A DNA stretch of 47,843 nt, from the NCBI RefSeq assembly GCF_900114545.1, contig NZ_FOTI01000024.1, positions 1-47,843 of the forward strand, written 5' to 3'. Positions 1-47,843 of this stretch are shown here, piece by piece. A program made the translations under genes and the position numbers. This stretch comes from Halanaerobium salsuginis (GTDB taxonomy: Bacteria > Bacillota > Halanaerobiia > Halanaerobiales > Halanaerobiaceae). The notes beneath the pieces are model-generated. The model was not told the origin of the DNA. It saw only the letters and a program-made list of their open reading frames with translations, and did not search any database. Within the stretch, counting starts at the first letter, position 1. Each line of letters begins with the position of its first letter.

Positions 1-215
1 AGTCTAATAACTGTTTTTTTATCTCGAAGAGAAGTATCCTGAATCATTTGAGTTTTTCTATCATGAATCTTTTCTGCTTTTTTGCCGCAGACAGGACATT
101 TAACATGATCTATTTTATAGTCAGCTACAAAAACTAAATATTCCTCCGTTTTAATTAAATCTGTTGCAACTAGGTCTGGTAAATCCATTAAATCTGTGAT
201 AAGATTATTATGCAT
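1..215 (-). CDS. ISL3 family transposase, N-terminal fragment
   Basis: An open frame starts at ATG 215-213 and runs off the window edge, giving 71 codons. A good ribosome site (AAAGGAG) lies 8 bases upstream of the start. The product begins MHNNLITDLMDLPDL and has a zinc-finger-like CPVCGKK segment near residues 40-46, followed by a basic stretch (KIHDRKTQMIQDTSLRDKK). This is the layout of the N-terminal zinc-binding domain of ISL3 (IS204/IS1001/IS1096/IS1165) transposases. The DDE catalytic domain lies beyond the window, so whether the gene is intact cannot be judged. Confidence 0.72.
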   Translation of the reverse strand, partial: MHNNLITDLMDLPDLVATDLIKTEEYLVFVADYKIDHVKCPVCGKKAEKIHDRKTQMIQDTSLRDKKTVIR

Positions 216-251
216 TTGCTTGACTCCTTTATTGAATTTTTGGTGTTGTAA

Positions 252-271
252 CTATTTAATTCAACGGAGCC
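252..271. repeat. Terminal inverted repeat of the ISL3-like element (one copy)
   Basis: The bases here read GGCTCCGTTGAATTAAATAG on the minus strand, starting at the outer end (271). They have the GGCTC start typical of ISL3 ends and sit about 40 bases upstream of the transposase start. Only one of the two ends is in the window, so pairing with a partner repeat could not be tested. Confidence 0.6.
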
Positions 272-402
272 AGGCAAATGCCTTTTTTATTTAGATATTT
301 TTAGATTTACAGTTTTTTCTTCACAACATTAATTATACAACCAATAATTATTAGCAGAAGATTGCAGAAAAGTTAATATCAAGTTAAGTTTTATAAAAAA
401 AC

Positions 403-424
403 CCATAATCTATACAGATTATGG
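403..424 (-). terminator. Intrinsic terminator after the glyoxalase gene
   Basis: A 9-bp perfect stem (CCATAATCT / AGATTATGG, 4-base loop) is followed on the minus strand by GTTTTTTTATAAAAC. It lies 44 bases past the stop codon of the glyoxalase gene. The rest of 272-467 shows no gene. Confidence 0.8.
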
Positions 425-467
425 ATCTAATAAAAACTATTATTTTGTAATTTTATGGTACTTTAAA

Positions 468-851
468 TTATTTAGCTATAATTTCAGTTCGATAACCATC
501 TGGATCAGTTAAAAAATAATAGCTATTTGAATTACCAGTTAAACTTTTTAAATCTCCAACTTGATAACCAGCTTTCTGATGACGCTGATAAGACTTTTCT
601 AAATCAGCAACTTTAACAGCAATGTGACTGTAACCATTACCAATAGTATAAGGTTCTTCTTGATCATAATTATAAGTTAGTTCTAACTCAAAACTTTCTG
701 CCTGGTCAGTTAAATAAACCAGTGTAAATTTAGCTTCTGGAAAATCTTTACGACAAGTTTCTTTTAAATTTAAAGCATCTTCATAAAATTTTATGGATTT
801 TTTAAGATCCATAACTCGAATACAAGAATGAACAAAATTATAATTTTGCAT
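468..851 (-). CDS. gloA: Lactoylglutathione lyase (glyoxalase I) family protein
   Basis: A 127-residue single-domain member of the VOC/glyoxalase I family, which isomerises the hemithioacetal of methylglyoxal and a thiol to an S-lactoyl thioester in the cytoplasm. The four expected metal ligands are visible: H8 (FVHSCIRV), E57 (FELELTY), H76 (GYSHIAV) and E123 (YRTEIIAK), at almost the same spacing as in E. coli GloA. Length is typical for the family. It is transcribed away from gpx-ohrR from its own promoter and ends at its own terminator. The thiol cofactor in this organism is unknown, so glutathione dependence is family knowledge only; another VOC substrate is possible. Confidence 0.85.
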   Translation of the reverse strand: MQNYNFVHSCIRVMDLKKSIKFYEDALNLKETCRKDFPEAKFTLVYLTDQAESFELELTYNYDQEEPYTIGNGYSHIAVKVADLEKSYQRHQKAGYQVGDLKSLTGNSNSYYFLTDPDGYRTEIIAK

Positions 852-876
852 TATATCACTACTCCTTTCTTTTCTA

Positions 877-905
877 ATTATAAATTTTAATCTTCAAAAA
901 TGCAA
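877..905 (-). promoter_or_regulatory. Sigma-A-type promoter of the glyoxalase gene
   Basis: On the minus strand TTGCAT (905-900) and TATAAT (882-877) are separated by exactly 17 bases, 26 bases before the start codon. It is divergent from the gpx promoter, whose -35 box starts 45 bases away. Confidence 0.7.
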
Positions 906-949
906 ACTGTTTTCTGAGTAGTCAATAATTATTCATTATAAATTTAAAG

Positions 950-978
950 TTGACAATTTTTTTTAAAAGTGGTATATT
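950..978 (+). promoter_or_regulatory. Sigma-A-type promoter of gpx-ohrR
   Basis: TTGACA (950-955) and TATATT (973-978) are separated by exactly 17 bases. The predicted start of transcription (about 985) falls inside the 15-bp tandem repeat at 980-1009, which suits a repressor site. Confidence 0.8.
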
Positions 979-979
979 G

Positions 980-1009
980 ATTGTATCAAATTAAATTGTA
1001 TCAAATTAA
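980..1009. repeat. 15-bp perfect tandem repeat at the gpx start site, candidate OhrR operator
   Basis: The unit ATTGTATCAAATTAA occurs twice head to tail (980-994, 995-1009), directly downstream of the -10 box and ending just before the ribosome site. Across the junction it gives TATCAAATTAAATTGTA, which resembles the AT-rich palindromic sites bound by OhrR repressors (TACAATT-AATTGTA type) but is an imperfect match. Binding by the OhrR encoded downstream is inferred from position and sequence. Confidence 0.55.
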
Positions 1010-1025
1010 ATTAGGAGGAATTAAA

Positions 1026-1571
1026 ATGAATATTTATGATTTTAAAGCTAAACTTAATAATGGCCAGGAAAAAAAGCTGGCTGACTTCAAAGGAGAAGTA
1101 TTATTAATTGTTAATACAGCAAGTAAATGTGGATTTACACCTCAATACGAAGGACTTGAAAAATTATATCAAGAACATAATGAAGCCGGTTTTGAAGTGC
1201 TCGGTTTCCCCTGTAATCAATTTTTAGAACAAGATCCAGGCAATAACGAAGAAATTAAACAATTTTGTAAAATCAACTATGGAGTAACTTTTCCCCTATT
1301 TGCTAAAGTTGAAGTTAATGGAGAAAATGCTCACCCTCTCTTTAATTATTTAAAAGAAAATGCACCTGATCATGGTTTTGAAGAAGACAAAGAAATGTCA
1401 GCAAAACTAAAAGAAATTTTAACTGAACACTATCCATCTTATTTAGAAAATCATGAAATTCGCTGGAATTTTACTAAATTTTTAATTGATAAAGATGGTA
1501 ACATTGTAGATAGATTTGAACCAACAGTTGAACCTGAAGAAATGGAAGCCAGGATTAAATCATTACTTTAA
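1026..1571 (+). CDS. Cysteine-type glutathione/thioredoxin peroxidase (GPx family)
   Basis: A 181-residue thiol peroxidase of the GPx family that reduces hydroperoxides. The start is ATG 1026, preceded by TAGGAGGAA; an in-frame upstream ATG lies in the tandem repeat without a ribosome site. Catalytic residues are visible: peroxidatic C35 (NTASKCGFT; codon TGT, not a selenocysteine TGA), Q65 (FPCNQF), and W147/N148 (WNFTKFLI). C81 (QFCKINYG) lies where thioredoxin-dependent members keep the resolving cysteine, so thioredoxin is the likelier reductant. It is followed 29 bases later by an OhrR-type regulator in the same operon, which suggests induction by organic peroxides. Confidence 0.9.
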   Translation: MNIYDFKAKLNNGQEKKLADFKGEVLLIVNTASKCGFTPQYEGLEKLYQEHNEAGFEVLGFPCNQFLEQDPGNNEEIKQFCKINYGVTFPLFAKVEVNGENAHPLFNYLKENAPDHGFEEDKEMSAKLKEILTEHYPSYLENHEIRWNFTKFLIDKDGNIVDRFEPTVEPEEMEARIKSLL

Positions 1572-1600
1572 ATTTAATTTTTAAATAGGGAGGTAGTTAA

Positions 1601-2059
1601 ATGAAAACTGATGAGAATAAAAAAAAGACTCCACCAGAACTTAAGCTCGATAATCAACTTTGTTTTAGCATATATGCTGCTTCCCGGGCCATAGTTAATC
1701 TCTATCGACCTTTATTAGACGAATTAGGCTTAACTTATACTCAATATATAACTATGCTGGTACTCTGGGAAGAAAAAGAAATCACCATTAAATCACTGGG
1801 ACAAAAGCTTTTTTTAGATTCTGGAACTCTAACACCTTTAGTAAAAAAACTTATTAAAAGTGGTTATTTGAGCAAAAAGAGATCGATTAAGGATCAGCGA
1901 GTTGTATTAGTTAGTTTAACTAAAAAAGGTTTAGAATTACGCCAGAAAGCACGTTGTATTCCAGCTGAAATTCTTAAGACAACTAGATTAACCGCTTCTG
2001 AAGCGTCTGAACTTCGTGAAAAATTAAAAAGCTTCCACCATAAAATGATGAAAGCTTAA
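1601..2059 (+). CDS. ohrR: OhrR-type MarR family organic-peroxide-sensing repressor
   Basis: A 152-residue winged-helix regulator of the MarR family. The N-terminal stretch LDNQLCFSIYAASR carries C21, equivalent to the peroxide-sensing cysteine C15 of B. subtilis OhrR; Y35 and Y46 match the two tyrosines that hydrogen-bond it. The recognition region DSGTLTPLVKKL and the wing RSIKDQRVVLVSLT are typical. A second cysteine, C119, might make it a 2-Cys type; that is inference. It is cotranscribed with gpx and probably represses the operon through the repeat at 980-1009. OhrR usually controls ohr; here the partner is a GPx-type peroxidase. Its 3' end carries the terminator of the convergent pyr operon. 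Confidence 0.9.
   Translation: MKTDENKKKTPPELKLDNQLCFSIYAASRAIVNLYRPLLDELGLTYTQYITMLVLWEEKEITIKSLGQKLFLDSGTLTPLVKKLIKSGYLSKKRSIKDQRVVLVSLTKKGLELRQKARCIPAEILKTTRLTASEASELREKLKSFHHKMMKA
2029..2057 (-). terminator. Intrinsic terminator of the pyr operon, inside the 3' end of ohrR
   Basis: Read on the minus strand, a 12-bp stem (AAGCTTTCATCA / TGGTGGAAGCTT, two G-U pairs, 5-base loop) is followed by TTTAATTTTT. It starts 14 bases after the pyrE stop codon and lies wholly inside the last codons of the convergent ohrR gene. Confidence 0.75.
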
Positions 2060-2070
2060 ACTTAAATAAT

Positions 2071-2643
2071 TCAATTTTCCTTACTTCCCGGTCTTGTGAT
2101 CGGGATTTCTTTTTGACATAATTTACAATGATTAGCTTTATAAGATTTAATATCAATCGGCAGCAGTGCTTTAAAAGGATAGTTAAATTCAACCAGGCCA
2201 TTACTGCGATCAACAATAGAACTAATCCCGACAATCTCAACATTCATTTTTTCTAAAAGATCTAATAATTCTTTAACTGATCCCCCAGTTGTAACGACAT
2301 CTTCAACAACTAATACCTTTTCACCTGCATTAAGTTCAAAACCCCGCCTAATTTTCATTTCTCCATTTTTTCGTTCACTAAATAAAGAACGAACTCCAAG
2401 TTGTTCTGCTACTACATAAGACAAAACAACTCCTCCCAGAGCTGGACCGATAACTAAATCTATATTTTGGCCCTGCCATTTAACAGCTATTTCTGCTGCT
2501 AATTTTGCTGCATGGTTGGGATGCTGAAGAACTTTTGCACACTGCATATAAATATCTGCATGCCTGCCAGAACTTAAAACAAAGTGTCCCTGTTGAATTA
2601 CATTTGTTGCTTCTAACAGCTGCCTAATTTCTTTCTTTTTCAT
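2071..2643 (-). CDS. pyrE: Orotate phosphoribosyltransferase
   Basis: A 190-residue enzyme that transfers phosphoribose from PRPP to orotate to give OMP, the fifth step of UMP synthesis. The PRPP-binding signature LVVEDVVTTGGS is at residues 111-122. FSERKNGEMKIRRGF (88-102) is the flexible-loop region. The C terminus has a CxxC pair (NHCKLCQKE) typical of the longer PyrE form. It starts at ATG 2643 after GAGGAG and is the last gene of the pyr operon, 26 bases after pyrD. Transcription ends in a hairpin inside ohrR. Confidence 0.95.
   Translation of the reverse strand: MKKKEIRQLLEATNVIQQGHFVLSSGRHADIYMQCAKVLQHPNHAAKLAAEIAVKWQGQNIDLVIGPALGGVVLSYVVAEQLGVRSLFSERKNGEMKIRRGFELNAGEKVLVVEDVVTTGGSVKELLDLLEKMNVEIVGISSIVDRSNGLVEFNYPFKALLPIDIKSYKANHCKLCQKEIPITRPGSKEN
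2086..2105 (+). terminator. Intrinsic terminator of gpx-ohrR, inside the 3' end of pyrE
   Basis: A 7-bp stem (TCCCGGT / ATCGGGA, one G-U pair, 6-base loop) is followed by TTTCTTTTT on the plus strand. It lies 26 bases past the ohrR stop codon, within the last codons of convergent pyrE (residues RPGSKEN region). Confidence 0.72.
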
Positions 2644-2669
2644 ATTAAATCACTCCTCGTATAAGATAG

Positions 2670-3632
2670 CTACTGATGAGCAGCTCCAATTAATGAACTT
2701 AGTTTATTAAGCTGATGTTTTTTTAAATAATCTTTAATTTCAGCCAAAATTCGTAAAGCTGCAGCTGGCTCTCTCAGGTTAATACTGCCCAGACCAACTG
2801 CTGTAGCACCTGCCAGCAAAAATTCTATTACATCACTTCCTGAGCAGATTCCTCCCAAACCAATAATTGGAATTGTCAATTTTTGATAACTCTGATAAAC
2901 CATTTTAACAGCTATTGGCTTAATTGCTGGACCAGATAGCCCCCCATAAGTATTGGCCAGTAATGGTTTTTGCTTTTCAATGTCGATTTTCATTGCACTT
3001 AATGTATTAATTAAGGCTACAGCATCTGCCCCAGCTTCTTCTGCTGCCAGAGCAGTTGTAGTTATATCAGTAATATTTGGTGTCAGTTTAACAATTATAT
3101 AACCTGGATAAACCTGCTTAATCTTTCTGGTGATTTGAAAAACATTTTCAGGATCGGTGCCAAAAATCATTCCCCCACCTTTAATGTTAGGACAGGATAA
3201 GTTAACTTCTAGACCACTAATCTCTTTTTGTTCAGCTAATTTAATTGCTATATTGACAAAATCATCGGCCTGATAACCAGAAATATTAGCTAAAATGGGT
3301 AGATTATACTGAGCTGTTTCAGGAAGTTTTTTAGCAATAAATTGATCTACACCAGGGTTTTCAAGTCCAATTGAATTGATTATACCAGCAGCACTTTCTG
3401 CAATACGCGGTGTTTTGTTGCCTGGCTGAGCCTGCAGAGTAATACCCTTAGTAGTAAATGCTCCTAACTGATTAAGGTCAAAAAATTTAGCTAACTCATG
3501 ACCATTACCACAGGTTCCAGAAGCAGTTATTAAAGGATTTTTCAATTTTAAATGAGAGCCATTCTTTGCTTTTAAAACAGTAGCTAGATCAATTTTTTCT
3601 GTTAAATCAGTTGCTGATTGTTGCTTATTCAT
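2670..3632 (-). CDS. pyrD: Dihydroorotate dehydrogenase B, catalytic subunit (class 1B)
   Basis: A 320-residue FMN enzyme oxidising dihydroorotate to orotate. NPLITASGTCGNG (32-44), the catalytic-cysteine motif NLSCPNIKGGG (C147), GLSGPAIKP, and the FMN phosphate-binding GLGGICSGSD are all present. C147 as general base is the class 1 hallmark, and the adjacent pyrK makes this the NAD-dependent 1B form, a heterotetramer with PyrK. The N terminus carries about 15 extra residues before the usual start of the fold. Its start codon overlaps the end of pyrK by 8 bases, indicating translational coupling. Confidence 0.95.
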   Translation of the reverse strand: MNKQQSATDLTEKIDLATVLKAKNGSHLKLKNPLITASGTCGNGHELAKFFDLNQLGAFTTKGITLQAQPGNKTPRIAESAAGIINSIGLENPGVDQFIAKKLPETAQYNLPILANISGYQADDFVNIAIKLAEQKEISGLEVNLSCPNIKGGGMIFGTDPENVFQITRKIKQVYPGYIIVKLTPNITDITTTALAAEEAGADAVALINTLSAMKIDIEKQKPLLANTYGGLSGPAIKPIAVKMVYQSYQKLTIPIIGLGGICSGSDVIEFLLAGATAVGLGSINLREPAAALRILAEIKDYLKKHQLNKLSSLIGAAHQ

Positions 3633-4404
3633 CTAACTCTACCTCCCCTAGTTTAAAAACTGGCCCTTCAATACAGGCACGTTTTCTAGTTAGAGGTGAT
3701 TCTACACTCTGACAGCTGCAGGAAAGACAGATACCAATTCCGCAACCCATCCTTTTTTCAACCGATAATTCCCCATCTATATTCCTTGCTAAAGCTTCTT
3801 TTTCTACAGCAAGCAGCATTTTTTCAGGACCACATACATAAATGAAGTCCGCTTTATTAGCAGGTAAATTTTTTAACCAGAGCTGTAAAGCAGTTCCCTT
3901 AAAATCAAGTTTTTCTGCCATTGCAGTTAGCTTAATTGAACATTTTAATTCACTAAACTTCTGCTGAAAAAAGTTTAGTTCTGTTTTAGTCTCAGCACCT
4001 AAATAGATACTTAACTGCTGTTGATCAGCAAGAACTCTAGCTAGATAATAAAGAGGGGCAATTCCAATTCCCCCACCAATTAAGTGCAGACTTTTTTTGT
4101 TTTCTGGTAGAGTAAAACCTTTGCCCAGCGGACCAAGCAAATCAAGGCTATCTCCTACTTTAAAGCTGCTTAAAATCTCTGTTCCCCGCCCAACTACTCG
4201 ATAAACAAAAGTTAACTGCTGACTAACTGGATTAAAATCAAAAACACTAAAGGGACGTCTTAAAAAAGGATCTTTGCTTTTTAGTTTATTAACTTTTAGA
4301 TTAAAGAATTGACCTGGCTGCGGCTGTTCTATTAATTTATCAGCTTTTATAATAATTTCATAAATTTTAGGGCCAACAAGTCGATTAGCTATTATTTTAA
4401 ACAT
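3625..4404 (-). CDS. pyrK: Dihydroorotate dehydrogenase B, electron-transfer subunit
   Basis: A 259-residue FAD/[2Fe-2S] subunit that passes electrons from PyrD's FMN to NAD. It has an N-terminal FAD-binding beta barrel (RRPFSVFDF region), a NAD-binding fold (GGGIGIAPLYYLA), and a C-terminal cluster with the cysteine pattern of this family: GCGIGICLSCSC then ACIEGPVF. I chose ATG 4404 (MFKIIANRL) because GAGGAGG lies 5 bases upstream; a longer reading to 4431 has no ribosome site. It lies between pyrF and pyrD, overlapping pyrD. Confidence 0.94.
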   Translation of the reverse strand: MFKIIANRLVGPKIYEIIIKADKLIEQPQPGQFFNLKVNKLKSKDPFLRRPFSVFDFNPVSQQLTFVYRVVGRGTEILSSFKVGDSLDLLGPLGKGFTLPENKKSLHLIGGGIGIAPLYYLARVLADQQQLSIYLGAETKTELNFFQQKFSELKCSIKLTAMAEKLDFKGTALQLWLKNLPANKADFIYVCGPEKMLLAVEKEALARNIDGELSVEKRMGCGIGICLSCSCQSVESPLTRKRACIEGPVFKLGEVELDE

Positions 4405-4495
4405 CTTTTCCTCCTCATAACCAGCCTTCAAAATTGTTAGAGCTAGTTTTGAAATTTAACTTTTTTCGCTCAACTATTAGCAAAGTTGACTAGCT

Positions 4496-5404
4496 TTATT
4501 TTAGACTAAGAACTGCATTAATTTCAGTCCGCATTTCCCGGGCAGCTGCTCGAGCTGCTTCAGCATAATTTTCTGCTCCATAATTTTTATAAGCAGCTGC
4601 TCTATAAGCAAAATTTATACCTCGTGAAGAATTTATAATTGCTCCCTGTCCTTGACTATCAAAACCAGCTTTAATATCTAAGGCTCCGCCTCCCTGAGCA
4701 CCATAACCAGGAATCAAAAAGAATGTTTGCGGCAGTTGTTTTCTGATTGCAGCTAACTCAGCTGGATAAGTAGCGCCTACCACAGCTGCTAAATTAGAAT
4801 AACCACATTCCCCTAGATAAGGCTCACCTAATTCTGCCAGAAAATCACCAACAGCTTGATAAAACAGCTTACCGTTTGCTAATTTTAAATCTTGTAAATC
4901 AACTGCAGAAGGATTGGAAGTTCTTAATAAAGCAAAAGCGCCTTTATTTTTATTTTTTAAAAAAGGCAAGATACCATCTCTACCTAAATAAGGATTTATA
5001 GTAATCGCATCAGCAGCAGTTTCTTTAGCAAAATAAGCTTCTGCATAGGCTGCTGCTGTTGATCCAATATCATTTCGCTTTGCATCTAATAAGACAAGCA
5101 GGCCCTCTGTTTGTGCTTTTTTTATTAATTTTTTGAGTACTTTAAAGCCAGCTGAGCCAAGCTTCTCATAAAAAGCAATCTGTGGTTTAACTACCGCTGT
5201 AAAATCGGCTACTGCAGCTAAAATATCCTGATTAAACTTCAGAACTGCTGCTGCAATTTCTACTTGATTTGCTGCTTGATCCTGCAAAAGTTCAGGATCG
5301 AGCACTGTCTCAGGTAATAATTCAAGGTGCGGATCTAAGCCAACACAAATTCTGGAATTCTTTGCTATCATTTTTTCCTGTAGTTGATCAATAAATAATT
5401 TCAT
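4496..5404 (-). CDS. pyrF: Orotidine 5'-phosphate decarboxylase (type 2)
   Basis: A 302-residue TIM-barrel enzyme that decarboxylates OMP to UMP, the last step. The active-site motif DAKRNDIGSTAAAYA identifies it, and its length (about 300 rather than 230) marks the longer type 2 (PyrF2/mycobacterial-type) subfamily. RICVGLDPH near the N terminus and the phosphate-binding segment IPGYGAQGGGA fit. ATG 5404 is chosen (GGGAGGG upstream); a longer frame to 5425 lacks a ribosome site. It overlaps the end of pyrC by 17 bases. Confidence 0.94.
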   Translation of the reverse strand: MKLFIDQLQEKMIAKNSRICVGLDPHLELLPETVLDPELLQDQAANQVEIAAAVLKFNQDILAAVADFTAVVKPQIAFYEKLGSAGFKVLKKLIKKAQTEGLLVLLDAKRNDIGSTAAAYAEAYFAKETAADAITINPYLGRDGILPFLKNKNKGAFALLRTSNPSAVDLQDLKLANGKLFYQAVGDFLAELGEPYLGECGYSNLAAVVGATYPAELAAIRKQLPQTFFLIPGYGAQGGGALDIKAGFDSQGQGAIINSSRGINFAYRAAAYKNYGAENYAEAARAAAREMRTEINAVLSLK

Positions 5405-6695
5405 TTCTTCCCTCCCGATCATCATAAACTAGTTTACCAGCTACAAAAGTCATTTCATTTTTCCCAGAAAGCTGCCAACCATTAAAAGGAGTATTTTTAC
5501 CTTTTGATTTAAATTTATTTTTATCAATAGTCCAATTATGCTCTGGATTAAAAATTAAGAAATCAGCTCTTGCTCCAACTTTTAATCCTTCTGCTTCAAT
5601 AGCAAGAACTTGAGCTGGGTTATAGTAATACATTCTTAATAGATCATCCCAGTTAATTAAATCAGTTTTAATAAAATTATCATAAAGTAAAGCTAAAGCA
5701 GTTTCCAGACCTGAAATACCAAAAGCTGCATAATCAAATTCACCTAGTTTATCTTCATATGTATGAGGAGCATGATCAGTAGCTAAAATATCTATTTCCC
5801 CGTTTTTTAAAGCATTAACAAGTTCCTGCCTATCTTTTTCGGAACGCAGGGGTGGATGAACTTTCATAACAGGATCATAATCTTTTACTGCCTGGTCAGT
5901 TAACAGAAGGTGGTGAGGTGTAACTTCAAAACTTAACTTAACTCCCCGGGCTCTGGCCTCTTTAACTAGATTTAAACTTCCAGCAGTGCTTAAATGAGCT
6001 AAATGAAGGTGAACACCAGTCATTTCAGCTAAGATAATATCTCGAGCTACCATTATCTCCTCTGCAGCTGCAGGAATTCCCTGCAGGCCGAAAATTGTTG
6101 AATAATAGCCTTCGTGCATAACTCCATCTCGAGAAAGATTTTTATCTTCACAGTGATCAATTATTGGCAGCTCAAAAGCAGCTGCATACTCCATTGCTCG
6201 CCGCATTATTTCTGAATTCATGACTGGATTACCATCATCAGAAAGTGCTTTTGCCCCCGCCCGGGCCAATGTTCCAATTTCTGAAAGTTTCTCTCCCTGG
6301 CTGGTCTGGGTTATACTACCAATTGGATAAATTCTAACTGCTGCTTTAGCAGCTTTTAGTTTAAGCTGTTCAATTACAGCTGGATTATCTGCTACAGGAC
6401 TAGTATTTGGCATAGCTGCTACTGCCGAATATCCTCCCGCTGCTGCTGCTTCTGCCCCAGTTTTAATTGTTTCTTTTTCTTCAAAACCTGGTTCTCTAAG
6501 ATGCGTATGGATATCGATTAGAGCCGGAATAACTACTTTACCAGCTGCATCAATTACTTCTAAATTATTGATGCCAGAATCTGATATTAGTGGTTCAATT
6601 GCCGCTATTTTTTCGTTATTTACTAAAATATCATATTTACCCTGTTTATCATTTTGAGCATCATATACCATAGCATTTTTAATTAATCTGTTCAT
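5388..6695 (-). CDS. pyrC: Dihydroorotase (class I)
   Basis: A 435-residue zinc amidohydrolase that cyclises carbamoyl aspartate to dihydroorotate. Metal and substrate motifs are in order: DIHTHLREPG, ALSDDGNPV, DHCEDKNLS, HLHLAHLST and ATDHAPH. Length and motifs match bacterial class I dihydroorotases of pyr operons. The start codon lies within the end of pyrB (17-base overlap), and its own end overlaps pyrF, so three genes are tightly coupled. Confidence 0.95.
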   Translation of the reverse strand: MNRLIKNAMVYDAQNDKQGKYDILVNNEKIAAIEPLISDSGINNLEVIDAAGKVVIPALIDIHTHLREPGFEEKETIKTGAEAAAAGGYSAVAAMPNTSPVADNPAVIEQLKLKAAKAAVRIYPIGSITQTSQGEKLSEIGTLARAGAKALSDDGNPVMNSEIMRRAMEYAAAFELPIIDHCEDKNLSRDGVMHEGYYSTIFGLQGIPAAAEEIMVARDIILAEMTGVHLHLAHLSTAGSLNLVKEARARGVKLSFEVTPHHLLLTDQAVKDYDPVMKVHPPLRSEKDRQELVNALKNGEIDILATDHAPHTYEDKLGEFDYAAFGISGLETALALLYDNFIKTDLINWDDLLRMYYYNPAQVLAIEAEGLKVGARADFLIFNPEHNWTIDKNKFKSKGKNTPFNGWQLSGKNEMTFVAGKLVYDDREGRNEIIY

Positions 6696-7620
6696 TATTT
6701 GCCTCCCTACCTGCTAAAAGGTAAAGCAGTGCCATTCTAATTGCAACTCCATTTCGTACCTGTTCGGTAATTACAGACTGCTGACTATCAGCAACTGAAC
6801 TCTCAATTTCAATACCTCTATTCATTGGTCCAGGATGCATAACTAAAGCTTTTTTACCTATTTTATCTAAGCGTTTTTCATTCATTCCATATATTTCTCG
6901 ATACTCACGCAAGGATGGGAAAAGGCCTGCTTCCTGACGTTCTAATTGAATTCTTAAAATATTAACTACATCAGTTTCTTGCAAAGCCTGATCAAGATCT
7001 GTATAAACTTTAACTCCCATCTTTTCTATTTCCAGAGGAATTAATGTCTGCGGACCAGCTACACTAACTTTAGCTCCTAACTTTTTTAATCCCCAGATAT
7101 TAGATCTTGCTACTCTGCTATGAGCGATATCTCCAATAATTAACACTTTAACTCCCTCAATTTTACCTAACTTTTCACGAATAGTATACATATCAAGCAG
7201 AGCCTGGGTTGGATGAGCATGAGCTCCATCACCAGCATTTAGAACACTTGCCCTAATATTTTTAGCTAAAAATTGTGCAGCTCCTGCTGCACTATGTCTA
7301 ATTACAACTACATCTGCCCCCATTACTTCCATCGTTCGGGCTGTATCCAGCAGACTTTCTCCTTTAACAATACTGCTGGCTGATTTATTAATATTCATTA
7401 CATCAGCACTTAATCTTTTGGCTGCTAGATTAAAAGAAAATCTTGTTCTGGTACTTGGTTCAAAAAAAAGATTAATTACAGTTTTACCACGCAGAGTAGG
7501 TACTTTTTTTACACTTCTAGTTAAAACATCTTTCATTGCAACAGCAGTATTTAAAATTTCTTCAATTTCAGCGGCTGAACTATTATAAAGGCCCAAAAAG
7601 TCTTTTTTAGTTAAACTCAT
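6679..7620 (-). CDS. pyrB: Aspartate carbamoyltransferase, catalytic chain
   Basis: A 313-residue transcarbamoylase joining carbamoyl phosphate and aspartate. The carbamoyl-phosphate motif FEPSTRTRFSF, HAHPTQALLDMYTI and HPGPMNRGIEI are present. No pyrI regulatory chain is found nearby, in line with Gram-positive-type pyr operons where PyrR controls expression. It lies 40 bases after uraA and overlaps pyrC. The start at ATG 7620 follows GAGGA. Confidence 0.96.
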   Translation of the reverse strand: MSLTKKDFLGLYNSSAAEIEEILNTAVAMKDVLTRSVKKVPTLRGKTVINLFFEPSTRTRFSFNLAAKRLSADVMNINKSASSIVKGESLLDTARTMEVMGADVVVIRHSAAGAAQFLAKNIRASVLNAGDGAHAHPTQALLDMYTIREKLGKIEGVKVLIIGDIAHSRVARSNIWGLKKLGAKVSVAGPQTLIPLEIEKMGVKVYTDLDQALQETDVVNILRIQLERQEAGLFPSLREYREIYGMNEKRLDKIGKKALVMHPGPMNRGIEIESSVADSQQSVITEQVRNGVAIRMALLYLLAGREANNEQIN

Positions 7621-7660
7621 TTTGTATCCTCCTCAACTACTTAAACTGCTCAATCAATTA

Positions 7661-8992
7661 TTAATTACTCTCATATCCCAGCTCTGAACTATTTAGTTCT
7701 GATTTATTTACTTTTCTTTTAACTTTTGACTTTTCAACTTCTACCTCTACTGCTGTTTGCTTGTCTGATTCAACCGGCAAAAGTAAGTTTAAGATTATGC
7801 CAACTAGAGCAGCCAAGCCCATCCCAGAAAACTCGAGTCCAAAAGCTTTAACTGCTAAATTAGAAATTCCAACTACTAAGGTTACTGAAACAATAACTAA
7901 ATTTCTATTTTGAGATAGATCAACTTTATTTTCAACCAGAGTTCTTAGGCCAATCGAAGCAATCATCCCAAAGAGCAGAAAGACAATCCCTCCCATAACA
8001 GCATTTGGAATAGTTCTAATTAAAACTCCAATCTTCTGGACAAAAGAACATAAAATTACAATTACTGCAGTTAACTGAATAATTAATGGATTATAAACTT
8101 TAGTCAAAGCTAATACTCCAACATTTTCTCCATAAGTTGTATTAGGAGGTCCGCCAAATAAACCAGCTACAAGAGTAGCTATTCCATCTCCAAGTAAGGT
8201 TCGATGCAGCCCTGGCTCTTTAATAAAATCTTTATTAACAGTTGAACTAATTGCCAGCACATCACCTAAATGTTCAACCATCGTTACCAGAGCAATTGGT
8301 GCTACTAGGGATATTGCTTTTAAGTTACCATCTATCACTGGTAGAGAAAATTTAGGTAGAGCAAACCAGGCAGCATTAATTACCGGAGTAAAGTCAACCA
8401 GCCCCATAAAGATTGCAAATATATAGCCTCCCATAATTCCAATTAAAATTGGAATTACTTTAAAAATCCCTCTAGCAAAAACGCTAATAGAAATTGCTAT
8501 TGCAAGAGTGATAAAAGCAGTTAAAAGATGTTCAGAAGCCATATCTTTAGCTGTAGGTGCCAGGCCTAGACCAATAGTAATAATAACCGGTCCGACTACA
8601 ACAGGTGGTAATAATTTCCTGAAAAAATCAGTGCCTAAAAGTCTAATTACAAGTGACATTAGTGCATAAACAACACCTACTGTAATAATCCCCAGCATAG
8701 CTCCATCCCGGCCAAACTGTTCTTGAGCAGCAATAATTGGAGCAATAAAAGCAAATGAAGAGCCAAGATACGCAGGTACTTTACCTCCTGTAATTAAATG
8801 AAAAATTAAAGTTCCCAGACCTGATGTAAATAGGGCTACAGCAGGATTTAAACCAGTTAATGCAGGAACTAAAACAGTTGAGCCAAACATGGCAAACATA
8901 TGCTGTAATGATAAAATAAATAACCTCTTCTTGTTAATCCCATCCTGCTTTAATTGCTTAAAATTAGCTTCTGTTGTACTAATTAAACTCAT
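7661..8992 (-). CDS. uraA: Uracil permease (NCS2 family)
   Basis: A 443-residue membrane transporter for uracil uptake, driven by ion symport. It is almost wholly hydrophobic with 12-14 predicted spans, and has the NCS2 signature segments LGSSFAFIAPI (N terminal), ALVTMVEHLGD and FGGPPNTTYGENVG (the substrate-site region). The C terminus carries an unusual charged tail of about 40 residues (VEVEVEKSKVKRK). It lies between pyrR and pyrB behind a PyrR attenuator, as pyrP does in B. subtilis. The name pyrP would be equally apt. Confidence 0.93.
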   Translation of the reverse strand: MSLISTTEANFKQLKQDGINKKRLFILSLQHMFAMFGSTVLVPALTGLNPAVALFTSGLGTLIFHLITGGKVPAYLGSSFAFIAPIIAAQEQFGRDGAMLGIITVGVVYALMSLVIRLLGTDFFRKLLPPVVVGPVIITIGLGLAPTAKDMASEHLLTAFITLAIAISISVFARGIFKVIPILIGIMGGYIFAIFMGLVDFTPVINAAWFALPKFSLPVIDGNLKAISLVAPIALVTMVEHLGDVLAISSTVNKDFIKEPGLHRTLLGDGIATLVAGLFGGPPNTTYGENVGVLALTKVYNPLIIQLTAVIVILCSFVQKIGVLIRTIPNAVMGGIVFLLFGMIASIGLRTLVENKVDLSQNRNLVIVSVTLVVGISNLAVKAFGLEFSGMGLAALVGIILNLLLPVESDKQTAVEVEVEKSKVKRKVNKSELNSSELGYESN

Positions 8993-9044
8993 ATTATTCC
9001 TCCCTAAAATTTTAATAATCTCTTAAATATAATTTAAAACAAAA

Positions 9045-9075
9045 AACTCTCTGCCAGTTAAACTGACAGAGAGTT
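9045..9075 (-). terminator. Attenuator terminator upstream of uraA
   Basis: Read on the minus strand, AACTCTCTGTCAGT pairs with ACTGGCAGAGAGTT around a 3-base loop with one mismatch, followed by TTTTTGTTTT. It lies 79 bases downstream of the PyrR loop at 9154-9167 and 53 bases before uraA, the arrangement of a PyrR-controlled attenuator. Confidence 0.88.
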
Positions 9076-9153
9076 AAAAAATATATTAGGTAATCTAATT
9101 TAAATTAGTTAACTAATTTAAATCTAAACCTGACTACTAATAAACTCCTTATC

Positions 9154-9167
9154 AGCCTCACTGGGCT
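9154..9167 (-). promoter_or_regulatory. PyrR-binding loop upstream of uraA
   Basis: On the minus strand the RNA reads AGCCCAGUGAGGCU, matching the PyrR anti-antiterminator consensus (ARUCCNGNGAGGYU) except for one base. It sits in the pyrR-uraA spacer ahead of the terminator at 9045-9075. UMP-bound PyrR should favour termination here. Confidence 0.88.
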
Positions 9168-9238
9168 AATTTAAAGGAAAATCATTTATTCAATTTTTAG
9201 ATTTTCAAACTCTTAATTAAAGTAAGCAATAGCTTAAT

Positions 9239-9799
<561 letters not shown>

Positions 9800-9845
9800 T
9801 TACCTCCTTTGCGGGAGCATACATAATTTAGCTTAACAAAAAAAT

Positions 9846-9872
9846 AACCTTCTTAAGACAAGTAAGAAGGTT
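9846..9872 (-). terminator. Attenuator terminator upstream of pyrR
   Basis: Read on the minus strand, a perfect 10-bp stem (AACCTTCTTA / TAAGAAGGTT, 7-base loop) is followed by ATTTTTTTG. It sits 53 bases before pyrR and downstream of a PyrR loop. Confidence 0.9.
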
Positions 9873-9897
9873 GCTAAAATCTATATTTTCCCTTACT

Positions 9898-9911
9898 AGC
9901 CTCTCTGGACT
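9898..9911 (-). promoter_or_regulatory. PyrR-binding loop upstream of pyrR
   Basis: On the minus strand the RNA reads AGUCCAGAGAGGCU, an exact fit to the PyrR binding consensus. It precedes the attenuator terminator at 9846-9872. Confidence 0.93.
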
Positions 9912-9947
9912 AATTTAAAAGAATAATTAATTATTTTATTTTAAATA

Positions 9948-9976
9948 ATAATATCAGAAATAACTAATTAAGTCAA
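9948..9976 (-). promoter_or_regulatory. Promoter of the pyrR-pyrE operon
   Basis: On the minus strand TTGACT (9976-9971) and TATTAT (9953-9948) are separated by exactly 17 bases. It lies between the carB terminator and the PyrR leader, so the main pyr operon can be transcribed independently of carAB. Confidence 0.75.
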
Positions 9977-9993
9977 CTATTATTTGCAATAAA

Positions 9994-10029
9994 AAAGCTG
10001 CTGCCAGAAATTAAACTGACAGCAGCTTT
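9994..10029 (-). terminator. Intrinsic terminator after carB
   Basis: On the minus strand AAAGCTGCTGTCAG pairs with CTGGCAGCAGCTTT across an 8-base loop, followed by TTTATTGC. It starts 3 bases past the carB stop codon. Its loop-proximal part resembles the uraA attenuator hairpin (CTGGCAG...CTGTCAG). Confidence 0.88.
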
Positions 10030-10031
10030 AA

Positions 10032-13000
10032 TCATTTTACATAGTCCTGTAAAGCTTTATACTCAATCTGATTACCTTTTTCCATTTCTGTTAAAACTTT
10101 TAAAAGAGCTCGCGTAGTATCAAGTGATGTTAAACAGGGAATTCCCATTTCTACCGCATGACGCCTAATTTTAAAACCATCTCGCTCTGGTATTTTACCC
10201 TTAGTTAAGGTATTAACTACAAGATCAATTTGATCATCTGCAATTAATTCTAAAGCATTAGGAGAGCCATTATCTATTTTTTTCACTGATTTTACTGTCA
10301 AACCAGCTTTACTAAGAGCAGCTGCTGTTCCAGCAGTAGCAGTAATTTTAAAACCCAGCTCAGCAAATTGCTTGATATAATCTATAGCTTCTGCTTTATC
10401 TTTATCTGCTATAGTAGCTAGAATAGTTCCTTGCCGGGGGATTTTAAGACCAGCAGCAATAAGTCCTTTATAAAGCGCTTTTTCATAACTATCTGCCAGC
10501 CCAAGTACTTCTCCAGTTGATTTCATTTCTGGTCCTAAATTAGTATCAACTCTAGTCAATTTAGAAAATGAAAAGACTGGAACTTTAACTGCTACATGTC
10601 CCTTTTCACCAACTAAACCATTCTTCCAACCAAGTTCGTTTAATTTTTCTCCCAGCAAAGCTTTAGTTGCTAGATCAACCATTGGGACACCAGTAACTTT
10701 ACTTAAATAAGGTATAGTCCGACTGGAACGGGGATTAACTTCAATTACATAAACCTGCTTATTGCTGACTACATATTGAATATTTACTACCCCTTTAATT
10801 TTTAAAGCACGACTTATTTTAATTGTATAATCTACTATGGTCTGCTGCAAACTAGAACTTAGGTGCTGAGGAGGATAGACTGCAATACTATCACCAGAAT
10901 GAACACCAGCTCTTTCGACATGTTCCATAATTCCAGGAATAATAACTGTTTCTCCATCTGAAATCGCATCAACTTCAATTTCACTCCCGGTCAAATATTT
11001 ATCAACCAGTACAGGACGGTCATGTGAAATTTTAACAGCATTCTCCATATATTCTTTTAATTCCAGCTTATTATATACTACCTGCATTGCTCTTCCTCCT
11101 AAAACATAAGAAGGTCTTACTAAAACTGGATAAGAAATTTCTGCTGCAATCTTTTCTGCCTCAGCAACTGAAGCAGCAACTTTGCCAGCTGGTACAGGTA
11201 TATCTAACTGATGCAACAAATTTATAAATCTATCTCTATCTTCTGCTAAATCAATGGAATCAACCTGAGTTCCAAGAATTTTAACTCCTGCTTCTGCTAA
11301 TGGTTGAGCTAAATTGATTGCAGTTTGACCGCCAAATTGTGCAATAACTCCTACTGGTTTTTCAACTTCAATTATATGTAGAATATCTTCACTAGTAAGA
11401 GGTTCAAAATATAATCTATCGGAAGTATCAAAATCTGTACTTACTGTTTCAGGGTTATTATTAACTATAATTGACTCATAACCTGCTTCATTTAATGACC
11501 AGGCAGAATGAACACTACAGTAGTCAAATTCAATTCCCTGGCCAATTCTAATAGGACCAGAACCAATAACCATTACCTTAGGCGTAGAAGTTGGTAATGC
11601 CTCATTTTCCTGCTCATAAGAAGAATAATAATAGGGAGTTTCTGCTTCAAACTCAGCTGCACAGGTATCAACCATTTTATAAACTGGTTTTAAATTCATT
11701 TTATCCCTAATTGCACTAACTTCAGCCAGTGATTGTCCACTTAAAAGAGCAATCTCTTGATCAGAAAATCCTTTTATTTTAGCTTCTTTAAATACAGCTG
11801 GTTGATCTGCCAATTTTTTATCTGGCTGAGCCAATTTATTTGCTAACTTAACAATATTTGCTATTTTAGCTAAGAAGAAAGTACTAATTTTAGTTAATTG
11901 ATGAATTTTAGCAACTGACCATTTTCTACGAAAAGCTTCAGCAATAATAAATAACCGATCATCATCAACTTCAATTAAACGCTGAGCTAGTTCAGTTTCA
12001 GTTAAACTATTCAGTTCGGGCAGATAAAGGCCATAGCGATCAATTTCCAGTGAACGTACTGCTTTTAGAATAGACGCTTCTAAATTCCGGGCAATTGCCA
12101 TCACTTCTCCTGTAGCCTTCATCTGAGTACCGAGATCACGATTAGCAGACTGAAATTTATCAAATGGCCACCGCGGTATTTTAAAAACTACATAATCGAG
12201 AGCCGGTTCAAAACAGGCAGTTGTTTTACCTGTAATTGCATTTTCTATTTCATCAAGTCGATAGCCAAGCGCAATTCGGGCAGATACTTTGGCTATTGGA
12301 TATCCAGTAGCTTTCGAAGCTAAAGCACTTGACCGGCTTACCCGGGGATTAACTTCTATAATATAATATTTAAAACTAGCTGGATCAAGTGCATACTGGA
12401 CATTACATCCACCTTCAATACCGAGTGCCCTAATAATTTTAAGGGCAGAACTTCTAAACATTTGATATTCTTTATCACTTAAAGTTTGACTCGGTGCTAC
12501 TACTATACTATCACCTGTATGCACACCAACAGGATCAAAATTCTCCATATTACAAACTACTATACAATTATCTGACGCATCCCGCATTACTTCATATTCT
12601 ATTTCTTTCCAGCCTTTAATACTTTTTTCTATTAAAACTTGACCAATTAAACTATGTTTAAAACCCCGGGCAGTTATTTCTTTTAATTCAGCTATATTTT
12701 CAGCAACTCCCCCCCCAGTTCCTCCCATAGTATAAGCGGGTCTTACTATAACAGGATATCCAATTTCAGCTGCTATTTGAGCTGCTTCTGTTATATTTTC
12801 AGCAATCTTACTATCAAGTATAGGCTCTCCTATTTCTGTCATTAATTCTTTAAAAGTGTTTCTATCTTCCGCTTTTTGAATTGTATTGATTGGAGTTCCC
12901 AGCAATTCTACATCTAATTCAGCCAAAATATTAGTTTCAGCCAGATCAATTGCCAGATTTAAAGCAATTTGCCCACCCAGAGTAGGAATTAACCCGTCGG

Positions 13001-13247
13001 GATTTTCCTTTTTAAGAATTTCAATTATACTCTCTACTGTTAGTGGTTCAATATAAACTCGGTCTGCCATATTCTCATCTGTCATGATAGTTGCTGGATT
13101 ACTATTAACCAGGACAACTTCTAAACCTTCTTCTTTGAGAGCGCGGCAGGCCTGGCTCCCGGAATAATCAAATTCTGCTGCCTGACCAATAATAATTGGT
13201 CCTGAACCAATAACCATTACTTTTTTTATATCTTCTCTTTTAGGCAT
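10032..13247 (-). CDS. carB: Carbamoyl-phosphate synthase, large subunit
   Basis: A 1071-residue synthase that makes carbamoyl phosphate from bicarbonate, two ATP and ammonia tunnelled from CarA. Two homologous ATP-grasp halves are evident: the first begins [21 protein letters not shown], and the second [19 protein letters not shown] near residue 560. The glycine-rich ATP loops ([20 protein letters not shown]) and EVNPR-type motifs occur in both. The C-terminal MGS-like allosteric domain (from about residue 940, [12 protein letters not shown]) is present, where UMP or ornithine would bind. It is 71 bases downstream of carA, and full length. Confidence 0.97.
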
Positions 13248-13318
13248 CTTATCCTCCTTAAAAATTTTAGCTTAGCTATATATTATTATTTAAAAGATCT
13301 ATTAAATAAATTTTGTTA

Positions 13319-14392
13319 TTATCTAAACATCGCAATAAAACGATCAAATAAATAATGCGAATCTTCTGGTCCAGGAGAAGCTTCCGGATGATATTGGACA
13401 GAAAAAGCTGGATACTTACAATGCTTAAATCCTTCTACTGTACCATCGTTAACATTAATATGGGTCAGTTCAAGGCCCAATTCTGCCAGAGAATCTGCTT
13501 CAACTGCAAAGCCATGATTCTGAGAACTAATGTAAACTCTACCTGTTTCTAAGTCTTTAACAGGATGATTTGCTCCCCGGTGACCAAACTTAAGCTTATA
13601 ACTTGCTGCACCACAGGCTCTGCCTAATAATTGGTGGCCCAGACAAATTCCAAAAATAGCAACTTTACCGAGCAATTTTTTAATTGTATTAGCTACATAA
13701 TCCGCATCTTCAGGATCTCCTGGTCCATTTGAAACCATAACTCCATCTGGCTCATATTCCATTATCTGAAATGCACTAGTAATAGCTGGAACAATAATCA
13801 CTTCACAATCTCGAGCTAATAGTGATTCCTTAATATTATTTTTAGCACCACAATCAATTAAAACTACCCGATATTTATTTCCTACTCCATACTTTTCAAC
13901 TTCTTTTCTACTTACAGTAGCAACTAAATCTCTACCCGAAAGACCTGGAGCAGCCTGAGCTCGTTTAGTTAATTCCGGTTTAGATAAATCTTCAGTAGTT
14001 ATAATTCCTCGCATTGTTCCCTGTCGTCGCAGCTTTTTGGTTAGAGCACGGGTATCTATCCCACTAATTGCTGTAATCTGGTTTTCTTTCAGATATGTCT
14101 CTAATTTTTTCTGCAGACGCCAGTTTTCAGGTTCCAGGGCAAATTCTTTTACAATAAATCCATTTACATGTGGCTTAAATGACTCAAAATCCACTGCATT
14201 AATCCCATAATTACCTATTAAAGGATAAGTCATACAAACTATCTCTCCTTTATAGGAAGGATCAGTCAAGATTTCCTGATAACCTGTCATACTGGTATTG
14301 AAGACAATTTCTCCGCTACTTTCCTGAACTGAACCAAAGATAGTGCCTTCAAAAATACTCCCTTCTTCAAGAACAAGTTTTGCTTTTTGCAT
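13319..14392 (-). CDS. carA: Carbamoyl-phosphate synthase, small (glutaminase) subunit
   Basis: A 357-residue glutaminase that supplies ammonia to CarB. The N-terminal CPSase_sm domain (EEGSIFEGTIFG; NTSMTGYQEILTDPSY) is followed by a class I glutamine amidotransferase domain with nucleophile motif FGICLGHQLLGRA, GPGDPED, and the His/Glu pair in YHPEASPGPED. It starts the carAB transcript behind a PyrR attenuator. There is no second car gene set in the window, so this pair probably serves pyrimidine synthesis; a role in arginine synthesis cannot be excluded. Confidence 0.96.
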   Translation of the reverse strand: MQKAKLVLEEGSIFEGTIFGSVQESSGEIVFNTSMTGYQEILTDPSYKGEIVCMTYPLIGNYGINAVDFESFKPHVNGFIVKEFALEPENWRLQKKLETYLKENQITAISGIDTRALTKKLRRQGTMRGIITTEDLSKPELTKRAQAAPGLSGRDLVATVSRKEVEKYGVGNKYRVVLIDCGAKNNIKESLLARDCEVIIVPAITSAFQIMEYEPDGVMVSNGPGDPEDADYVANTIKKLLGKVAIFGICLGHQLLGRACGAASYKLKFGHRGANHPVKDLETGRVYISSQNHGFAVEADSLAELGLELTHINVNDGTVEGFKHCKYPAFSVQYHPEASPGPEDSHYLFDRFIAMFR

Positions 14393-14497
14393 TTAACTAC
14401 CTCCACTTTTTATTGCCTACTAGACTACTAATTAAAAACAAATATTATTAAATTTACTTTGCTAAGGTAAATTAATAAAGGCTTTTATAAAAATAAA

Positions 14498-14528
14498 ACC
14501 CTCTCACCAGAAAGAATGGCTTGAAGGT
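14498..14528 (-). terminator. Attenuator terminator upstream of carA
   Basis: On the minus strand ACCTTC and GAGGGT pair, then a 2x2 internal loop, then GCC/GGT, around a 9-base loop, followed by TTTATTTTT. The stem is weaker than the other two attenuators. It lies about 94 bases downstream of the PyrR loop. Confidence 0.62.
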
Positions 14529-14621
14529 CAAATTACATAATAGGACAGGTTAAGTCTACTAATAAGAACAATATAGTTTTCCTAACTTATCAGCTTTATT
14601 CCCTGTTTATATACCTTTTCC

Positions 14622-14635
14622 AGCCTCTCTGGACT
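14622..14635 (-). promoter_or_regulatory. PyrR-binding loop upstream of carA
   Basis: On the minus strand the RNA reads AGUCCAGAGAGGCU, identical over 14 bases to the loop upstream of pyrR. It lies about 33 bases after the predicted start of the car transcript. Confidence 0.92.
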
Positions 14636-14674
14636 GATTTAAAAGGATCTAATATTTTTTTGTTATTGTGACTT

Positions 14675-14703
14675 AGTTTAACACTAAAAGATGCCGGTGT
14701 CAA
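14675..14703 (-). promoter_or_regulatory. Promoter of carAB
   Basis: On the minus strand TTGACA (14703-14698) and TAAACT (14680-14675) are separated by exactly 17 bases. The leader to carA is then about 275 bases and contains the PyrR attenuator; this accounts for the gene-free stretch 14393-14780. Confidence 0.75.
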
Positions 14704-14727
14704 TAGCAAGTAAAATATTTTGAAAAT

Positions 14728-14750
14728 TTAAATTTATATTTTAAATTTAA
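14728..14750 (-). terminator. Weak AT-rich hairpin, possible terminator of the class V aminotransferase gene
   Basis: A 9-bp AT-only inverted repeat (TTAAATTTA / TAAATTTAA, 5-base loop), read on the minus strand, starts 31 bases after the aminotransferase stop and is followed by ATTTTC. Such repeats arise easily in AT-rich DNA. Confidence 0.35.
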
Positions 14751-14780
14751 TTTAATTTTTTACCTTTTTTTAAATAAGAT

Positions 14781-15917
14781 TTATAACATTTCATTAATAA
14801 ATGTTTTATGTAATTTAATACCTGGGTCAAAGTTTAACTCACGTAAACTCTGATCAAGAGCTTTTAAAGTTCTATATAATTTGCCTTCATAGCAATTTTC
14901 TCCCATATGACCAATCCTCAGCAGTTTTTCTTCATATTTCCCTAAAGAAGAAGCAATCATAACATTATGAGTTTCTGTCATTAGCTGATTTAGTTCAGCA
15001 TAATTAATCCCGGCAGGAATTTCAACTGCAGTTACAGTATCTGAATAACCATTTTGGGCAAATAAATTCAAATTAGAAAGTTGAAATGATTTTCGAACAG
15101 CTGCTGCTATATTTTGGTGTCTTTTAAAAATATCTTTATCAATTAACCATTTATCAAGGGCTGCATCAAGTGCATAAATATCACTAATTGCCTGTGTATA
15201 AGGAAAATATTTTTCTTCATACCAGTTTTGCCAGAGCTGTAAATTTGTATAATAACCTCTTACAGCAGTCTTTCTCTGATTAACTGCTGTCCAGGCAGCA
15301 TCACTGACACTCATAAAAGTCAAACCTGGTGGTACAGAAAGGCATTTCTGAGAACCACCTAAAATAATATCTATTCCCCATTTATCTACTTCTATTGGGA
15401 CACCACCAATAGCAGATACAGAATCTACTACTGATAAAATATTATATTTATTCAACAAAGCAGTTATGTCAGCTAAATTATTAATAATTCCAGTCGGGGT
15501 TTCACAGTGAACAAGCGTAGCAAATTTAAAATCATTTTTTTCTGCTAATTTTTGTTCAAGTAATTCAATATCAATTTCTGCTTGATAAGAAAATTCCCAT
15601 CTTGTAACATCTGCCCCATAAAGATCAGCAAAGTCAGCAAAACTATGACCAAAAATCCCGTTATCTAAGACTAAAACTTTATCACCTGGTTCAATTAGAG
15701 AAGCACAGGCAGATTCAAGTCCTAAAATTCCCTCTCCACTCATAATTATTACATCATTTTTGGTTTTTAAAACTTGCTGTAATTTACTGCTTACATCAAG
15801 ATAAAAATCAAAAAATTCAGGATCAAGATCAGGATTAGTAATTTTACGGCTCATAGCCATTCTAACTTCTTCGCTGACCTCAGTTGGGCCAGGTGTCATT
15901 ATTAATAAATCACTCAC
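14781..15917 (-). CDS. Class V PLP aminotransferase (alanine-glyoxylate/serine-pyruvate type)
   Basis: A 378-residue PLP enzyme of the AgxT/PucG-like group. MTPGPTEVSEEV near the N terminus, VVDSVSAIGGVPI (Asp that pairs with the PLP nitrogen) and the Schiff-base lysine K191 in GGSQKCLSVPPGL are diagnostic. Family members move amino groups from alanine, serine or ureidoglycine to glyoxylate or pyruvate; some of this family is annotated as the aspartate aminotransferase-like or 2-aminoethylphosphonate enzymes. I chose GTG 15917 because GGAG lies 8 bases upstream; a longer reading from GTG 15926 is less well placed. It has its own promoter and no obvious partner gene. Confidence 0.85.
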   Translation of the reverse strand: MSDLLIMTPGPTEVSEEVRMAMSRKITNPDLDPEFFDFYLDVSSKLQQVLKTKNDVIIMSGEGILGLESACASLIEPGDKVLVLDNGIFGHSFADFADLYGADVTRWEFSYQAEIDIELLEQKLAEKNDFKFATLVHCETPTGIINNLADITALLNKYNILSVVDSVSAIGGVPIEVDKWGIDIILGGSQKCLSVPPGLTFMSVSDAAWTAVNQRKTAVRGYYTNLQLWQNWYEEKYFPYTQAISDIYALDAALDKWLIDKDIFKRHQNIAAAVRKSFQLSNLNLFAQNGYSDTVTAVEIPAGINYAELNQLMTETHNVMIASSLGKYEEKLLRIGHMGENCYEGKLYRTLKALDQSLRELNFDPGIKLHKTFINEML

Positions 15918-15952
15918 AAAAATCACTCCAATAATTTTACGGTCTAATATAG

Positions 15953-15982
15953 ATTTTATAACTTATAACCCTTCACTGTCAA
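15953..15982 (-). promoter_or_regulatory. Promoter of the class V aminotransferase gene
   Basis: On the minus strand TTGACA (15982-15977) precedes TATAAAAT (15960-15953) with a spacer of 16-18 bases depending on register. It lies about 35 bases before the start codon. Confidence 0.65.
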
Positions 15983-16072
15983 GCTAAATTAAATTGTTTT
16001 TAAGATAATGAATCTTTAATTTATTGGATTATATCTTAACAGAATAAAAACAGCATCTATAAGCTATTAAAG

Positions 16073-16570
16073 TTAATTAATTTTTTTAATTAACTCACTA
16101 AATATTTTAACCAACTCACTTGAAAATTGAAGTCCACTATAATCTTTTAACTCAGCTAAAGCTTCAGCAGGTGTCAATAAACTATCATAAATCCTTTCAG
16201 TAGTCATTATATCAAAGGAACTTGTTATAGCAACTACCTGAGCCAGAATAGGAATATCATCGCCTGCTAATCCTTCTGGATAGCCACTTCCATTCCACCA
16301 CTCATGATGATATTTTACCAATTCAACTATTTCTTTTTCATCCTGATCTAACTTACCTGGCTTGTTAAGAATAGCATGAGGCAGCATTAATTTACCAATA
16401 TCATGTAATAAAGCCCCTGTTTTTAACTTTTCTCTTTGTTGATCAGACAGCAAAAGTTTTTGAGCCAATTTATCTGCTAAAATAGCAGTCCGTTGAACAT
16501 GATTTTGATTATGGAGATCATGTGCTTCAAGTACTAACAAAATTAACTTTAACTCTTTATTGATCATCAT
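16073..16570 (-). CDS. Small stand-alone HD-GYP-like protein with incomplete metal site
   Basis: A 165-residue protein that is nearly all HD-GYP domain, the fold of c-di-GMP phosphodiesterases. HD is at 56-57 (LLHDIGKLMLP), HHE at 88-90 and GYP at 96-98 (NGSGYPEGL). Two features of active HD-GYP enzymes are missing. The helix with the HPxxG histidine between HD and HHE is gone (only about 30 residues separate them, against about 60 in the HD-GYP protein encoded at 18581). The ADxFDA aspartate ligand is serine (S117 in AITSSFD). It is 23 bases after the FapA-family gene, so it lies under the same c-di-GMP riboswitch. It may be a c-di-GMP or protein-binding module rather than an enzyme. Confidence 0.8.
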   Translation of the reverse strand: MMINKELKLILLVLEAHDLHNQNHVQRTAILADKLAQKLLLSDQQREKLKTGALLHDIGKLMLPHAILNKPGKLDQDEKEIVELVKYHHEWWNGSGYPEGLAGDDIPILAQVVAITSSFDIMTTERIYDSLLTPAEALAELKDYSGLQFSSELVKIFSELIKKIN

Positions 16571-16593
16571 AAATCTCCCCCTTTACTTTATAA

Positions 16594-18387
16594 CTAATTT
16601 TTACTGCTTTCTGATTGATAATTAACAAGTTTTTTTAATTCTTTAAAATCAGGACTACCAGCTTGCTGCTCTAACTCTCCTTTAGAGTTAACTGCTAAGT
16701 AAAGATTATTCTGGGGCTGATCAATAAAAATTACATCATTGTCACTCTCAATTTTAACATTACTTTCTATATATTGAACATAAATTCCCTTTCCAATTCG
16801 AAAGTCAGTTCTACTTAATGAACTATTAACTACTTTAAGGTAAATAAAATCTTCAGCTGAATATTTACCCCCTTTGACAAAACCCTGCTGACCAATATTA
16901 ATTATATTTTTGCCAGCAGAAATTTCTGAATTATAACAACCTTTATTTCTAATAATTACATTACTAGCTGCATTAATAGTTGAATTTTGAATATAGTCTG
17001 CTGATACATTAGCTTCTTTTAAATTATGCTGTGCATCAATGATAACTTCTAGCTGATCCTTTAATTTAATGAAAATATCTAAATCATTAATTCGCAATAT
17101 TTTTTTATAACCTTTAAAAAGCTGCTTCATTTCAGAGATAGTAGAAATTGCTTCCCAATCATAATCATAAGTAGATGTTTTATCAGCTAACTTATTAATT
17201 AAAATAGGGATCTGCTTAAACTTATCTATTAATAATAGTTTTAAGATCCTGCCTAACTGCAGATTTCTCTGCAAAAAACCCATTCTCTCCTGAGCAGCTC
17301 CTAAAATTTCATTTACAGCTGCAATCATATCTTCAAGTTCTTTAAAAAGTTTTTTCAGATCAGCAACTAATTTTCGCGATAAATATAGGCCAGCCTTAAT
17401 CTGACTGTTAACTATATTTTGTCCAACTATAATGTCACCATTTGCATTAGCATTACAACCTGCAATACTTTTAGCAATATGAAGATTATTGCCAACTCTA
17501 ACATCAAAATAATCAAAGATATTACCTTGAACAATTAAATCTCCCTGATAGCGAATATTTCCAGTAGTTTTGTCAACATCACCTTCAATTATATATTGAG
17601 GCACAATTGTAACAATAAACTGGTCTTTTTTCTTTTCTAATTTAGGACGGCCTACTTCAGTAGCAACTGCCTGACTACCATCGTTAATTAATTTGCTGCC
17701 TTTACCAGCCACTAATTGATAATCTTTAACAGGTGGCGCAGTAATCTTTTCTCTTAAAACATTTATGCCATCTTTTCCTGGTACAGCTGGTTGCTTTTCT
17801 GCAACTATTTCTCCTTCAGCAAAAGAAGTTATACAATTAAAATCACCTGATTTACATTGCTCATCTTCTTTTTCGATTAAATTGATCCGGGCATCTTGAC
17901 CAGAAACTGGCTTATCTCCTTCAGCAATTAAAAATTCTCCTGTCTGGTTATTATTAATTATTTTAGTTAAAAGTTCTTTTTTAACTCCATAACGAACTCT
18001 ATTTTTTAGCAATAAAATTGAAATATCAGACTCAGTTAATTCTACTGGGTCAGTTATTATTTTTTCTGTTTCTAATTTCACTACAGAAGCAGGGGGATGA
18101 TCTTTTATCTTTACTTTATAGCCTGATTTTATATTTATATTTAGATAAGCCTGCAGAGCTTCCTGAGTAATTTTTAGATTTAAATCTTTTTGAGACTTTT
18201 CTTCAATTTTTTCTATTTCAATTTTACTATCAGCAAAAACTACTGTTTCTTCATCTATTTTTTCACCATCTAAGTAAACATTGACATTCTGATCCACTTT
18301 TAAAAGCGGATAACTACCTGAACCAGTTGGATTAACAACCTTAACCTGCTCAGCTTTTATTTCAATTGTACCATCTTTATTTCCCAT
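16594..18387 (-). CDS. FapA family (DUF342) polymer-forming protein
   Basis: A 597-residue cytoplasmic protein of the FapA (flagellar assembly protein A, formerly DUF342) family. The N-terminal part is a lead-in region. QPAVPGKDG (about 205-215), the conserved KGSKLINDG...GRP segment, and the beta-helical core (IEGDVDKTTGNIRYQGDLIVQGNI) follow. There is a coiled-coil stretch (LKKLFKELEDMIAAVNEIL) and then a second beta-solenoid part rich in NIINIG/GKGIYV repeats. Biochemical role is not settled in the family. ATG 18387 is chosen (AGGTGAG upstream); a longer frame starts at 18411. A GEMM-I riboswitch ends about 30 bases upstream. Confidence 0.82.
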   Translation of the reverse strand: MGNKDGTIEIKAEQVKVVNPTGSGSYPLLKVDQNVNVYLDGEKIDEETVVFADSKIEIEKIEEKSQKDLNLKITQEALQAYLNINIKSGYKVKIKDHPPASVVKLETEKIITDPVELTESDISILLLKNRVRYGVKKELLTKIINNNQTGEFLIAEGDKPVSGQDARINLIEKEDEQCKSGDFNCITSFAEGEIVAEKQPAVPGKDGINVLREKITAPPVKDYQLVAGKGSKLINDGSQAVATEVGRPKLEKKKDQFIVTIVPQYIIEGDVDKTTGNIRYQGDLIVQGNIFDYFDVRVGNNLHIAKSIAGCNANANGDIIVGQNIVNSQIKAGLYLSRKLVADLKKLFKELEDMIAAVNEILGAAQERMGFLQRNLQLGRILKLLLIDKFKQIPILINKLADKTSTYDYDWEAISTISEMKQLFKGYKKILRINDLDIFIKLKDQLEVIIDAQHNLKEANVSADYIQNSTINAASNVIIRNKGCYNSEISAGKNIINIGQQGFVKGGKYSAEDFIYLKVVNSSLSRTDFRIGKGIYVQYIESNVKIESDNDVIFIDQPQNNLYLAVNSKGELEQQAGSPDFKELKKLVNYQSESSKN

Positions 18388-18390
18388 TAT

Positions 18391-18442
18391 CTCACCTACT
18401 TTATTTAGCATAATGAACTCATCAAAACTTTAGTTTAGGTGG
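18391..18442 (-). promoter_or_regulatory. Possible riboswitch expression platform: RBS and anti-RBS of the fapA gene
   Basis: On the minus strand the 3' edge of the aptamer reads CCACCTAA (18442-18435) and the ribosome site reads TAGGTGAG (18398-18391). CACCTA and TAGGTG can pair over 6 bases. There is no U-tract hairpin in this short gap, so c-di-GMP control is more likely translational. The pairing is seen in the sequence; the mechanism is inferred. Confidence 0.45.
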
Positions 18443-18512
18443 CAGCCGGGCTATCATAGCATTTAGCCTTAGACCCCTTGCTTTGCGTAATTATCTTTTA
18501 ATAATTTTGCTT
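18436..18512 (-). ncRNA. Cyclic di-GMP-I (GEMM-I) riboswitch upstream of the fapA gene
   Basis: On the minus strand the aptamer has a hairpin (AATTAT / ATAATT) preceded by GCAAA, then the GEMM signature ACGCAAAGC, AAGGGGTCTAAGG, and ATGATAGCCCGGCTGCC. These match the conserved core of the c-di-GMP-I riboswitch in order and spacing. It lies between the GGDEF-HD-GYP gene (stop at 18581) and the FapA-family gene. Confidence 0.93.
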
Positions 18513-18580
18513 TTATGAAATATCTGGCCACAATAATTAAATAGTTTATTTATTATTATTTAACTGGTTCATAATCTACC

Positions 18581-20977
18581 TCATTCCTCATTAGATTTGA
18601 AAAAGTAAGCTTCTTTTATAACCTCTAAAAAAATTGCTACTAATTCAGGATCATATCTTTTACCAGCATCTGCTTTATACTCAGCAGCAATTTCTGCATA
18701 ACTTTTTTCTTCATCTGTAAAATTAAGTGTCCAATTCATATTTTCAGCTAACTTAATAACCATAGCCATAACTGGAATTTCTCCTCCTTTTAAACCACGG
18801 GGATAACCACTTCCATCCCAATTTTCGTGATGTGATAATATTATATCTGCTAGTTCTACAGTTTCATCAAATAAGTTTAAAATCCTATAACCAATAACTG
18901 GATGTTCTTCTACAGATTTTTTCTCCTCTTCACTTAAAAAAGTTAAGCCTTTTTCCTCGTTTAGATTACTTATTTTTTCCAATAAATCACTCTTTAAAAC
19001 TATTTTACCAATATCATGCATAAAAGCTGCTACTTTAAGCTGTTTTAACTTACCCTGATTTAAACCTAATTTTCTACCCAGCCTAACAGCCAGCTGACTA
19101 ACAAATAAAGAGTGTTCTCGTTCTCTAGAACTACGATTATGTAGAGTATCCATAATAGTTTCTATCATCTGATGATTAACTTTTTTTCTGTTTAAAGTTT
19201 TATTTTTATACATTTCATGTTCAGCATTATCCATAATCCGTTCCAGGTTCTGAAAAATATGATCTTTAACATCACAGCCCATAGCAATACTTGCTTTGAC
19301 AGCTCTAATTTTTTCTTGATTAAACTGTTTTTTTATTCTATCAATAATTGAATTAGCAACTTTAAGCTCAGTTTTAGTCAGCAAAACTGCAAATTCATCT
19401 CCTCCAACTCGGGCTACAATGTCTTCTGAACGATCATTTCCACTCCGACAAAAATTCTTCAAAATCTGCGCTGCTTTGATTAAAAGTTCATCTCCTGCAT
19501 CATGTCCAAAAATATCATTTGTTAGCTTTAAGCCATTTAAATCTGCAAAGATAATAGCAATTGGCAAGTTTTCCTGCTTATCTTTCTCTTTTAACTGCTT
19601 TTCAAAATATTTTCTATTATAAAGTCCAGTTAAAGAATCATGATAACTAATATAACTAATTTCTTCTATATTATCTTTTAAGGCATCATTACTCTGTTCT
19701 AATTCAACAGTTCTTTCTGCTACTTTTTCTTCTAGATTATTAATTAAGTTATTAATTGTAGCTGCCATATTATTAAAAGAAATTGCCAAGCGGGCAATTT
19801 CATCACTCCCAGTAATTTCAGCTCTTTGGGAAAGCTTCCCAGCCGAAAAATCTTCAGTTACTTCAATTAACTGATTAATAGGATTTAAAAATCTATTGGT
19901 TAAATATAGATAAATTGTGATTGAAGTTAAAAGGGAAATTAAAATTAAAAGGCCAGCTAACTTCATTCTATGATAAATAGCATTAGAAAAAATACTTACC
20001 GGAATTGAAGAAATTATTAACCAGTCAAGACCATTTCTATTGAAAGGAATCACACTTAAATAAAATTTTTGATTACGAAAATAATAGTCAAATCCTGGCC
20101 TGTTCTGCGTTAAGTACTCAGAATAAGCTTTAGTGAGAATTGGTTTATTTATTTCCTTAATATTTATTCTGGTAAAATCATTATCATTTAAATTCTTAAA
20201 ATTAACTAAATTAAATGAATTACCAACCAGTTTACCCGAATTTTTTTCTACAATAATTGTTTCTGTTTGTTCTTCATCTGATATTTTTTTCAACATTTTG
20301 TTAATTTCTCGTAAAACTATATGTGCTCCCAAGACCCCCTGCAGACCACCTTGTTTATTATAAATAGCAGTCGAAGTGGAAACAGTTAAGTCATCCATCA
20401 CAAAATGTTTGTAAATTTCAGAAAATCCAATTTGATCATTATCTATTGCTCTTTTATACCAGGCCCTAGTCCGGGGATCAAATTGACCAGCATCAACAGT
20501 TTTTTTAGCAGCTCTAAAATTATTATCTACTGAATAATACCAGGAATGACCAGCAGTAGCCTGATTATTTCGCATTATTTCTATCTTATTTGATAAATTC
20601 CTTCTTGCCCCATAATAATTGCCATTACTGCTGCCAAAACTAAAACTATAAATTATATCTTGACTATGATTAGCAAGCACACTGGTAAAAAAACTTTCTC
20701 GCTGATTTTGATCATTTAAATCAATCACACCTTGACTAATTAGTTCTTTATTTACTTCTAATAAATGAATAGGAATATCGATAAATTGATTTACCTGGCT
20801 TAATATTTCTTTATCAACATGGCTTAAAGTTTGCTTAATGCTGCGATCAGCAAGTCCCAGCCAACCTTTAAAAATAATATAACCAATAAGCAAAGAAGTA
20901 GTAAGGATAATAATTATAAAAGAAATAATAATTAAAGTTTGAATAGAAATATTTTTACTATTTTTTAAATTCTCCAT
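18581..20977 (-). CDS. Membrane Cache-HAMP-GGDEF-HD-GYP cyclic di-GMP protein
   Basis: A 798-residue sensor with transmembrane segments at about 14-36 and 340-360. A periplasmic dCache-type domain lies between them (DPRTRAWYKRA at 167-177), then a HAMP linker (363-415), GGDEF and HD-GYP. The cyclase site GGDEF is intact (525-529) with an inhibitory RxxD site five residues before it (RSED 516-519). The HD-GYP part has HD (654-655), the HPxxG histidine (H692), HHE (716-718) and GYP (724-726). The usual aspartate of the ADxFDA motif is glutamate (E745, LAENMNW). Both synthesis and breakdown of c-di-GMP are possible. It is directly upstream of the riboswitch-controlled fapA operon. Confidence 0.88.
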   Translation of the reverse strand: MENLKNSKNISIQTLIIISFIIIILTTSLLIGYIIFKGWLGLADRSIKQTLSHVDKEILSQVNQFIDIPIHLLEVNKELISQGVIDLNDQNQRESFFTSVLANHSQDIIYSFSFGSSNGNYYGARRNLSNKIEIMRNNQATAGHSWYYSVDNNFRAAKKTVDAGQFDPRTRAWYKRAIDNDQIGFSEIYKHFVMDDLTVSTSTAIYNKQGGLQGVLGAHIVLREINKMLKKISDEEQTETIIVEKNSGKLVGNSFNLVNFKNLNDNDFTRINIKEINKPILTKAYSEYLTQNRPGFDYYFRNQKFYLSVIPFNRNGLDWLIISSIPVSIFSNAIYHRMKLAGLLILISLLTSITIYLYLTNRFLNPINQLIEVTEDFSAGKLSQRAEITGSDEIARLAISFNNMAATINNLINNLEEKVAERTVELEQSNDALKDNIEEISYISYHDSLTGLYNRKYFEKQLKEKDKQENLPIAIIFADLNGLKLTNDIFGHDAGDELLIKAAQILKNFCRSGNDRSEDIVARVGGDEFAVLLTKTELKVANSIIDRIKKQFNQEKIRAVKASIAMGCDVKDHIFQNLERIMDNAEHEMYKNKTLNRKKVNHQMIETIMDTLHNRSSREREHSLFVSQLAVRLGRKLGLNQGKLKQLKVAAFMHDIGKIVLKSDLLEKISNLNEEKGLTFLSEEEKKSVEEHPVIGYRILNLFDETVELADIILSHHENWDGSGYPRGLKGGEIPVMAMVIKLAENMNWTLNFTDEEKSYAEIAAEYKADAGKRYDPELVAIFLEVIKEAYFFKSNEE

Positions 20978-21126
20978 ACTAATTATCCTTTGCAGTATAA
21001 ATTTATAAATAATCTTTTACTTATATTATTATTCCTTATAGAGACTAAAAATCCTTTTTTAATTGTTAATTTAGGTATAATATTCCTCTTTATTAAAAAA
21101 ATCTATTAAATAGAAATTTATAAAAT

Positions 21127-21174
21127 AAAGCTGCCTCTGAAAAAATTTATATAAAATAATTTTAGGGCAGCTTT
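21127..21174 (-). terminator. Intrinsic terminator after degV-tRNA-Thr
   Basis: AAAGCTGCC and GGCAGCTTT form a 9-bp stem around a 30-base AT-rich loop. On the minus strand it is followed by ATTTTATAAATTTC, and it lies 25 bases past the tRNA. The long loop makes it less certain. The rest of 20978-21126 shows no gene. Confidence 0.6.
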
Positions 21175-21198
21175 TACTTTGCATAATTAAATTTTGAA

Positions 21199-21274
21199 TG
21201 GAGCCGATGACAGGAATCGAACCTGCAACCTGTGGTTTACGATACCACTGCTCTGCCAGTTGAGCTACACCGGC
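21199..21274 (-). tRNA. tRNA-Thr (anticodon CGU)
   Basis: A complete 76-base cloverleaf on the minus strand, including an encoded CCA. The acceptor stem GCCGGTG pairs with CATCGGC with one G-U pair. The D arm is GCTC...GAGC. The anticodon arm GTGGT-ATCGTAA-ACCAC gives anticodon CGT. The T arm contains GGTTCGATTCC. The 5' end lies only 5 bases after the degV stop codon. Confidence 0.96.
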
Positions 21275-21279
21275 AGATT

Positions 21280-22116
21280 TTAAAAAGCGATTACAATACC
21301 ACCCTGATTAGCATAAACAGAACTAATCCCTGCTGTTTCAACAATAATTATCTCTCGAAAATTATATTTTTTGGCAGCTTCCTGCTTAATAAACTCAGCT
21401 CTCTCTAACGCATTACAATGAGCTATACCAAGTATCTTATCTTCTAAATTTTCTCCCTTTTCACCAATCTTATCAATCATCTTTTTAATTGCCTTCTTAC
21501 TTCCTCTAGCTTTATCAAGTAAAGTAATTGTTCCTGCTTCCGAACCAGCTAAAATAGGTTTTATATTAAAAAAGGAAGCTATTTTACCTTTTATTTTTCC
21601 CATCCGTCCAGCCTTAATTAAATTATCAAGTGAATCAAGTACAAATAAAGTTTGCATCTCACTAATATATTTGTCTGCTTTTTCTAAAATTTGTTCTTTT
21701 TTTAGACCCGACTCAATTAATTCTCCTAATTTAACAGCAATCATAGTTTCTCCTACCGAAGCACTAAAAGAATTAAACACTTTTATGAATTTATGCTCAG
21801 TTTCTTCCAGAACAAGATTTTTGGCCAAAACAGCATTTTGATAGGTTGCACTCAATTCTTTAGAAAGAGTAACTACAAATACATTATCATGTTTTTGATA
21901 AAATTTAAGGAATGGTTCTGGACCAGGGCTGGCAGTTTTAGGAGCCTCATTACTCGCTTGCATTGTCTTCAATAAATCTTCTTTATCAAGATTTTCATCA
22001 TCAATAAAAGTTTTATTCTCAATATTTATTGTTAAAGGAGCAGTAACAATATTAAATCTTTTGCGCAATTCTTTTGTTAAATCGCAACAACTGTCAACCA
22101 ATATCCTAAAGTCCAT
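21280..22116 (-). CDS. DegV family fatty-acid-binding protein
   Basis: A 278-residue member of the DegV/FakB family, which bind a fatty acid and, in FakAB systems, present it to the kinase FakA for phosphorylation. Family landmarks are ILVDSCCDLT at the N terminus, KTASPGPEPFLKFYQ (usual TSQPSP-like segment), VTLSKELSATYQNA and SLDNLIKAGRMGK. No FakA gene is in the window. The tRNA-Thr follows within 5 bases, so the two are probably one transcript. Confidence 0.9.
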   Translation of the reverse strand: MDFRILVDSCCDLTKELRKRFNIVTAPLTINIENKTFIDDENLDKEDLLKTMQASNEAPKTASPGPEPFLKFYQKHDNVFVVTLSKELSATYQNAVLAKNLVLEETEHKFIKVFNSFSASVGETMIAVKLGELIESGLKKEQILEKADKYISEMQTLFVLDSLDNLIKAGRMGKIKGKIASFFNIKPILAGSEAGTITLLDKARGSKKAIKKMIDKIGEKGENLEDKILGIAHCNALERAEFIKQEAAKKYNFREIIIVETAGISSVYANQGGIVIAF

Positions 22117-22314
22117 TTAAATAACCTCCACTACAATTTATTGCCAACTAAAGTTAACTACAGAATCAAAACTAATTAACTCTGTAAATATTATTGTATC
22201 TCGACTTTCTTTAAAAATCAATATTAAATTTAAACAAACATAATTAAATTTAATTAACCTATATTGCAACAGATTTATAAGTTTAAAAGCTCATTAATAA
22301 ATTAATGTAGAAAA

Positions 22315-22344
22315 GCCCTGGCAGGACTAAAATCCTACCAGGGC
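22315..22344 (-). terminator. Intrinsic terminator after the cold-shock gene
   Basis: On the minus strand GCCCTGGTAGGAT and GTCCTGCCAGGGC form a long stem with one mismatch, followed by TTTTCT. It lies 20 bases past the csp stop codon. Confidence 0.85.
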
Positions 22345-22364
22345 ATTTTACATTTCAATTTAAA

Positions 22365-22568
22365 TTATATTACTTCAACATTCTCTGCTTGAGGACCACG
22401 GTCGCCTTCAACTATTTCAAATTCTACTTCTTGTCCTTCTTCAAGAGTCTTGAATCCTTCCTGCTGAATAGCAGAGAAATGAACAAATACATCGTCACCA
22501 TCTTCTCTTTCAATAAAGCCATATCCTTTTTTACCATCAAACCATTTTACTGTACCTGTGTAAACCAT
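22365..22568 (-). CDS. Cold-shock protein (CspA/CspB family)
   Basis: A 67-residue single cold-shock domain that binds single-stranded RNA/DNA and acts as an RNA chaperone. It has RNP1 (KKGYGFIER) and RNP2 (DVFVHFSAI), and [11 protein letters not shown] at the N terminus. Size and sequence match bacterial CspA/B proteins. It is monocistronic: its own promoter is at 22635-22663, a 60-base leader precedes it and a strong terminator follows. Confidence 0.96.
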
Positions 22569-22595
22569 ATTAATATCTTCCTCCTAAGATTTAAA

Positions 22596-22627
22596 CTGAG
22601 TAAATGAAAATAGTTTAGAATACTCAG
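22596..22627 (-). promoter_or_regulatory. Hairpin in the 5' leader of the cold-shock gene
   Basis: The arms CTGAGTA and TACTCAG are 7-bp perfect inverted repeats with an 18-base AT-rich loop. They start right after the predicted transcription start and end 27 bases before the start codon. A temperature-responsive role is only a guess from the gene it precedes. Confidence 0.4.
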
Positions 22628-22634
22628 CAAGTTC

Positions 22635-22663
22635 AATATATCACCATTTTTTTCATTTGTCAA
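22635..22663 (-). promoter_or_regulatory. Promoter of the cold-shock gene
   Basis: On the minus strand TTGACA (22663-22658) and TATATT (22640-22635) are separated by exactly 17 bases. Confidence 0.8.
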
Positions 22664-22707
22664 ATTTTTCTGAAGTTAATTTAAACTACATAAATTATTG
22701 ATAAAAA

Positions 22708-22747
22708 TAACTAATTAAACTTCAGCTTTACAGCTTATTTTTAGTTA
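22708..22747 (-). terminator. Terminator overlapping the chemoreceptor stop codon
   Basis: On the minus strand TAACTAA (from the stop codon) pairs with TTAGTTA, with an inner AGCT-GTAA-AGCT hairpin, followed by TTTTTATC. Confidence 0.5.
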
Positions 22748-24628
22748 ATTTAGTTTGAATTGAGCCGTTGATTCTGCCAGTCTTTCTGCCATTTCTGCTA
22801 ATTCGCGGGCTGCTGTTATTATCTCATCTGTAGCTGCATTCTGTTCCTGACTTGAAGCAGCCACTTCCTCTGAGTTAGCTGCCGCTGTCTCACTGGCGGC
22901 TGCTATCTGCTTAACTGCTGTTTCTACTTCTCCACTGGTAACATTCATTTCCTGAGCTTTATTATTAATGTTTTCAATAATATTACCTAAAATCTGAGCT
23001 GCATTTTCAATTTCAGTAAAAGCAGTTCCACTTGCCTCAATTGAATTAACACTGCTTTCAACTACCTGACCTGTTTCCTGCATATTCTCTACTGAACTAC
23101 CAATATCAGCTTGAATACCTGTAATTAGATCAGCAATTTCATCTGTAGCCTTATTTGACTGTTCAGCTAATTCACGAATTTCATCAGCTACTACACTAAA
23201 ACCACGACCAGCTTCTCCAGCTCTAGCTGCCTCAATAGCTGCATTTAAAGCCAGCAGATTAGTCTGAGAAGAAATATCTTTGCCTATTTCCTGAGCTGAC
23301 TGCTCAATTGACTGATTGCCTTTTGCTATATTAGTCATAACATCATTTGACTGTCTATCCATTGCTTTTGAAGAAGTAGTAATCATTTTAATCTGTTTAT
23401 CTAATTCTGTAATGGTAGCAGTTGTTTCTTCAACTTGAGCTGATTGTTCTTCAGTATTTGAAGCTACCTCCTGAATTGCTTTACTTACTTCCTGAGCTGT
23501 TTCCCCAACCTGATTACCACTGGCAGATAATTCTTCACTGGAAGCAGCTACTTTTTCTGAAATATTTTTTACGTCTAAAATCATAATTTTTAGATTAGCT
23601 ATCATTTCTTTAAAAGAATTAGCCAGTTTCCCTATTTCATCTTGGCGTTTTTGATATTTATCTTTAATCTCAACTCGAAAATCACCTGCTGCAATTTGGG
23701 CTGCTACTTCACTTACGTAATCAAGTGGATTAGCTAGATAGCTTGCAATAATTACTGCAATAATTATCCCTAAAATTAGTGCTGCTACTGCTATAATTAA
23801 ACTACTATTTTTCATTTTATTCATACTACTTAAAACAAGATCTCGATCAGCTATCATTGCAACCGACCAACCATTAATTCCGACAGGATTATAAGCAATT
23901 ATTTTATTAGCACCCTGATATTGATAATAACTAGTTCCACCTTCTCCTGCTATCATCTGATCCGTAATTTTACCCAATTGTTCATTAGCATTAGCCAATT
24001 TAGAATTAGCTAGATATTCTGTTTGGGGATAGGCAATAGTATTTTTATTCTGATCAATTATCCAGCCATAACCTTCTCCATTCAATTTCATTTTATTAAT
24101 TAAATTCTGTAAATAGTCAATAGATACTGTGCCAATTAACAGCCCAACTCTTTCTGACATATCTTCAATTGGTACAGCTATATAAATAACTTTATTTTGA
24201 TTAACTCTGCTGGTTTTAACTCCTGAATAACTTACCCCTTCATTTTTTATAGCCTGTTGGAAAAATTCATCCTGACTAAGATCAACAGTATTCCCATTAA
24301 CAACATTAGTTTTACCATCTAGATGTGCAATAGCTATATTCTCCAGATCAGGGTTATTAACTTCTTTTAAATAACGTTCTTGACTGCTCCACATCATTGT
24401 TTTTATATCATTATTTTCAGCCAGATTTTTTAGAAAAACTTCTCCTCCTGACAACCATTCAGCAATAATAGCAGAGTTCTGCTCTGCACTATTAACTGCA
24501 TTATCCTGAATAGTTTCCTGCAATATTTCTGCTGACTGTCTATACAATAAAATTCCAGTACCTGCAACAACTAATAAAACTAAAACTGAAATTGCTATTA
24601 ACATTTTACTGCGAATTGAATTGAACAT
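22745..24628 (-). CDS. Methyl-accepting chemotaxis protein (dCache-HAMP-MCP)
   Basis: A 627-residue chemoreceptor. It has a transmembrane segment near residues 9-28, an extracellular Cache-type sensor (about 30-275), a second transmembrane segment (about 276-298), HAMP, and a cytoplasmic signalling hairpin. The hairpin tip reads [19 protein letters not shown] and continues [18 protein letters not shown]. The N-terminal arm just before the tip reads [11 protein letters not shown], about one heptad shorter than the usual IGxIvxvIxdIaxQTN. ATG 24628 is chosen (GGGGATGGG upstream); a longer frame to 24670 has no ribosome site. It is 57 bases after the upstream EAL gene (89 to the chosen ATG) and probably shares its c-di-GMP riboswitch. 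Confidence 0.9.
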
Positions 24629-24717
24629 TTTCCCATCCCCTTTAATACTGCCGTTATTATAATTAGGCAAATATTTGTCTAATTCTTATAAATATTATAT
24701 CATGTCAAGTTATATTT

Positions 24718-26685
24718 TCAATTTCTGTCAATAATTCTTGCTATTTCCTCAAGTGGCATTGGCCTGTAATAATAGTATCCCTGAACAAAATCACAATTTA
24801 GCTTCTGTAAAATTTCAACTTCTTTTTTATTCTCTACTCCTTCTGCAACAACTTTTAAATTTAGTTGATGTGATAATTCAATAATTTTTTCAATTAAAAT
24901 TTTATTACTACCAAAATTAATATTTTTGATAAAAGACTTATCAATTTTAAGAATATCTAAAGGAAGTTTAGTTAAATAACTTAAAGATGAATATCCTTTA
25001 CCAAAATCATCAAGTGAAATCAAAAAACCTAGTTCCTTTAATTTATTCAAATTATCTAATTCATTACTAAGTGAATCAAGTAAAACAGATTCAGTAATTT
25101 CAAAATCAATTTGATTTGTATTAATTTTTTCTTTTTCAATTAACTCTTCTAAAAAAATCGGTAAAGAGTTATCTTTTAAATCATAAGGAGATAAATTAAT
25201 TGAAATTGTTTTTTGATATTTTTTTAAAATATCATTTTTATTTAATTCACTTATTACCTGTTTAATTACCCATTTATCTATTTTATTGATTAGATTACTA
25301 TTTTCTGCAATTGGAATAAAAAACTCGGGTGAAATACTACCAATCTGTGGATGTTTCCAGCGAGTTAATGCTTCTAAAGCAACTATTTTTTTCTGCTTAA
25401 GATCCAATTTTGGCTGATAAACAAGATATAATTCCTTATTTTCTACTGCTTTGCGTAAATCATTTTTAAGACGGACGTTATTTAACTTTTTATAATACAT
25501 TTCCTGATTATAGATATGAAAAAAAGTATTAGCATCTTCAATAGTATGCATTGCATGATGAGCTCTGGTTATTAAAGTTCGGGCATCACCTCCATTAAGA
25601 GGATAAAGACTAATCCCAATTTTACAGTTTAAATAATATTCAATCTTATCTTTTTCCCAGAGATTTTTAAGTATAGCCAAGATTTTATTAGCTTTCTCTG
25701 CTATTTCTTCTTTAGAATTAATTCCTTGATAAAGAAGTAAAAATTTATCACCATAATAATAACCTAACAATTTCAGATCAGAATCGTATTTTAACTCAGC
25801 TGCAATTATTCGTGCAGTATAATTTGCATGTGAAGAACAAACTATATTAGAAATATTATCTAAATCACTAATTTCTAAATAAAAAACAGCAAAACAAATA
25901 TGCTCTTTTTGACGAGTTTCTTTGATCAATTTCTCTAATTTATCCTGAAAATATTTTTCATTTGGCAAAGCTGTAAGATCATCATAATAGGCTAAGTGAT
26001 ATAATTCATTTTCTAGTTCTTTTTCTCTAGTTATTTCATTAGTGATTCCAATCACTTTAGTTTTGTTCCCAGAGTTGTCATTCACAAAGCGCCCACTGTG
26101 TTTTAAATATATATATTTGGAATTGTTATATATTCTAAAAGTATTATAATATTTTTCTGTTTTACCAGTCAGATAATCCTGCCATTTATGCCTGGCCTGC
26201 TCTTTATCTTCTGGATGAATAAAATCAATTATCATTTCTATTGGATCTTTGTTTATATAATTATAATGTTTATTTAATTTATTTTGAGCCCAATATGAAA
26301 GATAAAGTTTTTTTTCTCGTAAATCATATTCCCAAATACCAATGTCAACCATATCTTCAATTAAATTAAAGCGACTATTTTTTTCTTCTTGTTGTTCTAT
26401 TTCTTCAATATCATTAATAATTTCCTGGTTGAATTTATACTTATTCAACAACTTTTTCTTTAGCAATAGATAAATAAAAATAGCAGATATTATAATAAAA
26501 ATTAATTCACTTAAAATATAAAAAATTGTAAAAGGATGTTCTTCTGGTAAAATTAGTTTACAAAAGCCTTTGAAAATTATTAACCAAAAAAACCCCAGGG
26601 CTAAATATTTGGTAATTAAGATTAAACTTTCTCGATCAGGATTGTTTTTTTTTATTTTTTCTTTTAACTTGAAAATGATATCCAT
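24718..26685 (-). CDS. Membrane PAS-GGDEF(degenerate)-EAL cyclic di-GMP phosphodiesterase
   Basis: A 655-residue protein with two N-terminal transmembrane segments (about 22-42 and 53-75), a PAS domain, a GGDEF domain and a C-terminal EAL domain. The GGDEF site is degenerate: GYYYGDKF replaces GGDEF, so cyclase activity is unlikely. The EAL domain keeps its catalytic set: EALTRW, ISINLSP, FEITES, DDFGKGYSSL, LKIDKSF, EGVEN and QGYYYYRP. It should hydrolyse c-di-GMP to pGpG. ATG 26685 is chosen (AGGAG 7 bases upstream); a longer frame reaches 26724. A c-di-GMP riboswitch with terminator precedes it, so the enzyme is feedback-controlled by its substrate. Confidence 0.9.
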   Translation of the reverse strand: MDIIFKLKEKIKKNNPDRESLILITKYLALGFFWLIIFKGFCKLILPEEHPFTIFYILSELIFIIISAIFIYLLLKKKLLNKYKFNQEIINDIEEIEQQEEKNSRFNLIEDMVDIGIWEYDLREKKLYLSYWAQNKLNKHYNYINKDPIEMIIDFIHPEDKEQARHKWQDYLTGKTEKYYNTFRIYNNSKYIYLKHSGRFVNDNSGNKTKVIGITNEITREKELENELYHLAYYDDLTALPNEKYFQDKLEKLIKETRQKEHICFAVFYLEISDLDNISNIVCSSHANYTARIIAAELKYDSDLKLLGYYYGDKFLLLYQGINSKEEIAEKANKILAILKNLWEKDKIEYYLNCKIGISLYPLNGGDARTLITRAHHAMHTIEDANTFFHIYNQEMYYKKLNNVRLKNDLRKAVENKELYLVYQPKLDLKQKKIVALEALTRWKHPQIGSISPEFFIPIAENSNLINKIDKWVIKQVISELNKNDILKKYQKTISINLSPYDLKDNSLPIFLEELIEKEKINTNQIDFEITESVLLDSLSNELDNLNKLKELGFLISLDDFGKGYSSLSYLTKLPLDILKIDKSFIKNINFGSNKILIEKIIELSHQLNLKVVAEGVENKKEVEILQKLNCDFVQGYYYYRPMPLEEIARIIDRN

Positions 26686-26787
26686 GCTGCCACTCCTGTA
26701 ATTAAGATTATTTTCAAAAATCAACTTTCTGTTAGCATTGTTTTACTTTAGCTGCTCAACTACTAAATAATCATTCCAAATAAAAAA

Positions 26788-26807
26788 CCCGACCATAATT
26801 GGTCGGG
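26788..26807 (-). terminator. Terminator of the c-di-GMP riboswitch expression platform
   Basis: On the minus strand an 8-bp perfect GC-rich stem (CCCGACCA / TGGTCGGG, 4-base loop) is followed by TTTTTTATTT. It lies between the GEMM-I aptamer and the GGDEF/EAL gene. Confidence 0.92.
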
Positions 26808-26824
26808 CAATAAATAAAGTAAAT

Positions 26825-26896
26825 AAGTGCAACCTGGCAATCTTAACTAAGAAGACCCATGGCTTTGCGTCGCTGCTTCACAACAGCTTTGCCCAT
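26825..26896 (-). ncRNA. Cyclic di-GMP-I (GEMM-I) riboswitch upstream of the GGDEF/EAL gene
   Basis: On the minus strand the aptamer opens with GGGCAAAGCTGTT, a GUGA (GNRA-type) tetraloop and AGCAGC, then the signature GACGCAAAGCC, ATGGGTCTTCTTAG and GATTGCCAGGTTGCAC. The tetraloop and the receptor-side helix are in the places known for GEMM-I. A terminator follows 17 bases downstream, so control is at transcription elongation. Confidence 0.94.
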
Positions 26897-26927
26897 ATAT
26901 GTAATAAAATATCATTTTTATATATAT

Positions 26928-26956
26928 ATTTTACTAAACTAAAGACTATAATTCAA
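26928..26956 (-). promoter_or_regulatory. Promoter of the riboswitch-controlled GGDEF/EAL-MCP operon
   Basis: On the minus strand TTGAAT (26956-26951) and TAAAAT (26933-26928) are separated by exactly 17 bases. Transcription would start about 25 bases before the aptamer. Together with the aptamer and terminator this explains the gene-free stretch 26725-27055. Confidence 0.7.
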
Positions 26957-27055
26957 GAGCTATAATCAGCATAATTTGTCGAAATATCTGTTTTGGCATT
27001 TAATTATTCTTGCTTGCTTTTAAGTTCTTTCTATGTTAAAATAGTCAGTGTTGAT

Positions 27056-27142
27056 GCCGAAGTGGTGGAATTGGCAGACGCGCTGGATTCAAAATCCAGT
27101 GGCCTTACGGTCGTGCGGGTTCGACCCCCGCCTTCGGCACCA
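27056..27142 (+). tRNA. tRNA-Leu (anticodon CAA)
   Basis: A complete 87-base class II tRNA with encoded CCA. The acceptor stem GCCGAAG pairs with CTTCGGC. The anticodon arm CTGGA-TTCAAAA-TCCAG gives anticodon CAA. A long variable arm (TGGCCTTACGGTCGTG) and T loop GGTTCGACCC follow. A promoter-like TTGCTT-17-TAAAAT lies just upstream (-10 ends about 10 bases before the tRNA). Confidence 0.97.
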
Positions 27143-27161
27143 TTGATATATCAACTATGAT

Positions 27162-27183
27162 GACCGTTCTTAACTGAGCGGTC
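27162..27183 (+). terminator. Terminator after tRNA-Leu
   Basis: An 8-bp stem (GACCGTTC / GAGCGGTC, one G-U pair, 6-base loop) is followed by TTTTTTTTT on the plus strand, 20 bases past the tRNA. Confidence 0.9.
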
Positions 27184-27217
27184 TTTTTTTTATATATTTT
27201 TAAAAGGAGATTTTCGT

Positions 27218-28459
27218 ATGATTAAAGTTGACTTAACAATCATTGGGGCAGGACCTGCCGGAATTTTTACAGCAATTAATGCTGCTCAAAATAATAAAAA
27301 TATACTCATTTTAGAAAAAAATTCTACGGCTGGTAAAAAATTATTAATTACTGGTTCAGGAAAATGTAATATAACTCACTCTGGTGATATTAGAGATTTT
27401 TTTAACCATTATGGTAAAAATAATAAATTTTTAATGAGTGCTCTCTATAGCTTTGATAACTCTCGTTTACTTAGCTATTTTAATCAACACAAGTTAAAAT
27501 TTATTACTAATGAACAGGGAAAGATATTTCCTGAATCAGATAAAGCAGCTGATATTTTAGAAGCTCTATTAGCAGAATGCAAAGTAAAAAAGATTAAATT
27601 TAATTTTAATTCTGCTGTAGAACAGGTTAACTATGATAAAAAAAAGAGAGTTTTTATTATAGAAACTGCTGAAAACATTTATAAAAGCAATTATTTAGTT
27701 CTAGCTACCGGAGGTAAATCATATCCTAAAACCGGTTCGACTGGTGATGGTTACGAATTTGCCAGGCAGCTAGGTCATAAAATTATCACTCCTCAGCCTG
27801 CTTTAACTTCTCTCATTAATAAAAATAAGCACTTAATTAATTTAGCAGGTATCTCTTTAAAAAATGTAGAAATTTCCCTCTGGAGAAATAACAATTTTTT
27901 GCAGAAATGGCAGGATGATATTTTATTTACTCACCAGGGACTATCTGGTCCGGCTATTATAAACTATTCTCGCTATTTTAAAATAGGTGATCAGCTAAAA
28001 TTAAATTTAGTTGACTTTAAAAATAAAACAGATTTCGAAAATGATTTACTTAAAAAAAGTCAGCAATATGGCAGCTTGAATTTAAAAAACTTGCTAAAAA
28101 AATATCAGTTAGCTACCCGTATTATTACAGAAATTTTACCAATGGCTCAGCTCAATATTAATAAAAACTCTGCTCATTTAAGTAAAATGGAAGCTCATAA
28201 AATTGCTCAGCTATTTTGCGAGTTTAAAGTTGATATTTCTCACTTAGCAGGTTTTAATAAAGCAATGATTACAGCTGGTGGTATAGATCTAACAGAAATT
28301 GATCCTGGTACAATGGAATCAAAACTATGTAATAAATTATTTGCAGTTGGAGAAATATTAAATATTGATGGAGATACTGGTGGTTATAATCTTCAGGCTG
28401 CTTTTTCGACTGCTTATCTGGCTGGTCAAAAGTTAAAAGATTATTTTAGTAACAATTAG
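27218..28459 (+). CDS. NAD(P)/FAD-dependent oxidoreductase, BaiN/HI0933 (YhiN) family
   Basis: A 413-residue flavoprotein. The FAD-binding Rossmann motif IIGAGPAGIFTAINAA lies at the N terminus. The family-specific KKLLITGSGKCNIT segment and LATGGKSYPKTGSTGDGY, FTHQGLSGPA and DGDTGGYNLQAAFSTAYLAG near the C terminus follow in the usual order. Members are widespread; BaiN has been linked to bile-acid dehydroxylation in gut clostridia, but the general function is not known and no such pathway is visible here. It starts at ATG 27218 after AAAGGAGA and converges with the next gene, stop codons 1 base apart. Confidence 0.88.
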   Translation: MIKVDLTIIGAGPAGIFTAINAAQNNKNILILEKNSTAGKKLLITGSGKCNITHSGDIRDFFNHYGKNNKFLMSALYSFDNSRLLSYFNQHKLKFITNEQGKIFPESDKAADILEALLAECKVKKIKFNFNSAVEQVNYDKKKRVFIIETAENIYKSNYLVLATGGKSYPKTGSTGDGYEFARQLGHKIITPQPALTSLINKNKHLINLAGISLKNVEISLWRNNNFLQKWQDDILFTHQGLSGPAIINYSRYFKIGDQLKLNLVDFKNKTDFENDLLKKSQQYGSLNLKNLLKKYQLATRIITEILPMAQLNINKNSAHLSKMEAHKIAQLFCEFKVDISHLAGFNKAMITAGGIDLTEIDPGTMESKLCNKLFAVGEILNIDGDTGGYNLQAAFSTAYLAGQKLKDYFSNN

Positions 28460-28460
28460 T

Positions 28461-30509
28461 TTAAGCTCTACTAGCCGAATTGTCAGCTGCTAAATTAGAC
28501 TTGTTTTTTTCTTTATCACAATACATTTTCCGATCTGCTCGAGTAAAAACTGTTTCTAAGGAAATAGCAGTATTATCCTTTTTTTTCTGAACCGCATAAC
28601 CAATTGAAATTGAAAATTTATATTTTAAGTTTTTCGCTTTCTGTACATTTGCATTGGCTGCTTTAATTTTAGCTAATAAATTTTGCGCTTTAGTCTCAGT
28701 TGTGTTAGTTAAAATAATCGCAAACTCATCTCCACCTATTCGGGCAACAATTTCATTACTTTCTGTAACTGATTTTATTAATTTGGCAGCCATTTTGATG
28801 TAATTATCTCCACACTTATGTCCATAATTATCATTAACAAACTTTAAACCATCCAGATCAGCTATCATAATTGCAGCTGGATGAAGTTTAAAATCAACTT
28901 CTACTTCTTTTAGCTTCTTCTCAAAATAACGCCTGTTATATAGCCCTGTCATTTCATCGTGAAATGATAAATATTTAATTTCTGCATCTCTAGCTTTTTC
29001 TTCAGTTATATCAAGAGAACTTCCTACTATTTTCTCTATTTCGCCAGTCTGATTAAAAACGGGAGTTAATTTTGTTAAGAAAATTCTTTTTTGCTGGGAA
29101 AAAACAACTTCTTCTTCATAACTAATTGATTCTTTAAGTCTAAGACATTTACTATATTTTTCAGCAAATTTATTACCCAATTCTTCTCCAAAAGCTTCAA
29201 CAGGAGTTTTTCCTTCAATATCTACAGCTTTAATTTTTATGTACTTTTGATGAAATTTATTGAGGCGTTGATAGCGAAAACTTTCATTTTCAACATTTAA
29301 TAAAAATATAGAATTATCAATATTAGACAGTATTACTTCATATTCATGATAAAGCTGTTCTAACTCCAATCTAATTTTTTTACTAGCTGAAATATCACGC
29401 ACACTAATTAATAATTTTTTTGCAGATGTATCATCTTCTAAACTGGTCATTTTAGCCTCATAATAAAGTGTCTCCTGTTTATTTTGTTTATTTTGTAAAG
29501 AATATTCAAAAGTCACTGGTTCCTGGCCTTTTAAAACCTGTTCGGCTTTTTTAAAGTAATCTGCTGCTAAATCAGGAGTTAAAATATCCTTGATATTCTT
29601 CTGAATACATTCTGATTTACTAAATAATAAATTATTCTCATCTACTGTCCAGAAATCAATAATTTTACCATATTCATTAATCAAGAAAATTAAATCAGGA
29701 ATTGTTTCGATGATTTTCTGGAGATTATCTCTATTTCTTCTTAATTCTTTCTCCAGAATATTTTTTTCTGTAATATCCTCCATTTCACAGATAATACTTT
29801 TAACTTTGCCATCACTGGTAAAAATAGGCTGCTTTTTAATAGCTAAAAGTTTATTTTCTCCTCTATAGTTTAGAATCCATTTTTCTTTCTTTACAGGCTG
29901 CTTATTCTGCATAATTCTAATATTTTCTCTTACAATTGTTTCTGCAATCTTTAAAGGAAATATATCAAAAACTTTTTCTCCTTTAAGTTGAGCAGCCTGT
30001 TTACCAATAAAACTAGCATATTTTTTATTAACTACACTGTATGTATATGGATCACTAAAACAGCAGATCATATTATCAAAACCAGCCAGTATTTTAGGAT
30101 TTATATCCCCCGAACAATAGTTAAATATTTTATCACGATTAAATATAATTTCAATATTGTTTTTAAGCTCACTTTTTTTAATTGGCTTAGTTAAATATAT
30201 ATCACAATATTTATGCAAATCACTTTGAGCAAAATTGAATTCCTCTGTTTTAGCTGTCAAAAATATAATTGGTAAATTATATTTCTCTTTTATTTTTTTA
30301 GCTAATTGCTGACCCGTCATTTTACCTTTTAATACTAAATCAATAATTAATAAATCTGGTAATTCTTTTTTAAGAGAACTATTCAAATAATCCCAACTAT
30401 CTTCTGCCTTTTCAAAACATCCACTAATTGTGTAATTTAGTTCAGTTATAATTTCTTTAATAATTGAACTGTCAAACTTTAAATCTTCCACTATAAGTAT
30501 TTTAGGCAA
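28461..30509 (-). CDS. Response regulator with PAS domains and GGDEF diguanylate cyclase
   Basis: A 682-residue protein. A receiver domain occupies about residues 1-120, with acidic pair ED at 8-9, phospho-acceptor D57 (LLIIDLVL), the FLTAK threonine and the TKPIK lysine. About three PAS-like domains follow, and then a GGDEF domain (FHDEMTGLYNRRYF; ARIGGDEFAIIL). The cyclase site is intact, but the RxxD inhibitory site is absent (ESNE at that place). It should make c-di-GMP on phosphorylation. TTG 30509 is chosen as start because GGAGG lies 8 bases upstream; an ATG at 30524 overlaps that ribosome site. No histidine kinase gene is adjacent. Confidence 0.88.
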   Translation of the reverse strand: MPKILIVEDLKFDSSIIKEIITELNYTISGCFEKAEDSWDYLNSSLKKELPDLLIIDLVLKGKMTGQQLAKKIKEKYNLPIIFLTAKTEEFNFAQSDLHKYCDIYLTKPIKKSELKNNIEIIFNRDKIFNYCSGDINPKILAGFDNMICCFSDPYTYSVVNKKYASFIGKQAAQLKGEKVFDIFPLKIAETIVRENIRIMQNKQPVKKEKWILNYRGENKLLAIKKQPIFTSDGKVKSIICEMEDITEKNILEKELRRNRDNLQKIIETIPDLIFLINEYGKIIDFWTVDENNLLFSKSECIQKNIKDILTPDLAADYFKKAEQVLKGQEPVTFEYSLQNKQNKQETLYYEAKMTSLEDDTSAKKLLISVRDISASKKIRLELEQLYHEYEVILSNIDNSIFLLNVENESFRYQRLNKFHQKYIKIKAVDIEGKTPVEAFGEELGNKFAEKYSKCLRLKESISYEEEVVFSQQKRIFLTKLTPVFNQTGEIEKIVGSSLDITEEKARDAEIKYLSFHDEMTGLYNRRYFEKKLKEVEVDFKLHPAAIMIADLDGLKFVNDNYGHKCGDNYIKMAAKLIKSVTESNEIVARIGGDEFAIILTNTTETKAQNLLAKIKAANANVQKAKNLKYKFSISIGYAVQKKKDNTAISLETVFTRADRKMYCDKEKNKSNLAADNSASRA

Positions 30510-30636
30510 CTCTACTACCTCCATAACTGCATAAATACCCTACTTATAAATCAAACTTATAATATACCTTAATTATCAACTTTAAAATCGAATGCTTTTA
30601 TTATACTATATATTTTAAAATCTTTGCAACTAAAAA

Positions 30637-30674
30637 AAAATAGATATTCAGCTTTAAAGCTGAATATCTATTTT
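30637..30674 (-). terminator. Intrinsic terminator after the baeRF-family gene
   Basis: A perfect 38-base palindrome (arms of 19 bases, TAGATATTCAGCTTT and complement at the core), read on the minus strand, ends in a run of nine T residues. It lies 30 bases past the stop codon. Confidence 0.88.
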
Positions 30675-30703
30675 AATAAATTATTTGAAATATTTTTTTC
30701 TAA

Positions 30704-31837
30704 TTAATATCTATAAATACTTAATAAATCAGCTTCCCCAAAAATTTCTGACTGATTTAGAGCATATACTTTACCACCATTTAAAATAGTTTGTAAAGCA
30801 GCAAAATTATAAAGATCATAACTATCTTTAGCTGTTGATTCACTTATTTGACCTGTTTTTGCTTTAAATTTACCAAACCAGCTAACTGTTTTATTTAAAA
30901 ATAGAACATCTATTTTACCATAATAAGCAGCTGCCACAATTTCTGCCTTATCAGCAGCAGTTTTACTACTAGCTTTAAGCTCTAAATAGCGATCTTTATC
31001 TTTCTGTAAATAATCATGCAGATGAGGTTTAATTAAATTCCAACTTTTTTCTTTTAATTCTTTTTTATTTAGATCCTGAAAATTACCACTTAAGTTTTCA
31101 GGTAATAAATTAGCATGACTATTTAACTGCTGATACAGCGAAAATATATTATCATCTGCAGCAAGCAGCAGATATGGCTCGCTTTCAAGCTTATCTTTTA
31201 AAATAGAATTAATTTCTTTTAAATAATGAATTAAATCTGCCTGATCATCTTTTTCTGCAGCTTGACTGTGGAAAACTGCATCAGCTCCACCTGAAGTAAT
31301 GGAGTGATAACTTTCTTCAGCTTCAGTATCTAAATTCAAAAAGTCACGCAAATTTGCTGGTAATTCTGTTATTTTAACTTCTGTTAAATTATTTTTATCT
31401 GCCAAGAAAAGTTGATTATAGCTTGGAGACAATGCTAATAAATAATAACTTCTGTTATCCCAGTACTCAGAAATTAATTGTTTAATATTAAAATAATGAC
31501 TAACATAGTTTTCAGTCTGTACATCCACAGCAAGTTTAAAGTATTCAAATTTATCTGGAGCAATAAATATAGCCAGTCCTTCTTGCTGCTGCTGCCAAAA
31601 ACCACTATTTTCTTGCAATTTTAAGGCAGGAGTCAGCAAATCGTCAATTAAATCTGACTTGAGATTCCAGTTTTCTTTTAATTTTTTTCTTACAGTTTGA
31701 ATTAAGTTTTTAAAATTAATCATCAATTTTTTGAACTCGCCTTTATGAACAGCCTTAGTTGACATATAAATTGACACACAGGGTTCTGATTCAGTCTGAA
31801 TAAGATCTTTTAAAATAGCTAACTTAACTTCTGCCAT
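30704..31837 (-). CDS. baeRF-family protein (bacterial release-factor-like, function unknown)
   Basis: A 377-residue protein that resembles the bacterial archaeo-eukaryotic release factor (baeRF) family, most like the baeRF3/7-type groups. The N terminus has CVSIYMSTKAVHKGE, followed by LLTPALKLQENSGFWQQQQEGLAIFIAP, the recurring family pattern. In the middle, LLALSPSYNQLFLADKNNLTEV looks like the family's beta-strand core. The C terminus (EIVAAAYYGKIDVLFLNKTVSWFGKF) resembles the last eRF1-like domain. Family members are suspected to act at ribosomes, but none is well understood. It is monocistronic, with its own terminator. Confidence 0.68.
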   Translation of the reverse strand: MAEVKLAILKDLIQTESEPCVSIYMSTKAVHKGEFKKLMINFKNLIQTVRKKLKENWNLKSDLIDDLLTPALKLQENSGFWQQQQEGLAIFIAPDKFEYFKLAVDVQTENYVSHYFNIKQLISEYWDNRSYYLLALSPSYNQLFLADKNNLTEVKITELPANLRDFLNLDTEAEESYHSITSGGADAVFHSQAAEKDDQADLIHYLKEINSILKDKLESEPYLLLAADDNIFSLYQQLNSHANLLPENLSGNFQDLNKKELKEKSWNLIKPHLHDYLQKDKDRYLELKASSKTAADKAEIVAAAYYGKIDVLFLNKTVSWFGKFKAKTGQISESTAKDSYDLYNFAALQTILNGGKVYALNQSEIFGEADLLSIYRY

Positions 31838-31936
31838 CTTTATTTACCCCCTATTAATTTAACTTATCAATAAACACTGATTAAGTGAGTTCTAAATTTA
31901 TAAAATGTATTTTTTTAAACATAAACTAACAAATTA

Positions 31937-33361
31937 CTAATTAACAAACTGCCAATATATTTTAGCTAAAGCCATCACTGCCTGTTTAAGTTCAAATTGA
32001 TCTAAAGCGGCCACAGATACTATTAAATCTGAGTTTAGCTTTGTTTGTAAAAACAATCGATAGTCTGGCAGTAAAACAGAGTTCTTAGCAGCAAAAGCTT
32101 TAAAACCAGCTTGATTAAGTGGTTGATTTAAGGTTAATTTAAAATAGAAAAGAGCATTATTTTCAATTTTTAGAACAGCTTCTTTAAAATGAGCTTTTAT
32201 TTCTTCTTTAATTATCAGTCTGCGATTTAGTAAACGTTGGGCAAGCAGTTTAATTCTTTTATCTAGATAGTTATTGTCAATATAATAACTAAGCAAATTA
32301 TTAACTATATTATCTCCAGCTGAAAAATCATTTCGCTTAAACTGCTGTTGATAACTATATTTAGCCAGTAGAGAACTAGTTTCCATTTGGTTATAATTAG
32401 CTTCCTTTTCAAAATAGATGTTGCCTAAATTAAGGCCAGGAAAAACCCTGGCAGTTAAATTTTCTACTACTATTAAATGCTGACTATATTCGCTCAACAA
32501 TTGTTTCGATAATTGTGGCTGATTTTCATAAAGGGAATAAAACTGTATAATTATTAATTTAAATTCTAACATTTTAGCTAATTCAAATAGTGAATTCAAT
32601 TTAGATTGCGGCCAGTTAAAGATACTTTTAGCTGCAGTTTCATCACTAATTACTAAATAATCAATTTTAGCTTGATCCAGATAATCAACTAGCTTTTCAT
32701 AATCAGCTGAAACAGAATTAAATAAATTATCTGGTTGATTCTGCTCTTGCAAAATTTCAGTAAGCAGAGAAAAATCACTCAATCCAGCAAATAAAAATTC
32801 TGCCTGCAGATCAATTATGTTAGCTAAAATATGCTGCAGCTGCACTCTAGAATTAAAAACTAGATGCTGATCTAAAAAAGAATATCTCTTAGCCTGTTCT
32901 TTGAGCTTTTTAAACCAGCTTAAACATCCATTAGGTTTTGAACTAAAAACTGCTCCAGCCTCATCAGCAGAATAACGGTCATAAATTAAATCAAAAGCAT
33001 ATTCAGACAGATATTCTTTTTTACCTGATGGACCTCGTAAATCAATATTTTCAGCAGGAGGTGTATAAGTCTTAGAAGTTAAAATTCTAAGTCGATGGTC
33101 TGCTGGATCAGTTTTAGAAGCAGCCGGTGCAATATAACTACCACTGCCTTCCTTTTTATAAATTAAATTTTCAGCAGCTAGCAAATCATAAGCCTTTACG
33201 ACTGTTTCTGGATTAACATCAAGTCGAGAAGCTAGTTTTCTAATAGAAGGCAATTTAGTATCTGGTGTATATAAATCAGCCAGAATTTCAGCTCTAATTG
33301 CTTCATAGATCTGATTATATAAATTTTGCCCACTTTCTCGCTTTAATTCAATTGCAAACAT
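31937..33361 (-). CDS. GntR/MocR-like regulator with degenerate aminotransferase domain
   Basis: A 474-residue protein with an N-terminal GntR winged helix (residues 5-78, QIYEAIRAEILADL and LPSIRKLASRLDVNPETVVKAYDLL) and a C-terminal domain of the length and layout of a fold-type I aminotransferase, as in MocR regulators. The Schiff-base lysine position, in the usual SFSKTLAPGLRLG motif, reads NLTARVFPGLNLG (A304), and the EDDY motif is gone (IIIQFYSLYE). It therefore probably cannot bind PLP covalently. It precedes nothing in an obvious operon; the P-type ATPase lies 31 bases upstream on the same strand and may be cotranscribed. Confidence 0.78.
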   Translation of the reverse strand: MFAIELKRESGQNLYNQIYEAIRAEILADLYTPDTKLPSIRKLASRLDVNPETVVKAYDLLAAENLIYKKEGSGSYIAPAASKTDPADHRLRILTSKTYTPPAENIDLRGPSGKKEYLSEYAFDLIYDRYSADEAGAVFSSKPNGCLSWFKKLKEQAKRYSFLDQHLVFNSRVQLQHILANIIDLQAEFLFAGLSDFSLLTEILQEQNQPDNLFNSVSADYEKLVDYLDQAKIDYLVISDETAAKSIFNWPQSKLNSLFELAKMLEFKLIIIQFYSLYENQPQLSKQLLSEYSQHLIVVENLTARVFPGLNLGNIYFEKEANYNQMETSSLLAKYSYQQQFKRNDFSAGDNIVNNLLSYYIDNNYLDKRIKLLAQRLLNRRLIIKEEIKAHFKEAVLKIENNALFYFKLTLNQPLNQAGFKAFAAKNSVLLPDYRLFLQTKLNSDLIVSVAALDQFELKQAVMALAKIYWQFVN

Positions 33362-33391
33362 TTAACTTACCTCCTGCATTCAGATAAACAT

Positions 33392-36130
33392 TTAATTATT
33401 TTTTCTTTTGAAAAACTTAATTACTTCATGTCCCAACAAAAAGATAGCTCCGCCAGCAACAACTCTTAACCAATCAGCTCCAGTTACTGCAGCAAAACCA
33501 AGCAGTGAATTAACTGGAGTATAAATTATCAATAAAACCATTGCTATAGAAATAAGAATAGAATAGATCATCTTTTGATTACTAAAAAAGTTTGAATTAA
33601 AAATACTCGTTAATTCATAACGTCTTGACATGATATTAACCCACTGAGAAAAAGCAATTGTTAAAAATGAAATTGTAGTGGCTCTTGAATAAAGCTGACT
33701 ACCTGCTTCAACCAACTGAGTTTGATCATTGATAAATAAATAAAAGTTTGTAAAAGCAAGACTTCCCATTAAAATAGCCAGAAAAGCAACCTCACTAAAA
33801 CTCCTTTTGTTTACAATATGATCTGACTGACTACGCGGCGGTGATTCCATTAACCTTTCTGAAGCTGGATCAAAAGTTAGCGCAGTTAAGGGTAAGATTT
33901 CTGCCAGTAAATCAATAGACAAAATCTGGATTGCTAGAATCGGTATTGGCAGTCCAAATAAAGCAGCAGCAAGTAAACCAAGCAGTACTATTGTAAGTTC
34001 AGCTCCATTAGTAGTTAGAGAAGCAATAACTGTTTTTTTAAGATTATTATAAATAGTTCTACCTTCTTTAATTGCATAAACAAGGGTTGGATAACTATCG
34101 TCTAACAAGATAAGTTCAGAAGCTTCTTTCGAAACATCAGTTCCCATCTGTCCCATCGCTACACCAATATGAGCACTCTTTAATGCTGGAGCATCATTTA
34201 CTCCATCTCCAGTTACAGCAACAATTTTCTGCTGATCTTTTAAGTTTTTAACAATTCTTAATTTATCTTCTGGTGAAACTCGGGAAAAAATTAAAGATTG
34301 ATTTGCTTCCATTAGTTCCCTTAATTCAGTTTCACTCATGGCAGCCAAATCCTGACTGGTAAAGACCGGAACATCCTGCCCACTTTCATCAAGCTTAATC
34401 TCTTTTCCAACAGCTTGAGCTGTAATCGCATGATCACCTGTCATAATATAGGTATCAATTTTAGCATTGTGTGACTGGGCAATTGCTTCTTTAACCCCCT
34501 CTTTTGGGGGGTCAATCATCGCAACTAAGCCTAAAAATACTACATCTTTTTCAATATCTTCCAGCACATAATCAGTTTCATCAGCTTCCAATTTTCGGTA
34601 AGCAATTGCCAATACCCGCATTGCCTGCCTAGAATACTTTTGATTTAACTCTTCTAGTTCTTTACGATCTTCTGCTGTAAATTCTACTATTTTACCATCT
34701 TTCAAAATATGTTTAGTTACTGAAAGTACACTTCCTAAAGCACCTTTCATTTTTAAATAATTGCCATCTTCAAACTCTCTAACTGAACTCATTCGTTTCC
34801 GATCAGAATCAAAACTAAATTCATGTAATTCTGGATTATCCTGATCCTCAGTTGGTGAACGTGTACCCAGTTTAGTTGAAAGAGTAATCAAAGCAGCTTC
34901 GGTTGGATCTCCAATTGCATACCAACCAGGATGTTCATCATCTGGTTTATGAATTTCAGCATTAGAAGCCATAGTTGCTGCATCAAAGATAATTTCCATC
35001 TCTGCTATTTCTTCTTCTGTTAAAGCTTCTTGATCAGAATTTAAAATTTCTCCTTCTGGTTGATAACCTAAACCTGTTACGTCATATTCAGAGCCATCAA
35101 AATAGACCTTTTTTACAGTCATTTCATTTTTAGTCAGTGTACCAGTCTTATCAGTACAAATAACATTAGTCGAACCAAGTGTTTCGGCTGAAGATAACTT
35201 TTTTACAACTGCGTTTTTTTTAGCTAAACGATCTACTCCCTGCGAAAGAGCAACAGTTACCTGCATTGGTAAGGCCTGTGGTACAACAGCAACAGCAATT
35301 CCCAGAGCATAAATTAAAGCAAAATTAATACCATAACCCTGATAGATACTTACTCCAAACAAAAGTAAGGCCACAACAACTGCAAAAACTGCAATTCTAT
35401 TGGCTACTGACTGCAGTTCACTCTGCAGAGGTGATTTTGACTTATCCTCTTCCTGAGTTAAAGCCGCAATTTTACCCATTTCAGTTTCCATACCTGTTCT
35501 GACAACTACTCCTTTAGCTGAACCAGAAGCAACTGTAGTTCCTAAATAAGCCATATTATCTCGATCAGCCAGTGGTTTTTCTTCTTTAATTTGATTTGAT
35601 TGTTTTTCTTGAGGCATTGACTCACCAGTTAAAGAAACATCATTTGTTCTTAAATTAAATGATTCAATAATCCTCAAATCAGCCGGGACTTTGTCGCCTT
35701 CTTCCAGACTAACTAAATCTCCTACAACCAAATTTTGCTGTGGAATTTCACTAACCTGACCTGAACGAATTACTTTTGAAGGTGAATTAACCAGCTTGTT
35801 TAAAGAATCCATTATCTTTTCTGCCTTAAACTCCTGCATAAAACCAATTACTGAATTAATAATCGCAATAGCCAACATTACAGTTCCATCACGATAACTA
35901 CCAATTATAAATGACATTAAAGCAGCAGCAAGTAGTAAAATTACTAATACATCTTTAAACTGCAGTAAAAATATTTTAACTAAAGATCTCTGCTGACCAG
36001 CAACAAGCTCATTTTTACCATTTGCCTTTAATCTTTTAGCTGCTTCAGACTCATCTAAACCAGATTTAGAACTCTTAAGATCACTCAGAGTCTGCTGAGC
36101 GGTTTGGCGATAAAATTCTTGATCAGCCAT
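33392..36130 (-). CDS. P-type cation-transporting ATPase (P2-like) with unusual ion site
   Basis: A 912-residue membrane pump of the P2 family (N-terminal cation_ATPase_N domain, about 10 membrane spans). TGES (168-171), the phosphorylation motif DKTGT (327-331), and TGDGVNDAPALK are intact, so it should couple ATP to transport. The ion-site residues differ from Ca2+ pumps. The M4 motif is PQALP (284-288) instead of PEGLP, and M6 reads SIDLLAEILP instead of VNLVTDGLP; M5 keeps N and E (TTNGAEL). Substrate is therefore unclear. ATG 36130 is chosen (AGGAGG 6 bases upstream). It starts 1 base after the stop of the DJ-1/PfpI gene. Confidence 0.88.
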   Translation of the reverse strand: MADQEFYRQTAQQTLSDLKSSKSGLDESEAAKRLKANGKNELVAGQQRSLVKIFLLQFKDVLVILLLAAALMSFIIGSYRDGTVMLAIAIINSVIGFMQEFKAEKIMDSLNKLVNSPSKVIRSGQVSEIPQQNLVVGDLVSLEEGDKVPADLRIIESFNLRTNDVSLTGESMPQEKQSNQIKEEKPLADRDNMAYLGTTVASGSAKGVVVRTGMETEMGKIAALTQEEDKSKSPLQSELQSVANRIAVFAVVVALLLFGVSIYQGYGINFALIYALGIAVAVVPQALPMQVTVALSQGVDRLAKKNAVVKKLSSAETLGSTNVICTDKTGTLTKNEMTVKKVYFDGSEYDVTGLGYQPEGEILNSDQEALTEEEIAEMEIIFDAATMASNAEIHKPDDEHPGWYAIGDPTEAALITLSTKLGTRSPTEDQDNPELHEFSFDSDRKRMSSVREFEDGNYLKMKGALGSVLSVTKHILKDGKIVEFTAEDRKELEELNQKYSRQAMRVLAIAYRKLEADETDYVLEDIEKDVVFLGLVAMIDPPKEGVKEAIAQSHNAKIDTYIMTGDHAITAQAVGKEIKLDESGQDVPVFTSQDLAAMSETELRELMEANQSLIFSRVSPEDKLRIVKNLKDQQKIVAVTGDGVNDAPALKSAHIGVAMGQMGTDVSKEASELILLDDSYPTLVYAIKEGRTIYNNLKKTVIASLTTNGAELTIVLLGLLAAALFGLPIPILAIQILSIDLLAEILPLTALTFDPASERLMESPPRSQSDHIVNKRSFSEVAFLAILMGSLAFTNFYLFINDQTQLVEAGSQLYSRATTISFLTIAFSQWVNIMSRRYELTSIFNSNFFSNQKMIYSILISIAMVLLIIYTPVNSLLGFAAVTGADWLRVVAGGAIFLLGHEVIKFFKRKNN

Positions 36131-36131
36131 C

Positions 36132-36656
36132 CTATCCCTCCTCCAGAGCAGCAACTAATTCTCGACAATAGTCTGGAATATCTTTAACAACTCTACCCCA
36201 GACAAGATTACCATCACGAAAAGCTGGTTTGTCTACCCAGCTCCCCCCTGCATTAATTAAATCGTCTTTAATTCCTAACGACCCAGTTGCTGGACCAGCA
36301 ACTATTCCAGCTGAAATGGCTACCAATCCTGCATGGCAGATCAACCCAATTATTTTATCTGCCTGATAATTACTTTTAACTAGTTTAATTATATCTTTAT
36401 CACGGCGAATTTTATCAGGAGTCCAGCCACCTGGAATGAGAATACCATCATAATCTTTTTCTAAAACCTCAGCAGCAGTATAATCAGCTGCTTTAGTTAA
36501 ACAGCCATGTTTGCTCTTATATTCTTTACCTTTTTCTACACCTACTATATCTACTTCTGCTCCTTCCTCAATCATTCTCATATAAACAACCCAGAATTCA
36601 AGATCTTCATAACCCGGGCCAATTAAAATTGCAATTTTTTTGCCTGTTAATTTCAT
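36132..36656 (-). CDS. DJ-1/PfpI family protein
   Basis: A 174-residue class I glutamine amidotransferase-like protein. IAILIGPGYEDLEFWVVYMRM at the N terminus carries the conserved glutamate, and the nucleophile elbow reads GLICHAGLVAIS with the Cys-His pair. DGILIPGGWTPDKIRRD is typical of PfpI/YhbO/YraA members, which have been described as proteases, chaperones or deglycases. ATG 36656 is chosen (GAGGTGA 6 bases upstream); a longer frame to 36692 is possible. Its stop codon is 1 base from the start of the ATPase, so the two are one operon. Confidence 0.85.
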   Translation of the reverse strand: MKLTGKKIAILIGPGYEDLEFWVVYMRMIEEGAEVDIVGVEKGKEYKSKHGCLTKAADYTAAEVLEKDYDGILIPGGWTPDKIRRDKDIIKLVKSNYQADKIIGLICHAGLVAISAGIVAGPATGSLGIKDDLINAGGSWVDKPAFRDGNLVWGRVVKDIPDYCRELVAALEEG

Positions 36657-36835
36657 TTTATTCACCTCAAATAAAGTATGATTTTCAAACACAAATCTAT
36701 TCTTTTAAAATTTATTAACAGCTCAGATTTAGCTGCAAATAAAATTCTTAACTAAAAATATTTATTTTCCCAATTTAATCATTAACTTTAATTTAACTTA
36801 TTTATAACTAAAATAAAAGTGAATAATTAACTGAT

Positions 36836-38203
36836 CTAAGAATTTTCTACTTGATAATAGTTTTCTTTTTCTTTTTTATGACCTGTTTCCCGGGCCAGCC
36901 GATAAATTTTATGATTAAGAAATTTCTTATCTTCCTGTTCTAATACTTCTTTAGAAAACCCTCCTAAAATATAATGACTAAAGTGCCAGACCTGTTCTTT
37001 AACTGACTGCGGACTTCCTTCAGCAATAATTACTAGAGCATCAAGAATTGAACCAGCAACAGAAACATCTTGATTACCATAATGACTCAGTTGATAAAAA
37101 GTCTTATAGAGTAAATCCCAAAATGAAATATCCTCTAGAATAAAGCAGAGCTCATCTTTATCATTATAATAGTAAGTATTCTCTAAATTAGCAACAGCTA
37201 TTCGAGATAAGACCCAGCCTAATTGATTAATACAAAAGATTGCTGTATTAGGATCATTAATTCCCGGTGAAATTGCTCTTAAAGCAACTTCAGTTAGTTT
37301 TAATAATCCAAACTCAATATCATTTTTTTTACTACGTTCATTATTAATTACCAAATTAGTTAATATTTTTTCACTAATGTCAGTAAAATCTTCCTTAAAT
37401 TCAGCTGCTGGATAAAGCTGCCACACTTTAAATATAACGGTATTTTCAGTTACATAATCACCAATCATTTTTTCAGCCCTAATAATTAGATCCTGCTCAT
37501 CTGCTAATTTTGTCAGTTCAAGATCATAAATTTTCTGGATATAGCCACTTTTTTGGGGCTTGATTTGATAGGCTTCCCGATTAGTTAAAGTATTTAAATT
37601 AGCCGGTGGATCATTTCTAATTTGGTCATTACTATTATTTCTTGCTTCTATTGAGTCAACTATTTCAATAACTTCGTCTTTCAGATTTTCTATCAATAAA
37701 TTAACCTGAACTGAATTAGCAGCATGATGAATAAAATAAACAAAATACCCCAGACAAACAATAGCAACAATAACCCCAATCATTGCTGAAAATATATTAG
37801 CATCACCTGTCCCCTGTAAAGTATCATTTAAAAAAAGTAGGGTTAGAATCGAATAAATAAATCCAGCAATAAATACCCCCAAAACTTTTAATGTAATCTT
37901 ATTTTTCAAAAAGTCCTGCATAGTTCGGGGTGAAAATTGCGAAGAATACATTGTTAATACAACCATTATTGTTGAAAAAGATACTGTAATCATAGCAAAT
38001 AAAGAACCAGCAATTGTAGATAAAATAGTCTTAGATAAATCATATGAAGTAAAAAAATAAGCTGGTAAAAGATCAGCTAACACTCTACCATAACTATGTT
38101 CAAGTAAAATAACAGCTATTGACAAAAAAGTAGCTGAAATTGCATAAAGCGATGGAATAAAATATATTTTATTTTCAATATTATGCAGAATTTTTAATTT
38201 CAA
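36836..38203 (-). CDS. DUF2254 family membrane protein
   Basis: A 455-residue predicted membrane protein of the DUF2254 family. Four hydrophobic segments are at about 14-36, 58-86, 107-127 and 136-160. The conserved region FAMITVSFSTIMVVLTMYSSQFSPRT lies around the second segment, and HHAANSVQV follows the fourth. The soluble C-terminal half contains the family motif LRAISPGINDPNTA. Function is unknown. It is divergent from an aldo/keto reductase, and the two share a 37-bp inverted repeat with nested promoters. Confidence 0.85.
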   Translation of the reverse strand: MKLKILHNIENKIYFIPSLYAISATFLSIAVILLEHSYGRVLADLLPAYFFTSYDLSKTILSTIAGSLFAMITVSFSTIMVVLTMYSSQFSPRTMQDFLKNKITLKVLGVFIAGFIYSILTLLFLNDTLQGTGDANIFSAMIGVIVAIVCLGYFVYFIHHAANSVQVNLLIENLKDEVIEIVDSIEARNNSNDQIRNDPPANLNTLTNREAYQIKPQKSGYIQKIYDLELTKLADEQDLIIRAEKMIGDYVTENTVIFKVWQLYPAAEFKEDFTDISEKILTNLVINNERSKKNDIEFGLLKLTEVALRAISPGINDPNTAIFCINQLGWVLSRIAVANLENTYYYNDKDELCFILEDISFWDLLYKTFYQLSHYGNQDVSVAGSILDALVIIAEGSPQSVKEQVWHFSHYILGGFSKEVLEQEDKKFLNHKIYRLARETGHKKEKENYYQVENS

Positions 38204-38316
38204 TTTTAACTCCTTAACTTTTACTGACTTATCAATAAGTTTAGTCTAAACTCTTTAACTACTAATTTAACTTTCCTCTAACATTTTAGTTCAACAAAAT
38301 TAGTGAATATCCTTTT

Positions 38317-38357
38317 TTTATACTTAAGTTGATAATTAATCTCAACTTAAGTATAAT
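38317..38357. promoter_or_regulatory. Nested opposed promoters on a 37-bp inverted repeat
   Basis: The arms TATACTTAAGTTGA (38319-38332) and TCAACTTAAGTATA (38342-38355) are a perfect 14-bp inverted repeat with a 9-base centre. Forward, TTGATA (38329-38334) and TATAAT (38352-38357) are 17 bases apart and point to the aldo/keto reductase. Backward, TTGAGA (38345-38340) and TATAAA (38322-38317) are 17 bases apart and point to the DUF2254 gene. The two promoters occupy the same DNA, so only one polymerase can bind at a time. The repeat also has the look of a dimeric repressor site. Confidence 0.72.
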
Positions 38358-38451
38358 AATGTAGTAGGTAGGTTTAAATTAACCTTTTTTAGTATTTAAT
38401 CAGTTTAAAGAATAATAAGTTATCTTAACAACTAAACTGGAGGATGATCAA

Positions 38452-39270
38452 ATGGATTATGTCGAATTAAAATCTGGTGATAAAATGCCGCTTTTAGGAT
38501 TAGGAACCTGGCGTTTAAAAGGAAAAGAATGTAGTCAAATAGTAGAAAAATCTCTAGCAATGGGTTATGAGCATATTGATACTGCTGACGGATATGATAA
38601 TCATCAGGCAGTGGGAACCGGTTTAAAGAATAGTTCATTAGATAGAAACGATGTTTTTATCACTTCTAAAATAAAACCAGAAAATCTAGCTTATCAAGAT
38701 ATTAAAACTAATACAAAAAGATTTTTAGCTGAACTGCAAATTGATTATTTAGATCTCTTGTTAATTCACTGGCCTAATCATAAGATTGAGCTAACTGAAA
38801 GTTTAAAAGCTCTAGCAGAAGTTAAGAAAGCTGGCTTAACTAAAAATGTTGGAGTAAGTAATTTTACTATCCATCATCTACAGGACGCACTTAAGATTAA
38901 TCCGGATTTAATAGCCGTCAATCAGGTAGAATTTCATCCAAGTCTTTATCAGAAAGATCTGCTGGAATTTTGCCAGGAAAATGATATTGTTTTAACAGCT
39001 TACAGTCCGCTGGCCCGGGGAGAAGTATTTGAAAGTGAAGCAATTCAAAAATTAGCTAAAGAATATGATAAATCCCCTGCTCAACTAGCTTTAAAATGGC
39101 TGATTGATAAAAATATTGTTGCCATTCCTAAAGCAAGTTCTGAAGAGCATTTAAAATCTAATTTTTCTCTTTTTGACTGGGAATTTCCTGCAGAAGCCAG
39201 AACAGAAATGGATAAATTAAATACTAATAATAGGCTAATTGATCCTGACTTTGGTGAATTTGATTATTAA
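38452..39270 (+). CDS. Aldo/keto reductase (2,5-diketo-gluconate reductase-like)
   Basis: A 272-residue NADPH-dependent carbonyl reductase of the AKR5-like group. The catalytic tetrad is D43 (HIDTADGYDN), Y48, K73 (ITSKIKP) and H106 (LLIHWPNH). GLGTWRLKG, GVSNFTIHHLQ and VEFHPSLYQ and IPKASS match the family order. Typical substrates are methylglyoxal and other aldehydes or keto sugars. It starts at ATG 38452 after GGAGG. Its leader is short (about 90 bases) and carries the inverted-repeat promoter. Confidence 0.92.
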   Translation: MDYVELKSGDKMPLLGLGTWRLKGKECSQIVEKSLAMGYEHIDTADGYDNHQAVGTGLKNSSLDRNDVFITSKIKPENLAYQDIKTNTKRFLAELQIDYLDLLLIHWPNHKIELTESLKALAEVKKAGLTKNVGVSNFTIHHLQDALKINPDLIAVNQVEFHPSLYQKDLLEFCQENDIVLTAYSPLARGEVFESEAIQKLAKEYDKSPAQLALKWLIDKNIVAIPKASSEEHLKSNFSLFDWEFPAEARTEMDKLNTNNRLIDPDFGEFDY

Positions 39271-39311
39271 ATTAAAGAAATGATTAGTAAATTATAGTAA
39301 TTATTAACTAA

Positions 39312-39353
39312 AAAACCGAACTCTCTTCATTCAGTTGAAGAGAGTTCGGTTTT
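39312..39353. terminator. Bidirectional terminator between the aldo/keto reductase and cbiX
   Basis: An 18-bp near-perfect stem (AAACCGAACTCTCTTCA and complement, about 6-base loop) is flanked by A and T runs on both sides. It can end the plus-strand reductase transcript and the minus-strand hem operon. Confidence 0.9.
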
Positions 39354-39382
39354 AATTTATTTAAATTTATTTATCTAGCAAA

Positions 39383-39760
39383 TTAGTTAATTGTAAAATT
39401 ATGAGCTATTTGATAAATATAGTCAGCAAAATCTGTAGAACTAGCCGGATGAGGCAAAATTTTATATTCCAACTCTGGCACCTCTTTTTTTAATGAGTCA
39501 AGACGCTCTGGAATATCTTTACGGACATGATAACCTGCAAAAATAAAAAGTGGTAAAATTACCAGCTTAGAATATCCTGCTGCAACTAATTTCTTAACTG
39601 CAGTTTCTAACTGAGGATCAGCGAATTCCAGACAAGCTCCATCAATTTTGCTAAAATAATTCTGCTTAACTGTCCTTAATTTATTAATGAATTCTGCAAA
39701 TTCCTGCCTACTTGCTTGATTTTTACTACCATGACTAACTACTAATAAAGCTTCTTTCAT
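39383..39760 (-). CDS. Small CbiX-type sirohydrochlorin chelatase
   Basis: A 125-residue class II chelatase of the short CbiX/SirB group, which works as a dimer. It inserts cobalt (toward cobalamin) or iron (toward siroheme) into sirohydrochlorin. The metal-binding histidines are H10 (VVSHGSK) and H78 (AGYHVRKDIP). It is the last gene of the tetrapyrrole operon and its start codon overlaps the hemL stop by 1 base (TAATG), so translation is coupled. Metal choice (Co or Fe) cannot be read from the sequence. Confidence 0.85.
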   Translation of the reverse strand: MKEALLVVSHGSKNQASRQEFAEFINKLRTVKQNYFSKIDGACLEFADPQLETAVKKLVAAGYSKLVILPLFIFAGYHVRKDIPERLDSLKKEVPELEYKILPHPASSTDFADYIYQIAHNFTIN

Positions 39761-41061
39761 TATAAATCAGTCCTTAACTGCTTTAATGCCTGATAATTAG
39801 CAGCAATAGTCTTTTCTAAATCAGCTTTGCTTAAAGCAAGTGAAATAAAATTAGCTTCAAATTGAGATGGAGGCAAATAAATTCCCTGGGCCAGCATCAG
39901 CTTAAAATATGAAGCAAACAGATCAAGCCGACAATTTTGAACATCATGATAATTTTTAACTTCCTCCTTACTAAAAAATAAGGTAAACATAGAACCAACT
40001 TTACTCAAATGAGCTGGAAAATCAAGCTCAGCAATATTTTTTTCAATTCCCGCTGCTAGCTGCTGACTTAACTCAGCCAATTTTTGATATTTTTGCGAAT
40101 CATTTAGTTCTTTTAGAGTTGCTAAACCTGCCTGCATAGCCATTGGATTACCCGACAGAGTTCCTGCCTGATAAACAGGTCCATCTGGGGCAATGTAATC
40201 CATAATTTCTTTTTTGCCAGCAAAAGCCCCAACCGGCATTCCTCCCCCAATTATCTTTCCAAAAGTAGTTAGATCAGCTGCTATATTATATAATTCCTGA
40301 GCACCACCTCTGGCCAGGCGAAAACCAGTCATAACTTCATCAAAAATTAATAAACTTTGATATTTTTTAGTAATTGAACGTAAAAATTTTAAATAAGCAG
40401 TTTGAGGAGCAATTACTCCCATATTACCGGTAACTGGTTCCAAAATTAAAGCTGCAATTTCAGAACCATATTCAGTAAATACCTGTTCTACAGCTGGTTG
40501 ATCATTAAAAGGAACTACAATTGTTTCGCAAGCTGTATTAGAGGTAACACCCGGGCTGCCTTTGATGCCAAGAGTTGCCACTCCAGAACCAGCCTCCACT
40601 AATAAACTATCTGCATGACCATGATAACAGCCCTCAATTTTAACTATCTTATCTCTGCCGGTATAACCACGAGCCAATCTAATTGCACTCATAGTTGCTT
40701 CAGTCCCTGAATTAACCATTCGGACTTTATCAATAGCTGGACAAAATTCTTTAATTAATTCAGCCAATTCTGTTTCAACCTCTGTTGGGGCACCAAAACT
40801 ACTCCCCTTTGCCAGCTGATCTTTTAAAGCAGCTAATACATGAGGATGATTATACCCCAGGATCATCGGTCCCCAGGAATTAACATAATCTATGTATTGA
40901 TTACCATCTAAATCGTATAAATAAGCACCTGTTCCCCTTTCAATAAAAAGAGGATCCATTTCTACAGCTGTGAAAGCCCGGGCTGGACTATTAACTCCTC
41001 CTGGAATAGACTGCTTAGCTCTTGCAAAAGCCTGGCTTGACTTTGACCAACTAATCCCCAT
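39760..41061 (-). CDS. hemL: Glutamate-1-semialdehyde 2,1-aminomutase
   Basis: A 433-residue PLP enzyme that moves the amino group of glutamate-1-semialdehyde to make 5-aminolevulinate, the second step of the C5 route. GGVNSPARAF at the N terminus, MVNSGTEATMSAIRLAR, FDEVMTGFR (D241) and the Schiff-base lysine K269 in TTFGKIIGGGMPVGAF are all present. It is the partner of hemA in the same operon. Confidence 0.96.
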   Translation of the reverse strand: MGISWSKSSQAFARAKQSIPGGVNSPARAFTAVEMDPLFIERGTGAYLYDLDGNQYIDYVNSWGPMILGYNHPHVLAALKDQLAKGSSFGAPTEVETELAELIKEFCPAIDKVRMVNSGTEATMSAIRLARGYTGRDKIVKIEGCYHGHADSLLVEAGSGVATLGIKGSPGVTSNTACETIVVPFNDQPAVEQVFTEYGSEIAALILEPVTGNMGVIAPQTAYLKFLRSITKKYQSLLIFDEVMTGFRLARGGAQELYNIAADLTTFGKIIGGGMPVGAFAGKKEIMDYIAPDGPVYQAGTLSGNPMAMQAGLATLKELNDSQKYQKLAELSQQLAAGIEKNIAELDFPAHLSKVGSMFTLFFSKEEVKNYHDVQNCRLDLFASYFKLMLAQGIYLPPSQFEANFISLALSKADLEKTIAANYQALKQLRTDL

Positions 41062-41115
41062 AATTTGTTCACTCCTTATCTTAAATTTAAACTTTCTCGA
41101 TTAGTAAATTAATTG

Positions 41116-41754
41116 TTAATCCATAACTGATTTTATTTTATCTCTGGCAGCAGCAAATCTATCTTTCCGATCTGCTTTACTAAGTTTGATTGGTTGACTA
41201 ACACTTACATTAATTTGATTAAAAGGCAGTGGAAATTTTAATTTATCCCAGCGATTTTTAAGTTCAATCTTGCGCTTTACTTCAATATTAACTGGTACAA
41301 TTCTCCGACGAGAAAAAAGAGCCATAATAAAAGCAAATTCTTTTGGTTCATGATAAGGACCGAGTGGTCCATCAGCCGAAACAACTAGATTTGAATTACC
41401 ACCAGAGTTAATTTTGCTCCTTAATTTAAAAATATAGTCACCATTCTCTGAATAATCAGGTAATCTAATTACATCATAGCCAAAGGCCTGACTAATTCTG
41501 CTGATTACTCCACCTCGCTTATTTTTAGTTGTTACTATATTTAGTCTTTCTCCTTTTAAAAGTGGATAAAAGCAATAACTATCACCATGCCAGATAAAAA
41601 AAACAAATTTTTCTGGGTAATCACTTTTAAAAAATTCTGCCTGTCCAACTAAATTAACTTTACTTGTTTTATAAACAAAATCAATATAACTATAAAAGCA
41701 AAAGCTAATCAGTTTTTCGGAAAGCTGTGCTAGTAAATTACTAACTTTATCCAT
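41116..41754 (-). CDS. DUF374 lysophospholipid acyltransferase-like protein
   Basis: A 212-residue protein of the DUF374 family (LPLAT superfamily). The motifs are FFIWHGDSYCF (the HX4D-type region), TTKNKRGGVISRI, VVSADGPLGPYHEP and the RRIVPVNIEV strand. Members are thought to transfer acyl groups to a lipid or sugar acceptor at the membrane. The position inside the tetrapyrrole operon, between hemB and hemL, is unusual; the spacers of 54 and 85 bases to neighbours suggest it may have been inserted. Confidence 0.8.
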   Translation of the reverse strand: MDKVSNLLAQLSEKLISFCFYSYIDFVYKTSKVNLVGQAEFFKSDYPEKFVFFIWHGDSYCFYPLLKGERLNIVTTKNKRGGVISRISQAFGYDVIRLPDYSENGDYIFKLRSKINSGGNSNLVVSADGPLGPYHEPKEFAFIMALFSRRRIVPVNIEVKRKIELKNRWDKLKFPLPFNQINVSVSQPIKLSKADRKDRFAAARDKIKSVMD

Positions 41755-41839
41755 AAAAACACCCTTTATGATTTATTTAAACTGCTCAACAACAGTTTCG
41801 CTGCCTGTTGCAAGATCTAACTCTAAGCTTAAAATTAGA

Positions 41840-42820
41840 TTATGCTCTATCTTGCTTTAACCATTTAATTGCCTGATCAGCCCAATAACTTATAATAATC
41901 TTAGCTCCTGCTCTTTTAATTGCAGTTAAACTTTCCAATACAACTTTTTTCTCATCCAGCCAACCCTTTTCTGCTGCAGCTTTGATCATTGCATATTCAC
42001 CACTGACATTATAGGCAGCCAGAGGGGCATTATATTTCACTGCTGCCTGCTTGATAATATCAAGGTAGGCCAGTGCTGGCTTAACCATAATTATATCAGC
42101 ACCTTCTGCCAGATCAAGTTCAATTTCTCGCAGTGCTTCTCTGCTGTTTGCAGGATCCATCTGATAAGTGCTGCGATCTCCCTGACCAGGAGCAGAATGG
42201 GCAGCTTCTCTAAATGGTCCATAAAAAGCTGACTGGTATTTAGCAGAATAAGCCATAATTGCTATATTATTAAAAGAGTTCTGATCGAGTACTGTTCTAA
42301 TTTTAGCTACTCGACCATCCATCATATCAGAAGGTGCAATCATATCTGCACCTGCCCTGGCATGAGAAAGAGCAATCTTGCCCAGCCTTTCTAAGGTAAG
42401 ATCATTTACAATCTCACCATTTTTTATGATTCCACAGTGTCCATGATCAGTATATTGGCAGAGGCAAAGGTCAGTAATTAAATATAATTCTGGCAGTTCT
42501 GCTTTTATTGCCCGTAATGCCTGCTGAACAATACCATCTTTCTGCCAGGCACTTGAACCCTCGCTGTCTTTACATTCAGGTAAGCCAAATAAGATAACTG
42601 ACTGCAGTCCAAGCTGACTGACTCGTTTTAGTTCAAGCAATAATTGATCAATCGAAAAATGATAATTACCTGGCATAGCAGATATTTCTTCTTTAATCTC
42701 ATGGCCTGGTACTACAAAATATGGTTTAACAAAATCAGCTGGATTTAAAATAGTTTCCCGGACCAAATTACGAATATTTTTAGAACTACGCAAACGTCGA
42801 GGACGTTTAACTAAATGCAT
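41840..42820 (-). CDS. hemB: Delta-aminolevulinic acid dehydratase (porphobilinogen synthase)
   Basis: A 326-residue enzyme joining two 5-aminolevulinates into porphobilinogen. The two catalytic lysines are K194 (AYSAKYQSAFYGPF) and K247 (DIIMVKPAL). The cysteines of the zinc site are in LCLCQYTDHGHCG (C119, C121, C129), so this is the zinc-type enzyme. It lies 6 bases after the cobA-hemD fusion gene. Confidence 0.97.
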   Translation of the reverse strand: MHLVKRPRRLRSSKNIRNLVRETILNPADFVKPYFVVPGHEIKEEISAMPGNYHFSIDQLLLELKRVSQLGLQSVILFGLPECKDSEGSSAWQKDGIVQQALRAIKAELPELYLITDLCLCQYTDHGHCGIIKNGEIVNDLTLERLGKIALSHARAGADMIAPSDMMDGRVAKIRTVLDQNSFNNIAIMAYSAKYQSAFYGPFREAAHSAPGQGDRSTYQMDPANSREALREIELDLAEGADIIMVKPALAYLDIIKQAAVKYNAPLAAYNVSGEYAMIKAAAEKGWLDEKKVVLESLTAIKRAGAKIIISYWADQAIKWLKQDRA

Positions 42821-42826
42821 ATTTAT

Positions 42827-44386
42827 TCACTCCAATTTAGTAAAATAATTAATAATTGCTTTAAATAAACCATTAATTGTATATTCTTCGGCGATTAAAT
42901 TAACTGCTAGTCCTTCTTGTCTGGCTGAAGCAGCGGTTACTGGTCCAATACAAATAACAGGAATCTCTTGCAATTTTAACATCAAATCTTCCAGGTCAGT
43001 TTCTGCTGCTGCTAAATTCTTAATGCCATTCATAAAATTACTAACTGTTGAAGAACTGGTAAAAGTAAGCAAATCAAGTTGATTATTTTTAATTAATTTA
43101 ATTAAGTCTGTTGGTAGTTCAGCTGGCACAGTCTGATAAGCTGTTAGATCAGTTACCGCAGCTCCCCAGTTAATTAATTGATCTGCTAAATCACGGGAAG
43201 CAAGATTAGCTCTCGGAAGTAGAAAATTACTTTCAGCAAAATTAATTTCACCTGCTGCAGCTAAATTTTCTAATAAATTTAAAATCCCCGCTGTTGAGTA
43301 ATCAGCAGGCAGATAGTCAGCCTGCAGGCCAAACTCAGCTAATTTTTTTGCTGTTTTACTACCAATACAGATTATTTTATGGCCAGCAAATGCTCTTGCA
43401 TCCAGACCAGCCTGCTGTAATTCCTGCCAGAAAAATTCAACTCCATTAACTGATGTAAAAATAATAAAATTATAAGCAGTTAATTCCCGGATAGCTTTTT
43501 TTAGTGGAAGTGGGTTAGCAGCCTCTTTAATTTTTATTGCTGGGGCCAGAATTGCTTGTCCTCCTTCGCTTTCAATTAACTCTACAAATTCTGCTGCCTG
43601 TTCTGCTGGCCTAGTTACTAAAATATTTCTGGCCAGAAGTTGCTTCTTTTCAAACCAGTTTAATTGCTCTCTTAGCCTGACAACTTCTCCAATTATAATT
43701 ACAGCTGGTGGCTTGAGCTTAGCTGTTTTTACTTTAACAACTATGTTGGCTAATTTGCCTTTAATAACCTGCTGCTGGGAACGACTTCCCCAGCGAATCA
43801 AGGCAATCGGAGTTTCTGGATCACGTCCTGCTGCTATTACCCGTTCTACTATTTTAGCAAGTTTACCAACTCCCATTAAAACTACAAGCGTATCAACTGC
43901 TGCTGCTATTTCTTCAATTTTAACAGTGCTACTGCTCTTAGCAGCTGCTTCGTGACCAGTAATTACAGCAAAAGAAGAAGCCAGGTGCCTTTGAGTAAGT
44001 GGAATACCAGCATAAAGTGGAACGGCCAGGGCCGAACTAATACCAGGAATAATTTCAAAGTCAATTCCTAATTCGGCTAAACGCAAAGCCTCTTCCCCTC
44101 CTCGACCATAAACAAAAGGATCACCACCTTTAAGCCTACAAACTGTTTTGCCTGCCTCTACTTTAGCTAGCATTAGTGACTCTATTTCAGACTGAGTATA
44201 GCGATGATCTGCTGCTTTTTTGCCAACATAGATCTTCTCAGCTGTCTCAGAAGCATAATCTAAAAAACGCTGGTTAGCCAATCGATCATATAAAATAACA
44301 TCTGATTTAGCCAGAGCCTGTTTTGCTTTTAAAGTCAATAGGGCTGGATCTCCTGGGCCAGCTCCGGTTAAATAAACTTTTGCCAT
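42827..44386 (-). CDS. cobA-hemD: Uroporphyrinogen-III C-methyltransferase / uroporphyrinogen-III synthase fusion
   Basis: A 519-residue fusion. Residues 1-245 are a SUMT (CobA/SirA) SAM methyltransferase with VYLTGAGPGDPALLTLKA, the GxGGDPFxxGRGGEE loop (LKGGDPFVYGRGGEE) and VIPGISSALAVPLYAGIPLT. Residues from about 250 are a HemD synthase (NILVTRPAEQAAEFVELIE, FTSVNGVEFF, FTSSSTVSNF). The protein closes the tetrapyrrole ring with D-ring flip, then methylates at C2 and C7 to precorrin-2. Such fusions are frequent in anaerobic Firmicutes. It is 17 bases after hemC. Confidence 0.95.
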   Translation of the reverse strand: MAKVYLTGAGPGDPALLTLKAKQALAKSDVILYDRLANQRFLDYASETAEKIYVGKKAADHRYTQSEIESLMLAKVEAGKTVCRLKGGDPFVYGRGGEEALRLAELGIDFEIIPGISSALAVPLYAGIPLTQRHLASSFAVITGHEAAAKSSSTVKIEEIAAAVDTLVVLMGVGKLAKIVERVIAAGRDPETPIALIRWGSRSQQQVIKGKLANIVVKVKTAKLKPPAVIIIGEVVRLREQLNWFEKKQLLARNILVTRPAEQAAEFVELIESEGGQAILAPAIKIKEAANPLPLKKAIRELTAYNFIIFTSVNGVEFFWQELQQAGLDARAFAGHKIICIGSKTAKKLAEFGLQADYLPADYSTAGILNLLENLAAAGEINFAESNFLLPRANLASRDLADQLINWGAAVTDLTAYQTVPAELPTDLIKLIKNNQLDLLTFTSSSTVSNFMNGIKNLAAAETDLEDLMLKLQEIPVICIGPVTAASARQEGLAVNLIAEEYTINGLFKAIINYFTKLE

Positions 44387-44403
44387 TAGCTGTTTTCCCT
44401 CCT

Positions 44404-45342
44404 TTATTTTCTCACTGCTGCAATTAGTTGTTCAGCACCTGCTGCCATCATTTCTTCAGCCAGCTGAACAGCTGTATTAACAGCTGTAGTTAAAGTATAA
44501 TTTTCCAATATTTTTTGCTGTCGAATTAAATTACTACCATCCAGAGCAGCTGCTGCAGCAGTAATAACAAGCTGTTCTGCTTCTAGCCTGGCATAACAAG
44601 CAAGCGGAGCATGGCAACCAGCATTCATTTTTTTTAAAAATTGTTGTTCTGCCCAAACTGGAATCGCAATTTGTTCATCTTCAGCTGCTTTCAAAAGTTC
44701 TTGTAGTTGTTTGCTATCTTTTTTTATTTCAACTGCGATTGCACCCTGGCGAGCTGCTGGCAGGCAAATACCAGGACTGATATACTCAGTTATTTCTTCA
44801 GTTAAATTAAGCCTCTCTAAACCGGCTGCTGCCAGAATCACTCCTGCCAGATTAACTTCTTTAATTTTATTTAATCTAGTTTCTATATTACCTCTAATTG
44901 GAATAATTTTCAAATCAGGTCGATACGCCAATAATTGCGATTTACGTCTTAAACTACCTGTGCCAAGCCTTGCTCCAGGCGGTAAATCAGCTAATTTTTG
45001 AGTAGATCCAGCCAGAACATCGAGGGGGTTAGCGCGTTCAATTATTCCACCAATTTTAAGCTGCTCAGGTAGAATAGTTGGTAAATCTTTAAAACTATGT
45101 ACTGCCAGATCAATTTTTCCTGTCAATAAAGCAATTTCTAAGTCTCGAATAAAAAGTCCGCTAGTTGCTAACTCACTTAACTGTTTATTTCTTTTGCGGT
45201 CACCTTCAGTTGAAATTTTTTTGATTTCAAATTCAAATTCTGGAGCCAGCTGCTGGAGCTTTTTCTGGACTAATTGAGATTGCTGTAAAGCTAACTTACT
45301 GCTTCTAGTTCCAATTACAAATTTTTTTTGCAAATTTATCAT
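44404..45342 (-). CDS. hemC: Porphobilinogen deaminase (hydroxymethylbilane synthase)
   Basis: A 312-residue enzyme polymerising four porphobilinogens into hydroxymethylbilane. GTRSSKLALQQSQLV at the N terminus, VHSFKDLP (substrate-binding), GTGSLRRKSQL, and the cofactor cysteine C243 in NAGCHAPLACY are present. The start is unclear: ATG 45342 overlaps the ribosome site AAAGGATG, and TTG 45333, 6-9 bases after it, could be the true start (309 residues). Confidence 0.95.
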   Translation of the reverse strand: MINLQKKFVIGTRSSKLALQQSQLVQKKLQQLAPEFEFEIKKISTEGDRKRNKQLSELATSGLFIRDLEIALLTGKIDLAVHSFKDLPTILPEQLKIGGIIERANPLDVLAGSTQKLADLPPGARLGTGSLRRKSQLLAYRPDLKIIPIRGNIETRLNKIKEVNLAGVILAAAGLERLNLTEEITEYISPGICLPAARQGAIAVEIKKDSKQLQELLKAAEDEQIAIPVWAEQQFLKKMNAGCHAPLACYARLEAEQLVITAAAAALDGSNLIRQQKILENYTLTTAVNTAVQLAEEMMAAGAEQLIAAVRK

Positions 45343-45357
45343 CCTTTATCTGTTCAA

Positions 45358-46197
45358 TTACCTGGCCTTTTTCTGATATGAGGCTAATAATTTAATAATT
45401 TTTTGACGGGCAGTCTGATAAAGCCATGAATTTTTATTCCCCTGGCTTATCTGATTAAGCTGCTGTTGTAATTCCACTTTCGATAAATTTCTTCCTAATT
45501 CAGCTAAGTTATTTAAAAAATCTGCTGCTGCAATGGTTCTAAAAAATTGCTGGCGTTCTGCTGATTTAAGTTTCTTAAGAGCAAGCGGTCTTATTTCAGC
45601 CATAACAGCCAATAAAAGCTGATATTCAAAACCAAATTGATCTGCTAATTGCTGTTTTATATTTTTAGCAAGAGCCGGCAAATTAGCGCCAGTTGCAGCT
45701 GTCAATTGTAAATCTCCCTGCTGGATTAAAGCCGGTAGAGTAAAATCAGAATAATTACTGTATTTAGCGTCTGCTATATTAACTAAAATATCATTTTGAT
45801 GAGCTAATTTAAAGACTTGATAATTTAACTCAGAATCTGCTGTAGCTGCAAAGACCAAAAACTTTCCAGTTAAATCATCGGCCTTAAAAGCTCGTTTAAC
45901 TAATAATATTTTACAGCTCTGCTCTGCTAACTTAAATTCTAATTTTAAACTATCCTGCTTAAACTTATCATTTTGCTGACATAAATTAATTACAGCTGCC
46001 GCCTGCTGAACAGCTTTATTTTTCTCAAGCTCCTTAATTAAATAATTTCGAAATTCAGCTGAAAAATAGAGACTAACTACTGTAATTACTGCTCCCGATG
46101 CTGCTAAACGTTTAAATTTACGCAGCGCAACCGAACCAGCACCGATTAATAAAATTGCTTTATCTTTAAGTTCTAAATTAACTGGATATTTTCCCAT
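45358..46197 (-). CDS. sirC: Precorrin-2 dehydrogenase (siroheme synthase N-terminal type), with insertion
   Basis: A 279-residue NAD-dependent enzyme related to the N-terminal part of CysG and to SirC/Met8. It oxidises precorrin-2 to sirohydrochlorin. YPVNLELKDKAILLIGAG gives the Rossmann fold; FLVFAATADSELN, ILVNIADA and DFTLPALIQQGDLQLTAATGANLPALAKNIK follow. It is about 60 residues longer than usual. Roughly 30 extra residues (about 55-90) sit in the middle of the nucleotide-binding domain. The conserved Ser of the STGG segment is Ala (AATGA), and whether it also chelates metal is unknown. It lies 3 bases after hemA. Confidence 0.85.
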   Translation of the reverse strand: MGKYPVNLELKDKAILLIGAGSVALRKFKRLAASGAVITVVSLYFSAEFRNYLIKELEKNKAVQQAAAVINLCQQNDKFKQDSLKLEFKLAEQSCKILLVKRAFKADDLTGKFLVFAATADSELNYQVFKLAHQNDILVNIADAKYSNYSDFTLPALIQQGDLQLTAATGANLPALAKNIKQQLADQFGFEYQLLLAVMAEIRPLALKKLKSAERQQFFRTIAAADFLNNLAELGRNLSKVELQQQLNQISQGNKNSWLYQTARQKIIKLLASYQKKAR

Positions 46198-46200
46198 TTT

Positions 46201-47493
46201 TTAATCTCCAACTGCAAATATTTTCTTAATAACTGCTAACTTTTCTTTTTTATGAACCGGTTCTTCTGCTGCTATTGCTTTTAATCCTATCGTTGGCTGA
46301 TGTAATAATTTATTTAAAAGTCGATGCCCTAACTGTTCAATAATTTCCTCAGCCGACAATTCAGAAGTAGCCAGCAGATGAAGAGCCCTTGCTACCTCGT
46401 CTGCTTTAATTTGTTCTGCATCTGCCCGCATTTCCTTAATTAGAGGCACACAGCTTCTTTCACGCAGCCAGCGTCTGAATTTATATTTTTCCTGTGCAAT
46501 AATAGCTTCTGCTTTAGAAATTTCACCAGCTCTTATGTCAAGGTTATGATCAACTACCTGCTGAAGATCATCAATATTATAAAGATGGACTCCAGCCAGT
46601 TCTTCAACCTGACAATCAATATCACGTGGTAGAGCAATATCAATTAAAAACATTGGACCATGCTTTTTTTGCATTGCTGCTTTCAAGTCATTTTTATGTA
46701 AAACAGTATGAGGAGCAGCCGTTGAAGCAATAATAATATCAACCTCAGCAATGCGATCAGTTAATTGCTGCCAGTGAATAACTTCACCGCCATACTTATC
46801 AGCCAATTTTTGACCATTACTATAGGTTCGATTAGCAACTATTATTCCCTCTACACCATAGTTAACTAAATTTTTTAACAGCAGTTCAGCAGTTTCTCCT
46901 GCTCCTAAAATCATTACTTTTTCTCCCTGTAAATCGCCAAATATATTTCGGGCCAGCTCAACTGCCGAATAACTAACTGAAACAGCCTTTTCACTGATTT
47001 TAGTTTCAGTTCTAACCAATTTACCAATCCGGATTGCTTCCAGAAAAAGCTGATTTAAATAGCTATCGGTTAGATTATGAGTCTGGTAATCGTTAAACTG
47101 TCGCTTTAATTGGGCCAGAATTTGTGTTTCACCTGTAACAAGCGAGTCTAGACCAGCTGCAACTCGATAAAGATGTTCTACTGCCTGTAAATCAAATTTA
47201 AAATAAAGATAATTACTAAGACTATCTAACTTATAATGCAGATCTTCTCGCAAATTTTGATAGAAAAATTGATAAAAATAATCTTTTAAAAATTGCTGTT
47301 TATAATTATCACTTTCCGAAAAAATATAAATTTCAAAACGATTGCAGGTACTTAAAATTAGAAATTCATTCATCTTTAATTCTTGCTGTTTCTTTAAGAG
47401 TTTTTTTCTAAGCTCTTTTTCTTGCAGTGATAAACTATTTCTAATATCAAGAGGTGCTGTTTTATGATTAATCCCGACAGTTAATAAATACAA
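46201..47493 (-). CDS. hemA: Glutamyl-tRNA reductase
   Basis: A 430-residue enzyme reducing glutamyl-tRNA to glutamate-1-semialdehyde, the first step of the C5 pathway. With TTG 47493 as start (7 bases after AGGAGG), the catalytic cysteine in LSTCNRFEIYI is C50, exactly the usual position, which supports this start over ATG 47544. GINHKTAPLDIR, GLDSLVTGETQILAQLK and the NADPH fold (VMILGAGETAELL) follow, and the C-terminal dimerisation domain is complete. It is the first gene of an eight-gene tetrapyrrole operon. Confidence 0.96.
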   Translation of the reverse strand: MYLLTVGINHKTAPLDIRNSLSLQEKELRKKLLKKQQELKMNEFLILSTCNRFEIYIFSESDNYKQQFLKDYFYQFFYQNLREDLHYKLDSLSNYLYFKFDLQAVEHLYRVAAGLDSLVTGETQILAQLKRQFNDYQTHNLTDSYLNQLFLEAIRIGKLVRTETKISEKAVSVSYSAVELARNIFGDLQGEKVMILGAGETAELLLKNLVNYGVEGIIVANRTYSNGQKLADKYGGEVIHWQQLTDRIAEVDIIIASTAAPHTVLHKNDLKAAMQKKHGPMFLIDIALPRDIDCQVEELAGVHLYNIDDLQQVVDHNLDIRAGEISKAEAIIAQEKYKFRRWLRERSCVPLIKEMRADAEQIKADEVARALHLLATSELSAEEIIEQLGHRLLNKLLHQPTIGLKAIAAEEPVHKKEKLAVIKKIFAVGD

Positions 47494-47521
47494 AACAATT
47501 CCTCCTCGTATAATATACTTA

Positions 47522-47541
47522 GTGATATTGAAATATATCAC
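47522..47541. promoter_or_regulatory. Inverted repeat in the hemA leader
   Basis: GTGATAT and ATATCAC are 7-bp perfect inverted arms with a 6-base centre, 29 bases before the hemA start codon. It could be a repressor site or a leader hairpin; neither can be decided from sequence. Confidence 0.35.
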
Positions 47542-47577
47542 CATTTAAATATAAACTTTCTTGTTTCCATTAATTTT

Positions 47578-47823
47578 AGATTTAGTCCCTGATATAATGA
47601 TATTTAAAGATATCCAGGGTAGATTTTGATCCCCCTTGTGGCATGTAATTACATGACTACTTTAAAAGTCTGATCCCCTGAGACTGATATGAACTCCTAA
47701 CACGTATGCTGTGTCCTATTTGTTTTCTGCTGCTTTAGCAGGCAGCTGCCTTTGTACTCAAAACTTACTGGTGAACACTAATGGCGAGGCTGTTGAACTC
47801 TCAGTTTTTCAGGGACTAAATCT
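47578..47823. other. Unassigned structured element bounded by a 15-bp perfect inverted repeat
   Basis: AGATTTAGTCCCTGA (47578-47592) and its exact complement (47809-47823) enclose 216 bases that have no open reading frame of note. Inside are a 14-bp palindrome (47642-47655), the hairpins ACAC-GTATGCT-GTGT and CTGCT-TT-AGCAG, and a possible long-range stem CCCTGA/TCAGGG with ACTGA/TCAGT. A plus-strand T run (TTTTTT) follows the right arm at 47831-47836, and TTGAAA-16-TATAAA precedes the left arm at 47528-47555. It could be a structured RNA or a small mobile element, or overlap the end of one. This covers nearly the whole gene-free stretch 47494-47843. Confidence 0.45.
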
Positions 47824-47843
47824 GGTTATCTTTTTTAGACTCC

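Follow-up and report, generated by a model that had tools for sequence, protein, structure and literature searches.

Proteins of the FapA family are widespread, with long-form relatives encoded in 194 of the 299 sampled genomes of the phylum, and lack a settled biochemical role. Vibrio FapA is known for its recruitment to the flagellated pole and for binding EIIAGlc (work cited in PMC6877527). For class-I cyclic di-GMP (c-di-GMP) riboswitches, the functional switches tested in C. difficile were of the OFF type (PMC6200980). In the HD-GYP family, the metal ligands of PmGH are E185, H189, H221, D222, H250, H276, H277, and D305, and of the two substitutions relevant here, H250A abolishes activity and D305A lowers it, whereas another member of the family, Bd1817, still binds two irons, closed by a lid (PMC4159591). 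Our literature search found no paper that pairs c-di-GMP riboswitches with DUF342 or a flagellar assembly protein, or that names fapA as a target of such a riboswitch.

Here we analyze a 47,843-nucleotide stretch of the Halanaerobium salsuginis genome (contig NZ_FOTI01000024.1; hereafter, the window) in which a riboswitch-fapA operon, made of parts of known kinds, provides a modest but real lead to FapA function, given that the link between the c-di-GMP sensor and FapA recurs in distant relatives. The specific twist of this locus is a conserved HD-GYP protein with an apparently altered active site. The four elements named in the original prediction are all present and lie in one direction, on the minus strand (cmscan, Pfam): a gene encoding a dCache-HAMP-GGDEF-HD-GYP protein (18581-20977), a c-di-GMP-I (GEMM-I) aptamer (18438-18521), a long fapA-like gene of 597 aa (16594-18387), and, in second place in the operon, a gene for a small degenerate HD-GYP protein of 165 aa (16073-16570). 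The stop codon of the cyclase gene is 60 nt from the aptamer, and another 51 nt separate the aptamer from the likely fapA start, the expression platform occupying positions 18388-18437, and the HD gene starts 23 nt downstream of fapA. The cyclase gene had been counted as a member of a c-di-GMP island, a role that did not survive comparison with relatives: it is missing from this place in the three nearest ones that possess this fapA (G018, G016, and G014), and their gene order rules it out as part of the unit. The conserved unit consists of the aptamer, fapA, and the HD gene, with the cyclase gene as an upstream neighbor. The product of the latter (20977-18581) combines dCache/PDC, HAMP, GGDEF (with an intact motif), and HD_5 domains (Pfam), and, according to our residue tally, the last metal-ligand Asp of its HD-GYP domain is replaced by Glu. 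There are no flagellar genes near the locus. Elsewhere in the window, two PyrR binding-site leaders (9039-9181 and 9838-9925, minus strand) flank pyrimidine genes, an ordinary arrangement.

The window fapA product matches both FapA_N (PF20250; 93.2 bits, 1.6e-26, gathering score 27) and the FapA beta-solenoid (PF03961; 61.3 bits, 1.5e-16, gathering score 31). Although the longest open reading frame (18411-16594) comprises 605 aa, the ATG at 18387 is the likely start, being preceded by a Shine-Dalgarno sequence and aligned with the starts in relatives. The genome encodes four FapA proteins, one canonical and three long ones including that of the window; the canonical gene is found in a flagellar operon elsewhere, after a sigma factor gene, so that the window protein belongs to the FapA domain family but, by context, does not appear to be the flagellar FapA. 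Each of the other two long fapA genes is located directly behind a gene for a PAS protein. No aptamer was found at these two PAS-linked genes (L013 3161-6541 and L014 4985-8368) or at their likewise PAS-linked relatives (L058-L061); at the loci of the C29 type, a conserved, divergently oriented gene additionally encodes a secreted protein of about 165 aa. The AlphaFold2 (AF2) model of the window FapA (mean pLDDT 69) has beta-rich parts and a helical insertion at residues 338-454. A sequence search of solved structures yielded no match to this protein, and the fold search with the model yielded no match at E <= 0.001, the only hits being helical ones to the insertion.

The aptamer (18521-18438) matches the full length of the RF01051 model (positions 1-87) with 65.7 bits and E 9.4e-11, far above the gathering score of 35, and was placed identically in a second search of the genome. 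It has A instead of the first G in the canonical GGC on the 5' side, and retains the G of the GC before helix P2, which we take to be the equivalent of G20 in the Vc2 aptamer. Upstream of the ATG at 18387 lies the Shine-Dalgarno sequence AGGTGAG; in the predicted leader folds, its UAGGUG is paired with a CACCUA that lies at the aptamer's 3' edge and starts inside the aptamer match, the mean pairing probability being about 0.9 over the core five pairs in the window. By the Vc2 aptamer, these CACCUA bases presumably form the start of the 3' strand of helix P1. The same anti-Shine-Dalgarno pairing is predicted for the G016 leader and, in a weaker form, for that of G018. A terminator scan of the window leader found none, and a transcription terminator is thereby ruled out as the expression platform; on reading, the leaders of G024 and L084 contain terminator-like hairpins. 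The folds suggest that in the window control is exerted at the level of translation, via the Shine-Dalgarno pairing.

When the aptamer was enforced in folding, the Shine-Dalgarno sequence stayed closed and the minimum energy was unchanged, a folding outcome that would fit an OFF switch. Because folding does not separate the ligand-bound from the free state, the direction of control rests on analogy, which favors rising c-di-GMP turning the operon OFF, as in the C. difficile switches. The same compatibility of the aptamer with a closed Shine-Dalgarno, together with the substituted first G, might be taken as the sign of a relic aptamer, or of one serving the upstream transcript only, which would leave fapA free of c-di-GMP regulation. 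We consider this highly improbable: the aptamer scores high, its link to fapA is conserved across several families, and in two relatives (G018 and G016) it has no same-strand gene directly upstream.

Orthologs of the window fapA are 56-57% identical in G018 and G016, 52% in G014, and 39% in G032. In G018 and G016, which belong to the same genus, a DegV gene and an unrelated gene on the opposite strand are followed by the aptamer, fapA, and the HD gene. G032 represents a different family of the order; there, contig C120 ends with the aptamer and the initial fapA codons, and contig C252 starts with the remainder of fapA and the HD gene; we infer that these contigs belong together. The fapA-HD pair behind a GEMM-I aptamer that figured in the original prediction thus recurs in three other genomes, with the HD gene at most 23 nt behind fapA in all four loci across two families, but G014, a close relative, has fapA by itself, so that neither the aptamer nor the HD gene is essential for fapA. 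In a third family (G024 and G023), the aptamer precedes a long fapA and the small HD gene is absent, whereas in G021, the aptamer is followed by a PAS-GGDEF-EAL gene, a PAS gene, and fapA. Read by eye, the fapA behind an aptamer in G008 (L054, about 3100-4600, minus strand) opens with a Jag_N-like segment and is interrupted by in-frame stops, which makes it a possible pseudogene.

With linkage defined as a same-strand aptamer no more than 700 nt upstream of the gene, 6 of the order's 15 long-fapA loci qualify (the window, G018, G016, G032, G024, and G023), against 0.009 expected. Across the phylum, the same holds for 5 of 60 further long-fapA loci (0.03 expected, 0.2 by a generous bound), namely, L084, L106, L108, L123, and L092, the last with a small ORF in between; L084 and L092 come from one genome. 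Coordinate comparison adds one more linkage, in G147 C92, where an additional FapA match has an aptamer about 156 nt upstream. In the FastTree phylogeny, the aptamer-bearing loci of the order group with the PAS-linked copies in a single clade (support 0.993), and the remaining ones are dispersed over the tree. This implies that the link is of long standing within the order and that, in other places too, it either arose or was retained. The linkage is far beyond chance, and yet, on the breadth of the association, most long fapA genes have other neighbors (PAS, STAS/SpoIIE): the aptamer-fapA link is real but held by a minority of these genes. None of the best 30 c-di-GMP-I aptamers by score in the phylum sample has fapA within 1.5 kb, so that fapA is a minor target class. 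A scan of genome contigs with a single peptide pattern gave matches only in Halanaerobium/Halanaerobiales, and the wider sampling comes from the separate genome searches.

This distribution bears on the possibility that fapA and the HD gene are co-transcribed without functional coupling, with the riboswitch controlling fapA and the HD gene being a passenger kept in one lineage. Outside the clade, most loci with an aptamer before fapA have no HD gene downstream (L084, L106, L108, L123, G024, and G023), and the neighbors of long fapA genes vary, as a passenger would predict. Nevertheless, we regard such a passenger as quite unlikely, since the pair is kept, with tight spacing, between families f1 and f6 at 39% FapA identity, one and the same residue change sets the linked HD proteins apart, and HD-GYP genes also adjoin unrelated long fapA genes (L077, L084, and L121).

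The product of the HD gene matches HD_5 with 99 bits (2.9e-28) and keeps HDIGK and HHEWWNGSGYP, that is, the HD and HHE...GYP motifs, which are retained in all four linked HD proteins. None of the four, however, has the complete set of seven ligands (H189, H221, D222, H250, H276, H277, and D305 of PmGH). The D305 equivalent is Ser in 4 of the 4 linked proteins and in 0 of the 27 other HD-GYPs; overall, the 31 distinct HD-GYP sequences in the DNA examined have 25 Asp, 2 Glu, and 4 Ser at this position. Compared with its three relatives, the window copy additionally misses about 20 residues, including the H250 equivalent, in an in-frame gap that may be an assembly fault. The full-length relatives retain the equivalents of H189, H221, D222, H250, H276, H277, and K225, their ligand changes being confined to D305 and E185, the latter of which varies among active enzymes too. 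Given that H250A abolishes the activity of PmGH and D305A only lowers it, the window protein is predicted to be inactive as a phosphodiesterase and its full-length relatives to be impaired or altered, although they may retain slow hydrolysis. For the window HD copy, AF2 gave a low-confidence model (pLDDT 64), on which no result rests.

The retained ligands leave room for ordinary feedback, in which the small HD protein is an active phosphodiesterase, now or until recently, the riboswitch tunes c-di-GMP turnover with fapA co-controlled, and the window copy, with its extra deletion, is decaying. PmGH D305A still hydrolyses c-di-GMP slowly (PMC4159591), and the second c-di-GMP-I aptamer of the window (26825-26903, minus strand; cmscan, 59.7 bits), a separate unit, precedes a PAS-GGDEF-EAL gene (26724-24718) in a feedback-like arrangement. 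We nevertheless judge feedback to be somewhat unlikely: two families have the identical Asp-to-Ser replacement as a fixed trait, suggesting that an altered function has been maintained rather than that the gene is decaying, and the frame of the window HD gene is open, with 58-60% identity to the full-length relatives. Aptamers at an upstream distance similar to that of the second one are also present in G018 C7 and G016 C4. In total, the genome carries four class-I aptamers, located before flgB, pilB-pilT-pilC, the GGDEF-EAL gene, and the window fapA.

On balance, we lean slightly toward the view that fapA and the degenerate HD-GYP gene form a two-gene operon whose expression responds to c-di-GMP via the class-I riboswitch of the leader, with the following mechanism. 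In the Halanaerobium members, translation would be controlled through base-pairing between the Shine-Dalgarno and the aptamer's 3' edge, and rising c-di-GMP would most likely switch the operon OFF. The HD protein of this species would not hydrolyze c-di-GMP but would bind either a nucleotide or an interaction partner, for which the FapA-like protein is the probable candidate. That protein would be a cytoplasmic beta-solenoid scaffold, the amount and perhaps the state of which would follow c-di-GMP within the motile/sessile switch.

Signaling genes other than HD-GYP also recur beside long fapA genes. In 16 of the 60 loci of other Bacillota, a STAS gene of the anti-sigma antagonist type is directly adjacent (L074, L075, L078, L080, L082, L083, L085, L086, L088, L091, L094, L102, L114, L117, L119, and L120), and among the upstream neighbors in the 60 loci, 9 contain a SpoIIE-type phosphatase domain and 5 an RsbW-type ATPase domain. 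This gene context suggests that long FapA is an output or platform of several signaling systems and, possibly, a member of partner-switch modules. A broader generalization, which we consider unlikely as it stands, is that long FapAs constitute a class of signaling-controlled cytoplasmic scaffolds, distinct from flagellar FapA and each gated by a dedicated partner: the altered HD-GYP receptor here, PAS for the sister copies, and STAS/SpoIIE in other Bacillota. If true, c-di-GMP would control both the amount of the scaffold, through RNA, and its state, through the HD receptor. More generally, the conserved riboswitch and the recurrent signaling partners tie long FapAs to c-di-GMP and partner-switch signaling, and thus provide a defined gene pair open to direct testing; the altered HD-GYP would join the few pseudo-enzyme candidates of its family.

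Several known systems resemble this operon in part. With flagellar FapA (Vibrio vulnificus, Borrelia), the window protein shares the FapA_N and FapA beta-solenoid domains, but it has about 60 aa more and carries an additional N-terminal part as well as the helical insertion, and its gene lies outside a flagellar operon. Partner-switching modules (SpoIIE/RsbU phosphatase, STAS antagonist, and RsbW-type kinase) contain long fapA elsewhere in the phylum, whereas the window operon has none of their genes, the partner being an HD-GYP-like protein. The Cdi-1-3 riboswitch of C. difficile, before flgB, belongs to the same aptamer family and is located directly upstream of a motility/surface-related operon (PMC6200980), and the window genome likewise has a class-I aptamer before flgB; in the window, however, the target is a long fapA with a degenerate HD gene, and predicted Shine-Dalgarno pairing takes the place of a terminator. 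Finally, the window HD protein is akin to PmGH and Bd1817 in its HD...HHE...GYP motifs and, like the unconventional, inactive Bd1817, is predicted to lack the expected phosphodiesterase activity; the linked HD proteins differ from both in being small stand-alone domains without the last metal-ligand Asp, and the window copy lacks a ligand His as well.
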